Assembly (NCBI RefSeq): GCF_013626205.1
Contig: NZ_QHJE01000001.1
Location: forward strand, 1,116,001 to 1,180,000
Direction: 5' to 3'
Source of the DNA: Hyphomicrobium methylovorum
GTDB taxonomy: Bacteria; Pseudomonadota; Alphaproteobacteria; Rhizobiales; Hyphomicrobiaceae
Length of the DNA stretch: 64,000 nt
Numbering within the stretch: the first letter of the stretch is position 1; each line of letters begins with the position of its first letter. The position numbers and the translations under genes were made by a program. Of this stretch, positions 1 to 64,000 are shown piece by piece. The notes under the pieces are model-generated. The model saw only the letters and a list, made by a program, of their open reading frames with translations, was not told the DNA's origin and made no database searches.

Positions 1-1
1 G

Positions 2-334
2 ATCAGTCACTATATCAATCTGGCTCTCTATGAAGGGGAGAGCTTCGGCGATCGGCTTATTGTGCGCGGGAGTCTGGAGCGCCTAACCCCGGTGCTCATG
101 ACGGCACTCTCGGCCGGAATGGCGCTGATCCCACTGCTCTACGGGGCTGACGCGCCGGGTAAGGAAATCCTGCATCCGGTTGCGGTGACGATTTTCGGCG
201 GTCTTATCAGCGCGACGCTGCTCGACACGCTTTTGACACCAATTCTGTTCCGAAAATTCGGCGCGGGACCTTTGCAGCGGCTCAGAGATAGCCGTCCGCT
301 GGCGGGGGACACCCAGACGATTGAAGCCTACTAA
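2..334 (+). CDS. Heavy-metal efflux RND permease (CzcA/CusA family), C-terminal end only
   Basis: The frame is open from the window edge, so the gene begins upstream. The visible 110 residues hold the last part of an inner-membrane RND pump: a loop with GSLERLTPVLMTALSAGMALIPL and then HPVAVTIFGGLISATLLDTLLTPILF, which are the closing transmembrane helices of CzcA/CusA-type permeases. These pumps export divalent or monovalent metal cations with an adaptor and an outer-membrane channel. The short periplasmic protein gene that follows at 20 bp probably belongs to the same operon. The metal cannot be told from this fragment. Family assignment is from recognised sequence; operon membership is inferred. 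Confidence 0.78.
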   Translation: MSHYINLALYEGESFGDRLIVRGSLERLTPVLMTALSAGMALIPLLYGADAPGKEILHPVAVTIFGGLISATLLDTLLTPILFRKFGAGPLQRLRDSRPLAGDTQTIEAY

Positions 335-353
335 CGACAAGAGGAGAAAAGTT

Positions 354-743
354 ATGTTCAAAGACTTCCATAAATCCACGCTGATAGCTTTGATGGCGGC
401 GCTAATGCTTGCGCTTTCGCCCTACGCTATGGCGCACGAGGCGACCAAAGGGCCAAACGGGGGTGCCCTCGTCGATGTCGAAGGGCATCACATCGAGTTT
501 GTTCCGGGCGAGGGGCAGTTCACATTTTATCTCACTGGAGAGAAAGATGCTCCGATCGACTCCGCAGGGTCGAAGCTAAAAGCCATCATCCTAGACGGCG
601 GCAAAACCCAACAGGTGGATTTGACGCCAAGCGAGCCTAACAAGCTGACTGCTGAAGCATCTGCGTCATCAGGCGCCAAAGTGGTCGTATCGGGCACTCT
701 CGCCGACGGGCATGCTCTGCAAGCAAGATTTGTGGTGCCGTGA
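354..743 (+). CDS. Small periplasmic protein of a metal-efflux operon
   Basis: 129 residues. The ATG at 354 is chosen because GAGGAG lies at 341-346 with a 7-nt gap; a longer reading from 321 would overlap the preceding gene. Residues 1-25 form a signal peptide (MFKDFHKSTLIALMAALMLA, then ending near AMA-HE). The mature part starts HEATKGPNGGALVDVEGHH, with several histidines and acidic residues that could bind metal, followed by beta-rich sequence. Similar small secreted proteins are found next to CzcCBA/Cus-type operons. The function is unknown; a periplasmic metal-binding or accessory role is inferred from context only. Confidence 0.68.
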   Translation: MFKDFHKSTLIALMAALMLALSPYAMAHEATKGPNGGALVDVEGHHIEFVPGEGQFTFYLTGEKDAPIDSAGSKLKAIILDGGKTQQVDLTPSEPNKLTAEASASSGAKVVVSGTLADGHALQARFVVP

Positions 744-863
744 GAGTGGCACATATGCGGGCCTGAACCGCTGCCGGAGATACGGAACTAAGTGCTACCG
801 CCGGTCTGTGCAACACGTGCTGATGGACCGGCAACACACATCATGAGGCGAGCAAAGCTGAAA

Positions 864-891
864 TTGACAGTATGCAAATTAATCTGATACT
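864..891 (+). promoter_or_regulatory. Possible sigma-70-type promoter
   Basis: A perfect TTGACA at 864-869 is followed after 16 bp by GATACT at 886-891, in an AT-rich stretch. It points rightward at the edge of the accessory island, where no convincing rightward gene starts; it would read antisense across the 36-aa ORF at 958-1068. Spacing and -35 match are good, the -10 is only fair, and no transcript evidence exists. Confidence 0.25.
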
Positions 892-957
892 TTTTCTCTC
901 GTGCCGCGAAGATGAGAGGGAATCTTCTTCCCGCTCTTTTTCCCGGCGCGCGGTGCG

Positions 958-1068
958 TCAAGGCTCCGGATAAGGCTCAAACAGTTGAGAACACTCAGCT
1001 AAGTCGTCTTTCAGAGACTCGAATAGTTCAAGCAATTCGTTCGAACTATTTCCATAATGGCGCGCCAT
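958..1068 (-). CDS. 36-residue small ORF, paralogue of the one at 3143-3253
   Basis: Starts with ATG (complement of 1066-1068), ends TGA, 36 codons: MARHYGNSSNELLELFESLK followed by DDLAECSQLFEPYPEP. It is too short for usual gene calling. It is supported by a second ORF of exactly the same length 2.2 kb away on the same strand with the same pattern (MA..., N-S/T-S-N-x-LL, E-x-L-x-x-DLA-x-x-SQLFEP-P). Protein-level conservation with many DNA differences suggests translation. The sequence predicts one amphipathic acidic helix. It lies 103 bp downstream of the leftward gene at 1172-1441. The function is unknown; a small partner or antitoxin for the Fic protein is speculation. Confidence 0.5.
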   Translation of the reverse strand: MARHYGNSSNELLELFESLKDDLAECSQLFEPYPEP

Positions 1069-1125
1069 TTTCAGTTTTTACGTTAAATCATTGATTTTAT
1101 TGCATTATTTTCATAATAATTATCA

Positions 1126-1148
1126 GGGCCTGGTTTGAGGCCCAAACC
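1126..1148. repeat. Overlapping, mutually exclusive inverted repeats
   Basis: GGGCCT at 1126-1131 pairs with AGGCCC at 1138-1143 around the loop GGTTTG. The same loop (GGTTTG, 1132-1137) pairs with CAAACC at 1143-1148. Only one of the two stems can form at a time. The structure lies between the stop of the leftward gene at 1172 and the start of the small ORF at 1068, followed leftward by an AT-rich run. It may be a terminator or processing site; no function is shown. Confidence 0.4.
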
Positions 1149-1171
1149 AAGTCTCTGAGTTGCCTTGATTT

Positions 1172-1441
1172 TTAGTTCGAACTCCTGTCGGGCTTTTTCC
1201 TGTCCGGGGGTGGGCATATATCCCAGGCTTCATCTGCGAAGCTCTCCATAATTTTCCAGAGATCGCGCAGTATTTGCATCTTCATCTCTTCAGATACGGT
1301 AGCGTGCTCCAGATAAGGCAGAAATTGCTCCAGTTGTTTGTCGTCCATAAGCTTCAGGGTGAAGAATAGCCGGGAACCTGGCAAGTATTTGTGGGGGACG
1401 GCATGCTTGGGTGTGCGGCCCGGAAGTGGGGCAAGGCTCAT
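1172..1441 (-). CDS. Conserved small protein divergent from the Fic gene
   Basis: 89 residues from the ATG at 1441; a shorter form from Met32 (start 1348) is possible, and neither has a clear Shine-Dalgarno site. The core reads SRLFFTLKLMDDKQLEQFLP, then an acidic, aromatic-rich helical stretch ending DLWKIMESFADEAWDI and a charged tail. I recall similar small proteins of unknown function in accessory regions of Alphaproteobacteria, but cannot name a family. It is transcribed away from the Fic gene, and the first motif of the DNA array (1446-1459) sits 5 bp upstream of its start codon, so both divergent genes may share control. Confidence 0.58.
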   Translation of the reverse strand: MSLAPLPGRTPKHAVPHKYLPGSRLFFTLKLMDDKQLEQFLPYLEHATVSEEMKMQILRDLWKIMESFADEAWDICPPPDRKKPDRSSN

Positions 1442-1445
1442 GTTG

Positions 1446-1608
1446 TATCAATTATCACGCCATAGCGATTTTTTGTACCAATTTTCATGACTTTGTATCA
1501 TTTTTCATGATAGGATGCATCCTGTATCGTTTTTCACAGGAGGGCACCGTTTTTCATGGCCAGAGCGCCGCAGAACCGATTTTCAGGCCCCGTAACCGTT
1601 TTTCATGA
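1446..1608. repeat. Seven-copy 15-bp motif array with alternating 20/29-bp spacing (putative operator or iteron array)
   Basis: Copies begin at 1446 (TATCAATTATCACG), 1476 (TACCAATTTTCATGA), 1496 (TATCATTTTTCATGA), 1525 (TATCGTTTTTCACAG), 1545 (CACCGTTTTTCATGG), 1574 (AACCGATTTTCAGGC) and 1594 (AACCGTTTTTCATGA). From the second copy the steps are 20, 29, 20, 29 and 20 bp, so pairs recur every 49 bp. The 1496 copy is a perfect inverted repeat (TATCAT, 5-bp spacer, ATGATA, 1496-1512). The array spans the divergent region between the genes starting at 1441 and 1556; the copy at 1545 contains the Fic ATG and the last two lie in the coding sequence. Read as a binding array for an autoregulator; the binding protein is unknown. 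Confidence 0.7.
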
Positions 1609-3097
1609 ACGGCGGCTGCCGGAGGTTGCGACACCCGTTGGCTATGCGGCGCTGATTGATGCGTATGGCTTGGCCGTTCCGGTTCCGGCCACCCTCTCTG
1701 CAATCGGCACACGTCATCGCCGCACGGAGCAGCAGGGCTGGCGGATATTCGGGCCGCGATATGCGCCGGATGCCAGCCTCGAAGGCCACCTCACATTCGC
1801 TCTCAAGCATGAGGGACTTGATCTTGGGGTGCTCAAGCGCCTGTTCCTTGCCGTGGGTTCGGCGGAAATAGAAAGGCTGGTGCGAGCCGAGCCGACGGGG
1901 CGTTATGCGCGCCGCATCTGGTTTTTGTATGAGTGGCTGACGGGGGCGCGGCTTGACCTGCCGGATGCTGCCGCAGGCACATATGTGGCCGCGCTTGATC
2001 CCAAGTTGCAGTGGGATGTTCCCGCTGTGAATTCACGGCGGCACAGGGTTAAAAACAACCTGCCCGGCACGGCTGAGTTTTGCCCTCTGGTGTTCAGAAC
2101 GGAAAAGCTGGAAGCGTTCGTTGCATTAAACCTTGCCGAGCGGGCGCGGGCGGTGGTGGCCGATGTTCCGCGCGATTTGCTGGCGCGTACGGCGGCCTTT
2201 TTGTTGCTCAAGGATTCAAAATCAAGTTACGTCATTGAAGGCGAGCATCCGCCTCAAGACCGGATACAGCGGTGGGGGCGGGCGATTGGGGAGGCAGGCC
2301 GCAGGCCGCTCGATCTTGACGAACTTTTGAGGCTTCAGGCCATCGTTATTGGCGATGCGCGGTTTGTGCGGCTGGGCCTTCGTCATGAAGGTGGGTTTGT
2401 TGGCGAGCATGATCGCGACACGCGCATGCCGCTGCCCGATCATATCAGCGCGCGGCCTGAAGACCTGCAAAGTCTTGTGCGCGGGATGGCGGAGTTTGAC
2501 CGCAGCGCTTCAGAGCATCTTGACCCGGTGATCGGGGCGGCGGCGCTTGCGTTTGGGTTCGTGTTTGTTCACCCGTTTGAAGATGGCAACGGCAGAATAC
2601 ACCGCTATCTCATCCACCACGTTCTGGGGCGCAGGGGGTTTAATCCTGCGGGACTGGTCTTTCCTGTTTCCTCAGCAATTCTCAATAGCATTGATGAGTA
2701 TCGCCGGGTGCTGGAGGCTTATTCCACGCGCGTATTGCCGGTCATCCAGTGGCAGCCGACGCCGGGCGGCAATGTCAGCGTTTTGAATGATACGGGCGAT
2801 TTTTACCGCTTCTTTGATGCAACCCCGCAGGCTGAGTTTTTGTTTGAGTGCGTAAGAAAGACGATTGAGGAAGACCTGCCCGCTGAGGCTGAGTATCTGC
2901 GCAAATACGATGAATTCCGCGCCGGAGTTGAGAGGATCATTGATATGCCGGAACAGACGATTGATCTGTTGTTCCGCATGCTGAAGCAAAACAACGGAAG
3001 GCTTTCACAAAGAGCGCGGCAGCGTGAATTCGAGCAACTCACGAATGAGGAAGCAGATTCCATCGAGGATATTTACGGGCGAACATTCGCCGGATAA
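1556..3097 (+). CDS. Fic-domain protein (probable AMP-transferase) with inhibitory motif
   Basis: 513 residues. Start ATG at 1556 has AGGAGGG at 1539-1545. The Fic catalytic motif HPFEDGNGRIHR is complete at residues 339-350; the His attacks and the D/N-G-R part binds nucleotide and Mg in proteins that usually transfer AMP to target side chains. A regulatory motif S-x-x-x-E-G at residues 224-229 (SYVIEG) matches the inhibitory helix of class II Fic proteins, in which the Glu blocks ATP placement. Residues 1-200 form an extra N-terminal region; the C-terminus (about 420-513) is helical and may be a winged-helix-like domain. Residues 6-17 are encoded by two copies of the DNA motif array. Target unknown; the context suggests a mobile, possibly toxin-antitoxin-like unit. 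Confidence 0.9.
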   Translation: MARAPQNRFSGPVTVFHERRLPEVATPVGYAALIDAYGLAVPVPATLSAIGTRHRRTEQQGWRIFGPRYAPDASLEGHLTFALKHEGLDLGVLKRLFLAVGSAEIERLVRAEPTGRYARRIWFLYEWLTGARLDLPDAAAGTYVAALDPKLQWDVPAVNSRRHRVKNNLPGTAEFCPLVFRTEKLEAFVALNLAERARAVVADVPRDLLARTAAFLLLKDSKSSYVIEGEHPPQDRIQRWGRAIGEAGRRPLDLDELLRLQAIVIGDARFVRLGLRHEGGFVGEHDRDTRMPLPDHISARPEDLQSLVRGMAEFDRSASEHLDPVIGAAALAFGFVFVHPFEDGNGRIHRYLIHHVLGRRGFNPAGLVFPVSSAILNSIDEYRRVLEAYSTRVLPVIQWQPTPGGNVSVLNDTGDFYRFFDATPQAEFLFECVRKTIEEDLPAEAEYLRKYDEFRAGVERIIDMPEQTIDLLFRMLKQNNGRLSQRARQREFEQLTNEEADSIEDIYGRTFAG

Positions 3098-3142
3098 TCA
3101 GCTTAAATCTTCCGCCCAAAAATTTCCCGCACTGTGCTATAC

Positions 3143-3253
3143 TCAGAGAATCGGTACTGGCTCAAACAGTTGAGAATGCTGGGCTAAATCGGCTTCAAGC
3201 TCTTCCAGAGCGGCTAGCAGATTGTTCGAAGTATTCTCCGCCGGGTGCGCCAT
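3143..3253 (-). CDS. 36-residue small ORF, paralogue of the one at 958-1068
   Basis: ATG is the complement of 3251-3253 and TGA ends at 3143, giving MAHPAENTSNNLLAALEELE followed by ADLAQHSQLFEPVPIL. Length is identical to the ORF at 958-1068, with shared N-x-S-N-x-LL, DLA and SQLFEP. No strong ribosome-binding site is visible. It sits just past the end of the Fic gene on the opposite strand, so the two copies bracket the Fic unit. Either a duplicated small gene or part of a repeated element end; unknown function. Confidence 0.48.
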   Translation of the reverse strand: MAHPAENTSNNLLAALEELEADLAQHSQLFEPVPIL

Positions 3254-3322
3254 TCCTTCATTGAAATTGTTGACAATCCTATTCTGCCTGCGCGAACCCC
3301 GTGCTTACAAAATCCGTCGCAG

Positions 3323-3757
3323 CTAGTAGCAGACCCAAACGTAAGTACCGTCGGGCGTAAGTCGCCAGCAGGAGCCGACGCCGTAAGCCCACCATCGGCC
3401 GCGCCAGAACCGCCGAACGTGGCCGTAATAGATGCCGCCATAGTAACGGCGCCCAACGACCCAGTTATTCCGGACATTCCTGCGCACGACGTTTCTACGC
3501 ACATTTCTGCGCGCAATGTTTCTATTGACGTTACGTCGGGCGACGGGATGGCGATAACCTCTGCCCGCGCGATTGAAGTTACGCGGGCTGTTCATCCGGT
3601 GGAACGATCCGCGGTTGACACCGTGAAAGCCGCCGCCACGGAAACCGCCGCCGCCAAACCCTCCACCGCGTCTCGCGTCCGCATCAGAAGCGAGTGTGGT
3701 CAATCCAATAAAAGCCGAAAATATTGCAATGACGGAACAAACAAATAATTTTCTCAT
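3323..3757 (-). CDS. Secreted Gly/Arg/Asn-rich hypothetical protein
   Basis: 144 residues from the ATG at 3757, preferred over an upstream start at 4045 because it opens a clean signal peptide (MRKLFVCSVIAIFSAFIG ... ASDADA) and has GAGG 10 nt upstream. The mature part has a Gly-rich block (RRGGGFGGGGFRGGGFHG), then repeats of the type R-R-N-V-x-R-N (residues about 80-105), and ends in an aromatic, Cys-containing segment (GSCWRLTPDGTYVWVCY) that could form one disulfide. Such basic low-complexity exported proteins are common in Hyphomicrobiales; the role is unknown. Confidence 0.62.
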   Translation of the reverse strand: MRKLFVCSVIAIFSAFIGLTTLASDADARRGGGFGGGGFRGGGFHGVNRGSFHRMNSPRNFNRAGRGYRHPVARRNVNRNIARRNVRRNVVRRNVRNNWVVGRRYYGGIYYGHVRRFWRGRWWAYGVGSCWRLTPDGTYVWVCY

Positions 3758-4066
3758 GGCACGCAACCTCAGACTGAAATCTGAATTTTCGCGTCGTATG
3801 CCCCGTAGGTTTATTAGGACCGAGTATAATCCCGGCGTAATTCCCCGTCCATAATGAATGCTATTGGCGCGCCACCGATAAGTTAATTTGCCCGAACCGT
3901 AATTCCGTCGGCAATTAATTGAGCCTTCGTTGGCGGAGACAATCGAGTAAAACTCGGCGCAAAGCGTGACTGCTACCCCGCGAGACGGCTCGAATGGCGT
4001 GCACGGCCCGCGTTCGTCAACGATAGTGCGTATACGCCGTAACAAGCGGCAGATGATATGAAAATA
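3758..4066. other. Intergenic region, upstream of the secreted Gly-rich protein gene
   Basis: 309 bp between two leftward genes (fabI end and the secreted protein start). It should hold the promoter of the leftward gene at 3757; I see no clear hairpin terminator or conserved ORF in it. Confidence 0.4.
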
Positions 4067-4849
4067 CTAATCGATGATGTGGTAGCCGCCGTCGATATAA
4101 AGGGTCTCCCCGGTGATCAGCTTTGCTCCGTCCATGCCCAGGAACGCAACGGCAATGCCGACGTCATCGATCGAGACCAGACTTCTGCTTGGCGCTTTTG
4201 ATTGCGCCTTTTGAAGGAGTTTATCGAACTCCGTAATTCCCGAGGCCGCGCGGGTTTTTAGCGGTCCGGGAGATATGGCGTGAACGCGGATGCCTTTCGG
4301 CCCGAGTTCCGCGGCGAGGTACCTCGTTGCCGACTCGAGGGCGGCCTTCACCGGACCCATCATGTTGTAATGTTCCACGACCATCTGGGAGCCATAGTAC
4401 GTCATCGTGAATAATGCCCCGCCGGATGTCATGAGCGGTTCGGCGAGCTTGGCCATGCGAATAAACGACCAGCAAGAAATCTCCATTGCGCGAAGAAACC
4501 CGTCTTTCGAGCAATCGACGACGCGTCCCTGCAGGTCGTCTTTCGGCGCGAACGCAATGGAGTGCAGGCAGATATCAAGCTTTCCCCAAGTCTTCTCGAT
4601 TTTTTCGAATACGTTTTCAAGCTGCCCTTCGTGCTGAAGATCGAGGGGCAGGAAGATTGGCGCGCTGACGTTCTGCGCCAAAGGTTCGATGTGCCGTTTG
4701 GCTTTGTCGTTGAGATAGGTAATCGCGAGGTCTGCACCGAACGCGTGAAATGCCTTTGCGCAACCCCACGCGATGGATTGATCGTTCGCAATTCCGGTGA
4801 CGAGAGCCTTTTTGCCTTTGAGTAGGTTCAGCGAAGAAACATCGATCAT
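4067..4849 (-). CDS. fabI: Enoyl-[acyl-carrier-protein] reductase, FabI type
   Basis: 260 residues. Short-chain dehydrogenase fold with N-terminal nucleotide-binding loop VTGIANDQSIAWG (17-29). The FabI active site is complete: Tyr151, Tyr161 and Lys168 in the arrangement Y-x9-Y-x6-K seen in E. coli FabI. It reduces the enoyl-ACP double bond with NAD(P)H in the last step of fatty-acid elongation. The start codon overlaps the ackA stop (ATGA), so it is the last gene of a leftward operon with ackA and pta. A second fabI probably exists elsewhere in the genome; the copy here may serve acyl-phosphate or polyester metabolism, which is inference. Confidence 0.92.
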   Translation of the reverse strand: MIDVSSLNLLKGKKALVTGIANDQSIAWGCAKAFHAFGADLAITYLNDKAKRHIEPLAQNVSAPIFLPLDLQHEGQLENVFEKIEKTWGKLDICLHSIAFAPKDDLQGRVVDCSKDGFLRAMEISCWSFIRMAKLAEPLMTSGGALFTMTYYGSQMVVEHYNMMGPVKAALESATRYLAAELGPKGIRVHAISPGPLKTRAASGITEFDKLLQKAQSKAPSRSLVSIDDVGIAVAFLGMDGAKLITGETLYIDGGYHIID

Positions 4850-6054
4850 GCCCGTCGCTCCTCGGGCATTTCATGTTTCTGCAAGACCTGCAGCGTGTGC
4901 CGCGCTATCATCAATTCTTCGTCGGTCGGCACGACGTAACACTTGACGGGCGAGCCCTCGCTGGAAATGCAAAGATCATTTTTTGCGTTAGCGGTTTTCG
5001 ACAATTCGATGCCAAAGCACGACATGCGGTCGGCCACGGCTTGGCGCACCGGCGGCGCGTTTTCTCCAATGCCGGCCGTGAAGACAAAGGCATCGAGGCC
5101 GCCGAGCGCGGTTGCAAGCATCCCTCCAAAAAGTGCAATGCGATACGCGAAGTAATCGAGCGCCATTTTCGCTCGCGGATCGCTGCTCGAAAGTAAGTCC
5201 CGAACGTCGTTGCTAACGCCGGACAGGCCCTTGAGGCCGCAATCGTGATACAGGAAATGTTCGATATCCGTCACGCTCATCGCTTGTTCTTTCAGCAGGT
5301 AGAGCACGACGCCGGCGTCGATCTGACCAGGACGCGTGCCCATCGGCAGACCGTCCAAAGCCGTAAAGCCCATGCTGCTTTCAATGCTTTTTCCCGCATG
5401 TAAGGCGCACATCGACGCCCCGCTTCCGAGATGCGCAACCACTATTCGACTGTTTGCGATTGCTGGCGCCACGTCGCGAAGCCGCGATGCAATATATTCA
5501 TACGACAGTCCGTGGAACCCGTAGCGGCGCACGCCCTCTCGGTAGAAATGATCTGGAATCGCGTAGCGGTCGACGATCTCCGAATGATGTCGATGAAAAG
5601 CGGTGTCGAAGCAGGCGACCTGCAAGAGGTGCGGTTGCCGTTCAAGCACGATCCTTATCGGCGCGAGATTGTTCGGCTGATGGAGGGGTGCAAGCGGTAT
5701 GAAACGTTGAAGCTGGTCGATTACCCATGAGTTGATCGGTGTGGGATCTACGAATTCAGGTCCTCCGTGGACCACCCTGTGTCCGATCGCGACCGGCAGC
5801 CGTCCGACATACTCACGGAGAAACACCACCAGCTTATCGAGTGCCTGATGCAATTCGCCGACTTCATTAATCGGCCAGGATTGATTGACGACGCATTCGC
5901 CCTTTGTGTCGGTTGCCCGCAAGCGCGGCCGGGTTCCGATTCCGTCGATTTGTCCTCTCAGCCGCCGCTCAAGTTGGTCTCCAGGCTTGATTGCGAAAAG
6001 CTGGAACTTGATGCTCGAGCTGCCTGCGTTGATCACCAGGATGGTATCGGACAT
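4846..6054 (-). CDS. ackA: Acetate (propionate) kinase
   Basis: 402 residues, normal length for the family. It opens with the acetokinase signature ILVINAGSSSIKFQLF, followed by GHRVVHGG (about 92-99), VAHLGSGAS and the GLPMGTRPG loop; C-terminal FTAGIGENAP is the second nucleotide-binding motif. It interconverts acetyl phosphate and ADP with acetate and ATP in the cytoplasm. Only 3 bp separate it from pta upstream and it overlaps fabI downstream by 4 nt, so translation is coupled. Pairing with Pta gives a complete Pta-AckA route between acetyl-CoA and acetate. Confidence 0.93.
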   Translation of the reverse strand: MSDTILVINAGSSSIKFQLFAIKPGDQLERRLRGQIDGIGTRPRLRATDTKGECVVNQSWPINEVGELHQALDKLVVFLREYVGRLPVAIGHRVVHGGPEFVDPTPINSWVIDQLQRFIPLAPLHQPNNLAPIRIVLERQPHLLQVACFDTAFHRHHSEIVDRYAIPDHFYREGVRRYGFHGLSYEYIASRLRDVAPAIANSRIVVAHLGSGASMCALHAGKSIESSMGFTALDGLPMGTRPGQIDAGVVLYLLKEQAMSVTDIEHFLYHDCGLKGLSGVSNDVRDLLSSSDPRAKMALDYFAYRIALFGGMLATALGGLDAFVFTAGIGENAPPVRQAVADRMSCFGIELSKTANAKNDLCISSEGSPVKCYVVPTDEELMIARHTLQVLQKHEMPEERRA

Positions 6055-6057
6055 TGA

Positions 6058-7017
6058 TCAAGCTCTGATCGGAGCGTTCGCCCGCCTGCTGTAGGCAAGC
6101 AATTTGGCGACGGCGCACGAAGCAAGACGCGTCCTGACGTTATCAGCTCGCGAAGTCAGAATGATCGGCACTCGAGCGCCGAGTACGATGCCCGCGGCGT
6201 CGGCATTGGAAATAAATGTAAGATTTTTTGCGAGCATGTTACCCGCCTCCAGATCCGGTACGACGAGGATTTGCGCGTGCCCCGCGACCGAAGACTTGAT
6301 CCCCTTGATGCGGGCAGCCGGCAGGCTGATGGCGTTATCGAATGCGAGCGGACCATCAAGTTCTCCGCCTGTGATCTGACCGCGATCCGCCATCTTACAA
6401 AGTGCGGCAGCATCAAGTGTTGAAGGGATAGAGGGAGTGACGGTTTCGACAGCCGACAGAATAGCGACCTTGGGTTTGCCAAGACCGAGGGCCGTGTAGA
6501 GGTCGATTGCGTTCTGGACGATATCGCGCTTCGCCATCAGATCCGGCGCGATGTTAACCGCCGCATCCGTCACGAATAACGTTTGCGAATGCGTGGGAAC
6601 GTCCATCACGAACACGTGGCTGATGCGCCGGCCGGTGCGAAGGCCAGTCTCCCGACTCGTTACGGCGCCGAGCAGCTCATCGGAATGGAGACTGCCTTTC
6701 ATCAGCATTTCGGCTTTGCCCGAGCGGATTATTTCGACCGCTTTTGCTGCCGCGGCATGGCTGTGCGGCACGTCAACGATTTCGAGACCATCGATGGCGA
6801 TATTGATGGCCTTGGAAATTTCAACGATCTTTGTTGCTGGCCCAACGAGTATTGGGATGATCAAACCCGCGTCGCTCGCTTCAATGGCCCCACGCAGCGA
6901 AGCCTCATCACACGGCTGGGCGACCGCTGTTTCAAGCGGCTCTAATTGCTGCGCTATAGCGATTAGTTTTTCGTATTTCTCGTGCCGGTGAATTTTCGAG
7001 ACGGTTGCATCAGCCAT
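6058..7017 (-). CDS. pta: Phosphate acetyl/butyryltransferase
   Basis: 319 residues, the length of the short Pta/Ptb family without DRTGG or enoyl-CoA hydratase domains. Recognisable features are GLIIPILVGP near residue 50, KAEMLMKGSLHSDELL (about 101-116) and the C-terminal GIVLGARVPIILTSRAD. It transfers an acyl group between CoA and phosphate, feeding AckA. Acetyl is the likely substrate, but propionyl or butyryl cannot be excluded. Located 29 bp after the unknown gene and 3 bp before ackA in the same leftward operon. Confidence 0.88.
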   Translation of the reverse strand: MADATVSKIHRHEKYEKLIAIAQQLEPLETAVAQPCDEASLRGAIEASDAGLIIPILVGPATKIVEISKAINIAIDGLEIVDVPHSHAAAAKAVEIIRSGKAEMLMKGSLHSDELLGAVTSRETGLRTGRRISHVFVMDVPTHSQTLFVTDAAVNIAPDLMAKRDIVQNAIDLYTALGLGKPKVAILSAVETVTPSIPSTLDAAALCKMADRGQITGGELDGPLAFDNAISLPAARIKGIKSSVAGHAQILVVPDLEAGNMLAKNLTFISNADAAGIVLGARVPIILTSRADNVRTRLASCAVAKLLAYSRRANAPIRA

Positions 7018-7046
7018 TGCGCCTCTCCGTCAGAACCTTTTTACAG

Positions 7047-7475
7047 TCACCATGCCAACGATAGGGAAACCTCTCCGGGCATGCCGCCTGGGAAATTGAC
7101 GATTTCGGCGCGGAGCTTGTAGCCGAGCGGACGCAATTCCTTGTCGTAGAAATCGTACGCATCTTTCGCGAAACCCGTCAGCGTCGTCGGCCATTCGGTG
7201 TCGGCGATGTTGATCCGCCGTCCTCCGTCGCTGCAGTAACTCGAAGGAAAAGTGATCACTTCGAGATGGTGATGACCGTTTTGCGCGGCGATGCGGACCG
7301 CGTTATTTATCCGTTCGACTGCTTCGGGCGCCACCTTGCGGGACATGAAAGCCTCGTGAAGGGCCCGGTCCTGCTGCTTCTTCGTAGCGGCGAGTTTACG
7401 CTCGCGATCGACCTCGGCCATTTCTGCGTCGGAGCTAATCATCCTAAGATCTTGGGGGCGAAGAAGGTTGGGCAT
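7047..7475 (-). CDS. Conserved hypothetical protein in the pta-ackA-fabI operon
   Basis: 142 residues. The N-terminal third is charged and helical (a coiled-coil-like stretch around residues 15-45, rich in E, R, K and Q); the rest reads as an alpha/beta unit with HHHLEVITFPSSYCSDGGRR and RPLGYKLRAEIVNFPGGMPG. No signal peptide or membrane segment and no recognised catalytic motif. It lies 42 bp after the DUF3141 gene and 29 bp before pta, so it is probably co-transcribed. I do not recognise the family. Confidence 0.75.
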   Translation of the reverse strand: MPNLLRPQDLRMISSDAEMAEVDRERKLAATKKQQDRALHEAFMSRKVAPEAVERINNAVRIAAQNGHHHLEVITFPSSYCSDGGRRINIADTEWPTTLTGFAKDAYDFYDKELRPLGYKLRAEIVNFPGGMPGEVSLSLAW

Positions 7476-7517
7476 CGCTATCTCCGTTTGTCTGAAGGCG
7501 ACGAAGCGTTCCGTACC

Positions 7518-9767
7518 TCAATGCGGCTTTGCAATTCTTCCATTGCGTGCTTGCGATATGGCTGCTTGCTTGGCGGGCAACGACGCCATGTCTTCGTTTT
7601 CAAACAGGGCTTCGATTTCCGCCAAACGTGCACGCGCAAGTTTGCTGTGAACTCCGACCAGCTCGATCATTCGGTCGAGCTTGCCTTTCATTCGCGCCGC
7701 AAGGTCTGGATTGGTCGCAAGCATTTCTGGAATGGCGGCAATCGCCCGACGCTCATCGAGAATCAGCATTAGAAACTGCTCGCGCAAAACTTGCTTGAAC
7801 TCAGAGAGATTCAAGCCTTTGCCTGTTTCATCTCGCATTCTGCGAAGAAGGTTGAAGCCTCGCGCATCCACCTCGCCATCCGGCATTCTGATATAGAGCA
7901 ATGCCCGAATGACGGCTTCTCGCGGACCGCCTGCGCCGATCCGTTGCTTCAATTCGGCAATTTTGTGCTCAACGAGTGCTTGATGCGCCGGATCATCTCC
8001 CACTCTGCGACGAGGAATTTCGTCGGACGCCCTGAGACCTACGAGCGCCTGAAGAAATGGTGACCCATAGATTGCGTGAAACCACGCTTCTGCTGCATCG
8101 TCGCGAGCCGTCCGACCGGCGTCGAGCGTCATGACCATCCAGTCGCTGAACCATTCCTGCATCTGCCAAAAAACATTATCTTTTGAAACGGGCCGGCGGT
8201 TTTCACAAAGGCGGCTAACGTCCGACGCAAACGGCCGGAGAAAAGGGTTGGCGTCTGAGAAGAATTCAAACTGCATGCGCAAAGGATGAAGCCGGCGCAT
8301 CAGTTCCGCGGAACTTTCATTCGCCCAGCTTCGGACCCAAGGCTGCACGAATGTGCGATAGAGACCAAGATTGATTTCGGAAAGACGCGCGACGGTCGCA
8401 AACTTGCGGTCATCTTCAGCGCTGTTGCAGCCGAGAGCGCGAATGTCGTCTAGGCTGCGCGTTTCGAAACGGACAAGATAGTCGCCCAATATGAGATTGG
8501 CCGTTGGATCATCGGGGTCCTTGGGCGTCATGACCGCTTCGTATAGACCGGGCGGCAAAGCATCGATCAAATCTATGTTGCTCGCGAACTGATCGTGCTC
8601 CTTTTTCGCAACCGACCCCGAAACGAAAATCCCGAGATGGCCGATCGACTCATGCAGCGCGTAAACGATCGTTTGCCCATGGGCACGAATATCATCAACG
8701 CTGCCATAGAGATCGAGAATCCAGTCCAACGCCTGTGGCGGCGGCGTAATGTTGTCCGCTTTCGAACAGAAGACCACGATAGGCGAACGGATATTGCGAA
8801 GATCTATGCGGCTACCGCTCGACGACCGGACGTACGCGGACGAAAGCTTATTTCCAACGAATAATTCGTCGGCGATGAACTGCATTTCGCAGGCATTGAG
8901 CAGCACGTGGCCGCCCCACCATTGCTCAAACTCCAAATACCTCGGAGCTTCCGTGTCGATTTTGGAATAGAGATTGTAGTGTTTAGACCAAAAGGTATTC
9001 GCAGGATTGAGATTTTCGAAGTTCGAAACCAGCCAGGCTCCGTCGAACTTGCCGTTTCCAACATCGCCGAGAAGTGCGGTCATCCAAGTGCCGCCAAGGA
9101 TGCCCGCAGTGTATCGCATCGGGTTTTGTTTCGGCGTTCCGGCCCAATAGGACAGCGGCGATCCCGCGACGATAATCGGACCGAAGAGTTCCGGCCGCGC
9201 CGCTGCAAGCATCATAACAGCCCAGCCCGCTTGACAGTTTCCGATCACCGCAGGTTTGCCGTCGGCCTCCCTATGCAAACTGATCACGTGCTCAAGAAAT
9301 AGGGCTTCTGCTTCGCATATGTCCTCGACGGTCTGGCTTGGGACGGGATCGGGGAGGAACCCGATGAAGTAACACGGATGGCCCGCCTTCATCGCCACGC
9401 CGATCTCACTTTGTCGCTTAAAACCGCCGATACCAGGCCCATGACCTGCCCTCGGGTCGACAATTACAAAAGGTCGTTTGAACTTGTCGGGACTTTGCCC
9501 CTCAGGCGGAACAATGCGAACTAGAGCGTAATTTACCGGCCTCTTGAACTCGCGTCCGTCGAGCACGAGTTCGCAGCCAAACTTGAGAACATGCGGTGCG
9601 CGTTTTGCTGCGTGTTCGTAATACCCGGAACTCCTTTGTTCCAGGACGTCGAGAAAAAGAATGCCCCGCTGCCAAGCGTCAATTGAATAACTCCACGCAT
9701 CCTGCATCAGCCCAAAAGGCCACGAAAAACCTGTATTGTGTATTGCCGGATCTGGGGAGTCTGACAT
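7518..9767 (-). CDS. DUF3141-family PHA-synthase-like alpha/beta hydrolase
   Basis: 749 residues, cytoplasmic. The N-terminal half resembles class I/III polyhydroxyalkanoate synthases: RPFVIVDPRAGHGPGIGGFK at about 98-117 and the lipase-like box GNCQAG (176-181), with Cys178 in the nucleophile position as in PhaC; a later SPIVVFCSKADNITPPPQALDWI carries the usual Asp region. The C-terminal 250 residues are helical and specific to DUF3141. It heads the operon with pta, ackA and fabI, an arrangement I recall from Rhizobiales. A role in storage-polymer or acyl metabolism is plausible but unproven. Confidence 0.88.
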   Translation of the reverse strand: MSDSPDPAIHNTGFSWPFGLMQDAWSYSIDAWQRGILFLDVLEQRSSGYYEHAAKRAPHVLKFGCELVLDGREFKRPVNYALVRIVPPEGQSPDKFKRPFVIVDPRAGHGPGIGGFKRQSEIGVAMKAGHPCYFIGFLPDPVPSQTVEDICEAEALFLEHVISLHREADGKPAVIGNCQAGWAVMMLAAARPELFGPIIVAGSPLSYWAGTPKQNPMRYTAGILGGTWMTALLGDVGNGKFDGAWLVSNFENLNPANTFWSKHYNLYSKIDTEAPRYLEFEQWWGGHVLLNACEMQFIADELFVGNKLSSAYVRSSSGSRIDLRNIRSPIVVFCSKADNITPPPQALDWILDLYGSVDDIRAHGQTIVYALHESIGHLGIFVSGSVAKKEHDQFASNIDLIDALPPGLYEAVMTPKDPDDPTANLILGDYLVRFETRSLDDIRALGCNSAEDDRKFATVARLSEINLGLYRTFVQPWVRSWANESSAELMRRLHPLRMQFEFFSDANPFLRPFASDVSRLCENRRPVSKDNVFWQMQEWFSDWMVMTLDAGRTARDDAAEAWFHAIYGSPFLQALVGLRASDEIPRRRVGDDPAHQALVEHKIAELKQRIGAGGPREAVIRALLYIRMPDGEVDARGFNLLRRMRDETGKGLNLSEFKQVLREQFLMLILDERRAIAAIPEMLATNPDLAARMKGKLDRMIELVGVHSKLARARLAEIEALFENEDMASLPAKQAAISQARNGRIAKPH

Positions 9768-10129
9768 GGCGGCTACCCGAAAGAATACACGCCTTCATAT
9801 CAACACGAGTTAGCATATGCCCGTCGCGTCCGAAATCAAGAACTCTATCGTGACATCGCTTTTTGCGTGTTTAGGTATGCGCATTGGTGCTTAAATCAGT
9901 TCGTCTACGTCGTAGATTGATTGAACGTCGAGAGCGCAAATTTCATTTCGGTTGAATAGGTTCACGGCTGCCGACTGAGTTAATTTTATTCGAGACTCTA
10001 TTGGCGAATGCTCAATTATTTTGCTGCTATCCGAGTTGATTTACGAGGTCTGGATCCTGTTGCCGCCGATGAAACGCAGGAGCATTGTGAGAAACAGCGC
10101 GTTCGAACAATACGGTTTGGCGGAGGCAG
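9768..10129. other. Divergent intergenic region between the DUF3141 operon and ppk2
   Basis: 362 bp containing the outward promoters for both directions. A short palindrome CTACGTCGTAG lies near 9906-9916. No RNA gene, terminator or convincing small ORF was seen. Confidence 0.4.
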
Positions 10130-10960
10130 ATGATGGAAAAGAATGCGAGCGATGAAACGCATCCCGAAGATGTCTCTCGACCCAAAGGCAAACTGAAACG
10201 CAAAGAATACGAGCGCGAACTCAAGCGCCTTCACGTCGAACTCGTGAAGCTGCAGGAATGGGTTCAGAGCGAAGGGAAGAAAATCTGCATTTTGTTTGAA
10301 GGGCGCGACGGAGCGGGCAAAGGTGGAGCTATCAAAGCTATCACCGCGAGAGTAAGCCCTCGAAATTTTCGCGTCGTCGCACTTCCTGTTCCGACTGAAC
10401 GCGAAAAATCCCAAATGTATATTCAGAGGTATCTTCCGCACCTGCCGGCGGGCGGTGAAATCGTCATCTTCGATCGCAGTTGGTATAATCGGGCGGGCGT
10501 CGAGCGCGTGATGGAATTTTGCAGCGAAAAGCAGGCGGAACGCTTTTTGCGAATCGTCCCGGACGTAGAGAAGGCGATCATCGATTCAGGAATCATTCTG
10601 CTCAAGTACTGGTTGGAAGTAAGCCCCGACGAACAAACGCGACGTCTTGAGGCGCGGATCGACGACGGACGAAAGATTTGGAAGCTCTCAAAAATGGATT
10701 TGAAGTCTTACACTCGCTGGGATGAGTATACCGACGCTCGAGATAAAATGTTCTCGGCGACGGATACGCCTTGGGCCCCGTGGTATGTGGCGCGATCCGA
10801 TGACAAACGAAAAGCGCGCCTAAACATCATCGAACACTTTCTTAGTCGGATTCCTTACACCGAAATCAAGCGCGAGAAGATCAAACTTCCGAAGAGGAAT
10901 GTCTCGACAGCGCCGAAGCATGAAACATGCGCATCAAAATTTATTCCGGAACCGCACTAG
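10130..10960 (+). CDS. ppk2: Polyphosphate kinase 2
   Basis: 276 residues, the usual length for a one-domain class I PPK2. Walker A GRDGAGKGG at residues 58-66, lid motif DRSWYNRAGVE from residue 115, and the conserved RRLEARIDD and MDLKSYTRWDEYTDARD stretches further on. It phosphorylates nucleoside diphosphates (or consumes ATP/GTP) with polyphosphate. Two ATGs lie side by side; GGAGG at 10122-10126 is better spaced for the second (10133). It diverges from the DUF3141-pta-ackA operon, fitting energy and storage metabolism; co-regulation is inferred. Confidence 0.93.
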   Translation: MMEKNASDETHPEDVSRPKGKLKRKEYERELKRLHVELVKLQEWVQSEGKKICILFEGRDGAGKGGAIKAITARVSPRNFRVVALPVPTEREKSQMYIQRYLPHLPAGGEIVIFDRSWYNRAGVERVMEFCSEKQAERFLRIVPDVEKAIIDSGIILLKYWLEVSPDEQTRRLEARIDDGRKIWKLSKMDLKSYTRWDEYTDARDKMFSATDTPWAPWYVARSDDKRKARLNIIEHFLSRIPYTEIKREKIKLPKRNVSTAPKHETCASKFIPEPH

Positions 10961-11507
10961 GCACGACAAGCTCAAATCAACCTGTCATTGCTGCGGGCGG
11001 CTGCAGTTTCTGCGCTGCATTGCGATGCGCATGGCGTAACGACAATAGAGATCCGAGCCGTCGTCCGGCCCGTCGGCCTGCACCAGTCAAATGAATGCGT
11101 TACCACGCATCGCCGTCATCCATTTAGTAAATTCTCATGCCGCCCGGCACGGCTCCCATATGCTGCTTGGTTCTAGAAACGTGTCCCTTACGATATTTTC
11201 TCGCACGGGATTATAAGGTGAGATATATCACGCGGGCGGCGGGCCTTCCTTTTGGCGCCTTGCCTTTGGTTCTCGACGTCGCGTGCGGCTCGGCTACGGC
11301 TATAGTCAGGCGCTCGTGGTGTTGGAGCGCAGGCTACACTACAAATGCATTTCCACGGCGGTTGGACGTTCTTGGTCGTTAGCAGCGCACAAGCAAAACG
11401 CACTCTGCAGTGAAAATCGCAGCGCTGATCTTCTAAGACTTCCTTGCAGACACTTTTCGTTTCGTCGATCGCTCAGATGCATCCGGTATGCGAGTGAGGA
11501 ATACGAG
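10961..11507. other. Long intergenic region upstream of the RND efflux genes
   Basis: 547 bp without a convincing gene. An imperfect dyad GTGAGATATATCAC lies at 11218-11231 and could be an operator for the efflux operon. The frame of the adaptor gene remains open back to 11283, but that part lacks coding character. Confidence 0.35.
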
Positions 11508-12623
11508 ATGCGCCCTCAGATAGGCATAGCCCTCGCGTTTTTGCTGATGGCTACATCGTCGTCCTACGCCCAACAGAATGGCACCACGGACCGAGTTTCA
11601 GTCGGCGTCGTAACCGCCGCCCGCAAGCCGATCGCGAAATCGATGGATTTCGTAGGACGCGTCGAAGCCGTCAACCGGGTGGAGATCCGGGCTCGCGTTA
11701 CAGGGTATTTGGAGTCTGTCGATTTCAAAGAAGGAGACGTGGTCCAGGCCGGCGCATCGCTTTACAAAATCGAACGCGGATTATTTCAGGCAGCCGTGGG
11801 AGAAGCAGGAGGCGCGTTGGATCGCAGCAAGGCCGCTAAAGTCCTAAGTGAAGTCCAGCTTCAACGCGCCGAAGATTTATATACGAAGAATGTCGGATCG
11901 GCCGCAGCGCGCGATCAAGCTCGTGCCGCCGATGACCAAGCCAAGGGAACGATCCTTATCGATCAGGCCAACCTCGACACGGCGAAGATCAATCTGGGAT
12001 ACACCGATATCGTTGCTCCAGTGACCGGCAAGATCGGCCGGACCAACGTCACCAAAGGCAACGTCGTTGGGCCGGAGACCGGGCCGTTGACGGTCATCGT
12101 CAGCCAAGATCCCATGTACGTTACTTTTCCCGTGAGCCAACGCGAATTTCTGCGGCTGCAGCAGGCAAAGCAGCACCTCGACGTCACGCAGCTGAAAGCG
12201 AGTTTGAGTTTCGCCGATCTCAGCAAGTATGACCTGCCTGGCACCGTCAATTTCGTGGACGTGACCGTCAATCGCGGGACCGATACCGTGCTTGCTCGCG
12301 CCTCCTTTCCAAATCCCGATGGCGCGCTCGTCGACGGGCAATTCGTGCATGTATCGATTGAGGCCGGCAAACCGGTAGAGAATGTCATCATCCCCCAGTC
12401 GGCGCTCATCGCCGACCAGCAAGGAACTTACGTCTTCGTCGTCGATGACGGAAAAGCTGCAATCCGACGGATAAAAACCGGTGGTGAGAGCGGCGGCACC
12501 GACGTCGTAGTCGACAGCGGCTTGAGTGGGGGCGAACAGGTCATCGTCGACGGCCTGCAGAGCGTCCGTCCGGGAAGCGCCGTCATCGCGAACCCAGTTC
12601 CTCAGCTTCAAAATCGGAGTTGA
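11508..12623 (+). CDS. RND efflux periplasmic adaptor subunit (AcrA/MexA-like)
   Basis: 371 residues from the ATG at 11508, which starts a signal peptide (MRPQIGIALAFLLMATSSSYAQ) and has TGAGGA 7 nt upstream. Membrane fusion protein architecture: barrel-sandwich hybrid with VEIRARVTGYLESVDFKEGD, an alpha-hairpin (AAARDQARAADDQAKGTI), the second lipoyl half with IVAPVTGKIGRTNV and a beta-barrel with LVDGQFVHVSIE. It links the inner-membrane pump to an outer-membrane channel. Three bp separate it from the permease gene. No TolC-like gene is present in the window. Substrates unknown. Confidence 0.92.
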   Translation: MRPQIGIALAFLLMATSSSYAQQNGTTDRVSVGVVTAARKPIAKSMDFVGRVEAVNRVEIRARVTGYLESVDFKEGDVVQAGASLYKIERGLFQAAVGEAGGALDRSKAAKVLSEVQLQRAEDLYTKNVGSAAARDQARAADDQAKGTILIDQANLDTAKINLGYTDIVAPVTGKIGRTNVTKGNVVGPETGPLTVIVSQDPMYVTFPVSQREFLRLQQAKQHLDVTQLKASLSFADLSKYDLPGTVNFVDVTVNRGTDTVLARASFPNPDGALVDGQFVHVSIEAGKPVENVIIPQSALIADQQGTYVFVVDDGKAAIRRIKTGGESGGTDVVVDSGLSGGEQVIVDGLQSVRPGSAVIANPVPQLQNRS

Positions 12624-12626
12624 GGG

Positions 12627-15600
12627 ATGCTGTCGGCTATATTCGTCGATCGCCCGAGACTAGCCATCGTCATCGCAATCGTCACGACGATAGCCGGCAT
12701 GCTGGCGCTTTATGCGATCCCGTTCGCGCAGTATCCCGATATCGTGCCGCCGCAAGTGCAAGTGACGACAACGTATCCAGGCGCGAGTTCGTCAGTCGTC
12801 GACACCTCGATTGCACAACCGATCGAGGCGCAAGTCGTCGGCATCGACAAAATGATCTACATGAAGAGCGTCAGCGGGGACGATGGCAGCTATACGCTCA
12901 TTTGCTCATTCGAACTCGGCACCAACCCCGACATCAATACCGTCAACGTCAACAATCGAGTGCAAGTGGCGCTCTCGAGCCTGCCGCCAGAGGTTCAGCG
13001 ACAGGGCGTGTCCGTCAAAAAGAAGTCCTCCGCCCTTCTCGGCGTGGTCGCGCTTTACTCGCCGAAGCATACATACGACCCGCTCTTTCTTTCCAACTAC
13101 GTGACGATCAATCTTCTTGATCAAATCAAGAGTACGCCGGGCGTTGGTGATGCGGTGCTCTGGGGACCGCAAGACTACGCCATGCGGGCTTGGGTCAAAA
13201 CCGATCGCTTGACAGGCTTGGGCTTGACGACGGGCGACGTCATCAATGCGATCCAGGCTCAGAACGTCCAGGCTGCGGTGGGCCGCATCGGCGCGCGGCC
13301 TATATCGAACGACCAGCAATTACAGCTCAACATTCAGACGAAGGGCCGCCTCAATACCGTAGCCGATTTTGAGAAGATCGTTCTACGGACCAATTCCGAT
13401 GGCTCGGTTTTGCGGTTGGGCGACGTGGCACGCCTCGAACTCGGTCCGGCAAATCTCGATCGCGATACCCTCTTCAACGGCGGCCCTGCCGCGGTTGTCG
13501 CGATTTATCAGTCGCCCGGAGCCAACGCCATCACGACGCTGAAAGCGGTGCGCGATAAAATCGAAGTCGCCGAGAAGCGATTTCCCGAGGACATGGCGTG
13601 GAAAGTTACTTACGACCCGACACAGTTCGTGAAGGATACCATCCATGAGGTCCAAAAGACGCTCATCGAGGCTTTCATTCTGGTGGTGCTCGTCGTCTAC
13701 CTCTTTCTCGGCAGCGTTCGCGCGACGCTGATTCCAACGCTTGCGGTGCCGGTCAGCTTGATCGGGACATTTATCGTGCTGCTCGCCATTGGATATTCGG
13801 CGAACACCGTTTCGCTCCTGGCAATCGTGCTAGCGATCGGTATCGTCGTGGACGACGCCATTGTCGTGGTCGAGAACGTCGAGCGCGTCATGGAGGAACA
13901 TCCGGAGCTATCGCCGGGCGATGCCACGAAACGCGCCATGGAGGAGATTACGGCGCCGATCATCGCGATAACGTTGGTTCTGCTCTCTGTCTTCGTGCCA
14001 GTTGCTTTCATTCCCGGCATTTCGGGCGAACTTTTTCGTCAGTTCGCCGTGACGATTGCCGTGTCCATGTTTCTCTCGGCGATCAACGCCCTCACCCTTT
14101 CACCAGCTTTGTGCGGCATCCTCCTGAAGCCACATCATGGACCCCGTCGGGGGCCAATCGGCGCGGTTATGCGCGCCATCGATCATGTTCGGGACGCTTA
14201 TGGTGCTGCCGTCGCGCGCCTGTTGCGTATTTCGCTGATCGGCCTAGGTCTTGTCGCCATCTCCCTCGCCGGCGTCTACGGACTGGCCAAGGTAACGCCC
14301 ACCGGATTCCTGCCTGAGGACGATCAAGGCGCATTGTTCGTGCTTGCGCAGCTTCCAGGCGGCGCATCGGTCGGCCGCACGATCGACGTTGTCGGCAAGA
14401 CGGAAGCCATCCTCAAGGACGAAGCCGCCGTTCAAGACGTCACTTCAGTCATCGGCCTCAATTTCATCGATAACTATTCGCAATCGAACGCCGCATTCAT
14501 GGTTGTGACGTTGAAGCCGTTCGCCGAACGTAAGGACCGCTCGCTTGGCGTGCGCGCATTGATCGAGCGTCTTGGTCCCAAGTTCCGTGCAATCCAGGGC
14601 GGCACGGTGGTGCCGTTGGCGCCGCCTCCGATCATCGGGCTCGGTTCCGGCGGCGGGTTCGCATATGTCCTTCAAGACCTCCGTGGCGGAGATCCCAAAG
14701 CTTTGGCTCAGGTCTTGCGCGGGTTGCTCGTTGCCGCAAACGACGATCCGAAACTGGACCGAGTGTTCAGCACCTTCACGGCGACGAACCCTTCCCTCTA
14801 TCTCGATATCGATCGCGACAAAGCACAAATTCTTGGCGTTCGGCTCAACGACGTGTTCCAGGCGTTGCAAGCTTCGCTCGGCGGATACTTCGTCAACAAC
14901 ATGAACTTGTATGGCCGCACCTGGCAGGTCCAGGTTCAAGCGGACGCAACGGATCGTACGACGATCGATGATCTCTACCGGATCAACGTGCGCAACGACA
15001 AAGGGCAGATGATTCCAATGCGAAGCCTGGTGGAGGTCCGCACCGTCGTCGGTCCGCCTTCCATCATTCGCTATAATAATCTCCGCGCGGTGACGATTCA
15101 GGGATCGCCCGCTGCAGGTGTATCTTCGGGACAGGCATTGAACGCGATGGAGGCGGTTGCTGCTCGTATATTGCCGGACGGCTACGCGGGCGAATGGACG
15201 GACACCGCATTTCAAGAAAAGCGGGCCGAGGGAAAAACAGCTCTCATCCTCGGGTTTGCTTTGCTCTTCGCCTACTTGTTTCTTGTCGCTCTTTACGAGA
15301 GCTGGACCATCCCTGTTCCCGTGCTCCTGTCAGTCAGCGTCGGCGTGTTCGGCGCTTTCATCGCCATCGCGCTCGGCGGCTTGACGCTAGACCTCTATGG
15401 CCAGATCGGAATGATCGTTCTGATAGGTCTTGCTGCTAAGAACGGCATCCTCATCGTCGAATTCGCAAAAGAACAACGCGAGCGGGGCGTTGCACTTCAC
15501 GAAGCCGCAACCGAGGGAAGCCGCTTGCGCTTCCGCCCGGTGATGATGACGTCTTTCGCTTTCATCCTCGGACTTCTGCCGCTCGTCGTTGCGGTCGGCG

Positions 15601-15776
15601 CATCCGAACTTGCACGACGGAATGTCGGAACACCGGTATTCGGTGGAATGATCCTCGCGTCGTTTGTCGGAATATTCGCAATTCCCTCTCTCTACGTCAC
15701 TTTCCAAGCCATACGCGAGAAACTCAGGCCGTCGGCTCGTCCGACGGCCCATCCGCCGATCGAGGACGTTGTTTGA
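12627..15776 (+). CDS. RND multidrug efflux permease (AcrB/MexB-like)
   Basis: 1049 residues, full length for HAE1-type RND pumps. Twelve transmembrane helices are laid out as one N-terminal, a block around 340-540, one near 545-565 and a final block at 870-1030. Characteristic stretches include [20 protein letters not shown] near the N-terminus, [20 protein letters not shown] in TM4 with the proton-relay Asp pair, and [21 protein letters not shown] near the C-terminus. It exports hydrophobic drugs, solvents or bile-salt-like compounds from the periplasm using proton motive force. Translationally coupled to the adaptor. The LysR gene downstream is on the other strand and need not regulate it. 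Confidence 0.95.
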
Positions 15777-15873
15777 TAATCGCGGCGTGCTGAGGTGAAG
15801 GCGAGCATTGACGCATCAGCTGATCCTTCATCGAAGTGATGTAGTGTTCATTCAGAACGCCGCTGCACCGGTC

Positions 15874-16770
15874 TCATTGATCTAGACGGGCCCTGAGACG
15901 CGGCACAGTCCAGTCGATGAAGGTTCGGAGTTTGAGGGGCACCAGACGGTTTGAGGGATAGAGAATATTTACGGGCCAGGGATCGGTTTCGAATTCCTCG
16001 AGCACGATATCGAGCTGTCCAGCGCGCCGCGCTTCTTCCATTTTGTACGACATCACACGCGCCACCCCCATACCCACAATCGCCGCCATAATCGCAGCTT
16101 CCGAGGAGCTGACATCCAACCTGGAATTTATTGGGACGAGGATCTGTCCGGCATTGTCTCTGAAAACCCATCCGCGCGGCGACGCCGGATGATCGATGGA
16201 GATGCAGTCGTGCGAGGTCAGATCTGCCGGGACACGTGGCCGTCCCCGCGCGTCGAGGTAAGTGGGACTGGCACACACGACATGGCGGATCAGGCCAACA
16301 CGCGTGGCAATCATGCTGCTGTCACGCAGTTCACCAATGCGTATGGCAACATCGATATTCTCCTCGTGGAGGTTGACGACACGGTCGGTAAACAGCAGGC
16401 GCAAATGGATCGCGGGATAAGCAGCCATGAATTCCAGCGCGATTGGCATCAAATGGGTGTGCCCCAACGGGCTGGGTGATGTTACGGCCAATTCACCCAC
16501 GGGAGCACGGTATTCGCCCGAGGCATCTCTCTCAGCCTCAACGACCTGTTCAACTATGCGCTTGCAGGCGGCGAGGTAGGAACGGCCGGACTCCGTCAAC
16601 GTCATCTTGCGAGCCGGGCGTTTCAGAAGTTGCGTTTTGAGATGTGTCTCGAGTTCAGTAACGCGGCGGCTCACCGTTGCGATTGGCATACCCAGTTGTC
16701 GGGATGCCTCTGAGAAGCTGCCCGCTTCAACAACCGTCATGAATACGGACATGGCGTCCAACCGGTCCAT
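15874..16770 (-). CDS. LysR-family transcriptional regulator
   Basis: 298 residues from the ATG at 16770 (MDRLDAMSVFMTVVEAGSFS), the standard LysR start; an upstream in-frame Met at 16851 would add an atypical 27-residue leader. Winged helix-turn-helix at residues 1-60 with FSEASRQLGMPIATVSRRVTELE, then a type 2 periplasmic-binding-like effector domain (about 90-295). It diverges from the metallo-hydrolase gene at 16997 with a 226-bp gap, the usual layout for a LysR regulator and its target, so it probably controls 16997-20479. Effector unknown. Confidence 0.9.
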   Translation of the reverse strand: MDRLDAMSVFMTVVEAGSFSEASRQLGMPIATVSRRVTELETHLKTQLLKRPARKMTLTESGRSYLAACKRIVEQVVEAERDASGEYRAPVGELAVTSPSPLGHTHLMPIALEFMAAYPAIHLRLLFTDRVVNLHEENIDVAIRIGELRDSSMIATRVGLIRHVVCASPTYLDARGRPRVPADLTSHDCISIDHPASPRGWVFRDNAGQILVPINSRLDVSSSEAAIMAAIVGMGVARVMSYKMEEARRAGQLDIVLEEFETDPWPVNILYPSNRLVPLKLRTFIDWTVPRLRARLDQ

Positions 16771-16996
16771 GGGCGCTTTCCAAAAGTCGAAAACTGCTTT
16801 CCGTTTTTCGCGAGTTGCCGCCGGGCAACCCGCCAGACAAGTTCTGCTCAAAGTGATTTATGAAGTCAGTCGGGTTGGCAAGATGAAGTTTGGCTCCCCG
16901 CAGCGATTATCGTGGCTGCTGGGAGCTTCGACGCTCTCTAGCGGGAGATCGTCTCGACTTTAACGCTGTCCACTCCATCAGATTACGGAGCGTTGC

Positions 16997-17956
16997 ATGC
17001 AGGGCGCGACCATCTCTCGACGCGGGTTTTGCATGTGCTGCTTCGGCGCAGCGCAAGCCGGGTTAGCGGGTTGGTTGACGCCGCGAGAGGCGTATGCCGA
17101 AGCACGCGGACTGGTAAGCCTGATCAAGGACAGCGCAGCCGTCGCACCGATCGTCACTCATCGGTTGCGCAACGGCATCAGCGCGCTTGAAGGATCCGGT
17201 GGGAACATGGCTGTTCTTGCTGGGCCGGATGGGAAGGTTCTGGTCGACGCCGGTATCAGGGTGTCGCGCCCGCAGATCACGAAAGCATTGGCCGACCTTG
17301 GCCCGGACCCAATCTCGCATCTCATCAATACGCACTGGCACTTCGACCACGCCGACGGCAACGAATGGCTGCACGAGGCAGGCGCAAAGATCATCGCTCA
17401 AGACAACACTCGCAAATATCTGCAGCAGGTACAGCGCGTCGAAGACTGGGATTACAACTTCCTCCCGCTGGGCGCTGGCGGAATTCCCAACGACACTTTC
17501 GCCAGCGAGCATACCCTCAAGCTAAATGGTTCGACGCTTGAGCTTCGCTATTACGGCCCCGCTCATACGGATAGCGATATCTCCGTCCATTTCGCCGAGG
17601 CAGACATCCTCCATGCCGGTGACACGTTCTGGAACGGCATCTACCCGTTCATCGACTATTCCACGGGCGGCAGCATCGATGGAATGATCGCCGCCTGTAA
17701 GACCAATCTGGCGCGGGCCACCGATGCAACCATCATCATTCCTGGTCACGGCCATCCGGTAAGCAATCGGGCAGAGCTGCAAGACTTTACCAACATGCTC
17801 GTTGCTGTACGCGAGAACGTCGCCGCTTTGAAGAAACAAGGCCGCACGCGTGCAGAGATCGTAGCTGCGAAGCCCACGGCACTTTTTGACGGCAAGTACG
17901 GCAATTTTGTCATCGACCCGGCGTTCTTCACGCGCTTGGTGTTCGAAGGCGTGTGA
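16997..17956 (+). CDS. MBL-fold metallo-hydrolase with twin-arginine-like leader
   Basis: 319 residues. The N-terminus has S-R-R-G-F-C followed by a hydrophobic run and a cleavage-like AYA near residue 34, so export by the Tat route is likely. Metal motif THWHFDHADG (H-x-H-x-D-H, about 114-123), a further metal histidine in YGPAHTDSDISVHF (H at about 194), and PGHGHPV (about 250) complete the binuclear zinc site of metallo-beta-lactamase-fold hydrolases. GGAG lies 8 nt before the ATG. First gene of a rightward cluster divergent from LysR. The substrate is unknown; detoxification or a quinoprotein-related role are options. Confidence 0.86.
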   Translation: MQGATISRRGFCMCCFGAAQAGLAGWLTPREAYAEARGLVSLIKDSAAVAPIVTHRLRNGISALEGSGGNMAVLAGPDGKVLVDAGIRVSRPQITKALADLGPDPISHLINTHWHFDHADGNEWLHEAGAKIIAQDNTRKYLQQVQRVEDWDYNFLPLGAGGIPNDTFASEHTLKLNGSTLELRYYGPAHTDSDISVHFAEADILHAGDTFWNGIYPFIDYSTGGSIDGMIAACKTNLARATDATIIIPGHGHPVSNRAELQDFTNMLVAVRENVAALKKQGRTRAEIVAAKPTALFDGKYGNFVIDPAFFTRLVFEGV

Positions 17957-17986
17957 TGGCTCGTCGATGAAGCTCGGGAGATTGGG

Positions 17987-18925
17987 ATGACTGCATTCGC
18001 GCTCAGGATAATCGCTAGCATCGGGCTTGCTTGCGCGATGCTCACGAGTGGCGTTGCGGCCGCGACGCATTACCGAAACGTCGATGTCGACGGGGTCAAT
18101 ATCTTCTATCGGGAAGCCGGGCCTGCGGATGCGCCGGTCGTCCTTCTGCTGCACGGCTTTCCAACGTCATCACACATGTTTCGCAATCTCATTCCGGCGC
18201 TTGCAGATCGCTATCACGTGATCGCGCCGGATTATCCAGGGTTCGGGCAGAGTGCAGCACCCGACCACGAGGAATTTTCCTACACCTTCGCACACTATGC
18301 CGACCTGATGGACGCCCTCATGAGCCAGCTCGGCGTTACTCGCTATGCCCTGTATTTGATGGATTACGGTGCACCTGTCGGGTATCGGCTGGCGCTGAAG
18401 CATCCCGAGCGCGTCAGCGCGCTCATAATCCAGAACGGCAATGCGTACGAAGAGGGGCTCAAGACGTTCTGGGATCCCATCAAAGCTTATTGGGCCGATA
18501 ACTCCGACGCCAAGCGGCAGGCCCTCTCGTTCCTAGTGAAGCCCGAGACGACCAAGTTCCAGTACGTCGACGGCGTCAGCGATGTGAGCCGGATCGATCC
18601 TGACAACTGGGTGCATGATCAGGCGTTACTCGATCGCCCTGGTAACAAGGACATCCAGCTCGACTTGTTCCTCGACTACGGCACCAACGTACCGCTCTAC
18701 CCGAAATTCCAGGCGTTCTTCCGTGAACGTCAGCCGCCCGCGCTAATCATCTGGGGGAAGAACGACACCATCTTTCCAGCTGATGGAGCGTACCCTTACA
18801 AACGCGACCTCCCCAACGTCGAGTTTCATCTCTTCGATACCGGTCACTTCGCGCTCGAAGACAAAGCGGACGAGATGATCCCGCTGATGCGCGACTTCCT
18901 CGATCGAAGTCTCGCAGCGAAATGA
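17987..18925 (+). CDS. Exported alpha/beta hydrolase, epoxide hydrolase/dehalogenase-like
   Basis: 312 residues with a signal peptide ([20 protein letters not shown] ... VAAA). Oxyanion motif [17 protein letters not shown] at about 47-63, then PDYPGFGQS. At the nucleophile elbow the sequence is LMDYGAPVG (about 124-132): an Asp replaces Ser, as in epoxide hydrolases and haloalkane dehalogenases. An acid region [11 protein letters not shown] and the C-terminal [10 protein letters not shown] give the catalytic His. It follows the metallo-hydrolase by 30 bp. The combination of two exported hydrolases and a flavoprotein hints at handling of an electrophilic or halogenated compound, which is inference. 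Confidence 0.86.
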
Positions 18926-18962
18926 GCGGGAGGAACTAGCTAAGTCCGGGAGGCGAAGTAAA

Positions 18963-19091
18963 TCCCATGACCCGCAACACCTTCTCCTGTGCTTCGATGC
19001 TGATGAAGTCGCCGTAGTGCTCGCCGAACGAGACACGCGCATCGATGCGCTGGACGCGAAGATCAAACAGGTGAAGCGCAAAGAGACCTGA
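18963..19091 (+). other. Possible 3' remnant of an ORF coupled to the flavoprotein gene
   Basis: This frame is open back into the end of the hydrolase gene and ends in a TGA that overlaps the next ATG (TGATG at 19089-19093). Its tail (FDADEVAVVLAERDTRIDAL, then a basic helix ending KQVKRKET) looks like the C-terminal helix of a regulator or coiled-coil protein, without a credible start. It may be the stub of a deleted gene. Weak evidence. Confidence 0.2.
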
Positions 19092-20479
19092 TGACCGCAG
19101 GAGGGTGCGTGCAGACAGAGCATTTCGACGATCTGATCATAGGAAGTGGCGAAGGTGGAAAGTATCTCGCGTGGCATCTGGCGCGCGGAGGCAGCCGGAC
19201 GGCGGTGATCGAACGCAAGCTCATCGGTGGCTCCTGCCCGAATACCAATTGCCTTCCCAGCAAAAGTGAAATCTGGAGTGCTGAAGTAGCACATCTCGCC
19301 CGGCACGCGGGCCAATACGGTACGACGACGGGCACCGTGAGCGTCGATATGGCAAGAGTCCTCGCGCGGAAGCGGGAGATGGTCAGCGGACTCGTCGCGA
19401 TGCACCTCGATCTGTTCAGGCAAAGCGGCGCCAGACTCATCATGGGGGACGCGCGCTTCGTGTCGCCGAAGACGGTCGAGGTCGCGCTCAACGACGGAGG
19501 CGTCGCAACGTTCACTGGCGACCGTGTGTTCATCAACGTCGGGACACACGCGATCATTCCCGCCATTCCGGGACTGGCTGCCGCTGCGCCGATGACAAAC
19601 ATCGAGCTTCTGGAGCTCGACCGGTTACCGCAGCATCTCTTCGTTCTCGGCGGCGGCTATGTCGGGCTCGAGATGGCTCAGGCCTACCGCCGCTTCGGCT
19701 CCGAAGTGACCATCCTCGAATCCGGGCCGCACATCGCCGGCAGAGAAGATGCTGATGTCGCTGACGAGATCACACGCAGTCTTCGCGACGAAGCCATTAC
19801 GATCCATTCCAATTGCAAGGTGACCGGAGTCGATGGGCGGTCAGGCGACAACGTGGCCGTTCAGTCCGACCTTGGCGTCATCAAAGGCAGTGACATCCTG
19901 GTCGCGGCGGGGCGAACACCGAACACCAATGGCATCGGGTTGAATCTGGCTGGCGTCGAACTCGACGGACGCGGCTACATTACAGTCAACGATCGGTTGG
20001 AGACGACCGCGCCTGACACCTGGGCCATCGGCGAGTGCGCCGGTAGCGAGCAGTTCACCCATGTCTCATTCGATGATTTTCGTATCATCCGCGACAACCT
20101 TGCTGGTGGCTCCCGCAGCAAAAAGGGCCGCCTGATCCCCTACTGCATGTTCACCGATCCGCAGCTCGGCCGGGTGGGCCTTAGCGAGACGGAAGCTAAG
20201 TCCCTCGGCATCGCAGTTCGCGTGGCAAAGCTTCCGATCGCTGCGGTTCCGAGAACGAGGACAACGTCCGAGACGAAGGGCTTCATGAAGGTTCTCGTCG
20301 GCGCGGACGACAGAATAGTCGGCTTCGCCATGATCGGCGCGGACGCTGGAGACGTCATGGCCACCGTGCAAACAGCGATGCTGGCGAACATCCCCTACCA
20401 GGTCCTGCGCGAAGCGATCTTTGCGCACCCCACAATGACCGAAGGGCTTGGCCCCCTACTGTCGCGACTAGAAAGCTGA
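19091..20479 (+). CDS. Mercuric-reductase-like pyridine nucleotide-disulfide oxidoreductase
   Basis: 462 residues. FAD-binding DDLIIGSGEGGKYLAWHLA near the N-terminus, then the redox-active disulfide GGSCPNTNCLPSK (Cys47 and about Cys52) in the C-x4-C spacing of the family. A second Rossmann motif FVLGGGYVGLEMAQ (about 184-197) binds NAD(P)H, and AHPTMTEGLGPLL near the C-terminus holds the His-Glu-type dyad region. There is no N-terminal heavy-metal-associated domain and no C-terminal Cys pair of true MerA, so mercury reduction is unlikely. Probably a general disulfide or electrophile reductase made with the two hydrolases upstream. Confidence 0.88.
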   Translation: MTAGGCVQTEHFDDLIIGSGEGGKYLAWHLARGGSRTAVIERKLIGGSCPNTNCLPSKSEIWSAEVAHLARHAGQYGTTTGTVSVDMARVLARKREMVSGLVAMHLDLFRQSGARLIMGDARFVSPKTVEVALNDGGVATFTGDRVFINVGTHAIIPAIPGLAAAAPMTNIELLELDRLPQHLFVLGGGYVGLEMAQAYRRFGSEVTILESGPHIAGREDADVADEITRSLRDEAITIHSNCKVTGVDGRSGDNVAVQSDLGVIKGSDILVAAGRTPNTNGIGLNLAGVELDGRGYITVNDRLETTAPDTWAIGECAGSEQFTHVSFDDFRIIRDNLAGGSRSKKGRLIPYCMFTDPQLGRVGLSETEAKSLGIAVRVAKLPIAAVPRTRTTSETKGFMKVLVGADDRIVGFAMIGADAGDVMATVQTAMLANIPYQVLREAIFAHPTMTEGLGPLLSRLES

Positions 20480-20524
20480 AGACCGACGCGCACCAACAGT
20501 TGGATTATCGGCAAGGAGAGAGCC

Positions 20525-20803
20525 ATGACTCAACATGTACTGTTCATCGTCACCAATGCACCTGTGATCGGCCCACACAGCCGCAAGACCGGCTTCTTCT
20601 TTGCCGAGGTCGCCCATCCGTTCGACGCGCTCGACGACGCGGGCATCGCAATCGAGTTCTCATCCCCCACCGGCGGGTGGACGCCTTACGACGCATACGA
20701 TGAGAAAGACCCAGCGCAGAAGGCGTTCTTCGAGAGCAAGGCATTTCGTCGGCTCAACCGCAGTCGCAAACTGTCTGACGTCGATGCGGCAGACTACGAC
20801 GCT
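20525..20803 (+). pseudogene. DJ-1/PfpI (Hsp31-like) gene, 3'-truncated
   Basis: Good start: ATG with AAGGAGAG upstream. The first 93 codons read as the N-terminal half of a DJ-1/PfpI class I glutamine-amidotransferase-like protein (MTQHVLFIVTNAPVIGPHSR ... GWTPYDAYDE ... DVDAADYDA). Family members continue after D-Y-D-A with a glycine-rich loop and then the nucleophilic Cys; here the sequence switches instead to a different reading that stops at 20845. The catalytic Cys is therefore missing. The last similarity ends at about 20803, exactly where autotransporter sequence begins in another frame. It was probably the fourth gene of the LysR-controlled cluster. Confidence 0.8.
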
Positions 20804-22145
20804 AGGCGGCACGCTTGGCATCAACACGCATCTGGGTGGCGATGACTCGCAGTCCGATCGTTTGGTCATCGATGGCGGCAACGGGTTGGGCTCGTCACGG
20901 CTTGCCGTCACCAATGTTGGCGGTGCTGGCGCCCTCACGCAGGTCAATGGCATCCTCGTGGTCGATACGATCAATGGTGGCAGTACAGTGCCCGGCTTGT
21001 TCACGCTCGCCGCGCCCGTTGTTGCCGGCCCGTATGAATATTCGCTCTATCGCGGCAGTGTGGATGCTTCGAATCCCGATGCCTGGTATCTGCGTTCCGT
21101 GCTTGACTGCTCGCTAGATCCAACCGCACCGGTCTGCTCATCTCCCACTCCGGGGCCAGAATATCGCCAGGAAGCCTCGCTGTATGCGGCCGTGCCAGCG
21201 ATGACACTGCTCTACGGTCGCCTGATGCTTGACACTCTGCATGAGCGACGTGGTGAGACCATCAACTCCAATACGGGTGATGCATCCAACGCTGCTTGGG
21301 CGCGCGTTATCGGCCAGCATGGCGATCGCGACGGCGACAGGAGCGGCGTCTACGGCTCAGGACCGAAATACGATTATGACTTCTGGGCCTTCCAAGGCGG
21401 CATGGACCTTTATCGTGATGGCGAGGTCGGCACCTCGCGCAACCGCGCTGGCGCATTTCTCGCCATTGGTCACGGTTCGGGCGATGTCGATCACTTCGGC
21501 GTCGGCAGGGCCGGCGAAAACAGCTTCATGGCCTACTCGTGGGGTGCGTACTGGACGCACCACACTCCCAGCAATGCATACATCGACACGCTGCTGATGG
21601 GCACTTGGTACGATATCGATGCCAAGTCGAACCGCGGACCGAAGATGAGTACAGATGGCGCTGCGTTCGGCGCATCGATTGAAGCCGGCTATCCGGTGTA
21701 CACCGACCGGAGTGGCTTCAGTATCGAGCCACAGGCGCAGCTCGCCTATCAGGTCATCGATCTCAACAACGGTGCGGACGCTTGGGCGCAAGTGGATTTC
21801 GACAACGTGAGTTCTCTTGCGGGCCGGGTGGGTGTGCGCTTCGCGCAGGATTTCGGCGCGCAGACTTGGCTGCCGGGTGCACCGTCGGCCCTCACCGCCT
21901 GGATACGCCCGAACTTCTGGTACGAGTTCCAGGGCGATCCGAAGACGAAGTTCTCGACGGACACCGGCTTTGTTCCGTTGGCGGCCAACATGGGCGGCCC
22001 GACGTTCGAGATCAACGGCGGCTTCACCGCAGACATTGGTGGTGGCGCTTCCATCTATGCCAACGCATCTTACCTCGTCGGCATGGGCGAACACGCTGAC
22101 GGCAACGCCTATGACGGGAAGCTCGGCATCAAGGTTGCCTGGTGA
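20804..22145 (+). pseudogene. Autotransporter gene, 5'-truncated (end of passenger and beta-barrel)
   Basis: About 446 codons beginning GGTLGINTHLGGDDSQSDRL, typical of the last passenger repeats of large type V autotransporters, then PEYRQEASLYAAVPAMTLLYG and a full C-terminal beta-barrel domain (N-terminal part ASNAAWARVIGQHGDRDGD, closing strand with YDGKLGIKVAW and a terminal aromatic). The signal peptide and most of the passenger are absent. The frame extends upstream into the DJ-1 remnant but out of its frame, so no functional protein is expected. It is a different subfamily from the intact autotransporter at 25276. Best read as the residue of a deletion or recombination. Confidence 0.8.
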
Positions 22146-22464
22146 GTATTACCCCCGCTGGTCGGCAACGTCCGTTCGACGCTTCAAGGGGATGAGCGGA
22201 CGTAGCTGCCCGTGAACGGCGTCATTTTCGGATTTTATCGCGCTAGAGGCCTGCAAATGCTGAGATCTTGTCGAGCGTAATCATCGGCTCTTCGCTGGCG
22301 TTGCGCGCATCTGATCCTCAGCAGACTTGCATAGATCGCTCTTCCGTACGTGTGGCAAGTCATAGTCGCATTGCGGGAAAAATCTGGACCGGCAACGGTC
22401 TTCACTTGGCAGCCACCAAGCACTCGACTAGCGTCCGCGTAAATTTGTTTTTACGGGGGGTGTA
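22146..22464. other. Intergenic region after the autotransporter remnant
   Basis: 319 bp; no convincing ORF, RNA or terminator seen. A G-rich ribosome-binding stretch at its right end serves the gene at 22465. Confidence 0.35.
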
Positions 22465-22764
22465 ATGCAGATTCTCAAATTAGGCGTCGTGGCAGCGGTT
22501 ATGGCGTGCGCACTTTCGGCGCAAGCTCAGGCGGCCGATTGCACCAAGGTCGCGGCCATCGGTACGAACTTCACCCACGATGCCGCCGTGCTGTTCTCCA
22601 CAAACGCTCTAAAGAATACGCTCGCCGGGCGGGGGCTCATAGGGAAGGGACCAGTGAAAACCACCTGCAAACCAAGCTCGGCGATGATTGAATGTCGTTC
22701 CTCGCAGACGGCCTGCAAGGGCGGGACAGCCGCTGCATGCTTGGGCGCGTGGCTATGTTTCTGA
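22465..22764 (+). CDS. Small Cys-rich secreted protein
   Basis: 99 residues. ATG preceded by a run of six G (about 22455-22460). Residues 1-24 are a signal peptide (MQILKLGVVAAVMACALSAQ, then AQA-AD). The mature protein of about 75 residues has six cysteines (one near the new N-terminus, one after TT, one in EC-R, one in TACKGG, one in AACLG and one in the final LCF), consistent with up to three disulfides. No family is recognised. It stands alone in an accessory stretch. Candidate periplasmic or extracellular small protein; function unknown. Confidence 0.6.
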   Translation: MQILKLGVVAAVMACALSAQAQAADCTKVAAIGTNFTHDAAVLFSTNALKNTLAGRGLIGKGPVKTTCKPSSAMIECRSSQTACKGGTAAACLGAWLCF

Positions 22765-22925
22765 GCCACTAGACGGGCAATTGTGAGTTACCGGTATCGC
22801 GGTCGATTTGGATACGTCTAAAAGCGGACCTCGATTGCGGTACTGCAATAGCTGATCGTCTATTTGTTTTGACGATCGCGAGAGCTGCCATCCAGTCAGC
22901 TCCGCTCATCGGCATTTGATAGTCC

Positions 22926-24461
22926 CTAGACAGCTACCTTCGCTGCACTGTGAGTAATCGCTGCATAGGCATGTCCGACATCGGTCAAGGCCGGGTCGGA
23001 TGCGAAGTTTTCGGTCGGCCGGAACGCATCTGTCTGGCATAGGGCGAAAGCAATCAACTTCACGAAGTTTTCGTCCTCGAAATAGGACGTATGAATTAGC
23101 TCGCGCCACGTCAGATAGTCGGCGATCACATCGCGTGTCGCCTCCGACGTGTCTGCTGCTATCAAACTATCAACGACGTTGCGGAACTTCGGGATGGCCG
23201 TACCTATCGCGCGGTCGCTTGCGGTCTCTATGCCGTCTGCGATCCCTGCCGGCAGCGGAGGAAACCCGTGCGTCAGCCATAACGGCCACTCGCTTGTGTC
23301 GATCGCTGAATCCTCCAACGTATCGCTGCCGTAGGTAGCCGCTTTGATCTGCGCAAGAGTCAACGGATTGAGGATCGTGCTTAGGCCGTGACTGACAAGC
23401 TTGGCGATGCCGTCAAAAGTTAGCGTCAGCACGTAGGCCGCCCCGACGAGCAGCGCGATACCGAGCCCCACCAGGGCGAACTGTACGGGAAGAGGCGCTG
23501 TCACTAATTCGCCGCCGGGATACAGCAGGTTGGCCGGGATGACGAGCAAACCAAGGAACAGGACTGCGGCATTCTCGAAAATGTTGGCGCCCGCGGACGG
23601 GTACAGGTCGATAAAGTTGTCCCGATCGATGACCGAAAACACCTGGCCGGCAATCACATTCATGATCGATTGCGAATTGAGCGCCCACAAGCACGCAAGT
23701 GGAATTATGCCAATCGAAAAAAGGCTGAGCGCCGACGCTGCGAAATGGCGCGGAAAGATCGACACATCTACCCGCTTCACCGCCCTGAGGCACTGCACGG
23801 CTTCATCCTTCGCATGCCATAGCGACAGCCATCGGTCGGCGAAGTGCGTGCCCGCGAAACTGCGATAGCGCGAATTGAAGGCCAATGAGCGACGAGATTC
23901 CTTGTAACGTAGCACCGCATAGAACAGTGCAATTGGAGCGATGAATGTCGCCAGCAGCATGATCCACGCTGCAGGCTCATCCGACACCGAACCTCCCATC
24001 GCAATCAGGATGCCGAGAAACAAGAACGTCAGCAAGGTGAGGTAGATGGCCTTACCGAGAATGCCAAGCCGAGAAAACAGAAACCGCTGACGCTCCGTTT
24101 TGATGAATGGCGTGCCGACGGTAATCCAGCGCTGCATGAGCGGTAGCGACTGCCGATCCCGTGCGGCGTTCAACAGCGCGGCTCCGAGAACCGATCCTCC
24201 ATGGCTGTGCGCGATCACGGCGTACGGCTTTCCGGCTGCCTCCACTTCCACCAGCTTCGCCGCCAGTTGCTCCCCGGCACGCCTGCGCCCTGCCTCGCTA
24301 TTCAAGCCCGTCCAGACGAACGGCTCGATGACGAGTTCACCATCGGCGCCTTCGATCAGCTTGGGCAGGTCCGAAGCAAATCCACTTCCCCGCTGCCACC
24401 ACTTTTGCCCCTCTAGCGGTCCGCTGGCAAACGTGCCGTGGACTGTAACGATCGTCGCCAT
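22926..24461 (-). CDS. Membrane-anchored esterase-like alpha/beta hydrolase
   Basis: 511 residues from the ATG at 24461, chosen for GAGGG 5 nt upstream and because it directly opens the fold (MATIVTVHGTFASGP); an in-frame extension to 24734 lacks coding character. The N-terminal 150 residues have the hydrolase pattern: HGT oxyanion motif and nucleophile box AHSHGGS (G-x-S-x-G type variant, near residue 97). About five hydrophobic segments follow (LGKAIYLTLLTFLFLGILIA, AAWIMLLATFIAPIALFYAV, ALSLFSIGIIPLACLWAL, AAVLFLGLLVIPANLLY, FALVGLGIALLVGAAYVLTL). A soluble C-terminal part of 130 residues ends the protein. Lipase or peptidase-like role uncertain. Confidence 0.75.
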   Translation of the reverse strand: MATIVTVHGTFASGPLEGQKWWQRGSGFASDLPKLIEGADGELVIEPFVWTGLNSEAGRRRAGEQLAAKLVEVEAAGKPYAVIAHSHGGSVLGAALLNAARDRQSLPLMQRWITVGTPFIKTERQRFLFSRLGILGKAIYLTLLTFLFLGILIAMGGSVSDEPAAWIMLLATFIAPIALFYAVLRYKESRRSLAFNSRYRSFAGTHFADRWLSLWHAKDEAVQCLRAVKRVDVSIFPRHFAASALSLFSIGIIPLACLWALNSQSIMNVIAGQVFSVIDRDNFIDLYPSAGANIFENAAVLFLGLLVIPANLLYPGGELVTAPLPVQFALVGLGIALLVGAAYVLTLTFDGIAKLVSHGLSTILNPLTLAQIKAATYGSDTLEDSAIDTSEWPLWLTHGFPPLPAGIADGIETASDRAIGTAIPKFRNVVDSLIAADTSEATRDVIADYLTWRELIHTSYFEDENFVKLIAFALCQTDAFRPTENFASDPALTDVGHAYAAITHSAAKVAV

Positions 24462-25275
24462 TCTGCCCTCGCAAACACAAATAGAGGGCCGCTTCGCCAG
24501 AAGCTTCGCGTTCCCCCGTTCCTCGGTTAGCGCGAGGCCGACATCCGGCCAATCGTTATTTTTGAGGCGTGCCCTCAGTTTCCCCGCTGCTGATATTTGC
24601 CGCGATACTGAGGCGCAAAATTCCCGGGTTTGCCCCACGAGCAGACATCGACCCGGAGATGGGTTGGGTCCGAGCCTGAGTTGTGGCCGACGCTTCCGGG
24701 AAGTTTTCTGCGCCAGCCATTGCGAGCTGACCACGCAGACGCGGCTAACGCGATTGCGAGCGAGGCTGTTGGCGAGTCGGGAAGCGCGCGGGTGGCCAAT
24801 CGGCTTTTAAGACGTTGGCAAATCGTCAGCATACGTTTCTAAATTGTATTTTTCTGGCGACTAATTACGTCAGTGTAGATACTGATTTTGCGCAGCAGAA
24901 AGCTAGCAAACATTGGCGTTTTTGATCAGCTTCGTCCGGCAGTTCAGGAAGTTCATGCCATCAGTGTGCCAATTATCTTAAAACAATCGTGTGCCACGCG
25001 CTGCGTGATGTGCTACCCGAATCTAAGTGGGGGGAACGCTGACGACTTCAGGTCTATTTCAGATCCTGAAAGGTTGCGCGTTGACGGAATCGCCGAAACT
25101 TCGGCGGAGTGGATGATTTGCTTTGAAGATAAGCAAATCCTGACGGGGAACGGCACAACCCAAGCGTCTCCGCCTTGCTGCAGACCTTTGTGTCGGCACC
25201 AGCACAGGCAATCATCAGTCGTCGGATAATTCGACTGGAGAGGGTGTGCCACGGGAGAATTCAGGGGGATCCCGA
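24462..25275. other. Long divergent intergenic region in the accessory stretch
   Basis: 814 bp between the esterase-like gene and the autotransporter. It contains several short reading frames in both directions, none with family resemblance, ribosome-binding site and credible composition together. An AT-rich part near 24835-24895 could hold promoters. It may be the worn remains of lost genes. Confidence 0.35.
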
Positions 25276-28200
25276 ATGAAGCCAGTTCGTGGCTCAATCT
25301 TGGCAATGGTCGCGGGTCTGTTTGCGGCGAGCTCTGATGCTGATCGCGCGAGCGCGCAAGCAGGCTGCACCTCTTCCGGGACAACTGTGACTTGTACGGG
25401 CGATCAATCCGGCGGCATCGACTTGACGAACACCGCGTACGAAACGCTTCAGGTGCGCGCGTTGATGGCGGACATCGCGGTTTCAGGCGTTCCTGGCATT
25501 CGCTTTTCGACGAACACGGGGGGACCGCTGACGTTGTCCGCGGACACCGGTCCTTATTCCATTGCAACCAATGGCAACTCTGCCTACGGCCTCTATGTTT
25601 CGTCGATATTCCTTAAGTCAAGCACTCCGAGCGTTTTCGCGGCTGGTGACGTAAATGTCTCAAGCTCGGGAAGCATTACGACAACCGGAAATTCCGCCTT
25701 TGGCATCCGAGTGGATCAGCAGTCCACGCTCTCGATGCCGAGCCAGCCCTCAAGCCTTAAAGCCGGAAATATTACGCTTTCAAGCGCTTCCTCAATTTCA
25801 ACATCCGGGAGCCGCGCTCACGGCATTGATGTCTTGGCGGGGGTGTTCTTACATGAACCTGCGACGGCACAAGCAACCCACACAGAAGGAGGGGATGTTT
25901 CCGTTACCACGACGGGGACGATACGGACGTACGGAGATGACGCGCGAGGCGTCAACGTATTTAGCAGAACGGGCGGCATCTCGGATGACGAGCGAGATAT
26001 CACGGCCATTTCCGGCGACTTGTCTATCCGCAACGATGGCAACATCTTTACGTGGGGCAGTCAATCGCATGGTCTAGTTGCGAGTGTGTTTGACAACACG
26101 ACTTCGGACGCGGGAGCGTCCAGCAAGGTTGGGAAGCTCACTGTCACAAGCGAAAACATTGAAACATTTGGTGATGGCGCATTTGGCGTTTTCGCGGATT
26201 ACTATTTATATTCGAGAAATTTAGGCGGCGAAAATCACTCTGCTACCGAAGGCGTAACGGTTGTCAATAACGGCGTTATTTCAACTTACGGAACGAGCGC
26301 TACCGGGCTTCGCGTTTTTACTTCCTTGAGTGTGAGAGACCTGGACGGGTACAGAGCCACCGCAACGCTTGGGGATACGCTGGTCGAAAATCGCGGTTCA
26401 ATCGTAACGCGCGGCGATGGTGCGGCGGCGATATTTCTGAATACGGAAATGGAAGTGAGCTCGAGGGACGGAACCGCGACGTTCGGCACGGTAACGGTCA
26501 ACAGCGAAGAGATCCGTACCGAGGGCCAGTCGTCGGATGGCATTTGGATAAACGACGTGCTGGCCAAAAGCACCGCCAGCTATCGCACCTTCGACGCTAG
26601 TGTTGGAGCGAGGACCGTCAATGCGAACGATGTGTTTGTAGCCGGCGACAATGCGGCGGGTATTCGCGTCACGCATTCCTTGACGGCAGAAACGACATCA
26701 CCAGTTCGTTCCGCAGACGTAATCGTGAATAGCACCGGCACGCTTTCAGCGACGGGCGCCAATTCCATTGGCATAGTCGTCGACACCCTTGCGACCACGG
26801 TCAACGCGACGAACGGCGATATTTCGATCAACATCCTCGGTGGGTCCGTGACGGGTGGATCGGGCACCGGAGCTGGTATTTCGCTCGAGAATGGCCTGAA
26901 CAATACGATTTCGAATTCCGGGGCGATCTCAGCACTATCGCGCTTGGCGATCCGTAGCGGCGGCGGCAATGAGGTCGTTGAGAACCGAGGAACGATCATC
27001 GGCGACGTTCTTCTCGGTGCTGGAGTCAATGCCTTCAACAACTATGCGAACGGCCGTTTTGCTGCCGGTGCAGCGGTGGATCTCGGGGCGGGGAATACGC
27101 TGACGAACGAGGGGCGGTTTGCTCTGGGCGAGACCGGGACGACTGCCGCGACGGCGCTGACTGGTAGCTTGGTTCAGCGCGCGAGCGGCGTGTATGAGGT
27201 GGACGTTGATTTTAGCAGTGCGCGTTCAGACCGGATCAGTATCAGCGAAGGCGCGACGCTTGCCGGTACGGTGATCGGCAACGCCATTGGGAGCGGCACC
27301 GCGGGCCTGTCTCAACAGTTCCTCATTCTCTCTGCTGCCGGTGGCGTGACCGACAACGGCGTGGACGCGGTGGATACCGCCGCCGTCGACTACAGTGTGA
27401 TCTTCGATGCCAATGGTCAGGACGTTTATCTCGGTGCGTTGATCGACTTTTCGACTGCGAGCCTCAACCGCAACCAGATGTCGATTGCGAGCGGTCTCAA
27501 CGCCCTGCAGGCGGGCGGCCACGATGCGTCGATGTCGCCAATGATGGCCGCATTGTTGAATTTGCCGACGGGCGCGGATCTTGCGCGGGCCTACGATCAG
27601 ATTTCGCCCGAGGTGTTCGCGTATCAGCGTTTGGAAACGCTCACAGCCGCGACGGAGTTCTCTAATACGCTGATGAGCTGCCGCGAAGCAGGCGGCCCGA
27701 ACGCCGCTATCCGAGAGGGTGAATGCCTTTGGGCGCGGTCGCGCGCAACAGAACTCGACGTCGACCGAACGCAGGAGAACCTCGGCTTCACGAGCCGGAT
27801 CGGTTCGTTCGCGGCGGGGCTTCAGGTTGCGATGGCGACGGATTGGAGGTTCGGCGTTGCTGTCGGTTACGATCTCGTTTCTCTGTCGACATCGGACGCA
27901 GCCTCAGCAGACGGGCGTCGAGCGAACGTTGGTGCGGTGGTGAAATACAATCCTGGCCCGCTTCTCTTGGCGGCAGGTGTGTCGGCCGGTTGGGGCTCGT
28001 TCGAGACTGACCGTCGATTGCAGTTCGGAGGCTTCGCAGAAACCGCAACGTCCAAGAGCGATACGGATTATGTGACCGGCTGGTTACGCGCGGCGTATCT
28101 GTTCGATGCAGGCGGATGGTATCTCAAGCCGCTCGTCGACGCGCGGATCACGGAGATCGATTTCGACGGCACGCGCGAAACCGGCGTGGCGGGGCTCGAT

Positions 28201-28542
28201 CTTTCCGGAGCGCGCGACACGGTATTGAGCGTGTCGCCTGCGCTGGAGATCGGCCGGGAGTTTCGCTTCGACTCTATCTCCGTGTGGCGACCGTTCGTGC
28301 GCGCCGGCGTTACGTGGAACGACAACGACCGGTTCGTGACGCAGGCGGCGTTCGCCGGGGCGGCAGGTGGCGTGCCGGGCTTCGAGATCGTGACGGACGT
28401 GGACGACGTGTTGTTCGACGTCAGTGCAGGCGTTGACGTGATCGCGAGCGAAGGCGCCGTTCTGCGCGCGCAGTATGACGGGAGCTTCGGAAGCAGTCTG
28501 AGCCGAAACAGCGTCAGCCTCAAAGGTAGCGTGCCGTTCTAG
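25276..28542 (+). CDS. Autotransporter with repeat-built passenger domain (type Va)
   Basis: 1088 residues from the ATG at 25276 (AGGGGGA at 25263-25269); an ATG at 25246 is less suitable. Signal peptide MKPVRGSILAMVAGLFAASS to about ASAQ. The passenger carries about ten degenerate repeats of 37-42 residues centred on [G/N]-x-I-x-T-x-G-x-x-[AS]-x-G-[IL]-x-V (coding about 25660-26790), expected to stack as a beta-helix, followed by NTISNSGAI/ENRGTI-type turns. A linker with EVFAYQRLETLTAATEFSNTLMSC leads to the C-terminal 12-strand barrel (about 810-1088), which ends SLKGSVPF with the terminal Phe required for Bam insertion. Likely surface adhesin or S-layer-like factor; ligand unknown. Confidence 0.88.
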   Translation: MKPVRGSILAMVAGLFAASSDADRASAQAGCTSSGTTVTCTGDQSGGIDLTNTAYETLQVRALMADIAVSGVPGIRFSTNTGGPLTLSADTGPYSIATNGNSAYGLYVSSIFLKSSTPSVFAAGDVNVSSSGSITTTGNSAFGIRVDQQSTLSMPSQPSSLKAGNITLSSASSISTSGSRAHGIDVLAGVFLHEPATAQATHTEGGDVSVTTTGTIRTYGDDARGVNVFSRTGGISDDERDITAISGDLSIRNDGNIFTWGSQSHGLVASVFDNTTSDAGASSKVGKLTVTSENIETFGDGAFGVFADYYLYSRNLGGENHSATEGVTVVNNGVISTYGTSATGLRVFTSLSVRDLDGYRATATLGDTLVENRGSIVTRGDGAAAIFLNTEMEVSSRDGTATFGTVTVNSEEIRTEGQSSDGIWINDVLAKSTASYRTFDASVGARTVNANDVFVAGDNAAGIRVTHSLTAETTSPVRSADVIVNSTGTLSATGANSIGIVVDTLATTVNATNGDISINILGGSVTGGSGTGAGISLENGLNNTISNSGAISALSRLAIRSGGGNEVVENRGTIIGDVLLGAGVNAFNNYANGRFAAGAAVDLGAGNTLTNEGRFALGETGTTAATALTGSLVQRASGVYEVDVDFSSARSDRISISEGATLAGTVIGNAIGSGTAGLSQQFLILSAAGGVTDNGVDAVDTAAVDYSVIFDANGQDVYLGALIDFSTASLNRNQMSIASGLNALQAGGHDASMSPMMAALLNLPTGADLARAYDQISPEVFAYQRLETLTAATEFSNTLMSCREAGGPNAAIREGECLWARSRATELDVDRTQENLGFTSRIGSFAAGLQVAMATDWRFGVAVGYDLVSLSTSDAASADGRRANVGAVVKYNPGPLLLAAGVSAGWGSFETDRRLQFGGFAETATSKSDTDYVTGWLRAAYLFDAGGWYLKPLVDARITEIDFDGTRETGVAGLDLSGARDTVLSVSPALEIGREFRFDSISVWRPFVRAGVTWNDNDRFVTQAAFAGAAGGVPGFEIVTDVDDVLFDVSAGVDVIASEGAVLRAQYDGSFGSSLSRNSVSLKGSVPF

Positions 28543-28658
28543 GGGCAGCTTCCGGACAGCAAGCGCCCTGCCCGCAATCGTGGTGATGATGTCACCAGAT
28601 ATAGCAGCAGGGCGGAGCTAAACGCGGCCTTACCGAAGCTCGTCCGCGTGGTTGTGAT

Positions 28659-29936
28659 TTAATCGTGCTTAGCGGGAGCCACTCCAAAGGCTGCGAGCAA
28701 GGCCGCGGCCACACATCCCGCGATGATGCCGACCGTCAGGTCGAAAACGAGTGTCAGGCCGAAAGTTACAAACAGCACCGTTGCGGCTGGCCAGTCGTGC
28801 AACAGTCTGGCGAACTCCTCTTTCTCCGCCATGTTCCAGCATACAACGACGAGGAGCCCCGCGAGCGCTGAAAGCGGAATGGCGCTCGCCAACGGAGCAG
28901 CTACGACGAGGAACACCAGCAGGAAAAAGGCGTGCAACATTCCAGAGATCGGGCTGACTGCACCAGCGCGGATGTTCGTTGCCGTCCGGGCGATCGTGCC
29001 CGTAACGCTAATTCCGCCGAAGAGCGCAGATGCGAAGTTCGCAATACCCTGCGCAACGAGTTCCATGTTTGAGCGGTGCTTACGTCGGGTCATGCCGTCG
29101 GCGATCTTGGCGGAGAGCAGGCTCTCCACGCCGCCGAGCAGCGTGAACGACAGCGCTGTCGGCAGGAGTTCGATGATGCGTTCCCACGACACTGCCGGAA
29201 GATGCGGCCAGGGCAATCCGCTGGGCAGACCTCCGAAGCGGGTACCGATGGTCTCGACCGGCAAATGAAAGAGAGTCGAGATGAGTGACGCTGCGACGAC
29301 GGCGATCAACATGCCCGGCCATTGGGGGAACCAGCGCTTCAAAGCAAGAATAGCAGTCGCCGATCCGATGCCGAGTAACAGCGCAGACGGATTGGCCGAT
29401 GGTATCGCGGCGCCTAAAGCAACCAGCTTAGGAAAGAAATGGTCGGGTTCGACGCCCGCGAGCGACAGGCCCGCCAGATCGCGCAATTGACTGGCGAGAA
29501 TGATCAGTGCGATCCCGCAGGTAAATCCGACCGTGACAGCGTGCGGGATATAACGAATGAGATTGCCTAGCCGAGAGATGCCGAGCAGCATGAGAAACAC
29601 GCCCGACATCAGCACCGCGAGAAGCAGTCCGTCGATCCCGAATTGACGGACGGTGGCAGCGACGAGAACGATGAAAGCCCCGGCCGGTCCCCCGACCTGG
29701 AAGCGACTTCCGCCAAGAGCCGAGACCAGAAAGCCGCCGATGATCGCCGCATAGAGTGCATGCTCAGGCGGCACAGCCGAGGCAACGCCGATCGCCATGG
29801 AAAGCGGCAAGGCGACAATGGCGACAGTGAGCCCCGCGATGATGTCCTTTCGGAACTTCGCCGCGCCGTAACCCTCCTGGTAGATCGAGAAGAGCTTGGG
29901 ACGGTAGAGATGCGCTGTGGAGGAACCATCGGACAT
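28659..29936 (-). CDS. SulP-family inorganic anion transporter without STAS domain
   Basis: 425 residues. Starts with the cytoplasmic leader and then the SulP signature region KDIIAGLTVAIVALPLSMAIGVASAVPPEHALYAAI. Around 10-12 transmembrane segments; GGSRFQVGGPAGAFIVLVAATV and FTCGIALIILASQLRDLAG are typical. Family members often carry a C-terminal STAS domain of about 100 residues; this protein stops soon after the last helix, so the STAS part is absent. Substrate could be sulfate, bicarbonate or another oxyanion. Gene stands alone. Confidence 0.92.
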   Translation of the reverse strand: MSDGSSTAHLYRPKLFSIYQEGYGAAKFRKDIIAGLTVAIVALPLSMAIGVASAVPPEHALYAAIIGGFLVSALGGSRFQVGGPAGAFIVLVAATVRQFGIDGLLLAVLMSGVFLMLLGISRLGNLIRYIPHAVTVGFTCGIALIILASQLRDLAGLSLAGVEPDHFFPKLVALGAAIPSANPSALLLGIGSATAILALKRWFPQWPGMLIAVVAASLISTLFHLPVETIGTRFGGLPSGLPWPHLPAVSWERIIELLPTALSFTLLGGVESLLSAKIADGMTRRKHRSNMELVAQGIANFASALFGGISVTGTIARTATNIRAGAVSPISGMLHAFFLLVFLVVAAPLASAIPLSALAGLLVVVCWNMAEKEEFARLLHDWPAATVLFVTFGLTLVFDLTVGIIAGCVAAALLAAFGVAPAKHD

Positions 29937-30286
29937 GAGTAGTTGTATCTCGTCTTTGTTCTGACTTTTTGGAACGTCGCTGCTCTCTTCGGAGAGCTTC
30001 CCCTATTCGGGCGATATACAGCGTTCTGCAAGGTTGGAGTATGCGGCGGCTTCACAAGCCTTCCCGTTACGCGCGATCCCGTAAATCTACTTATGAAAGC
30101 GAAGCGACTGTCGAAATGAGACGCCGTCAAACTTTCAGCGTTTGGCTTATGGGGCCTGTCAATTAGCGCGTGATCGGCAGGCGTAATATCCCCCTGCGCC
30201 TGCGATGTTCGACTTCGAGATTTAGGAACGAAAGTTCGCCTCACGGGTTTGCTTCTGGCAGCGGGCAGTAGGAAGAGGATTTTACC
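29937..30286. other. Divergent intergenic region
   Basis: 350 bp between the SulP gene and the small gene at 30287. A good ribosome-binding sequence AGGAAGAGG occurs near its right end. No RNA gene or conserved ORF was recognised. Confidence 0.35.
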
Positions 30287-30655
30287 ATGAATGCCCAATC
30301 TGATGACGGCGAGAGACTCGAAGATTACGCCGTTGATGTGCGTAAGCTGAGGGGCGTCCACCAGGAGGTCGTCGCCAAGAAAACCGAGATCGAAGCGCTG
30401 ATAGCGATGGAGCAGAACCTGGGTCCGCTTGAAGCGATAAACCCCGCTGCTATGGAGCGTCTCAAAGCCCACGTCGATCAACTTCTGGAGCAGTGGGAAA
30501 AGGAAAAGACAGAAGACGGTCGTGCCGTCACTGGGTCAGTAGCTTTCAACAAGCTCGCACAGGAGCACTTCGACCTGGAGCAGAAGATCCTTGACGCCCA
30601 AGATGAGCAGGTCGAGGAAGCTACAGAGCATCCATTCGAACACCCGCTTCGTTGA
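30287..30655 (+). CDS. Acidic coiled-coil hypothetical protein
   Basis: 122 residues, start ATG preceded by AGGAAGAGG. The whole protein is rich in E, K, Q and L in heptad-like order (VDVRKLRGVHQEVVAKKTEI, then ALIAMEQNL, and HVDQLLEQWEKEK), so it should form helices or a coiled coil; the C-terminus is acidic (EEATEHPFEHPLR). No signal peptide or membrane part. I do not recognise a family. It stands alone, followed by a large inverted repeat. Confidence 0.62.
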   Translation: MNAQSDDGERLEDYAVDVRKLRGVHQEVVAKKTEIEALIAMEQNLGPLEAINPAAMERLKAHVDQLLEQWEKEKTEDGRAVTGSVAFNKLAQEHFDLEQKILDAQDEQVEEATEHPFEHPLR

Positions 30656-30694
30656 TCGGGCGCGATTTATGAGAACTCCCACCTAAATTTAAAA

Positions 30695-30734
30695 GTCCTC
30701 CATCGATCCGCGCGGATCGGACTCGATGGAGGAC
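30695..30734. repeat. 12-bp inverted repeat with nested palindrome
   Basis: GTCCTCCATCGA at 30695-30706 is perfectly repeated in inverse as TCGATGGAGGAC at 30723-30734; between them lies the palindrome GATCCGCGCGGATC (30705-30718). On the minus strand the stem is followed by TTTTAAATTT, which would suit a leftward terminator, but the preceding gene runs rightward. It could be a transcription terminator acting in one direction or an element end. Confidence 0.45.
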
Positions 30735-30969
30735 ATGCGTCGTCACCTATAGTCCAACACCGCTCTCTTCTCAGAACACCAGGTTTGCGATGACGGGCAA
30801 AGCCCGTCCGCGGTTTAGCAATCGGGCTCCACACGTTCTCCAATCGGTTTCGGTTGAATCATTTTTCCTCTTCTGCGATCGAAAGATCGCAGGCCGGAGT
30901 GATAACCTGAATCTGATAAGATCGTTGATGAATGCGGCGCGTTGGAAGGCGCGCTGATATGGGGGACGC

Positions 30970-32157
30970 GTGAGCACGAAAGCATCTAACCGTTATGACG
31001 CGATCATTCTCGGCGCCGGTGGAGCTGGGATGATGTGTGCACTCACAGCGGGCCAGCGTGGACGCAAAGTTCTTCTGCTCGACCATGCCGACGAGCCGGG
31101 AAAAAAGATCCTCATCTCAGGTGGCGGGCGCTGCAATTTCACCAATCTCCATACGCCGCCCGAGCGTTATCTGTCGGCCAATCGCCACTTCGCGAAGTCG
31201 GCGCTGCGCCGCTTCCGCCCTGAAGACTTCATCGCCCTGGTCGATCGCCATCACATTTCCTGGCACGAGAAATGTCTGGGGCAGCTTTTCTGTGATGGCT
31301 CGGCCCGGCAGATCGTCAGCATGCTGCTCAATGAATGCGCAAAAGGAGACGTCGAGCTGAAGCTCGGGCGCGGTATCCGCGAGCTGGAGATCACCGATGG
31401 AATGTACCACGTCAGCTACGGTGATGAAGCTGCCGCCGCCCCCTCGCTGGTGATCGCAACTGGCGGGCTCTCGATTCCGAAAATGGGGGCGACCGGCTTT
31501 GCCTACGATATTGCTCGGAAGTTCGGCCTGGCGGTCATAGCGCCCAGACCCGCGCTTGTGCCACTGACGCTTGGACATGCCGAAAATCTCTTCCAGTCGC
31601 TGTCCGGTGTCTCTACCGATGTCATCGCGCGATGTGGCGACGTCGCGTTTCGCGAAGCTGCGCTGTTCACTCACAAGGGACTATCCGGCCCAGCCGTGCT
31701 GCAAATATCGTCGTACTGGACGCCGGGCGAAGAGATCGGGATCAATTTTTTGACGCAACTCGGATCGACTTGGCTCATCGACGCAAAGCGCAGCCATCCC
31801 CGTTCCGGGCTTCGATCTGTACTGGGGCAAGCATTGCCTGCTCGTCTTGCCGAGGCTCTGGCTGAGCGCATAGGCATCAGCGGCGAGCTTGCAAATGTTC
31901 CAGACCGAGTACTCGAAACGACTCAGCAGCAGCTTTCCAACTGGCGCTTTCGTCCCTCCGGCACAGAAGGATTTGCCAAAGCCGAGGTTACGGCTGGCGG
32001 CATTAGCACCGATGAACTCTCCTCGCAGACCATGCAGGCCAACGCAGTGCGGGGACTTTACGCAATCGGTGAAGCGGTGGATGTGACGGGTTGGCTTGGC
32101 GGCTACAATTTTCAATGGGCCTGGGCCAGCGGCTGGGCGGCCGGTCAGAACCTCTAA
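30970..32157 (+). CDS. BaiN/RdsA-type NAD(P)/FAD-dependent oxidoreductase (HI0933 family)
   Basis: 395 residues from a GTG start. N-terminal FAD motif DAIILGAGGAGMMCALTAGQRG (near residues 9-30), then the family-specific DEPGKKILISGGGRCNFTN (about 42-60), a middle GGLSIPKMGATGFAYDIARKFG and the C-terminal GLYAIGEAVDVTGWLGGYNFQWAWASGWAAG. This is the YhiN/HI0933 flavoprotein family, cytosolic and of uncertain physiological substrate. Length is usual. No obvious operon partners. Confidence 0.9.
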   Translation: MSTKASNRYDAIILGAGGAGMMCALTAGQRGRKVLLLDHADEPGKKILISGGGRCNFTNLHTPPERYLSANRHFAKSALRRFRPEDFIALVDRHHISWHEKCLGQLFCDGSARQIVSMLLNECAKGDVELKLGRGIRELEITDGMYHVSYGDEAAAAPSLVIATGGLSIPKMGATGFAYDIARKFGLAVIAPRPALVPLTLGHAENLFQSLSGVSTDVIARCGDVAFREAALFTHKGLSGPAVLQISSYWTPGEEIGINFLTQLGSTWLIDAKRSHPRSGLRSVLGQALPARLAEALAERIGISGELANVPDRVLETTQQQLSNWRFRPSGTEGFAKAEVTAGGISTDELSSQTMQANAVRGLYAIGEAVDVTGWLGGYNFQWAWASGWAAGQNL

Positions 32158-32572
32158 GTCGTAGATTGTCATTAGATGACGTTGGGATCAGCGCATCACC
32201 CGAAATGACGGCAATAGGTCTTTCGTCGGTAATGACGGAGTTGATTTCGTGATGTGCTCGCAAGAAACATCACAAATACGTTTGCAGGCTGATCGATAAA
32301 ATAAGTCATTCAGGTTCGACATTCGATATGCCGCAATTTCTCGAATTGGCTCTCAGGCATATTAGAAGGACTCTGGGAGACTTGCCGGGCCCGCACTTAT
32401 GCTCGATCTGCCTACGCTCTTCAGAATAATTATAGACTTTCGGAGCTGTGGTCACAGGCGCGGAGGCTAGGTTCGCCTCGTATTAGTTGACTTATCCGGT
32501 AGACATCGGTCTATCAATGCGACAGCGAACCGTGATAATCGGCCCTCACCTACATATTCTGATGGAGACGTC
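32158..32572. other. Intergenic region upstream of the PepSY gene
   Basis: 415 bp. AT-rich segments around 32280-32330 and 32420-32440 could hold promoter or iron-response elements, but no exact Irr, Fur or RirA-type site could be defined. No gene seen. Confidence 0.35.
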
Positions 32573-33880
32573 GTGCGGAGTGCTTTTGTTATCGTCCATC
32601 GATGGGCAGGACTGTTCATTGCAGTCTTTCTATTCATCGCGGGCCTGACCGGCGCCGTTATTTCCTGGGACCACGAGCTCGACGAGTGGCTCAATCCGAA
32701 TTTGCATGAGGCCACGCACCAAGGTCCGCCGCTGGCGCCGCTCGATCTTCTGCAGAAGGTTGAGGCCACCGATCCCCGCGGACAGGTGACAAGCGTACCG
32801 TTGAGCTTCGAGAAGGGCGAAACCGCAGCGTACTTCGTCGAGCCGCGGATCAATCTGGAAACGGGCGAGCTTTATACGCTCGATTACAATCAGGCGTTCG
32901 TCGATCCCGCGACGGGGGAGATTGTCGGCAAGCGCTATTGGGGACGCATCGCGCTCGACAAAGAAAACCTGCTGCCGTTTCTCTACAAGCTGCATTATTC
33001 GATGCACATCCCGGACTTTTTCAATTTCGATCGCTGGGGCCTTTGGTTCATGGGCATCGTCGGGATCGTGTGGCTGTTCGATTGCTTTGTCGGGTTCTAT
33101 CTGACGCTGCCGTCGTTCGTGCGTGGTCCGGCAAAAGTACGCGCACTCAGCGCGATGGATGCTACAGCAGGGCGCGGTGACAGAGGCGGCTATTGGCAAG
33201 AGTGGTGGCAGCGCTGGAAGCCTGCTTGGCAGATCAAGCGCAACGCAAGCACCTATCGTCTCAATCTCGACCTGCACCGGGCTTTCGGGCTGTGGCTCTG
33301 GCTTATGTTGCTTATCCTCGCATTCACATCGGTGTCGATGAACCTCGGTAACGAGGTGGTGCGTCCGATCCTCAACACCTTCTCCTCACTGACCACGGAT
33401 GCGTTCGACGACCGGACGCCGACCGCTATGAACAAGCCGATCCCGGCTGTGGTGCCGTTCAAGGACGCCATCGAAATCGCGCAGAAGGAAGCGACGAAGC
33501 AGAATTGGGACGAGCCAGTGGGCAGTGCCTTCTATGGCCGCTACTTCGGAGTCTACGCGATCCAATTCTTTCATCCGGGCGACGATCACGGCAGCGGCGG
33601 AATGGGCGTGAAAACGCTGATGGTTGACGCGAAGAACGGGGACCTGCTCGGCAGTCGCGTACCTTGGGAAGGCACAGCGGCCGACGTGTTCATGCAGCTT
33701 CAATTCCCGCTCCATTCGGGAAGAATTGCGGGAATTCCGGGACGCATTCTCCTGTCTGTCATGGGAGTCGTCGTGGCGTTGCTTTCGTTCACCGGCATCG
33801 TCATCTGGTTCAAGAAGCGGCAATCGCGGCTGCGCGTGAAGTGGCGCTCGAACTCAGCAGATACGGCCTCGGACGTATAA
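32573..33880 (+). CDS. PepSY-associated transmembrane-helix protein (putative iron reductase-like)
   Basis: 435 residues, GTG start with GGAG 6-7 nt upstream. Topology: TM1 at about 5-28 (VHRWAGLFIAVFLFIAGLTGAVISWDHELDEWL), a large periplasmic loop with PepSY-like repeats, TM2 around 158-182 with WGLWFMGIVGIVWLFDCFVG, TM3 near 240-260 and TM4 near 385-410. Histidines in or near the helices (H9, H146, H149, H233) could bind heme, as in the PiuB/FsrB group of iron-uptake membrane proteins. No TonB receptor is adjacent. Followed 119 bp later by a DoxX gene. Confidence 0.87.
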   Translation: MRSAFVIVHRWAGLFIAVFLFIAGLTGAVISWDHELDEWLNPNLHEATHQGPPLAPLDLLQKVEATDPRGQVTSVPLSFEKGETAAYFVEPRINLETGELYTLDYNQAFVDPATGEIVGKRYWGRIALDKENLLPFLYKLHYSMHIPDFFNFDRWGLWFMGIVGIVWLFDCFVGFYLTLPSFVRGPAKVRALSAMDATAGRGDRGGYWQEWWQRWKPAWQIKRNASTYRLNLDLHRAFGLWLWLMLLILAFTSVSMNLGNEVVRPILNTFSSLTTDAFDDRTPTAMNKPIPAVVPFKDAIEIAQKEATKQNWDEPVGSAFYGRYFGVYAIQFFHPGDDHGSGGMGVKTLMVDAKNGDLLGSRVPWEGTAADVFMQLQFPLHSGRIAGIPGRILLSVMGVVVALLSFTGIVIWFKKRQSRLRVKWRSNSADTASDV

Positions 33881-33999
33881 GGAAGGACGCATCGGACGGC
33901 CTCTAATTCAAACACCCTTTTCGCGCGATTCGATGAATCCCGAATCGACTATGGTTGCGCGATGGGGAAAGCTTCATTTCCACTATTGGGAGACCATCC

Positions 34000-34404
34000 A
34001 TGAATACCAGCACGTTGGAACTCTGGGCGCCGCGCGTGCTCAGCATCCTCCGCATCGTCGCCGCCGTACTCTTCTTCGAGCACGGGTCGCAGAAGCTGTT
34101 CGATCTTCCACCGAAGGCCGGAGGCGCAACCGGAGCGCCAGAGCTTTTCTCGCTCATCTGGTTTGCGGCGTTTCTGGAAGTGGTTGGCGGGTTCCTATTG
34201 CTGATCGGGCTCTTTACGCGTCCGGTGGCTTTCATTCTCTCCGGCCAGATGGCGTTTGCTTATTGGATGGCACACGCACCCAAGAGCGAGTTCCCAGTCC
34301 TCAATGGCGGTGACGCAGCAATCCTGTTTTGCTTCATCTTCCTCTATCTGGTGTTTGCGGGCGGTGGCGCCTGGAGCGTGGATGCGAAACGCGGACGCGC
34401 CTAA
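34000..34404 (+). CDS. DoxX-family membrane protein
   Basis: 134 residues from the ATG at 34000, supported by GGGAGA at 33988-33993; an upstream in-frame ATG at 33955 adds an unlikely leader. Four transmembrane helices with the DoxX pattern: SILRIVAAVLFFEHGSQKLF, then LIWFAAFLEVVGGFLLLIGLFTRPVAFILSGQMAFAYWM and a last helix ILFCFIFLYLVFAGGGAWS. DoxX-like proteins take part in thiol or redox stress responses in some bacteria. A strong terminator follows. Confidence 0.88.
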   Translation: MNTSTLELWAPRVLSILRIVAAVLFFEHGSQKLFDLPPKAGGATGAPELFSLIWFAAFLEVVGGFLLLIGLFTRPVAFILSGQMAFAYWMAHAPKSEFPVLNGGDAAILFCFIFLYLVFAGGGAWSVDAKRGRA

Positions 34405-34441
34405 AGTCGAATAAGCTCCAACCGATCTTAAAAGATATGTG

Positions 34442-34475
34442 AAAGCCGGTAGCCGCTCGCGTGCTGCCGGCTTTT
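34442..34475 (+). terminator. Rho-independent terminator after the DoxX gene
   Basis: AAAGCCGGTAGC at 34442-34453 pairs with GCTGCCGGCTTTT at 34463-34475 (one bulged mismatch) around a 9-nt loop, and the stem runs into a T-rich tail. It begins 38 bp after the DoxX stop. Confidence 0.8.
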
Positions 34476-34655
34476 CATTTTGCGCACATTCATCCGAGCT
34501 TCATCGGCGTGCGACTATTCATTCGGTATTGGGAGAAGTGTTCCCCTTTTCGCCGCACTAATGCCCCAAGCGAACCATTTTGCTGGCGAGAGTATAGCGA
34601 CGTGTTTCGATTTGCCGTTACGGCAGACGATGGTGTTAACACCGAAAGGATCTCC

Positions 34656-36578
34656 ATGACTTCACTCCGATGGGCAGCAGTTTCCGCTGCCTCGCTCTTG
34701 TCGGCGGTCGCATTGACGTTGCCGGCCTCGGAGGCACAAGCGCAAGCGCCCAGAGGCAACGCAGCTGGCGACGCCGATCAGGATCAGGACAAAAAGCCTC
34801 GCCGTGGCGGCGGTGGTGAACAACGCGGTGGCGGCGAGCAGCGCGGAGGCGGAGAGCAGCGCGGCGGTGGCGAACGTCACGGTGGTGGCGGTGGTGAAGG
34901 CCGGCCAGAAGGCAGACCCGCAATGAAACCGCAGGGCGGCCGATCGCCATTCCAAAGGTCTCCCGATCGTTCGGCTGAACCTCGTGAACCTCGCAACGCT
35001 CCGCAGCAGGAAAAGAGATTCGGCGGCCCCGGACCGGGTAACAATCCTGGCAATCCGGGCGGCCAAGATAACGCACCTCCGCGAAGGACGTTCGAGAAGC
35101 GCCCGGCTGGTAATGCACCTTCGATGCAGCCCAAGCCCACGCAAGTTCCTCCGACGCAGACTCAACAGCAGCCGACGCCGCGTCCTCCAATGCCGCCGCC
35201 GGTCAATGCTCAGGGAAATCCGCCCGCAGGTAATCAGCCCGGCAGGCCGGAGCGCAACGCTCAGCCACCACGGGACTTCAACCGTCCGGCTGCAAACGCA
35301 CCTGCGCGTGGCGACACGCCAGCGTCACGTTTCAACAGGTCGATCGACAATCGTGCGATCGATAATCGTCCGGGTGGCGGATACGCTCGACCGGGTCCCG
35401 GCGGCCAGCCCACACTTTGGCAGCGTCCTGGCGCGAAGCCTCTTAACGCAGACCAATCACGCCAGCGCTTTGACGATCTACGCAGGGCGCGCAAGGAGAA
35501 GGTCGAAAACGGACGGACCATCATCCAGGAACCGGATAAGCGCGTTATCGTTCGGCAGAACAACCGCATGGTCATCCAGCATGACGAGACGGAACGTCTG
35601 CGTCGCGTCGCCCCCAATGCCCGCTTCCAACGCGGCAAGAACGGCGGCACGGTGTCTATGATCGATCGTCCCGGCAATGTAAGAATCTATTCGGAAACCG
35701 ACGAGCGCGGCCAGCTTATCCGCCGTTATCGCCGTGGACCGGATGGGCGCGATGTCATCATCATCGACAATCGTCCTCGCAAGCGCGACAAATTTGGCCG
35801 GAATCTCGCCATCGGCGCAGGTATCGGGCTTGGCGTTGTTGCCGGTGCTGCAATTCTGAACTCAATGGTTGATGTGCCGGAACCGCGCGTCAGAATTCCT
35901 CGCGATCGCTACATCGTCGACTATGAAAGCGCGAGCGAAGAAGACGTCTACGACGCACTGAGTGCACCGCCGGTCGAGGACTTCAGAGACCGGTACACAC
36001 TGAACGAGATCCGCGCTACGTCCGCGCTTCGCGACCGTATGCGCCGCGTCGACCTCGACGACATCACGTTCGAGTTCGGTTCATGGGAAGTCGATCCGAG
36101 CCAGTATCGTAAGCTGGATCGTGTCGCCAGAGCCATGAAGCGCGTCATCGATCGCAATCCGAACGAGGTGTTCCTCATCGAGGGCTACACGGATGCTGTC
36201 GGTTCGGAAGAGGACAACCTCTCGCTTTCGGATCGGCGCGCTGAATCCGTCGCTGAAGTTCTGACGGAAGAATATCGCATTCCGTTCGAGAATCTGACGA
36301 CGCAAGGATATGGCGAGCAGTATCTCAAGGTACCAACGCAGAGTGCGGAACGACTCAACCGTCGCGTCGCCGTGCGCCGTATCACACCGCTGATGTCGAG
36401 CGTTGATGTTCCTCCGCGTCGGCGTGCCGAAGCGGTGCAACCGCCGCCACCACCGCCGCCGGGTGATGACGAGCGTTATGAACATTACGAGTCAGGCCCC
36501 GATGTCGGTGGGCCGGATGATCAGGACGGTCCGGCTCAATACGGCGACGGTCGTTACGATCGCGGCCGCCGGTACTGA
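34656..36578 (+). CDS. OmpA-family outer-membrane/peptidoglycan-binding protein with long disordered region
   Basis: 640 residues from the ATG at 34656 (AAGGA just upstream), which opens a signal peptide (MTSLRWAAVSAASLLSAVAL ... AQA). Residues 45-90 hold tandem G-G-G-E-Q-R units; residues 90-300 are rich in P, Q, N, R and G and should be disordered. A folded middle (about 265-400) precedes a hydrophobic Gly-rich helix (AIGAGIGLGVVAGAAILNSM). The OmpA-like domain lies at about 470-590 with EVFLIEGYTDAVGSEEDNLSLSDRRA and QGYGEQYL, which binds diaminopimelate in peptidoglycan. A proline run and acidic tail close the protein. Similar multi-part proteins occur in Rhizobiales; exact role unknown. 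Confidence 0.85.
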   Translation: MTSLRWAAVSAASLLSAVALTLPASEAQAQAPRGNAAGDADQDQDKKPRRGGGGEQRGGGEQRGGGEQRGGGERHGGGGGEGRPEGRPAMKPQGGRSPFQRSPDRSAEPREPRNAPQQEKRFGGPGPGNNPGNPGGQDNAPPRRTFEKRPAGNAPSMQPKPTQVPPTQTQQQPTPRPPMPPPVNAQGNPPAGNQPGRPERNAQPPRDFNRPAANAPARGDTPASRFNRSIDNRAIDNRPGGGYARPGPGGQPTLWQRPGAKPLNADQSRQRFDDLRRARKEKVENGRTIIQEPDKRVIVRQNNRMVIQHDETERLRRVAPNARFQRGKNGGTVSMIDRPGNVRIYSETDERGQLIRRYRRGPDGRDVIIIDNRPRKRDKFGRNLAIGAGIGLGVVAGAAILNSMVDVPEPRVRIPRDRYIVDYESASEEDVYDALSAPPVEDFRDRYTLNEIRATSALRDRMRRVDLDDITFEFGSWEVDPSQYRKLDRVARAMKRVIDRNPNEVFLIEGYTDAVGSEEDNLSLSDRRAESVAEVLTEEYRIPFENLTTQGYGEQYLKVPTQSAERLNRRVAVRRITPLMSSVDVPPRRRAEAVQPPPPPPPGDDERYEHYESGPDVGGPDDQDGPAQYGDGRYDRGRRY

Positions 36579-36600
36579 GAATTCGGCAGACAAAAATCAA

Positions 36601-36628
36601 GGGCACGCTTTAATGGCGTGCCCTTTTT
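36601..36628 (+). terminator. Rho-independent terminator after the OmpA-family gene
   Basis: GGGCACGC (36601-36608) and GCGTGCCC (36616-36623) form a perfect 8-bp stem with a 7-nt loop, followed by TTTTT. It starts 23 bp after the stop codon. Confidence 0.88.
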
Positions 36629-36698
36629 CTATTCGGAGGTTCGGAGCGCCCGGCAGATGCCGCGAAGCCCGAAGCTCAAAGCGCGATCGATCTTGAAA

Positions 36699-37427
36699 TC
36701 AGTTCGACGATACGCGTCGCCAGCCGGCCGCCAACGCTTCAGACTCGCTACAGAACCAGCGTTCGCCGCGCGCGCTATTGATGTTCACGCGATCGTACCA
36801 AGGGCTCCACGGCATATGATAGATGTGCCCGTGTGAAGAGATGTTGCCTTTGATCGTGCAGTCTCGCTCGGCCGCGTTGCCGGCGATGCTCCACGTGCCA
36901 TGGCGAAAATCCCAGGGCGCAATCGCCGTGCCTTCCCAAACGCCAACCTTCATGACGCGGGCTTCGGCTTCGACTGCCACGTATTCCGCAGAATACTTGA
37001 CGAACGCCCACGCGAATCCGGCACGCACCATCGCTTCATTGATATTGACGCCCGCGACGTAGCATGTCGCCAGGACGCGCCGGTATTTGTCGACTCCGGT
37101 TTTATCGCAAACGACGTCTTGCTCATCGATCAGCTCGCGCAGGTACGCGGTCGCGTGCTCTCCACACGCCCACTCGTTGCCTGTCGATGTGTGACACGTC
37201 TGGGACGTTTCGGGAGCATCGATCCCTTCGAGACGAATGCGCTCCTGCCCGATTTCGATTGTGTCGCCGTCGATCGCGCGCGCCTGCCCGGCGATCATAA
37301 GTGTCGGGTTTTCTGCGGGCAGCGGCGATGAAACGGCCGAGCGGCCTAAAAACGCAAGAAGGATCGCACCGGCTGTTGGACCAATGCGACCAAGGCGAAC
37401 GGCCGGGACGATTGCGGCAAAACGCAT
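36699..37427 (-). CDS. Exported thermonuclease-family (SNase-like) protein
   Basis: 242 residues with a hydrophobic N-terminal export signal (FAAIVPAVRLGRIGPTAGAI, then LLAFLG). The SNase core starts ARAIDGDTIEIGQERIRLEGIDAPE (about 50-74), which supplies the calcium-binding Asp and the catalytic Arg (RLEGIDAPE), followed by DKYRRVLATCYV with the second Arg-type region and GFAWAF. Several Cys residues are spread through the mature domain, suggesting disulfides. The C-terminal 70 residues (CTIKGNISSHGHIYHMPWSP) are an Excalibur/succinoglycan-type extension often found in alphaproteobacterial nucleases. Probably a periplasmic nuclease. Confidence 0.86.
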   Translation of the reverse strand: MRFAAIVPAVRLGRIGPTAGAILLAFLGRSAVSSPLPAENPTLMIAGQARAIDGDTIEIGQERIRLEGIDAPETSQTCHTSTGNEWACGEHATAYLRELIDEQDVVCDKTGVDKYRRVLATCYVAGVNINEAMVRAGFAWAFVKYSAEYVAVEAEARVMKVGVWEGTAIAPWDFRHGTWSIAGNAAERDCTIKGNISSHGHIYHMPWSPWYDRVNINSARGERWFCSESEALAAGWRRVSSN

Positions 37428-37535
37428 GAAGGAAACGCTGACTGAATCGGGTGTCGCAAAAGGGGCGAGATCGAGTCAGCAATAAAAGAAGTGAAAGTGA
37501 GTCTATTCGGCCTCACGTCATACGCGGTTCGCACT

Positions 37536-38441
37536 CTATCGAGCGGCTGAGATGCCCTTTGCTGAGGCAACGCCGTGTGCGCCGTGGAGCGTGCGCGGGT
37601 GGATTTCAGCACCCGTCAAATCTGCGTCGTCAATATTGGCGCCTGTGAAATCGGCTCCGCCCAAGCGGGTGCGCGTCAAGTCCGCGTGAGTCAGGTTGGC
37701 GCCGTTGAACTTCGCGTTTTCCAGGCTGTTTCCGCTCAAGTTCGCGTCGGCCAAAACTGCGCCACTGAAATTCGCGGCAGCGAGACTCATCATTGGCGAG
37801 ATCAAAACTTCTTCGCGCGGATCACGCGGACCAAAGACCGCTGACGTCAGATCCGCGCCGCTGAAATTCACGCCGTCGAACCGGCCATTGAGATTAGCGC
37901 CAACCAACCGGGCTCCTGCAAACGTGAGGGTTCGATGTCCTGCAGGACCGTCCATGCTTTCGAATACGTTGGGACGGAGCAAACTGGCGCCAGAAAGATC
38001 AGCCGCTGAGAAGTCCGTGCCGATCAGCGTCGCGCGATCAAGCCGCGCCGAGCGCAGGCTGGCGCCGGACAAATTCGATCCCGATAGATCGGCGCCATAC
38101 AGGTTTGCCCCGTCGAGCTTCGCGCGTTTGAAATCGAGGCCTGCGAGATCGAGACCGGCAAGATTGCGATTCGTCAGATCCGGCTGCTTGTCGCTCGTCG
38201 CTGCGAACAGGAGGCGTGTTACGTCTCGCGCCGTCATTTCGGCGGCCGAGACATTGGCGGCCGCTAAGCAGCCCATAGCTATGGCCAGCATTCCTATCGC
38301 GCGCGGCAAATCTTCTAATCCTAAGCGCTTGAGCGCCTTGCGGCGCGCGTGAGCCGTATTATCCAGTGCTTCGGCGTATGGAATTGGTGACGCGGAAGCG
38401 ACATAATGCAACGCATCATATAATAGCCGAGTATCGCGCAT
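37536..38441 (-). CDS. Exported pentapeptide-repeat protein
   Basis: 301 residues if translation starts at 38441; a start at 38486 would overlap the divergent AsmA gene and one at 38291 (MLAIAMGCLAAANVSAA) would place the signal peptide at the very N-terminus, so the start is uncertain. After the hydrophobic export segment come about 30 pentapeptide repeats A-[D/N]-L-x-x (for example LTNRNLAGLDLAGLDFKRAK and GADLSGSNLSGASLRSA), in two blocks separated by a short loop, which fold into a right-handed beta-helix. Such proteins act as scaffolds or target mimics; no specific function can be assigned. Confidence 0.82.
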   Translation of the reverse strand: MRDTRLLYDALHYVASASPIPYAEALDNTAHARRKALKRLGLEDLPRAIGMLAIAMGCLAAANVSAAEMTARDVTRLLFAATSDKQPDLTNRNLAGLDLAGLDFKRAKLDGANLYGADLSGSNLSGASLRSARLDRATLIGTDFSAADLSGASLLRPNVFESMDGPAGHRTLTFAGARLVGANLNGRFDGVNFSGADLTSAVFGPRDPREEVLISPMMSLAAANFSGAVLADANLSGNSLENAKFNGANLTHADLTRTRLGGADFTGANIDDADLTGAEIHPRTLHGAHGVASAKGISAAR

Positions 38442-38472
38442 ACCAGCGAGCATTCGCGATTCGAGGATTCGA

Positions 38473-40830
38473 ATGAACCCGAACACACCACCGCCGCCGC
38501 CATTGCCTCCACTGCCGGGCTACCGCCCGAGTTTCGAACGTGCTCCGCTGGGTTCAGGCCCACGTCGCGACCCCTCCAACAATGGCGGGAACAATGGCGG
38601 GCGCCGCCGAGGGCCAGCACCGAAGCGCGGTGGCGGGCTTTTGCTCGGCGTTACTTATTTCTTTCTCGCGGTGCTGCTGATCGGCGGCCTTGGCGTCGGC
38701 TACCTGTTCCTCAATCCTCCGAGCGATCTCATTCGGCAGAAGATTGCCGATCAAGTTCGCGCGAAAACGGGGCGCGAACTCGTTATTGCGGGACCGGCTG
38801 GATTCACGATCTATCCGCTGCTCGGCGTTTCCCTGAAGGACGTTTCGCTGTCGGCGCCTGCTGGAATGGATGGCGGCCTTGTTAAGATGCAGTCGCTCGA
38901 CGTCAGCGTCGATGCGCTCAGCCTTCTGAAACAAAACATCAACGTTCAATCCGTCGTTCTGCGCAAACCTGTATTCGATCTGCGTATCGACAAAGACGGA
39001 CGCAAGAATTGGACGTTCGCTGCGGCGGGCGCGCCCATACGGCTGGCCGAAGCCACGACACCTGGTGTGCAGTGGGACGCTGGCGCGATTGTGTTGGCCG
39101 CAGCAGAGCAATTGCCGCGCGCCGCTTCTGGGCCGCTCGGCTTCAACGATTTCCAGCTCAATGACGTTCGGCTCGAGGGCGCAACTTTCCGGTTCACCGA
39201 CGAACGCAAGGGCCGCATCGAGCAATTCAACGAAGTCAATGCGCGCCTCGCCATGCCGTCGATGGACAGTCCGCTGTCAGCGCGCGGTAATCTTGCGTGG
39301 CACGGCAAGCGCGTCGACTTTGACGGGAATGTTCGTGACGTCGGTAGCATCGCGGCGACCAAGAAGGTGCGTCTGCAGTTCAACGCGCGCAATGACGTGA
39401 TTTCGGCGGCCTACGACGGCGGCGTTCAGCTCGACGACGGAATCGTGCTCAACGGCCGCGTGACGGCGCGCACGGACTCGGCACGGTCACTCGCGGCGTG
39501 GTTCGGAACGCCGCTGCCTCCCGTGAGCGGCTTTGGCCCGCTTTCGCTGGAAGGTACGCTTACGACCGGCGGCAATGTCACCGACTTTCAAGATGCGATT
39601 TTCAGCCTGGACGGCACCGCCGCGAAGGGCACCGTGAAGGTGACGACGGGTGGAGCGCGGCCGGTGGTCGACGCCAATCTCTCGGTCACGGAACTCGATC
39701 TCAACAAATACCTGACGAGTGCTGTTTCGGGCGAGATTGCCACGGAGCGTGGTGGAAGCGCGGTTCCACCTCGGCCCGCACCTGCCGCTCAGCCGCAGCC
39801 GCGTGGTGACGCCGAGAAGCCGGACGCGATTGAGAACTTGCTGAAGCAGCCCGGCACCAAGGTCTACGGAGCCGCTCAGCGCGCGGGCTGGTCGAGCGAA
39901 AAACTCAACCTGACGCTGCTCGGAGTTGCTGATGGAACGGCACAACTGAATATCGGCAAGCTCTATTTCAAAAAAGTGTCGGTCGGGCAGTCGCTCGTGA
40001 ATGTGGCTGTGAGAGACCACGCGATGCGCGCGACATTTGAAGACGTTCAGCTCTATCAGGGGCGCGGCAAAGGCGTCGTCACCGTCGACGGCTCGAGCGG
40101 CACCGCAAATATCGGCGCAAATCTTAGCCTCGCGAAAGTCTCGGCGTTGCCGTTTCTGAGAGATGCCGCGAGCTTTGAATGGGTTGCAGGGAACGCAAAT
40201 GTCGGCCTGCAACTCGCGGCCAATGGGCAAAGTCAGCTTCAGCTTATCGAAAGCCTTAACGGCAAGGCGCAGTTCAAATTCGCGGACGGCGCAATTGTCG
40301 GTTTCAATTTACCCGGCGCGCTCCGCGGGGTTTCCAGAGGCGACTTCTCAGGACTGCGGCGCACGCCGTCCGAGAAGACGGACTTCAGCGCTCTCAGCGC
40401 CTCGTTCGCGATCACCAACGGGGTTACCCACAACGAAGACTTACAGCTCGTGAGCCCCCTGCTGCGTGTGACGGGCTCTGGCGTCGCCAATATGCCAGCG
40501 CGCACTCTCGACTACACGGTCAGGCCGAAGCTCGTTGCCTCGCTCGAGGGGCAGGAAAGCGGAGACCAGGGTTCGGGAATTGAAATTCCGGTCCGGATTA
40601 CCGGCTCTTGGGATCGACCCAGCTATCAGCCCGATCTCAAAGGCGTGCTTTCCGACCCCGGAAAAACGGTCGACACCATTAAGCAGATCGGCAAGTCGCT
40701 CAAAGGCAAGAACAGCGACGAGATCGTAGACAAGATCTTCGGGAAAAAGAACGGCTCGCCGGAAGCGGAGCAGAACAAGAAGAGCGCCAAGCAGCTGCTC
40801 AACAAGTTCCTCGGCAAGGGCGACGAATAA
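38473..40830 (+). CDS. AsmA-family protein
   Basis: 785 residues, start ATG with GAGG 7 nt upstream. A proline-rich cytoplasmic N-terminus (PPPPPLPPLPGY) precedes one transmembrane helix (GLLLGVTYFFLAVLLIGGLG, about 54-78). The large periplasmic part begins as in AsmA (KTGRELVIAGPAGFTIYPLLGVSLKDVSLS) and ends with the AsmA C-terminal domain (FKFADGAIVGFNLPGALRGVSRGDFSG ... ETDFSALSASFAITNGV). AsmA-like proteins are bridge-type lipid transporters or envelope assembly factors. A linker at about 430-450 is rich in P, A and Q. Gene stands alone. Confidence 0.88.
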   Translation: MNPNTPPPPPLPPLPGYRPSFERAPLGSGPRRDPSNNGGNNGGRRRGPAPKRGGGLLLGVTYFFLAVLLIGGLGVGYLFLNPPSDLIRQKIADQVRAKTGRELVIAGPAGFTIYPLLGVSLKDVSLSAPAGMDGGLVKMQSLDVSVDALSLLKQNINVQSVVLRKPVFDLRIDKDGRKNWTFAAAGAPIRLAEATTPGVQWDAGAIVLAAAEQLPRAASGPLGFNDFQLNDVRLEGATFRFTDERKGRIEQFNEVNARLAMPSMDSPLSARGNLAWHGKRVDFDGNVRDVGSIAATKKVRLQFNARNDVISAAYDGGVQLDDGIVLNGRVTARTDSARSLAAWFGTPLPPVSGFGPLSLEGTLTTGGNVTDFQDAIFSLDGTAAKGTVKVTTGGARPVVDANLSVTELDLNKYLTSAVSGEIATERGGSAVPPRPAPAAQPQPRGDAEKPDAIENLLKQPGTKVYGAAQRAGWSSEKLNLTLLGVADGTAQLNIGKLYFKKVSVGQSLVNVAVRDHAMRATFEDVQLYQGRGKGVVTVDGSSGTANIGANLSLAKVSALPFLRDAASFEWVAGNANVGLQLAANGQSQLQLIESLNGKAQFKFADGAIVGFNLPGALRGVSRGDFSGLRRTPSEKTDFSALSASFAITNGVTHNEDLQLVSPLLRVTGSGVANMPARTLDYTVRPKLVASLEGQESGDQGSGIEIPVRITGSWDRPSYQPDLKGVLSDPGKTVDTIKQIGKSLKGKNSDEIVDKIFGKKNGSPEAEQNKKSAKQLLNKFLGKGDE

Positions 40831-41089
40831 CGGCTTGAGCGCTCGAAAGAGCTGCCGAGAGGCGGTCGCAAAAGCGCAATTTCCGAGATAAAAATCGTTC
40901 CGTTAAACCTGCGTGAATCTGCGCGCAAAAAAATGTGCCTGTGGGGCAAAATATATCTTGCACCCAGGGGCACTTGGCCTCATATGCACCGTTCTCGTCT
41001 GTCCACCTGCCAACATGGTCGAGGTTTTCCAGAGCCAATGAGGTAAGGAGCGGGCGAGTCAAACCTATCTGCTGGTTGGGGAGGGTCAT

Positions 41090-41644
41090 ATGGCCTTTAA
41101 TGACACCCTCTTCCAATTGGGGATGGACTTGACTCGTTCAAGCACCGCCCAAAAGGAAGATTATTCGCGCGCTGCGTTCAACGTAGAAGTTCAGGACCGG
41201 AATCCGAGTCCGAGCACCGAGCGAAGTATTTGTACTGCAGGGACTACGATTTATATCGACCTTCACGGCGCAAAGCGCCTCGACGACGTTAAGTCGGCCG
41301 AGCGTGCGACAAAGCGTGCTGTCGAAAGCCTGGGCAGGAAACTTAAGAGCCTTCATCTCGATCGCGTCGCCGGTGGCGGCGTTTCGGGCGTGGCTGTTCT
41401 GGATTCGGGTCAGATTTCGCTTCAGGCATGCTCGCGATCTGGATTCGCCGCGGTGGACGCGCGTGGTTGCTCCGGGCTGAAGCCCGAAGTGGCGCTGCTC
41501 GTTCTTGCGGATGCGTTCGGAGCACGTGAAGCGGTCATTCAGCGTAAACGGGCACTGTCCGACGTTGAATTGCCTGCACTGCGCGTTGTGCCGAAAGCAC
41601 CGCGCCGCGCACAGCGCCAGAAGGCACAGGCGAAGGCGGCCTAA
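41090..41644 (+). CDS. Divergent S-adenosylmethionine-decarboxylase-like (SpeD-fold) protein
   Basis: 184 residues, GGGAGG upstream of the ATG. Residues 53-155 follow the prokaryotic AdoMetDC order: IYIDLHGAKRLDD, a helix, GGGVSGVAVLDSGQISLQA (96-113) and SGFAAVDARGCSG (117-129). The self-cleaving Ser that becomes pyruvoyl aligns with Ser106 and the catalytic Cys with Cys127, both present. However, the residue before the Ser is Asp105 rather than Glu, the His after it is Gly107, the active-site His is Gln112, and the WPE motif is lost. A 50-residue N-terminal extension and a basic tail (RRAQRQKAQAKAA) are unusual. Fold assignment moderately sure; AdoMet decarboxylation is doubtful. Confidence 0.6.
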   Translation: MAFNDTLFQLGMDLTRSSTAQKEDYSRAAFNVEVQDRNPSPSTERSICTAGTTIYIDLHGAKRLDDVKSAERATKRAVESLGRKLKSLHLDRVAGGGVSGVAVLDSGQISLQACSRSGFAAVDARGCSGLKPEVALLVLADAFGAREAVIQRKRALSDVELPALRVVPKAPRRAQRQKAQAKAA

Positions 41645-41671
41645 ACCGCCTCGATCCACCTTATCAGCAAG

Positions 41672-41704
41672 TGCCGCGATCGGATTTCCGGTCGCGGCAT
41701 TTCT
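41672..41704 (+). terminator. Rho-independent terminator after the SpeD-like gene
   Basis: TGCCGCGA (41672-41679) pairs with TCGCGGCA (41692-41699), the inner part TCGG/CCGG extends the stem, and TTTCT follows. It starts 28 bp after the stop codon. Confidence 0.75.
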
Positions 41705-41716
41705 GCGTGGAGAGAG

Positions 41717-41899
41717 TCTCCTTTGGCGCTGGCGACTCTCCTTCGTCGAGCCGGCCGCCAGCGCAGTCGCGGGGCAGGCATCGATGGCCTTCCTGAGGGA
41801 GGTTTCTCCTTGGCGCTAGCGACTCTCCTTTGTCGAGCCGGCCGGAGGTTTTCTCTTTGGCGCTGGCAACGCTCCTTCGTCGAGCCGGCCGCCAGCGCT
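41717..41899. repeat. Three tandem-like copies of a GC-rich palindromic repeat
   Basis: Copies at 41717-41764, 41805-41843 (truncated) and 41852-41899 share TTGGCGCTGGCG-ACTCTCCTT and GTCGAGCCGGCCGCCAGCGC. Within a full copy GCGCTGGCG and CGCCAGCGC form an inverted repeat around a conserved loop of about 21 nt. A related shorter hairpin lies at 58961-58983. They fill the gap between two convergent genes (41090 and 41911) and resemble REP-type intergenic palindromes. Confidence 0.75.
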
Positions 41900-41910
41900 A
41901 GATTGAGCTT

Positions 41911-43362
41911 CTAGGGAAGCGGGCCTTCGGTGAGGCGCGCGACGCCCTTCGCGGGCTCGGCGGCTTTCAGCGCGTCGGTCGGCAAAAGCGATGCGCCTGC
42001 TGAACTCGGCAACCGCATGAACAGCAAGAGCGACAGCGACGAGACCACCGCCATCAAGACGAATACCGGCGGGAAATGCGCCAATGCCAACGGGCCGCCA
42101 CCAAGTGTGAGCTGGGCGAATTCCAATCCCAACGCCGCGATCGTCACGCCGACCGAACCTGCCAGGTTTTGACCAACCGCTGCGAAGCTCGTCGCGCGGC
42201 TGAGATTTTCGGGCGGGACGTCTGCATAAGCCAACGTATTGAGGCTCGTGAATTGCAGCGAACGCGACAGCCCTCCGGCGGCGAACAGCGCGATGATTAC
42301 GAACACGGATGTCTCGACGGTAAAGAGCGACGGCACCGCGACGAACAGCGTGGCAACCGCGCCGTTCAACAGCAGAACGCGGCGGAACCCGAACTGCCGC
42401 AGAATTTTCGCGACCTGCGTTTTCATGACCAGCGAGCCGAGGCCCGTCGTGAACGTCAACATACCACTTTGAAACGCGGTGAGGCCGAATCCCGCCTGGA
42501 ACAGCAGCGGCAGAAGAAACGGACTTGCACCAAGCCCTGTGCGGAACAGGAAGCCGCCAACGACACCGGCCCGGAACGTCGGGATTGTGAGGAGCCGCAG
42601 ATCGAGCAACGGATTTGGCGTGCGGAGCGCGTACCAGACGTATGCTACGAGGAGCGCGGCTCCAGCTATCGTGACAGCGAAGCTCGTCTCGGCCGAAACG
42701 AGTTCCACGCCCATTAGCGTGACGCCGGTCAGGAATAGCGACAGGCCGGGACCAACGAGAAGAAAGCCGGTCAAATCGAAACTCGACGGCGCATCCTCCC
42801 GCACATCCGGAATGTAGCGCGTGATGAGAATGAGCCCCGCGACCGCGACTGGAATGTTGATCCAGAAGATCCAGCGCCAGTTGAAATACGTGGTGATGAA
42901 ACCACCGAGCGGGGGCCCGAGCACCGGGCCGACCAAAGCCGGGATAGAGAGCCACGCCATGGCGCCGATAATCTCCATCCGCGGCACGGTTCGGAGAACG
43001 ATCAGGCGGCCGACCGGCGTCATCATCGCCCCGCCGATTCCCTGAAGGATGCGCGCCGCCACGAGCGAGGCCAGACCGGTCGAGAGAGCGCAGGCAATCG
43101 AGCCGAGCGCAAATACGACCATGGCCGCTCGAAATACATTCTTGGCGCCGTAGCGGTCCGCCATCCAGCCGGAGGCCGGAATGAACACGGCCAGCGCCAG
43201 CAGGTACGTGGTTAGCGCAAGTTTCAGGTTAATGGGATTGACGCCGAGGTCCGTGGCGATCGCGGGAAGCGACGTGGATAGAACCGTCGCGTCGAGGTTC
43301 TCCATGAACAGGGCCGTCGCGACGATCAGCGGGATGAGATTGCGGCGAAATAGTTCGTTCAT
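41911..43362 (-). CDS. MFS drug exporter, DHA2 (EmrB/QacA) family
   Basis: 483 residues, about 14 transmembrane helices. Opening MENLDATVLSTSLPAIATDLG is motif D1 of the 14-TM DHA2 group, GWMADRYGAKNVFRAAMV is motif A, and LQGIGGAMMTPVGRLIVLR plus GPVLGPPLGGFI (motif C of exporters) follow. It exports drugs or toxic compounds by proton antiport. No EmrA-type adaptor or regulator gene lies next to it. Convergent with the SpeD-like gene across the palindromic repeats. Confidence 0.93.
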   Translation of the reverse strand: MNELFRRNLIPLIVATALFMENLDATVLSTSLPAIATDLGVNPINLKLALTTYLLALAVFIPASGWMADRYGAKNVFRAAMVVFALGSIACALSTGLASLVAARILQGIGGAMMTPVGRLIVLRTVPRMEIIGAMAWLSIPALVGPVLGPPLGGFITTYFNWRWIFWINIPVAVAGLILITRYIPDVREDAPSSFDLTGFLLVGPGLSLFLTGVTLMGVELVSAETSFAVTIAGAALLVAYVWYALRTPNPLLDLRLLTIPTFRAGVVGGFLFRTGLGASPFLLPLLFQAGFGLTAFQSGMLTFTTGLGSLVMKTQVAKILRQFGFRRVLLLNGAVATLFVAVPSLFTVETSVFVIIALFAAGGLSRSLQFTSLNTLAYADVPPENLSRATSFAAVGQNLAGSVGVTIAALGLEFAQLTLGGGPLALAHFPPVFVLMAVVSSLSLLLFMRLPSSAGASLLPTDALKAAEPAKGVARLTEGPLP

Positions 43363-43627
43363 CGAGCGCTCTCTATCACGTATCCAACGTGGCAGTTGCG
43401 GATATCAGCCCACCCGGAAAAGCATCGCTGGGTGCGGCAAAAATCACCAGGAGCACTCGGATAGCGCGTGGTTACCCTGTTGAGTGGGGCAAGCATACCT
43501 GAGCTCATGTAATTCGCTAAAGTCAGCAACCGGAAGTTCACGACAATAACGAACACCCTTCGGTAACGCGGGCCGACATAGCCCAGCCGTAACTAAAAAG
43601 AAGGGCGACACGGGGAAGGACCTAAGG

Positions 43628-45577
43628 ATGAGCATCAATAAGAATAAGGTCGTCTCATCGGATGAGGCGATTGCGCGGATTCGCGATGGCGATGTCGTTA
43701 CGACGACGGGATTCGTTCAAAGCTGTATCCCGGAAAGCCTGCATGCTGCGCTTGAGAAGCGGTTTGTAGAAACTGGCGCGCCGCGCGATCTGACGCTCAT
43801 CATGTGCGCGGGTGCGGGCGACAGCAAAGGGCTCGGCACCGGCCGGCTTCATCACGACGGATTGCTGAAGCGCGTTATCGCCGCCAACTTCGGGCGCATG
43901 CCGAAAGTTGCCTCGGCCGCGCAGGACAACAAAATCCAAGGCTATAACCTGCCTCAGGGCGTCATTTCCAAACTCTACCGGAGCTGTGCTTCTGGCAGTC
44001 CCGGCCTTTTCACAAAAGTCGGATTGCACACTTACGTCGATCCGCGTCTCGGCGGCGGAAAGGTCAACTCGGTCACGAAGGACGACCTAGTCCGACTGGT
44101 CGAAGTTGAAGGCAAGGAGTGGCTTTTCTACAAGGCGACACCGATCAACGTCGCACTTATTCGCGCGACGAGCGCCGATCCGCTGGGCAACCTCAGCATG
44201 GAGAAGGAAGCGCTGACGCTTGATGTGCTTGCGCAAGCAATGGCTGCGCACGCAAACGGCGGTATCGTTATCGCGCAGGTCGAGCGCATCGTTGCTGACG
44301 GTTCGATCAAGCCGAAGGACGTAAAAGTTCCGGGCATTCTCGTGGATTGCGTCGTCGTTGCTGAAACGGCTGAACTGCATCGCATGAACTACGGCGTCAT
44401 GTACGATCCGGGTCTTGCGGGCGAAGTTCGCGTGACGGTCGATAGCCTGCCGAAAATGAAGCTCGACGAGCGCAAGATCATCGCGCGGCGCGCGGCGTTC
44501 GAACTGCCGCCGAACGGGGTAATCAACCTCGGCGTTGGCGCGCCGGATGGCGTGGCAAACGTTGCGAACGAAGAAGGCGTGACGCCCTATCTCGTTATGA
44601 CGACGGAAGCCGGCGCGGTCGGCGGCGTGCTTGCGGGCGGATCGAGCTTCGGCTCATCGCTCAACGCGCATTCGGTTCTCGATCAAAACCAGATGTTCGA
44701 CTTCTATCATGGCGGTGGTCTCGATCTGACGTGCCTTGGCATGGCGGAATGCGACAGCCTTGGCAACGTCAACACGAGCAAGTTCGGCGGCCGCCTGAAC
44801 GGTTGCGGCGGCTTCATCGACATTTCGCAGAACGCGCGTGCGGTCGTGTTCGCTGGCACGTTCACCGCCGGTGGGCTTGAGGTCGCTATCGAGGATGGCA
44901 AGCTCAAGATCATCAAGGAAGGCAAGGCGCGGAAGTTCGTGAAGCAGGTCGAGCAGGTTACGTTCGCGGGGCAGTATGCTGCTCAGCGTTCGCAGCCGGT
45001 GATCTACGTGACGGAGCGTTGCGTGTTCCAGCTCACCGAGCACGGTCTCGAACTGATTGAAGTTGCACCGGGCATCGACATTGATCGCGATATTCTCGCG
45101 CACATGGCGTTCAAGCCGCATATTCACAATCCAGACACGATGGACCCGCGTCTCTTTAGCGACGCGCCGATGGACCTACTTTCCGATCTGATGAACCTGA
45201 AGCTCAGCGAGCGGATCAGCTACGATCCGGCAAGCAATCTGCTTTCGGTCAATCTGAAATCCTGGAGCGTGCGCAAGAAGTCAGATGTCGTCGATCTGCA
45301 GAAGGCAATCTCGGATGCCTGCACGGCAGCGGGCCGCCGCGTCAACGCTGTCGTCAATCAGGACCGCAGCCGGATCGCCGAAGACCTGTATGACGACTAT
45401 GCGAACATGGTCGCGTATCTGAAGAAGACCCACTACGCGAACGTCGCCCGTTACGCGACGAGCGTGATCACGCGTGACAAGCTGCAGGATGCGCTGCGGC
45501 GGCGCGGGCTGCAGACGCGCGTTTACGATCGTGCCGAAGACGCCATGGCCTCGCTTGAGCGCGAACCGGCTGAGTAA
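43628..45577 (+). CDS. Family I CoA-transferase (propionate/acetate CoA-transferase-like) with C-terminal extension
   Basis: 649 residues. The N-terminal half matches the alpha part of CoA-transferases (RIRDGDVVTTTGFVQSCIPE, then GAGDSKGLGTGRL), and the second half the beta part, with INLGVGAPDGVANVANEEGV and the catalytic glutamate in TTEAGAVGGVLAGG (about residue 325). CoA is moved between acyl-CoA and acetate, propionate or similar acids through a glutamyl-CoA intermediate. Single-chain enzymes of this kind are about 520 residues long; the last 130 residues here (from about RLFSDAPMDLLSD) form an added domain of unknown role. Substrate unassigned. A strong terminator follows. Confidence 0.9.
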   Translation: MSINKNKVVSSDEAIARIRDGDVVTTTGFVQSCIPESLHAALEKRFVETGAPRDLTLIMCAGAGDSKGLGTGRLHHDGLLKRVIAANFGRMPKVASAAQDNKIQGYNLPQGVISKLYRSCASGSPGLFTKVGLHTYVDPRLGGGKVNSVTKDDLVRLVEVEGKEWLFYKATPINVALIRATSADPLGNLSMEKEALTLDVLAQAMAAHANGGIVIAQVERIVADGSIKPKDVKVPGILVDCVVVAETAELHRMNYGVMYDPGLAGEVRVTVDSLPKMKLDERKIIARRAAFELPPNGVINLGVGAPDGVANVANEEGVTPYLVMTTEAGAVGGVLAGGSSFGSSLNAHSVLDQNQMFDFYHGGGLDLTCLGMAECDSLGNVNTSKFGGRLNGCGGFIDISQNARAVVFAGTFTAGGLEVAIEDGKLKIIKEGKARKFVKQVEQVTFAGQYAAQRSQPVIYVTERCVFQLTEHGLELIEVAPGIDIDRDILAHMAFKPHIHNPDTMDPRLFSDAPMDLLSDLMNLKLSERISYDPASNLLSVNLKSWSVRKKSDVVDLQKAISDACTAAGRRVNAVVNQDRSRIAEDLYDDYANMVAYLKKTHYANVARYATSVITRDKLQDALRRRGLQTRVYDRAEDAMASLEREPAE

Positions 45578-45600
45578 GCCTTATTGCAACGCATAAACTC

Positions 45601-45633
45601 AAAGGGCGCGAGATTCAGATCTCGCGCCCTTTT
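45601..45633 (+). terminator. Strong Rho-independent terminator
   Basis: AAAGGGCGCGAGAT (45601-45614) pairs perfectly with ATCTCGCGCCCTTT around the loop TCAG, followed by TTTTGCTTTTT. It ends the CoA-transferase gene and, being symmetrical with A and T runs on both sides, may also serve the convergent gene ending at 45673. Confidence 0.92.
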
Positions 45634-45672
45634 GCTTTTTACAATGTTCGATACGAGAAGATGACCGACGCG

Positions 45673-47205
45673 CTATTCGCGCGTCAGGCCCTTCGCGGAA
45701 AGCTCCTCGAGGTATTTGCCCCAGCGCTCTTCTTTCTCGCGGCCGATGAGGTGCAGATAACCCCACGTATAGAGCCCGGAGTTGTGGCCGTCATCGAAGA
45801 TGAGGCGCGTCGCGTAATTGCCGACCGGCGTCATGTTCACGATCTTCACGTGCTTCTTGCGCGGAACGGTGACGCGTTGCGAGGGCGAATGGCCCTGAAC
45901 TTCAGCCGACGGACTGACGACGCGCAGAAACTCTGCCGGAAGCTCGAAGCTGCGGCCGTCAGGGAACGCAGCCTTCAGAACCGTTCCCTCGTTCGCGATT
46001 TCGAGATGGGGCGGCGGCGTCAACGTTCCCTTGGCGCGTTCCACCTCGCTCCAGGCATTGGCGGCGATGTCGCGGAAAATTTTCGCGTAAACACTTTCCG
46101 GCTCGGCGACAGTAACCGGCTTGCCGCTATCGGACGTCTCGCGGATGTCCATATGCAGCGGCACCTCGCCCAGGAACGGTACGCCAAGCGAGCGCGCTTC
46201 TTCACGTGCGCCGCCGTGGCCGAACACGTCTGAGCGTTCGCCGCACTTCGGGCAGAGGAAATAGCTCATGTTTTCGACGATGCCGAGGATCGGAACCTCG
46301 ACGCGTTTGAACATCGCGATGCCCTTGCGCGCATCGATCAACGCGAGATCCTGCGGCGTTGAAACGATGACGGCGCCAGCAAGCGGGACGCTTTGCGAAA
46401 TGGTGAGCTGAATATCACCGGTGCCGGGCGGCATATCGATGATGAGGACGTCCAGATCGCCTGCGTCGCCCGCCCAATCCGTTTCGCGCAACATCTGGCT
46501 GAGAGCGGATGTCACCATCGGGCCGCGCCAGACGATCGGCGTGCCTTCATCAACGAGGAAACCCATCGACATAACTTTGAGGCCCCAACCCGTCAGCGGC
46601 TGGATGACCTTTCCGTGCGCGACTTGCGGCCTGCCAGTTACGCCCAATAGACGCGGTTGCGATGGGCCATAAATATCCGCGTCGACAATGCCGACTTTCA
46701 GGCCAATCGCCTGCAAGCCGAGCGCGAGGTTTACGGCAACCGTCGATTTGCCCACGCCGCCCTTGCCGGACGCGACGGCGATGATGTGCTTCACACCGGG
46801 GACGGGCTGTGCCTTAGACGCTTGGCCTGCATTTGCAGCGGCCGCTGCTTGTCGAGGACCGGCGCCGTCGCCCGTGGCGCCTTTTTCACGCGCTGCGCGA
46901 ACGCGCGCATGTTCGGGACGATTGATTGGCAGAACCGTTTTGCGCGGCGTGGATTCCGTTGCTTCTGCAGTCAGAACAGCGGTAACGCCCACGACCCCCG
47001 GAATGCCGGAAACGACCTTCTCTGCAGCAAGCCGAAGCTGCTCAAGCTCATTGGCGCGATCGGCGGGAATTGTGATCGAGAAATAGACCCGGTCGTCCTT
47101 AATGAAGATTTCAGAGACGAGACCGAGTTCAACGATATTGCCTGAAAGATCGGGGCCTTTAACTCTACGAAGCGCAGAGAGCACTTCGTCTTTTTCGACG
47201 GGCAT
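45673..47205 (-). CDS. Mrp/NBP35-family Fe-S cluster carrier ATPase with C-terminal DUF971 domain
   Basis: 510 residues from the ATG at 47205 (AGGAG 9 nt upstream). Three parts: an N-terminal MIP18/DUF59 domain (residues 1-90; LSALRRVKGPDLSGNIVELG), the ParA-like P-loop ATPase with deviant Walker A SGKGGVGKSTVAVNLA (about 150) and the C-x-x-C scaffold NMSYFLCPKCGER that holds the bridging 4Fe-4S cluster, and a DUF971 (gamma-butyrobetaine hydroxylase N-terminal-like) domain from about 425 (KHVKIVNMTPVGNYATRLIFD ... YTWGYLHLIG). Apo-Fe-S target maturation is expected; the fused DUF971 is a notable variation. Confidence 0.93.
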   Translation of the reverse strand: MPVEKDEVLSALRRVKGPDLSGNIVELGLVSEIFIKDDRVYFSITIPADRANELEQLRLAAEKVVSGIPGVVGVTAVLTAEATESTPRKTVLPINRPEHARVRAAREKGATGDGAGPRQAAAAANAGQASKAQPVPGVKHIIAVASGKGGVGKSTVAVNLALGLQAIGLKVGIVDADIYGPSQPRLLGVTGRPQVAHGKVIQPLTGWGLKVMSMGFLVDEGTPIVWRGPMVTSALSQMLRETDWAGDAGDLDVLIIDMPPGTGDIQLTISQSVPLAGAVIVSTPQDLALIDARKGIAMFKRVEVPILGIVENMSYFLCPKCGERSDVFGHGGAREEARSLGVPFLGEVPLHMDIRETSDSGKPVTVAEPESVYAKIFRDIAANAWSEVERAKGTLTPPPHLEIANEGTVLKAAFPDGRSFELPAEFLRVVSPSAEVQGHSPSQRVTVPRKKHVKIVNMTPVGNYATRLIFDDGHNSGLYTWGYLHLIGREKEERWGKYLEELSAKGLTRE

Positions 47206-47326
47206 GTACGACTTCTCCTGGATTGGATCGCGCTGCGCCAGGCGCTTCCATGTAATCGATATAGGTCGTGACTCGGCGGGAGGGAAGCCATTGCCCCGCT
47301 CCACGCCATTTCCGGGTTATGATACG

Positions 47327-48673
47327 TCAGGACACTCCTGAAGAGTCGGCGGGTTGCTCGCGCGTTGCCAGGATCTTGTCGATCCGGCGTCCGTCCATGT
47401 CGATGATCTCGAACTGCCAATCTTCATAGACAAACCGCTCTCCGGTTTCCGGGAGATGGCCGAGACGGAACAGGGCGAAGCCGGCGAAGGTATGGAAAAT
47501 GCCGCTTTCCGGACGCGTTCGGATGCCGAGGCGATCGAATGCGTCGTGTGCGGACATGGTTCCATCGATGAGAAGCGACCCGTCCTGCCGCTCTACGACG
47601 TAGGGCGCTTCCTCTTCTTCGTCCGGCAGTTCGCCTGCAAGGGCTTCCAGCAGATCGGTCTGAGTGACGATGCCGTTCAACGTGCCATACTCGTCGATGA
47701 CGCAAACGAGACGCGACGGCGCATCCTTAAAGCGGTCGAGCGCGCGGAAGATCGTCGTCGCCTCGTGCACGTTCATCGGCTCACGCACGACGGACAACGG
47801 GTCGATCGGGCGTCCTTCTAGAACCATGTCGAGCAGATCGTGTTTCAGGATCATGCCGAGCGGTTCGTCGATCGTACCTTTGCCGACAAGCAACTGATCG
47901 TGGCGGCACTCGCGGATCGTTTTGAGAATGACGTCGTGAGGATCGTCGACGTCGATCCACTCGACGTCGCGGCGTGGCGTCATGATGTCGGCGATGCGCC
48001 GATCGCCAATGTTGAGAACACGCGCAACGACTTCCTGCTGCTGATGCTCCAGCAAGCCCGCCTTCTGGCTTGCTTCGACCAGCATCTTCAGTTCTTCGGA
48101 CGAGTGCAGCGCGCCCTCGCCCGCTCCAGGCTGTAAGCCGCAAAGATGCAAGACGAGGTTACCGAGATTGTTGAGAGCCAGAATGACCGGGCGCAGCAAG
48201 AACAGGAACCACCGCAAAGGGCGGACAATCGCGAGCGCGGTCGCTTCGCTCCGTTGTAGCGCGAGGCTCTTCGGCGCGAGTTCACCCAACACGATGTGCA
48301 ACGCCGTGATGATGACGAACGCAATCGCGACGGCAATCGCGTGCGATCCAGCCGTCGCCCAGGAACCTGGAAGCGCTGACAGCCAAGGTTGTATGAGATG
48401 CGCCAGTGCCGGTTCGCCAATCCAGCCGAGAGCGAGAGAGGAAATCGTAATGCCGAGCTGAGTAGCGGCGAGATGAGCGTCGAGACTATCGACGGCTCTT
48501 TGCAGAACGGCGGCGTTTGCCCGTCCCGTTGCTACAAGTTCGGCAACACGGCTACGCCGTATCGCTACGAGGGAAAATTCTGCAGCAACGAAAAAGCCAT
48601 TCGCAGCCACAAGGATGAGGACCGACATAATACCAAATATGTCGGTCAAACTACTGCCATCGCCGGTAGGCAT
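47327..48673 (-). CDS. CNNM/CorC-HlyC (UPF0053) membrane protein
   Basis: 448 residues. Opens with the DUF21 membrane domain (ILVAANGFFVAAEFSLVAIRRSRVAELV, about 15-45; LGITISSLALGWIGEPALA), then two CBS domains (about 215-340, RRDVEWIDVDDPHDVILKTI and DPLSVVREPMNVHEATTIF), and a C-terminal CorC/HlyC transporter-associated domain ending DWQFEIIDMDGRRIDKILA. Members handle magnesium or cobalt efflux or serve as accessory proteins. Gene lies 122 bp upstream of mrp on the same strand. Confidence 0.91.
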   Translation of the reverse strand: MPTGDGSSLTDIFGIMSVLILVAANGFFVAAEFSLVAIRRSRVAELVATGRANAAVLQRAVDSLDAHLAATQLGITISSLALGWIGEPALAHLIQPWLSALPGSWATAGSHAIAVAIAFVIITALHIVLGELAPKSLALQRSEATALAIVRPLRWFLFLLRPVILALNNLGNLVLHLCGLQPGAGEGALHSSEELKMLVEASQKAGLLEHQQQEVVARVLNIGDRRIADIMTPRRDVEWIDVDDPHDVILKTIRECRHDQLLVGKGTIDEPLGMILKHDLLDMVLEGRPIDPLSVVREPMNVHEATTIFRALDRFKDAPSRLVCVIDEYGTLNGIVTQTDLLEALAGELPDEEEEAPYVVERQDGSLLIDGTMSAHDAFDRLGIRTRPESGIFHTFAGFALFRLGHLPETGERFVYEDWQFEIIDMDGRRIDKILATREQPADSSGVS

Positions 48674-48915
48674 GGACTCCTCTCTCAGATCGTTTCAATC
48701 GCGTTCGTCGCCGGTCACGCAAGATGCGTTGCCCCATAAACAAAACGGCGGCCCTAGCGGTGCCGCCGCAGTTCATGCCGCCCGAAAGCGGAACTTGGCG
48801 GCATGGTAGCCGCGAAACGCTTCGGCGACCAGAGCATGGTTTCGAAGGAATTCGCGTGCGACTTTACGCTTAACACGTACTTGCGGCGGCCTCTGCCCCC
48901 GCTTAGCGTGTCGCC

Positions 48916-49533
48916 ATGGTGGAGAAGCAGCGAATTCCTGGTGTCATCCTGGCAGGGGGCCAGTCGCGCCGATTTGGGGGCGGCGACAAGGGGTTGGCGG
49001 ATTTGGCTGGGCTGCCGGTTCTGGCGCATGTCATCGCGCAGCTTCGTCCGCAGGTGAGGGAGTTGGCGTTAAACGCCAACGGAGACGAAGAGCGATTCGC
49101 TGCGTTCGGGCTCGAAACGTTTAGCGATGGCGAATATCCCGGCCTCGGACCGCTCAGTGGCGTCCTCGCCGCCATCGACAGGGCTGAAAAGGCCGGTTTT
49201 TCGGTTGTCGCGACAGCATCGACCGACTCTCCCTTCCTGCCCGACGATCTCATTCAAAGGCTCAACGCGCACCGCGGGGACCGCATCGCGATCGCCACGT
49301 CGCGCGGACGGCGGCATCCGACGATCGCGCTTTGGCCGGTTTCGATCCGGGAGCAAATCGCTGATGCGCTGCAGCGGCATGCTCTCGGCGTCAACGCTCT
49401 AACGGAAACGCTGAACGCAGTTGCAGTGACCTTTCCAATGCGCGAGATTAATGGCGTGGCCATCGATCCGTTCTTCAACGTCAACACGCCTGACGACCTT
49501 GCGGCCGCACAAGCGGTGCTGACAAAACCCTGA
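48916..49533 (+). CDS. mobA: Molybdenum cofactor guanylyltransferase
   Basis: 205 residues. N-terminal GTP-binding signature VILAGGQSRRFGGGDKGLADL (residues 10-30), a lysine and Asp region TDSPFLPDDL (about 99-108) for Mg-GTP binding, and the usual C-terminal NVNTPDDLAAAQAVL. It attaches GMP to molybdopterin to give MGD. The next gene is mobB 13 bp downstream, then moaA, forming a rightward Moco cluster. Confidence 0.93.
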   Translation: MVEKQRIPGVILAGGQSRRFGGGDKGLADLAGLPVLAHVIAQLRPQVRELALNANGDEERFAAFGLETFSDGEYPGLGPLSGVLAAIDRAEKAGFSVVATASTDSPFLPDDLIQRLNAHRGDRIAIATSRGRRHPTIALWPVSIREQIADALQRHALGVNALTETLNAVAVTFPMREINGVAIDPFFNVNTPDDLAAAQAVLTKP

Positions 49534-49546
49534 AAAGCGAGCCTCA

Positions 49547-50101
49547 ATGTCCCAATCGTCCAACGCTCCTTCTTCGTCCATGCCGATGTTCGGAATTGCT
49601 GGCTGGTCGAATTCCGGGAAGACAACGCTGATTGAAAAGCTCACGCGACATTTCGCCGAACAGGGTTTGCGCGTCGCCACGATCAAGCACACGCATCACA
49701 AGTTCGATATCGACGCGCCGGGAAGCGACACGGCACGTCACCGCGCTGCGGGGGCGGCCGAAACGGCTATCGTGTCGGGTTCACGTGTTGCGCTGATCGA
49801 GGAAATCGATTCGGCCGGAGAGCCAGCGCTCGCGACGGTCGCGTCTCGACTTGGCCCGGCCGATATTATTCTGGTCGAAGGCTATAAATCCGCTGCGATC
49901 CCGAAGATCGAGGTTCGGCGGGCTGCAGTTGCGTCCGAAAAGCTGCTGGCGGCCGGGGACCCCAACGTTCTGGCTATTGCCGCCGACTACGAGATCGATG
50001 GGAACGGAAAACCCGTTCTTAACCTGAACGATGTCGGCGCCATTGCAAAAGTGATCGAAGGGACGCTGGGACCCTTTAAAAGTGTGAAAGTACGCGCCTA
50101 A
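49547..50101 (+). CDS. mobB: Molybdopterin-guanine dinucleotide biosynthesis protein B
   Basis: 184 residues. Starts with a serine-rich leader and then the P-loop FGIAGWSNSGKTTLIEKL (about 15-32), followed by KHTHHKFDIDAPGSDTARHRAAGA, typical of MobB. Small GTP-binding partner of MobA. It lies in the mobA-mobB-moaA cluster and is probably translated from the same message. Confidence 0.92.
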   Translation: MSQSSNAPSSSMPMFGIAGWSNSGKTTLIEKLTRHFAEQGLRVATIKHTHHKFDIDAPGSDTARHRAAGAAETAIVSGSRVALIEEIDSAGEPALATVASRLGPADIILVEGYKSAAIPKIEVRRAAVASEKLLAAGDPNVLAIAADYEIDGNGKPVLNLNDVGAIAKVIEGTLGPFKSVKVRA

Positions 50102-50149
50102 CAACCCCCGAAGTACTACCCTTGACGTTTCCGCTTTCTATATGAAACG

Positions 50150-51202
50150 ATGAGACGCGACGTTGCGGAGACTGCAGAAATGTCAGGCGAAAGTGCCCCG
50201 ATAGCGGCACCACTTGTCGATCCCTTTGGCCGGGGGATCGAGTACTTGCGCGTGTCCGTTACGGACCGCTGCGACTTCCGCTGCGTATACTGCATGTCCG
50301 AACACATGACGTTCCTGCCAAAGCGCGATCTTCTGTCGCTTGAGGAGCTGGACCGGCTGTGCACGGCCTTTATACGCCGCGGCGTGAGGAAGCTTCGCAT
50401 CACCGGCGGTGAGCCGCTCGTGCGCAAGAATATCATGTGGCTGTTCCGCTCGCTTTCGCGGCATCTCGATAGTGGTGCCCTGCAGGAAGTGGCGATTACG
50501 ACGAACGGCAGCCAGCTGGAAAAGCTTGCGGGCGATCTCAGTTCGGCGGGCGTTAAGCGCATCAATGTTTCGATCGACACGATCGATCCGCAGAAGTTCA
50601 AAGCGGTTACTCGCTGGGGCGACCTCTCTACGGTCATGAGGGGCCTCGATGCAGCCGAGAAGGCCGGCATCAAAATCAAGATCAACGCCGTAGCGCTCAA
50701 AGGCGTCAACGAAGACGAGATCGCAGATCTTGTGCAGTTCGCGCACGGGCGCGGTGCAGACCTCACCCTGATCGAGACGATGCCGCTCGGCGACATCGGC
50801 GAAGATCGGACTTCGCAATATCTGCCGCTCTCAATCGTTCGCGCACGGCTGATGGACCGCTATACGCTGGAAGACTCGCCCTATCGCAGCGGCGGCCCAG
50901 CGCGTTACGTCACCGTGAAAGAGACGGGCGGCCGGCTCGGATTCATTACGCCGTTGACGCACAATTTCTGCGAAAGCTGCAACCGCGTGCGCGTGACTTG
51001 CACCGGCACGCTTTACATGTGCCTTGGCCAGAATGATGCGGCTGACCTCAGAACGCCATTGCGTGCGTCTGAAAACGACGATCTGCTCGATGCAGCGATT
51101 GTTGAAGCCATCGGGCGCAAGCCGCAGGGGCATGACTTCATCATCGACAGGCGGACAAAGGTGCCATCGGTATCTCGGCACATGAGCCTGACGGGCGGTT
51201 GA
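50150..51202 (+). CDS. moaA: GTP 3',8-cyclase (radical SAM), molybdenum cofactor biosynthesis protein A
   Basis: 350 residues; translation may start at Met11 (50180). N-terminal 4Fe-4S motif [12 protein letters not shown] (Cys41, Cys45, Cys48) for S-adenosylmethionine cleavage, the GGEPL motif at [11 protein letters not shown], the second cluster motif [20 protein letters not shown] near 275-295, and a C-terminal pair of glycines, which are essential. It turns GTP into 3',8-cyclo-7,8-dihydro-GTP, with MoaC completing cPMP (not in the window). Last gene of the Moco cluster. Confidence 0.95.
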
Positions 51203-51241
51203 TTACCTTGTCGTCTGCTTCGTCTCTTCTGATGCTTCGCA

Positions 51242-51604
51242 TCAGACCAGAACGGCTCTCACGACCTGCTTGATTTGATCGAGCGTGAACGGCTTCGGTA
51301 TCGACAGAAGCCGACGCGCACGTAGGCGCGCCGCGCGCTCTAGCTGATCCGTAAAACCCGACATCAGAATCACGGCAAGCTGCGGGCTTAGCTTCAGAGC
51401 TTTTTCCGCGAGCGATATGCCGTCGAGCTGAGGCATATCCACGTCCGTCACGAGCAGGTCGATGCTGGTGGCGTTACTTTCCATGTGTTCGAGAGCTTCT
51501 TGACCGTCCTGGGTGACGTGAACGGTGTGCCCTTCCGAACTGAGGGCCCGCCGCACGAGATCTCGCACGGCGGCGTCGTCATCCGCGAGCAGAATAGTCG
51601 CCAT
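51242..51604 (-). CDS. Single-domain response regulator (CheY-like receiver)
   Basis: 120 residues, one receiver domain. Acidic pocket DDD at residues 8-10, phospho-acceptor Asp54 (TDVDMPQLDG), Ser82 (LMSGF) and Lys104 (IPKPF), all in expected positions. No output domain. The partner kinase is not adjacent. It lies between moaA (convergent) and hpt. Confidence 0.89.
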   Translation of the reverse strand: MATILLADDDAAVRDLVRRALSSEGHTVHVTQDGQEALEHMESNATSIDLLVTDVDMPQLDGISLAEKALKLSPQLAVILMSGFTDQLERAARLRARRLLSIPKPFTLDQIKQVVRAVLV

Positions 51605-51636
51605 GTCTCAGCCACCTCTCTCGACGCCTTTCCGGC

Positions 51637-52179
51637 TTAATCGACAAGCCGCCCTACAAATGGAAGTTCCCTGTATCTGTGGGCCACGTCCATACCGTAG
51701 CCGACCACGAAAACATTTGGACAGGTAAACGCGCAATAATCGGCCTCGATCGAGACGGCGCGGGGCGCATTCTTGTCGAGCAGCACGCACGTTTCGATCC
51801 GGGCGGCGCCGCGGGCGGAGAGCAAATCCTTGGCAAAAGCCAGTGTACGCCCTGAATCGAGCACATCGTCGATCAGGATGACGTGACGATTTTGAACATC
51901 GAGGTCGAGGTCGCGCAGGATCGAGACCTGGCCGAGCGAAGTCCGGCTTTTGCGATAGCTCGACAGCGTCAGAAAATCGACCTCAGGGGTCAGGTTTGCA
52001 GCATGGAGTGCGCGCAGTAAATCTGCAGCAAAAACAAAGCTGCCCTTCAAAACCGGCACGACGAGGAGATTCTGGGGTTTGGCCGCGGCGATCTCACCGG
52101 CAAGTGTCTCAAGGCGGGCACGAATCTGGTCGGCGGAGTAAATCGTCTCGATGCGCAATTCAGCGTTCCTATCCGGCAT
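51637..52179 (-). CDS. hpt: Hypoxanthine phosphoribosyltransferase
   Basis: 180 residues. PRPP-binding loop VILIDDVLDSGRTLAFA (about 95-111), N-terminal VVPVLKGSFVFAADLLRAL with the PPi loop, and hinge C-terminal FVVGYGMDVAHRYRELPFVG. It converts hypoxanthine (and guanine) plus PRPP to IMP/GMP in purine salvage. Ends 33 bp upstream, on the same strand, of the receiver gene. Confidence 0.91.
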   Translation of the reverse strand: MPDRNAELRIETIYSADQIRARLETLAGEIAAAKPQNLLVVPVLKGSFVFAADLLRALHAANLTPEVDFLTLSSYRKSRTSLGQVSILRDLDLDVQNRHVILIDDVLDSGRTLAFAKDLLSARGAARIETCVLLDKNAPRAVSIEADYCAFTCPNVFVVGYGMDVAHRYRELPFVGRLVD

Positions 52180-52349
52180 GCAAAATCCTGCTGGTCCTGA
52201 CTAAAGCCCCGGCCGGGGCTGGGTGTAAGGTTCCTGTGTACACGACGGCGCCACAATCGTAATCGATTGATCAAGCCGGCTAGCCCGTGTCTATACACGC
52301 TCGGAGCCCTCGAAGAGACCCGAAGATAACCTGCCAAGGCTGATTCCCC

Positions 52350-53006
52350 GTGATCCGATTGACCAATGTCGGCCTGAAATACGACAGCGGGCCGGATGTC
52401 CTCACCGACGTGACGTTCCACCTCCGTCCCGGTTCATTTCACTTTCTGCATGGCGAATCTGGTGCCGGTAAGACATCGCTCCTGCGCATGATGTTCATGT
52501 CGCTGCACCCGAGCCATGGCAAAATTCAAATGTTCAGTGAGGACGTTACGAGGGTCCGGCCGCAGAAGCGCGCGCAGATGCGCCGTCGCATCGGCATCGT
52601 ATTCCAGGATTTCCGGCTGCTCGATCATCTCACCGTCTGGGAAAACGTGGCGTTGCCGCTTCAGGTCGTTGGAAAGAAGCCCGCAGACTACCGCGAAGAC
52701 GTGACGGACCTTTTGCAATGGGTTGGTCTTGGCGATCGAATGTATGCTAATCCGTCTGTGCTATCGGGCGGAGAAAAACAGAGGGCTGCGATCGCGCGGG
52801 CGGTCATCGGCAAGCCAGAAGTTCTGCTGGCCGACGAGCCGACCGGTAACGTCGATCCGCAAATGGCGCGGCGTCTGCTGCGCCTGTTCGTCGAGTTGAA
52901 CCGTCTCGGAACTTCGGTCGTCATCGCGACGCACGACCATCAACTTATGCGGCAGTTCAAAGCGCCGCGTATCGAGGTGCATAAGGGTCATGTCCGCATC
53001 ATCTAG
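52350..53006 (+). CDS. ftsE: Cell-division ATP-binding protein FtsE
   Basis: 218 residues from a GTG start. Walker A GESGAGKTSLLRMMF (about 35-49), signature LSGGEKQRAAIARAVIG (about 136-152), Walker B VLLADEPTGNVD (about 157-168) and the conserved switch His in VVIATHDHQLMRQF. With FtsX it forms a type VII ABC complex that activates murein hydrolases at the septum. It overlaps ftsX by 17 nt. Confidence 0.95.
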   Translation: MIRLTNVGLKYDSGPDVLTDVTFHLRPGSFHFLHGESGAGKTSLLRMMFMSLHPSHGKIQMFSEDVTRVRPQKRAQMRRRIGIVFQDFRLLDHLTVWENVALPLQVVGKKPADYREDVTDLLQWVGLGDRMYANPSVLSGGEKQRAAIARAVIGKPEVLLADEPTGNVDPQMARRLLRLFVELNRLGTSVVIATHDHQLMRQFKAPRIEVHKGHVRII

Positions 53007-54090
53007 CCGCTTTCCCGGGCATGACGAGCCTGCGATCTCGGCGCAGGGCTATGAGTCCTATGATGACCCCGTGGACGTTCCGTCCTCGATGGCATACGCG
53101 CGCCACGACGGTGGCGGATATCCCTCCGGCAACGAAACGACGAGCGATCTTTATGTGCCCGCGCGCAAGAGCGACAACGGGCGCAAGATGAAGGTGACGG
53201 CGCCGGTGGTGCCGCCGGGCTCCGTGACGGGGCGTTCGCTGACTCTCGTTATCGCCATCATGTGCTTCCTCGCCTGCCTGACAGCGGGCGCCGTCTGGAT
53301 GATCAAGGAATCGTCCGACGCCTGGCTTAAGGACATTTCCAGCGAAGTGACCGTTCAGGTCACGCCGCAGGAAAATGCCGATATCGAAAAAGCTGTGGCG
53401 GACGTCGTCAACTATCTCGAAAAGCAACATGGCATCGTTCACGCGCGGCCGCTGGGGCTCGAAGAATCCGCCGATTTGCTGCAGCCCTGGCTCGGCAGTG
53501 GAGACGCTCTCAAATCGCTGCCCGTTCCTCGGCTGATCGCTGTTGAAGTCGATCGCAATTCACCGCCGGACCTCACCGAAGTCGGCTCCGCTCTTAAACG
53601 CGATTTCAAAGGTGCATCGCTTGACGACCATCGGCGCTGGCAACACCAAATTCGCGCCGTCACCCGATCGCTGGCGCTTGGTGGCCTTGCCATTCTGGCG
53701 CTCGTCGGTGCGGCAACGACCGCCATCATCGTTTCTGCCACCCGCAGCGCCATGGCGTCCAACCGCGAGATCGTAGAGGTTCTGCATTTCGTTGGCGCGA
53801 CGGACAAGTTCATCGCGCGCGAGTTCGAAAAGCATTTTCTGCGTCTCGGGATCAAGGCTGGCATTGTCGGGGCGACGCTTGCCATGCTCGTTTTCATGGG
53901 CATGCCTACCATCACCGAATTGCTCGGGGGCGGGGCCGTCAGTGCCGTCGAGGTGCAGCGGCTGATCGGTGCCGGGTCGCTCGATGCTCTCGGCTATATT
54001 ATTCTGGGCCTCGTCGTGGTGACGATCGCGGGGCTGTGCATGATTACCTCACGCGTCGGGGTTTACCGCATCCTGAACGGCCGCCACTAA
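52990..54090 (+). CDS. ftsX: Cell-division membrane protein FtsX
   Basis: 366 residues. The cytoplasmic N-terminus of about 80 residues is unusually long and polar (many G, S, D and P), as in other Rhizobiales FtsX. TM1 at about 83-108 (LTLVIAIMCFLACLTAGAVWM), a periplasmic loop to about 220, then three transmembrane helices (LALGGLAILALVGAATTAII, the KAGIVGATLAMLVFMG helix and the last IILGLVVVTIAGLCMI). Pairs with FtsE; transmits ATP hydrolysis across the membrane to peptidoglycan amidase activators. Confidence 0.93.
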   Translation: MSASSSRFPGHDEPAISAQGYESYDDPVDVPSSMAYARHDGGGYPSGNETTSDLYVPARKSDNGRKMKVTAPVVPPGSVTGRSLTLVIAIMCFLACLTAGAVWMIKESSDAWLKDISSEVTVQVTPQENADIEKAVADVVNYLEKQHGIVHARPLGLEESADLLQPWLGSGDALKSLPVPRLIAVEVDRNSPPDLTEVGSALKRDFKGASLDDHRRWQHQIRAVTRSLALGGLAILALVGAATTAIIVSATRSAMASNREIVEVLHFVGATDKFIAREFEKHFLRLGIKAGIVGATLAMLVFMGMPTITELLGGGAVSAVEVQRLIGAGSLDALGYIILGLVVVTIAGLCMITSRVGVYRILNGRH

Positions 54091-54225
54091 CGGAGGCGCG
54101 GGACTGATGCGGGGGATTTTCGAGGCGGCCCGAATGGCCCAGATCGCACGGATCGGTGATAGAATCACCCGTGCGGATAGCTGGCGCACTTGCTTTTCCC
54201 GACGCCATCCCGCACCCATTTCGCG

Positions 54226-54870
54226 ATGAGAACGATTTGGAAATGGCTCGTTCTGTTGCTCGCGGTTTCGACGGCGGCGCTGGCGTTCGGGTTCGTGATC
54301 TTCGCGGTGACTGTTACGCGCGACGATGCTAGCGGCTTGGATAAAGCTGACGGCATCGTGGTGCTGACTGGTGGCGAACTCAGAATGGAAGCAGGCGCCA
54401 AGCTGCTCGGCGAAGGCCGCGCCAAGCGCATGCTGATTTCCGGCGTAAACCGAAAGGTTACGCGCGAAGAAATGCGGCGGCTGCTCAACCTTCAGACCGA
54501 TACTTTCAACTGCTGCGTCGACCTCGGCTATGAGGCGCTCGATACCGTTGGCAACGCGGATGAGACGCGGACGTGGGCAAAATCCAATGGCTATACGAAG
54601 CTCATCATCGTGACTTCGCGCTATCATATGCCGCGTAGCCTTGCGGAGCTGGCGCTGGCGATGCCGGGTGTGACGCTCATTCCCTACGCGGTGACGCCGC
54701 GGCGCGTGCCGGAGACAACGTGGTGGCTACACGCTTCGACGACGCGCGTGCTGCTTTCAGAATATCTCAAATATCTGCCAGCCATGGCGCGTCTGACCGC
54801 ACAACGGGTGCTCGATTGGCGCGACGGGGAATCAGTGGCAGCGGCCGGACCGAAGCATGCCGATGGCTGA
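54226..54870 (+). CDS. YdcF/ElyC/SanA-family membrane protein (DUF218)
   Basis: 214 residues from the ATG at 54226 (MRTIWKWLVLLLAVSTAALA), which begins directly with the membrane anchor; a TTG at 54190 gives a longer version. DUF218 core: DGIVVLTGGELRMEAGAKLLGEGRAKRMLISG (about 38-69), LGYEALDTVGNADETRTWAK, then LIIVTSRYHMPRSLAELALA. The family affects envelope polysaccharide and lipid-carrier metabolism. The gene overlaps plsC by 14 nt, so both are made together. Confidence 0.86.
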   Translation: MRTIWKWLVLLLAVSTAALAFGFVIFAVTVTRDDASGLDKADGIVVLTGGELRMEAGAKLLGEGRAKRMLISGVNRKVTREEMRRLLNLQTDTFNCCVDLGYEALDTVGNADETRTWAKSNGYTKLIIVTSRYHMPRSLAELALAMPGVTLIPYAVTPRRVPETTWWLHASTTRVLLSEYLKYLPAMARLTAQRVLDWRDGESVAAAGPKHADG

Positions 54871-55657
54871 TCAGACGTCTCAAGGTCCCGGCGCGGCCGT
54901 CATCATTCGTTCGCTGGTTTACGGCGGCGTCTTCTACATCGTCACCGCTTTGTATCTCGTGCTCGGCTCCTGGTTGCTTCTCGGGCCGCGTGCCTGGGCA
55001 ATGAAGGGACTCGAGCTTCATGGGCGGACTGCGGTCTGGCTACTCCGGTTGATCTGCGGAACGAAGTTCGAGGTGCGGGGTCAAGACAATCTGCCGAGTG
55101 GCGGATGCCTGGTCATCGCGAAGCATCAATCTGCGTGGGATACGTTCGGGCTTGTGCCGCTGTTTCGCGATCCCGCAATCGTGCTCAAGGACGAACTGAA
55201 GTGGATCCCGTTCTATGGCTGGTTCTGCATCAAGTTCGAGCACATTCTCGTTAAACGAGAGAAGGCGTCGGCGGCACTGAAGCGGCTCATCCAGGATGCC
55301 AGGCAGCGTCTGAGTGCGGGGCGCGAGGTTGTTATTTTCCCTGAAGGAACGCGCACCATTCCGGGCGCTGCGCCGGACTACAAGCCGGGCTACGTCGCGC
55401 TGTATGAGGCGCTTGGTGTCCCCGCGGTGCCGATGGCGCTCAACTCGGGCCTCTTCTGGCCGCGCCGCAGCCTGTGGCGCTACCCGGGGACGATCGTTGT
55501 CGAGTTTTTGCCAGCGGTCCCCCCTGGCCTGCCGCGCGCAGAATTCCGCGGACGCGTTGAGCGCGATATCGAGGCGGCGAGCCGGCGACTTATCGAGGAA
55601 GCGAGCCGCGAGCCCAATCCGCCGCCGCTGGCGATCTCCGCCACGCAGGCGAATTAG
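54857..55657 (+). CDS. plsC: 1-acyl-sn-glycerol-3-phosphate acyltransferase (LPLAT family)
   Basis: 266 residues; an alternative start is Met3. An N-terminal hydrophobic segment (about 17-45) anchors it in the membrane. The four acyltransferase blocks are present: KHQSAWDTFG with the H-x4-D dyad (His90, Asp95), the FEHILVKREKAS region, VVIFPEGTRTIPGA and VPAVPMALNSG. It acylates lysophosphatidic acid in phospholipid synthesis. It overlaps the YdcF gene, an order shared with many Hyphomicrobiales. Confidence 0.9.
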   Translation: MPMADQTSQGPGAAVIIRSLVYGGVFYIVTALYLVLGSWLLLGPRAWAMKGLELHGRTAVWLLRLICGTKFEVRGQDNLPSGGCLVIAKHQSAWDTFGLVPLFRDPAIVLKDELKWIPFYGWFCIKFEHILVKREKASAALKRLIQDARQRLSAGREVVIFPEGTRTIPGAAPDYKPGYVALYEALGVPAVPMALNSGLFWPRRSLWRYPGTIVVEFLPAVPPGLPRAEFRGRVERDIEAASRRLIEEASREPNPPPLAISATQAN

Positions 55658-55729
55658 CTGCGAATTCTCGAATATCGGCAGAATTTTTTGGGTTGTAGGT
55701 CGCGAAGGGGCTTGCGCATTTCTGACATA

Positions 55730-55744
55730 GAACATATAGTGAAC
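55730..55744. promoter_or_regulatory. LexA-type SOS box (GAAC-N7-GAAC) upstream of the ribonucleotide reductase gene
   Basis: GAAC (55730-55733), seven bases ATATAGT and GAAC (55741-55744) match the LexA operator known for Alphaproteobacteria exactly. It ends 12 bp before the ATG at 55757, so a bound repressor would cover the initiation region. Ribonucleotide reductase genes are plausible SOS targets. Based on the sequence match only. Confidence 0.6.
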
Positions 55745-55756
55745 AATCATTTGTGA

Positions 55757-58210
55757 ATGGCCTTCGCGATCCCCATATTTGGACGTGTCATGCCCGTTTC
55801 TTCGCTCCAGCTGCCTGCCATTTCCGACGCCATTTGGCGGCGCAAGTATCGCTTTGCCGGATCGGCGGAGCGGCCTGCGGACGAAACCGTGGAAGACACG
55901 TTCCGGCGCGTAGCGGAAGCTGCGGCATTCGCTGAAAAGGGCGGCGAACGCGAGCAACAGAAATGGGCTGAGGCTTTCTACGAGGCGATGGCGGATTTCG
56001 GCTTTCAGCCTGCGGGGCGCATCCTCGCGGGAGCTGGGACGGATCGCAACGTCACGCTCTTTAACTGCTTCGTTCTGGGGACGATCCCCGACGATCTCTC
56101 CGGCATCTTCGATAGCGTCAAGGAAGCGGCGTTGACGATGCAGGCCGGTGGCGGCATCGGGCACGATTTCTCGACGCTTCGGCCGCGCGGCGCGGCTGTG
56201 AAGAGCATCGGCGCGGATGCGTCTGGTCCTGTCAGCTTCATGGACGTTTGGGACGCGATGTGTCGGACGATTATGTCGGCGGGTCAGCGGCGCGGCGCGA
56301 TGATGGCGACGCTCAGGTGCGATCATCCCGACATTGAGGATTTTATCGCGGCCAAGGCGCAGTCGGATCGCTTGCGGAATTTCAACCTCTCCGTTCTCGT
56401 CACCGACCTGTTCATGGATGCGGTGCGGACGGGTTCATCCTGGGATCTGGTTTTCGAAGGGAAGGTCTACAAGACCGTCGACGCGCGGGCGCTATGGGAC
56501 AAGATCATGCGCGCGACGTATGATTATGCCGAGCCCGGCGTGATCTTCATCGACCGGATCAACGCGCTCAACAATCTCTCCTATTGCGAGACGATCGCGG
56601 CGACCAATCCGTGCGGGGAGCAGCCGTTGCCGCCCTACGGCGCATGCCTCCTCGGCTCGATCAATCTTGCGCGGCTGGTGATCGATCCCTTTACGCCGAA
56701 CGCGCGTATTGACGTTGCAAAGCTTGAAGCGCGCGTCGCGACCGCTGTTCGGTTTCTCGACAACGTCATCGATATTTCCCGCTACCCGCTGACGGCGCAG
56801 GCGGAAGAAGCGCGCGCGAAGCGGCGCATCGGGCTCGGTGTTACGGGGCTGGCCGATGCCTTGATCTTTCTTGGCCTCCCCTACGGAAGTCCTGAGGCGC
56901 GTGAGCGCGCGGCGGAATGGATGGCCATCATTCAAAACGGCGCTTATCGCACGAGTGCGGCCCTCGCCGCGGAGAAGGGACCATTCCCGCTCTACGACGC
57001 GCAAGCTTTTCTTGACCGGCCGAATATCGCGAAACTCGATCCTGATGTGCGCGCAGCTATTGCCGCGCACGGCATACGCAACGGCTGTCTGACGTCGATT
57101 GCACCGACGGGTACGATTTCGCTTCTGGCCGGAAACGTGTCGAGCGGTATCGAGCCGGTCTTCGATTTCGTTTTCCAGCGCCGCGTTCTTGGCACCGACC
57201 GCACGGCGCAAGAGGAAACGGTTGAAGACTTCGCGCACCGCTTGTTCCGCGAACGTCTTGGAGAGGAAACGCCGCTGACGCCAGCGTTCGTGACGGCGGA
57301 GACATTGCAACCCGCCGAGCATGTCGCCATGCAGGCGGCGCTGCAGCCCTATGTCGACAGCGCTATTTCAAAGACGGTCAACTGTCCGGAAGACATCAGC
57401 TTCGAGCGCTTTCGCGACATCTACGTCGAAGCCTATGATTTAGGCCTTAAGGGTTGCACGACCTACCGACCCAACCCTGTAACGGGCGCCGTGCTCTCGC
57501 GCGCGCCCGCGCCTTCAGCCACCGAGAGTTCTGCACCGGCACAGTCTGGCGTCACTCCCCTCGCCCACTCTTCGCCCGCTGATGCGTCTGCGCGATCAGG
57601 CGATGTTGTCTACATGACGAAGCCGCTTGAGCGGGACGCGGCACTCGAAGGCGTCACCTACAAAATCAAATGGCCCGCGAGCGCGCACGCGCTTTACGTC
57701 ACCATCAACGACATCGTCCGCGACGGGCGCCGGCGTCCGTTTGAAATTTTCATCAATACCAAAAACCTCGAGCACTACGCGTGGACGGTGGCGCTGACGC
57801 GGATGATCAGCGCTGTCTTCCGGCGGGGCGGCGACGTGGCATTCGTTGCCGAGGAGTTAAAGGCGGTGTTCGATCCCGAGGGCGGGCGCTTCATGGACGG
57901 GCGATATGTTCCGAGCCTGCTCGCGGCCATCGGCGACGTTATCGAACAGCACTTGCACCATATCGGGTTTCTCGCAGGGGGCGAAGCGGACAGCGAAAAT
58001 CTGCCCGATGCACAGCGGCGTTCAGCTTCGGCTTCGCCACTCATCTCCGAAGCCGGTGGACATCCGCAGAACGCTACGGTGGGTGCCGCCGGTGTACACG
58101 GTCCATCGCTCACGGGCGCGCGTGCTTGCCCCCAGTGCGGAGAGCGGTCTTTACGAATGATTGAGGGTTGCTGGACGTGCGCGAGCTGCTCTTACTCGCG
58201 ATGCGGTTGA
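55757..58210 (+). CDS. nrdJ: Adenosylcobalamin-dependent ribonucleoside-diphosphate reductase (class II)
   Basis: 817 residues; ATG at 55757, with a second in-frame Met12 as an alternative. Class II features: GRILAGAGTDRNVTLFNCFV (about 90-109), AGGGIGHDFSTLRPRG, the finger loop catalytic motif NPCGEQPLPPYGACLLGSINLARL from Asn284 (with the Cys of N-x-C-x-E and Glu288), and IAPTGTISLLAGNVSSGIEP. The C-terminal tail holds a zinc-ribbon CPQCGERS ... CWTCASC with a Cys pair for reduction by thioredoxin. It makes deoxyribonucleotides without oxygen, using B12. A probable LexA box lies just upstream, and the gene seems to stand alone. Confidence 0.94.
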   Translation: MAFAIPIFGRVMPVSSLQLPAISDAIWRRKYRFAGSAERPADETVEDTFRRVAEAAAFAEKGGEREQQKWAEAFYEAMADFGFQPAGRILAGAGTDRNVTLFNCFVLGTIPDDLSGIFDSVKEAALTMQAGGGIGHDFSTLRPRGAAVKSIGADASGPVSFMDVWDAMCRTIMSAGQRRGAMMATLRCDHPDIEDFIAAKAQSDRLRNFNLSVLVTDLFMDAVRTGSSWDLVFEGKVYKTVDARALWDKIMRATYDYAEPGVIFIDRINALNNLSYCETIAATNPCGEQPLPPYGACLLGSINLARLVIDPFTPNARIDVAKLEARVATAVRFLDNVIDISRYPLTAQAEEARAKRRIGLGVTGLADALIFLGLPYGSPEARERAAEWMAIIQNGAYRTSAALAAEKGPFPLYDAQAFLDRPNIAKLDPDVRAAIAAHGIRNGCLTSIAPTGTISLLAGNVSSGIEPVFDFVFQRRVLGTDRTAQEETVEDFAHRLFRERLGEETPLTPAFVTAETLQPAEHVAMQAALQPYVDSAISKTVNCPEDISFERFRDIYVEAYDLGLKGCTTYRPNPVTGAVLSRAPAPSATESSAPAQSGVTPLAHSSPADASARSGDVVYMTKPLERDAALEGVTYKIKWPASAHALYVTINDIVRDGRRRPFEIFINTKNLEHYAWTVALTRMISAVFRRGGDVAFVAEELKAVFDPEGGRFMDGRYVPSLLAAIGDVIEQHLHHIGFLAGGEADSENLPDAQRRSASASPLISEAGGHPQNATVGAAGVHGPSLTGARACPQCGERSLRMIEGCWTCASCSYSRCG

Positions 58211-58523
58211 CGCGCTGGCATTAACCTCAGACCGGGCACTCTTTCGTGTCCTTTGTCCGCTCTCGCCGCATCAACGCCGAACATTTTCCCGTTGAACGCC
58301 TCATGTGTTAGCGCGCGTTGAGAATTTCGGCCGCGGAACGCAGCCGGACGAGACAAAGCTGTGCACAATTTGAGTCGTTCTCAACACCTCATTGACCACG
58401 CCGAGCGCCGTCCCCCCGGCCCGTCAAATTTTCGATCCAAAGTTCACGATTCCTCACACTGGGGACGGTATCAAAGACTCAAAAGCAGTCTACGGCGGAA
58501 TTCGCCGATCAGGGGTGTGCGTT
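58211..58523. other. Intergenic region after the ribonucleotide reductase gene
   Basis: 313 bp. A pair of distant inverted words GTTGAGAA (near 58318) and TTCTCAAC (near 58379) is about 60 bp apart; their meaning is unclear. An upstream in-frame extension of the next gene to 58392 covers part of it but lacks support. Confidence 0.35.
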
Positions 58524-58949
58524 ATGAGTGCCGATATCATTTGGCTGGCCGATGTTCGTATGCGGCGTGAGGGTCTCGTGTCCGAGCAGGCCAGCGAGCC
58601 CGCGTCAGTGCCGGTTTCTGAATCTTCGCCGCGATTCCATTTCTGGACCGGCGCTTCGGGCAAGCGGTATGTGCATACGGTGTACAGCGTGTTCGATTGT
58701 CCGACGCTGGAAGACGCGAACTACATTCTCGTTCGCCGCTCGAATAAAGCGACACGCAGCGTGCTCGCGATTGGTCGTCTTTCCAATCACTGCGCGACGA
58801 CGAACCTCGCTGAAATCCGTCAGCATGCGTCTTCACTGAACGCTGACGAGGTGCACATTCACCTGCTGGCTTCGACGCCGCAAGAAGCGCGTGCCGTCGA
58901 AACTGATCTCATCACGGCGCAATTTTCGATTGGGCCGCGCTCGGCCTGA
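58524..58949 (+). CDS. Conserved hypothetical protein, possibly GIY-YIG-like fold
   Basis: 141 residues from the ATG at 58524 (AGGGG at 58511-58515); a longer frame from 58392 has a poor N-terminus. Opening MSADIIWLADVRMRREGL, a variable S/E/P-rich stretch, then FHFWTGASGKRYVHTVYSVF and TLEDANYILVRR...SVLAIGRLS, an alpha/beta order that resembles the GIY-YIG layout, with EIRQHASSL and AVETDLITAQF near the C-terminus. The Y/G/R/E catalytic set is not complete, so nuclease activity is uncertain. Convergent with tyrA. Confidence 0.64.
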   Translation: MSADIIWLADVRMRREGLVSEQASEPASVPVSESSPRFHFWTGASGKRYVHTVYSVFDCPTLEDANYILVRRSNKATRSVLAIGRLSNHCATTNLAEIRQHASSLNADEVHIHLLASTPQEARAVETDLITAQFSIGPRSA

Positions 58950-58960
58950 TCTCTTTGCTT

Positions 58961-58983
58961 GGCGCTGGCGACTCCGCCAGCGC
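58961..58983. terminator. Hairpin between convergent genes, related to the 41.8-kb palindromic repeat
   Basis: GCGCTGGCG (58962-58970), loop ACTC, CGCCAGCGC (58975-58983) make a perfect 9-bp stem, followed by TTT rightward. The core words (TTGGCGCTGGCG-ACTC and CGCCAGCGC) match the repeats at 41717-41899 but lack their longer loop. It probably ends transcription of the gene at 58524 and of tyrA. Confidence 0.6.
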
Positions 58984-59009
58984 TTTCACTCGTGCTTCGA
59001 AAGATGCGA

Positions 59010-59963
59010 TCAGCTCGATCGCTCTTTCGTGCCGTGGCGGCCGAAGTCAGGCTGCGGCGTGTCCTGGCTCGCCTGAATGATGCCGCGCCGAACCGAGCGT
59101 GCATCCGTAAATGTCTTTTCCAGCATGTCTCCATCGCCGAAGCGAATGGCGCGCTGAAGGGCGACCAAGTCTTCCGAGAAGCGGCCGAGCATTTCGAGCA
59201 CCGCTTCCTTGTTATTCAGAAACACGTCGCGCCACATCACCGGATCGGATGCAGCAATGCGCGTGAAATCGCGGAAGCCGCCAGCCGAGAATTTGATCAC
59301 CTCGCTGTCGGTCACGCGTTCGAGGTGCGCGGCCGTATTGACGATGTTGTAGGCGATGAGATGCGGAACGTGGCTCGTTATCGCGAGCACGAGGTCGTGG
59401 TGCTGTGGCGACATCATCTCGACGCGTGAACCGAGCGCTTCCCAGAACGTGACGAGCTTCGCGAGTGCCGTTTTATCGGCTGTGTCGTCAGGTGTCAGAA
59501 TGCACCAGCGTCCATCGAAGAGCTCGGCGAAGCCTGCTTCAGGTCCCGATTGCTCGGTGCCCGCAACGGGATGCCCGGCGATGAAATGAACGCCTTCGGG
59601 AATGTGCTGCCCGATTTCGCGCACGGGCGCGGCCTTGACTGAGCCGACGTCGGACACGATTGCGCCCGGTTCGAGATGCGGACCGATTGCTGCGGCGATC
59701 TTCTCGTACGTTCCGACCGGCGAACACAGGATAACGAGGTCTGCATCTTTCACGGCGTCAACCGGGTCCGCAAATGCCTGCGAGACGAGGCCCAGCCGAA
59801 CTGCGGCTTCGCGCGTTGCGGCGCTTGGCGAACAGCCGACGATATCTCCCACAACGCCCGCCCGCCGCGCGGCGTGGCTGATCGAAGAGCCGATGAGGCC
59901 TATCCCGATGAGCGCCAGGCGCTTGAACATCGGCGTGGCCGGTTTGTTTTTTGCTTCACTCAT
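59010..59963 (-). CDS. tyrA: Prephenate/arogenate dehydrogenase
   Basis: 317 residues. N-terminal NAD(P)-binding motif LALIGIGLIGSSISHAARRAGV (about 15-36), then VILCSPVGTYEKIAAAI, VSDVGSVKAAPVREIG (about 98-113) and FIAGHPVAGTEQSGPEAG (about 121-140) with the conserved H-P-x-x-G-x-E that binds substrate. It makes tyrosine precursors from prephenate or arogenate. Its ATG overlaps the hisC stop by one base (TGATG), a pairing common in Alphaproteobacteria. Cofactor preference not resolved. Confidence 0.91.
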   Translation of the reverse strand: MSEAKNKPATPMFKRLALIGIGLIGSSISHAARRAGVVGDIVGCSPSAATREAAVRLGLVSQAFADPVDAVKDADLVILCSPVGTYEKIAAAIGPHLEPGAIVSDVGSVKAAPVREIGQHIPEGVHFIAGHPVAGTEQSGPEAGFAELFDGRWCILTPDDTADKTALAKLVTFWEALGSRVEMMSPQHHDLVLAITSHVPHLIAYNIVNTAAHLERVTDSEVIKFSAGGFRDFTRIAASDPVMWRDVFLNNKEAVLEMLGRFSEDLVALQRAIRFGDGDMLEKTFTDARSVRRGIIQASQDTPQPDFGRHGTKERSS

Positions 59964-61078
59964 CAGGCGGCGCCTTTGAGGTATTCAGCCAGCGCCGCGA
60001 TTGCGCGGGTGTTGTCGGCTTCCGAACCAATGGTCATGCGAAGCGCGTTCGGAAATCCGTATGCGCCGACACGGCGTAGAATGACGCCTTTCGATTTCAG
60101 ATGTTCGTCGGCACCGGCGGCGGTTTTCTTGCTGCCTTCCGGGAAGTGGAAGAGCACGAAATTGGTCACGCTCGGCGTGACCTTCAAACCGAGGCGCTCA
60201 AGATCGTTCACGACGCGCGGCAGCCATTCGTCGTTGTGGCTCTTCGCATGTTCCATGTGCGCGATGTCGGCGATCGCGGCGGCTCCAGCGGCGATCGCCG
60301 GGGCCGACATATTGAACGGCCCGCGAATGCGATTGAGCACGTCTGCCACGTTCTCCGGGCAGTAGGCCCAGCCGACACGCAGAGCCGCGAGCCCATGGAT
60401 TTTGGAAAACGTGCGCGTCATGACCGTGTTCGTCGTCGTGGCGACGAGTTCGACGCCCGCTTCGTAGTCATTGCGGCTGACGTATTCTGCGTACGCTGCG
60501 TCGAGCACCAGGAGAATGTCGGGCCGCAGACCGGCGCGCAGGCGGCGCACTTCGTCGATCGGGATGTATGTTCCCGTTGGATTGTTCGGATTGGCCATGA
60601 ACACAACGCGCGTGCGATCGGTTACGCGCGCGAGGATCTCATCCACGTCAGTCTTCAGGCCGCGTTCGGGCGCGATGACCGGCGTTGCGCCGTTGGTGAG
60701 AATGGCAATGCGGTACACCAGAAATCCGTGCTCGGTGTAGATCGCCTCATCGCCCGGTCCAAGGTAAGCGCGGGCCAAAAGCCCCAGGAGTTCGTCGGAC
60801 CCGGAGCCGCAGACAATGCGCCCGGCATCAAGGCCGTAGCGGGCGGCGATTGCACGACGCAAAGCGGTTGCCTGACCGTCAGGATAACGCTCGAGAGACG
60901 CTGCCGACGACTGGAATGCGGCGATTGCGGCTGGGCTCGGGCCAAGCGGCGTTTCGTTCGACGACAGCTTCGCTGGCTCGACTGAACCCAACGTTTTACT
61001 TTCGCCGGGCACATAGGCCTCAATATCAAGGATTCCCGGACGGGCGATCGGAGCCGTCGTCACCATATTTTGAACCAT
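59963..61078 (-). CDS. hisC: Histidinol-phosphate aminotransferase
   Basis: 371 residues from the Met at 61078; Met starts at 61117 or 61066 are also possible and none has a clear ribosome-binding site. Fold type I PLP enzyme: [20 protein letters not shown] near the N-terminus, [43 protein letters not shown], and the PLP lysine in [20 protein letters not shown]. In this position before tyrA it often acts on both histidinol phosphate and aromatic keto acids. Divergent from metX. Confidence 0.91.
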
Positions 61079-61207
61079 TATGAAGAGTTGCGATTGGCCG
61101 CGCATTGATAGGGGCATCGGTACTTGAAATCAAAGTCTAATGTGACTTAATCGACGCTCGGTCCGGCGCACCGCCCGGCCCTTAACCCATGAGAAACCGG
61201 CCAATAC

Positions 61208-62413
61208 ATGAGCGCCGCACCGCCTGACGTTATTGCCTCGGTTGCCCGGCAACACTCGGAAGTGCACACGCCGTCGAGCCAGGTGGTGCATTTCGACGCG
61301 AGCGCGCCGCTGCGTCTGGCGTGCCAGCAGGATCTGGCGCCGTTTTCGATCGCTTATGAGACTTACGGCGAACTGAATGCGGACAAATCCAACGCCATTC
61401 TCATCTGCCATGCTTTGACGGCCGATCAGTACGTTGCCAGTCGTCACCCGATCACGGGCAAACCCGGCTGGTGGGCGAACATTATCGGGCCGGGAAAACC
61501 CATCGATACGGACCGCTTCTTCATCATCTGCACGAATGTGCTCGGCGGATGCATGGGGTCTACCGGTCCTGCGTCCATTAATCCGAAAACGGGAGAACCC
61601 TACGGGCTGCAGTTTCCCATCATCACCATCGGCGACATGGTGGAAGGGCAGGCGCGCCTGATGGATCACCTCGGCATCGATCAGCTTTTCGCGGTGGTCG
61701 GCGGTTCCATGGGCGGCATGCAGGTTCTGGAATGGGCATCGCGCTTCAAGGATCGCGTGTTCGCTGCCGTGCCCATTGCAACGGCGGCGTGGCATTCGTC
61801 GCAGAACATTGCGTTTCATGAAGTTGGCAGGCAGGCCGTTATGGCTGACCCGGATTGGGCCGGCGGAAACTATCACGCCGAAGGTAAGGTTCCGCGCAAC
61901 GGTCTCGCCGTGGCGCGCATGGCGGCGCACATCACATATCTTTCCGAGGATGCGTTGCATCGAAAGTTCGGCCGCGCGCTTCAGGATCGTTCGTCGCTGA
62001 CATTCTCGTTCAACGCTGACTTTCAGGTGGAGAGCTATCTGCGCCATCAAGGTTCGACGTTCGTCGATCGCTTCGATGCAAATAGCTATCTCTACATCAC
62101 GCGTGCGCTGGACTATTTCGATTTACGCGAAGGCCGCGACGGCGTGCTGGCGAATGCGTTTCGTGGAACGCAGACCCGGTTCTGCATTGTGTCGTTCACA
62201 TCCGACTGGCTGTATCCGACGCGCGAGAGCCGCCGCATCGTGCAAGCTCTCAATGCGGTTGCCGCCAACGTGTCGTTCGTCGAGATCGAGAGCGACAAGG
62301 GGCATGACGCGTTCCTGCTCGAAGAGCCGACCTTCCACGCCACCGTTAAGGGCTTCCTGAATGCCGCCGCGCTGAAGCGCGGATTGCCCCCGGCGACGGA
62401 GACCACGGCATGA
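61208..62413 (+). CDS. metX: Homoserine O-acetyltransferase (MetX; possible succinyl donor use)
   Basis: 401 residues. Alpha/beta hydrolase fold with [15 protein letters not shown], nucleophile elbow [14 protein letters not shown] (Ser167 of G-x-S-x-G), and the C-terminal [12 protein letters not shown] plus [10 protein letters not shown] with the catalytic Asp and His. It acylates homoserine with acetyl-CoA (or succinyl-CoA, as shown for some MetX proteins) at the first committed step of methionine synthesis. The metW start overlaps its stop by 4 nt (ATGA). Confidence 0.93.
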
Positions 62414-63054
62414 GCCAAGCAGATCTCTTCACAACCGACGGTGCGAAAGCCCGCGTCGATCACATGCTGATTGCCGAGATGGTGGAAGCGGGATCGCGTG
62501 TGCTCGATGTTGGCTGCGGCGACGGAGAGTTGTTGCGGCTGCTGTCGGAAAAACGCGGCGTCGACGGACGCGGGGTCGAACTTCAACGCGACAAGGTCAA
62601 TGCCTGCGTGGCGCGCGGACTATCGGTCATTCAGGGCGACGCGGACCGCGATCTGGACAACTATCCCGATCAAGCCTTCGATTATGCGATCCTGTCGCTG
62701 ACGATTCAGGCGACGCGAAAACCGCAGACCGTGCTGGAAAATCTTCTTCGCATCGGCAAGCGCGCCATCGTTTCGTTTCCGAACTTCGGGCATTGGCGCG
62801 TGCGCTCTTCTCTGGCGTTCGGCGGACGCATGCCGGTCAACGATAACTTGCCCGATCTTTGGTATCTGACGCCGAACGCGCATCTCTGCACAATTCGCGA
62901 CTTTGCGGATCTTTGCGAGCGCATCGATGCAAAGGTGGAGCGCGCGGTGGCGTTCAGCGACTATGGCCGGCCGCTGCCGATCAAATGGTCGCTTTCGATG
63001 CAGAACCTGTTTGGGGAAAAGGCCGTGTTTCTGCTGCGAAGCTCATCGAGCTAA
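62410..63054 (+). CDS. metW: Methionine biosynthesis protein MetW
   Basis: 214 residues. Methyltransferase-like SAM-binding fold: [29 protein letters not shown] (about 31-58), [30 protein letters not shown] and a later [21 protein letters not shown], diagnostic of MetW. Works with MetX as a heterodimer to support homoserine acylation. Overlaps metX, and its 3' end overlaps the convergent gene at 63051. Confidence 0.91.
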
Positions 63055-63794
63055 CGGCGGCGCACACCCGTAGCGCCAGCCGTGTCCGCAGTTTGCCGCG
63101 TTGCCGTGGCCTTGCTGAGTTTCAAGTTTCCACCAATCGGCGCCATGACTTCTTTCGTCGCCTCGACGACGATGACTCCCGCTACGCCGATCGACATCGC
63201 CGCCCCGAACCGCTCAAGCGCCGGAACGGTGCGCAGCAGAAAGCGATTGCGGAACGGCGGAAAGAACAGCCCCTCGCCCCAATCGCTCGGCGTGAACATC
63301 GCGTCAGTCAACTGCGTTTCAAGCTGTGCGCGGCTGTAAGGCAGTCCGTAACCGAATGGCGTGCGATCGAGCCGCGACCACAACCCGCGCCGATTTGGAA
63401 CGACGACCAATATGCGGCCGTCAGGCTTCAACACGCGCCACATCTCACGCAATAGCGGCTCCGGGCGTTCCGCCTGCTCCAGACAGTGTACGGCGAGTAG
63501 GCGGTCGATTGAATTGTCAGGCAACGGCCATTGCGCTTCACCGACAAGGACGGAATGGCAACCGCCCATGCGCGGCCATACGATGGCGCCTTGGCGCGCG
63601 GGCATAAGACAAGCGAGCCGCGCAGCTTCGAGACGGAACGTGCCGAGATAGGGTGCGGAAAAACCCGCGCCCGCAACGGACAGGCCGTCGAGGTTTTTCC
63701 ATCGCGCGCGAATGGCAGGCGTCAGCTCACGGCGGACCAGCCGGCCGAGCGGCGTGCGATAAAAATCTCGAAGATTTCCGACATCCATCGGCAT
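63051..63794 (-). CDS. Class I SAM-dependent methyltransferase
   Basis: 247 residues from the ATG at 63794 (MPMDVGNLRDFY); a GTG at 63803 and an ATG at 63788 are alternatives. SAM-binding order LDGLSVAGAGFSAPYLGTF (motif I, variant), then DNSIDRLLAVHCLEQAERPE, LREMWRVLKPDGRILVVVPNRRGLWSR (post-motifs), like UbiE/BioC-type methyltransferases. Its end overlaps metW by 4 nt on the opposite strand. It is divergent from gloB with a gap of about 150 bp. Substrate unknown. Confidence 0.86.
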   Translation of the reverse strand: MPMDVGNLRDFYRTPLGRLVRRELTPAIRARWKNLDGLSVAGAGFSAPYLGTFRLEAARLACLMPARQGAIVWPRMGGCHSVLVGEAQWPLPDNSIDRLLAVHCLEQAERPEPLLREMWRVLKPDGRILVVVPNRRGLWSRLDRTPFGYGLPYSRAQLETQLTDAMFTPSDWGEGLFFPPFRNRFLLRTVPALERFGAAMSIGVAGVIVVEATKEVMAPIGGNLKLSKATATRQTADTAGATGVRRR

Positions 63795-63948
63795 GAAGAA
63801 CACTTCAAAAGTTACGGCGATCCGATCTTGCCCGCAGCGGTCCCATCGGTCCAGTCCGTGGTCTTACTCAATCGATCGTCTTCAACTTGCGTCGCAGAGC
63901 CGCTTTAGGCGTTTGACAGTCGGCGTGACCTCTACCAGACTTGGAGGC

Positions 63949-64000
63949 ATGGAAGCCTTTGAAATCCTTCTCCTCCCCTGTTTATCCGACAACTATGCCG
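63949..64000 (+). CDS. gloB: Hydroxyacylglutathione hydrolase (glyoxalase II), N-terminal end only
   Basis: Cut by the window edge after 17 codons: MEAFEILLLPCLSDNYA. The P-C-L-x-D-N-Y-A opening is typical of GloB. The ATG at 63949 has GGAGG only 1 nt upstream, so a GTG at 63925 in the same frame may be the true start. Glyoxalase II hydrolyses S-lactoylglutathione to lactate and glutathione. Its place beside a SAM methyltransferase is common in Hyphomicrobiales. Confidence 0.72.
   Translation, partial: MEAFEILLLPCLSDNYA

Follow-up and report, generated by a model that had tools for sequence, protein, structure and literature searches.

For Fic enzymes that lack a recognisable partner gene, the means of control are mostly unclear. 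The window analysed here, a stretch of 64,000 nucleotides from Hyphomicrobium methylovorum, gives this question a concrete form, as an array of repeats lies across the start of a Fic gene (1556-3097, forward strand), and it must be asked what this array is, what reads it and to what end. A preliminary description had proposed cooperative binding by a dimeric autoregulator, which might be the Fic protein, a small divergent protein or a factor from a larger element.

The array in the window

Seven related sites had been placed at 1446, 1476, 1496, 1525, 1545, 1574 and 1594 with a regular alternation of steps; all of these coordinates were confirmed, and the steps from site to site are 30, 20, 29, 20, 29 and 20 bp. 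The sites share one orientation (forward strand), and six of them contain the exact word TTTTCA. Site 1 (1446-1462, TATCAATTATCACGCCA) has the weakest core, TTATCA, and lies 5' of the putative promoter discussed below; site 2 (1476-1492, TACCAATTTTCATGACT) falls, in relatives, within the 17-bp spacer of that sigma70-like promoter; and site 3 (1496-1512, TATCATTTTTCATGATA), near the expected transcription start, is indeed the perfect 6-5-6 inverted repeat that had been described, TATCAT-TTTTC-ATGATA. Site 4 (1525-1541, TATCGTTTTTCACAGGA) overlaps a Shine-Dalgarno-like AGGAGGG (1538-1544), site 5 (1545-1561, CACCGTTTTTCATGGCC) holds the Fic start codon (ATG, 1556-1558), and sites 6 (1574-1590, AACCGATTTTCAGGCCC; codons F9-S10-G11) and 7 (1594-1610, AACCGTTTTTCATGAAC; codons V15-F16-H17) lie in the coding region. 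Together the seven sites take in sequence ahead of the Fic gene, the ribosome-binding region and the first 17 codons with the ATG, ending at about 1608; the earlier reading that it contains the start codon and runs into the gene therefore stands.

Such order is far from the chance level. The stretch 1446-1620 contains six copies of TTTTCA, whereas 1000 dinucleotide shuffles of 1440-1620 averaged 0.5 copies and never exceeded three. In the window, TTTTCA-like words (at most one mismatch) at steps of 20, 29 or 30 bp form a chain of up to seven members, compared to one or two when the whole window was shuffled 20 times. Across the 3.45-Mb genome of the organism, exact TTTTCA-N14-TTTTCA occurs three times and TTTTCA-N23-TTTTCA twice, every one of them within the array. 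When one mismatch was allowed, TTTTCA-N14-TTTTCA was found at 15 places outside the array in the same genome and the reversed control at four. Tandem duplication as the origin of the repeats was rejected because the spacers between sites are little conserved.

Conservation of the register among close relatives

A contig scan recovered 406 relatives of the Fic protein, and the best 80 of the 406 (67-96% protein identity) were kept, giving 81 sequences with the window. Phylum labels may be wrong for some of the sequences, which come from metagenome bins, and because the 81 loci are mutually related, binomial p-values are too small. Scored with a position weight matrix whose training set partly overlapped the scored sites, all 81 sequences had four to seven sites of at least 6 bits in the same register (median six; all seven in 19), as against two sites at most at any of 1805 random anchors. 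Sites 1 to 7 reached this threshold in 86, 89, 85, 53, 91, 98 and 100% of the 81 sequences, respectively, site 4 being the least conserved, and when the search for the four upstream sites was shifted by 7-13 bp only 2-5% did so.

At two places the 20-bp step was kept almost without exception (65 of 66 pairs and 80 of 80), and at the third, which involves the weakest site, in 39 of 52 pairs; the longer steps measured 29 or 30 bp, with 29 bp in 70 of the 76 pairs at one of them. Within 400 bp of the start, just 12 of 50,232 forward positions outside the array reached 9 bits, and matches of at least 9 bits numbered 478 on the forward strand versus 76 on the reverse, many of the latter lying beside part-palindromic sites. 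The same motif and register occurred in loci recorded under several phyla. Homologous Fic loci lacking the motif, or carrying it at random spacing, had been named as evidence against an ordered operator; among close homologs the register was retained throughout. The array is a family trait of the Fic gene.

Selection on the DNA inside the gene

Codon usage at the sites within the gene was compared with that of the same codons elsewhere in the same genes, using 34 representatives of less than 80% identity. Phenylalanine 9 was encoded by TTT in 33 of 33 cases (30% elsewhere in the gene), serine 10 by TCA in 30 of 32 (8.7% elsewhere), valine 15 by GTT in 29 of 33 (19% elsewhere) and phenylalanine 16 by TTT in 30 of 31 (30% elsewhere). 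Third codon positions were conserved at 0.88-1.0 in the site cores and mostly at 0.35-0.59 in other codons, codon 6 (0.76) being an exception. Even the eight of the 81 sequences without valine at codon 15 (four ATT, two CTT, one GCT and one TTT) tended to keep the bases. As codons are frozen at the sites, the DNA itself is under selection, and a purely protein-level cause of the coding-region sites was rejected.

A constraint at the DNA level thus seems to govern the start of the Fic gene. Residues 1-17 (1556-1606, forward strand), partly encoded by sites 5-7, lie outside the match to the PDC-S24 profile described below, and operator sites within the gene seem also to have shaped the N-terminus of the protein. 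In one relative (L103) the sites precede the start and the protein is without the FSGPVTVF stretch; in two others, from Polymorphobacter (L157) and Rhizobium tumorigenes (L158), a motif of the GTGAATGATTTT kind occurs together with an N-terminus, read from the DNA, of the form MGEWP...DFH.

Position of the putative promoter

When 28 of the 34 representatives were aligned on the TTTTCA of site 2, a TTG stood at -12 (conserved at 0.71, 0.71 and 0.61) and a T-A-..-A-T pattern at +11 (0.75-0.79), so that the 17-bp spacer surrounds site 2. The corresponding place in the window is 1470-1498 on the forward strand, with a -35 TTG and a -10 TAgaAT, where the hexamers are poor. A consensus scan of 1380-1620 in the window gave no sigma70-like promoter, and an unconstrained search for the best sigma70 match picked exactly the proposed register in just seven of the 28 representatives; the promoter is therefore proposed from the family. 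Transcription would start near site 3.

This placement bears on whether the repeats act in the mRNA, in translational control or as an RNA partner of the Fic protein. Sites 4-7 would indeed lie near the 5' end of the transcript, including the ribosome-binding region and the start codon. Against this, sites 1 and 2 are upstream of the transcription start suggested by relatives (the window itself being without a clear promoter), distances of 20, 30 and 50 bp correspond to turns of DNA, and the spacers show little conservation; we regard an action in mRNA as extremely unlikely.

Confinement to the Fic gene

The exact triple TTTTCA-N14-TTTTCA-N23/24-TTTTCA was found at seven places in 385 alphaproteobacterial genomes, and the reversed control pattern at none. 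Four of the places, in three genomes, were at intact Fic-family genes (two in the window array and one each in genomes G180 and G293); two, in G197, preceded a Fic gene broken off past its N-terminal part; and one, in G187, lay inside an unrelated 350-codon frame in a contig stretch of 35% G+C. In G197, a six-site array with steps of 20, 29, 20, 30 and 20 bp survives before the truncated gene (L173, 1498-1625). The single-pair pattern does have a background, with 15 of 43 places in 19 genomes at the Fic locus. A host regulon was rejected, since the pair search in the organism's own genome and the triple search in the 385 genomes point essentially to the Fic gene alone.

The neighbourhood offers no comparably constant companion. 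Among frames of at least 60 codons in flanks of up to 3 kb, no neighbour family was shared by more than eight of the 81 loci, a result that also bears on the adjacent conserved antitoxin gene expected of a type II toxin-antitoxin module; the eight loci with the most-shared neighbours were Mesorhizobium with the same downstream genes. This argues against a factor from a larger element as the binder, which the preliminary description had allowed for. Comparison of 20 of 50 neighbour ORFs with Pfam, and of 10 of these 20 with PADLOC, gave two integrases, TrbI, HipA, PDC-S62 and QatC as well as housekeeping genes; the neighbourhood is no clear defence island. Two micro-ORFs of about 36 codons (956-1066 and 3142-3252, both on the reverse strand), alike and both ending in ...SQLFEP..., flank the Fic gene; the SQLFE peptide was absent from the fetched loci other than copies of the window region.

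The small divergent protein, encoded by an 89-residue ORF on the reverse strand (1172-1441), had also been put forward as the regulator, and its ORF starts only 5 bp from site 1. It was shared with a single one of the 80 other loci (L004), and this locus has no ATG at the corresponding place, so 1441 is not a conserved start; residues 35-80 matched inside longer ORFs (146-204 codons) of three genomes, namely the organism's own (G000:C1:1080402-1080539) and two relatives. We therefore rejected its product as a regulator and give this reading practically no weight. The ORF is judged a truncated fragment outside the system, probably a gene cut upon arrival of the Fic module. Of the earlier statement that the array touches both divergent start regions, the Fic half is upheld and the 1441 half is doubtful.

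Remote relatives: the motif changes, the lattice stays

Whole-genome searches covered 385 class-level and 398 phylum-level genomes, with relatives down to 30% identity; a Fic relative was present in 32 genomes of the former set and 37 of the latter, the organism's own included. A further set of 63 loci (18 near and 45 remote, the latter at 30-58% identity) was analysed with starts taken from match coordinates and 300 shuffles; L097, whose 5' end is not on the contig, was excluded from this analysis and from the Mantel test. In a lag analysis that assumed no motif, the 45 remote loci showed lags of 20 bp in 29, 30 bp in 26 and 50 bp in 19, compared to 3.8, 4.0 and 3.6 loci expected by chance and one, six and two in a control inside the gene. 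The three-site scan reached p 0.01 in 42 of the 63 loci, namely 15 of the 18 near and 27 of the 45 remote ones, and missed it in the other 21 (3 of 18 and 18 of 45), a third of the set. The 21 comprise three loci whose start regions look empty (L090, L093 and L156) and 18 more. An array score above 24 was obtained in 47 of the 63 start regions and in none of the 63 control stretches. A further locus, L155, showed an array-like triple (p 0.003).

The repeated word itself differs among subfamilies: TTTTCGAC was found in L106-L109 and L149, TTTACGACA in L110, TATCGTTTTTCCA in L111, AGCGTNNNTTTTTG among L132-L140 and in L150, AACGTTTTGTTGC in L141, and GGTAAAAAAAACT in L146, L147 and L152. Motif distance and protein distance rose together (Mantel r 0.63, with none of 500 permutations as high, in 78 loci chosen for having an array; L155, L156, L090, L093, the plasmid loci L161 and L164 and loci with array scores below 26 were left out). 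Part of this correlation reflects shared descent, owing to the physical linkage of motif and gene, and a segment-wise test of the N-terminal, Fic and C-terminal parts (partial values 0.16-0.26) did not separate the domains.

Paralogs in the same genome also differ, one genome carrying TTTTTCAGG at L124 and TTTTCGAC at L149, and another GTAATCATTTTT at L129 and GCGTATGATTTTG at L150; one host factor can therefore hardly serve both. These pairs weigh against recognition of the array by a host DNA-binding protein rather than by the Fic protein. The sites are AT-rich, as those of nucleoid proteins are, and DNA binding by the Fic protein is itself a prediction; on the other side, the same motif and register recur across several recorded phyla, yet almost only at the Fic gene, and no neighbour family is widely shared. 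A host protein as the reader is, in our estimate, very unlikely.

Relatives are also found on plasmids, with 276 plasmid records holding one at E 1e-20 (125 Pseudomonas; 54 typed conjugative); phage records held no Fic relative at E 1e-10. Ten plasmid relatives were fetched of at least 45, and four of the ten missed p 0.01; in L159 and L163, which lack annotation, the scan began at the start of the match. In the relative on a Spartinivicinus ruber plasmid (L166, 28% identity), copies of GTAAGTGTTTTT recur every 20 bp upstream of position 892, before the Fic gene. A Bosea sp. RAC05 plasmid relative (L161) has TGGCAGAACGCTC-like repeats upstream of 892, by eye in the opposite orientation too, unlike the window array.

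The Fic gene and its product

The 513-residue protein matches the PADLOC profile PDC-S24 over residues 25-512 (profile positions 4-490 of 497, E 5.9e-207), leaving its first 24 residues outside, and this profile matches all 54 aligned sequences. A Pfam Fic domain (PF02661; residues 251-357, E 2.3e-14, 54.5 bits versus a cut-off of 24) is likewise present in 54 of 54. The FIC active-site motif HPFEDGNGRIHR (residues 339-350; 2570-2605, forward strand) is intact and agrees with HxFx(D/E)GNGRxxR, and HP[FLY]xDGNGRxxR occurs in 54 of 54. The inhibitory motif SYVIEG (residues 224-229; 2225-2242, forward strand) is of the N-terminal (class II) type, agreeing with [S/T]xxxE[G/N], a pattern that occurs within residues 200-245 in 52 of the 54 sequences. 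The protein is thus predicted to be a self-inhibited, AMP-transferring enzyme of a candidate phage-defence family. No homolog was found at E 1e-20 in 21 other species of the genus, so the gene was probably acquired.

The AlphaFold model (mean pLDDT 93.4) gave CbFic2 (8cil) as the top fold match (Z 23.6, rmsd 3.9, 293 aligned), followed by SoFic (3eqx; Z 22.2, rmsd 5.8) and, below both, CccR (7xux; Z 20.5, rmsd 8.3, 284 residues). The aligned ranges, which give ends only, end at residue 513 for 8cil and 3eqx and at 502 for 7xux. Three modelled C-terminal helices (residues 466-478, 485-491 and 497-511; 2951-3088, forward strand) presumably form a helix-turn-helix or winged helix-turn-helix, and by analogy with CccR they are likely the DNA reader. 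The N-terminal domain (about residues 13-197; 1592-2146, forward strand) has no Pfam match. Folded alone, it gave two usable structural matches, both of AbiEi type and weak (1zel: Z 6.8, rmsd 5.2, 156 aligned; 6y8q: Z 3.7, rmsd 4.8, 107 aligned); Foldseek returned E 1.0 and 3.6 against two AbiEi-type entries, and an alignment profile of the domain gave a single match among solved structures, at E 0.95. This modelled resemblance to AbiEi-family antitoxins is too weak for an assignment, and the domain may have another fold.

Proposed function of the array

A cooperative dimeric autoregulator, as first suggested, fits these data, and of the three binders considered the Fic protein is strongly favoured, because the array is almost confined to the Fic gene, the motif follows the subfamily and paralogs differ. 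We consider it probable that the Fic protein represses its own gene by binding there as a phased oligomer. The C-terminal helix-turn-helix of Fic dimers would probably read two sites 20 bp, or about two turns, apart, the near-rigid 20-bp step suggesting one dimer on two direct repeats, and the step of 29-30 bp (about three turns) would join one dimer to the next, giving a repeat every 49-50 bp. Such an oligomer could cover a stretch that begins upstream of the promoter, takes in the start codon and reaches codon 17, and could repress the gene; self-repression may hold a self-inhibited, potentially harmful AMP-transferring enzyme at a low level.

Alternatively, the Fic protein may bind the array for a main purpose other than repression, the array gathering Fic molecules into DNA-bound oligomers with a changed enzymatic state (switched on, or to deAMPylation). 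CbFic2, the top fold match, is reported to be stimulated and dimerised by DNA via its C-terminal winged helix-turn-helix (PMC10628234), and an array of seven sites, extending 50 bp into the coding sequence, exceeds the needs of a simple repressor. The sites that in relatives lie between the proposed -35 and -10 elements and over the start codon are, however, in the usual places of a repressor, and the work on CbFic2 used random DNA. We judge such switching unlikely as the main purpose, and an enzymatic role of the array is nevertheless a serious alternative or addition to repression.

A more speculative extension, which we hold to be distinctly unlikely, is that the array serves as a DNA-based antitoxin and sensor. 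Inactive Fic protein would be stored on it as a phased filament, and phage takeover, in which host DNA is degraded, displaced or copied, would free both enzyme and promoter. If so, a single gene and its lattice would each make up one half of a defence system; the recognition code would have changed repeatedly on a fixed geometry, and the lattice would even dictate the first residues of the protein.

Under the favoured autorepression by the Fic protein, candidate PDC-S24 defence genes gain a testable model of control. Members of a large, apparently mobile Fic family seem to bring along regulatory DNA of their own, in a module whose geometry is fixed, and the subfamilies with different motifs on the same lattice are a natural data set for changes of specificity in a DNA-binding domain.

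Comparison with known systems

The AbiEi and Rv2827c antitoxins (PMC7319586) are autoregulators that bind repeats in their own promoters; they differ in being separate antitoxins with a nucleotidyltransferase-like toxin partner, and in using inverted repeats. RptR (PMC12255303) is a defence-island repressor acting on a series of direct repeats, but it is a small dedicated regulator with three repeats of core TAGCTA and not a self-regulating enzyme. The PADLOC entry PDC-S24 (candidate phage defence) covers the protein and says nothing of a cis array, and no paper was found under the name PDC-S24 in the open-access literature.

Among Fic proteins, CbFic2 and SoFic, both among the best fold matches, are class II enzymes with a C-terminal winged helix-turn-helix, and anti-phage action of Sofic has been reported (PMC12249575). 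They carry a DUF4172 N-terminus instead of the N-terminal domain of the window family (PMC10628234), and the passages on them contain no operator array. A search of the open-access literature, mostly of titles and the beginnings of abstracts, likewise yielded no operator array for a Fic gene. The nearest precedent is CccR of Yersinia pseudotuberculosis, which aligns in fold with the model of the window protein. It is a Fic protein whose C-terminal helix-turn-helix binds AGATAATCAT-N26-ATGATAATCT in its own promoter and represses cccR (PMC9755527). CccR has about 380 residues and is a type VI secretion (T6SS) effector, whereas the window Fic protein has 513 residues with an extra N-terminal domain; the CccR operator consists of two inverted 10-bp boxes 26 bp apart at one promoter, whereas the window has direct repeats at 20 and 29-30 bp that enter the coding region. 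Autorepression by a Fic protein is thus already known from CccR, and the seven-site, phased lattice that extends into the coding region and switches its motif looks new.
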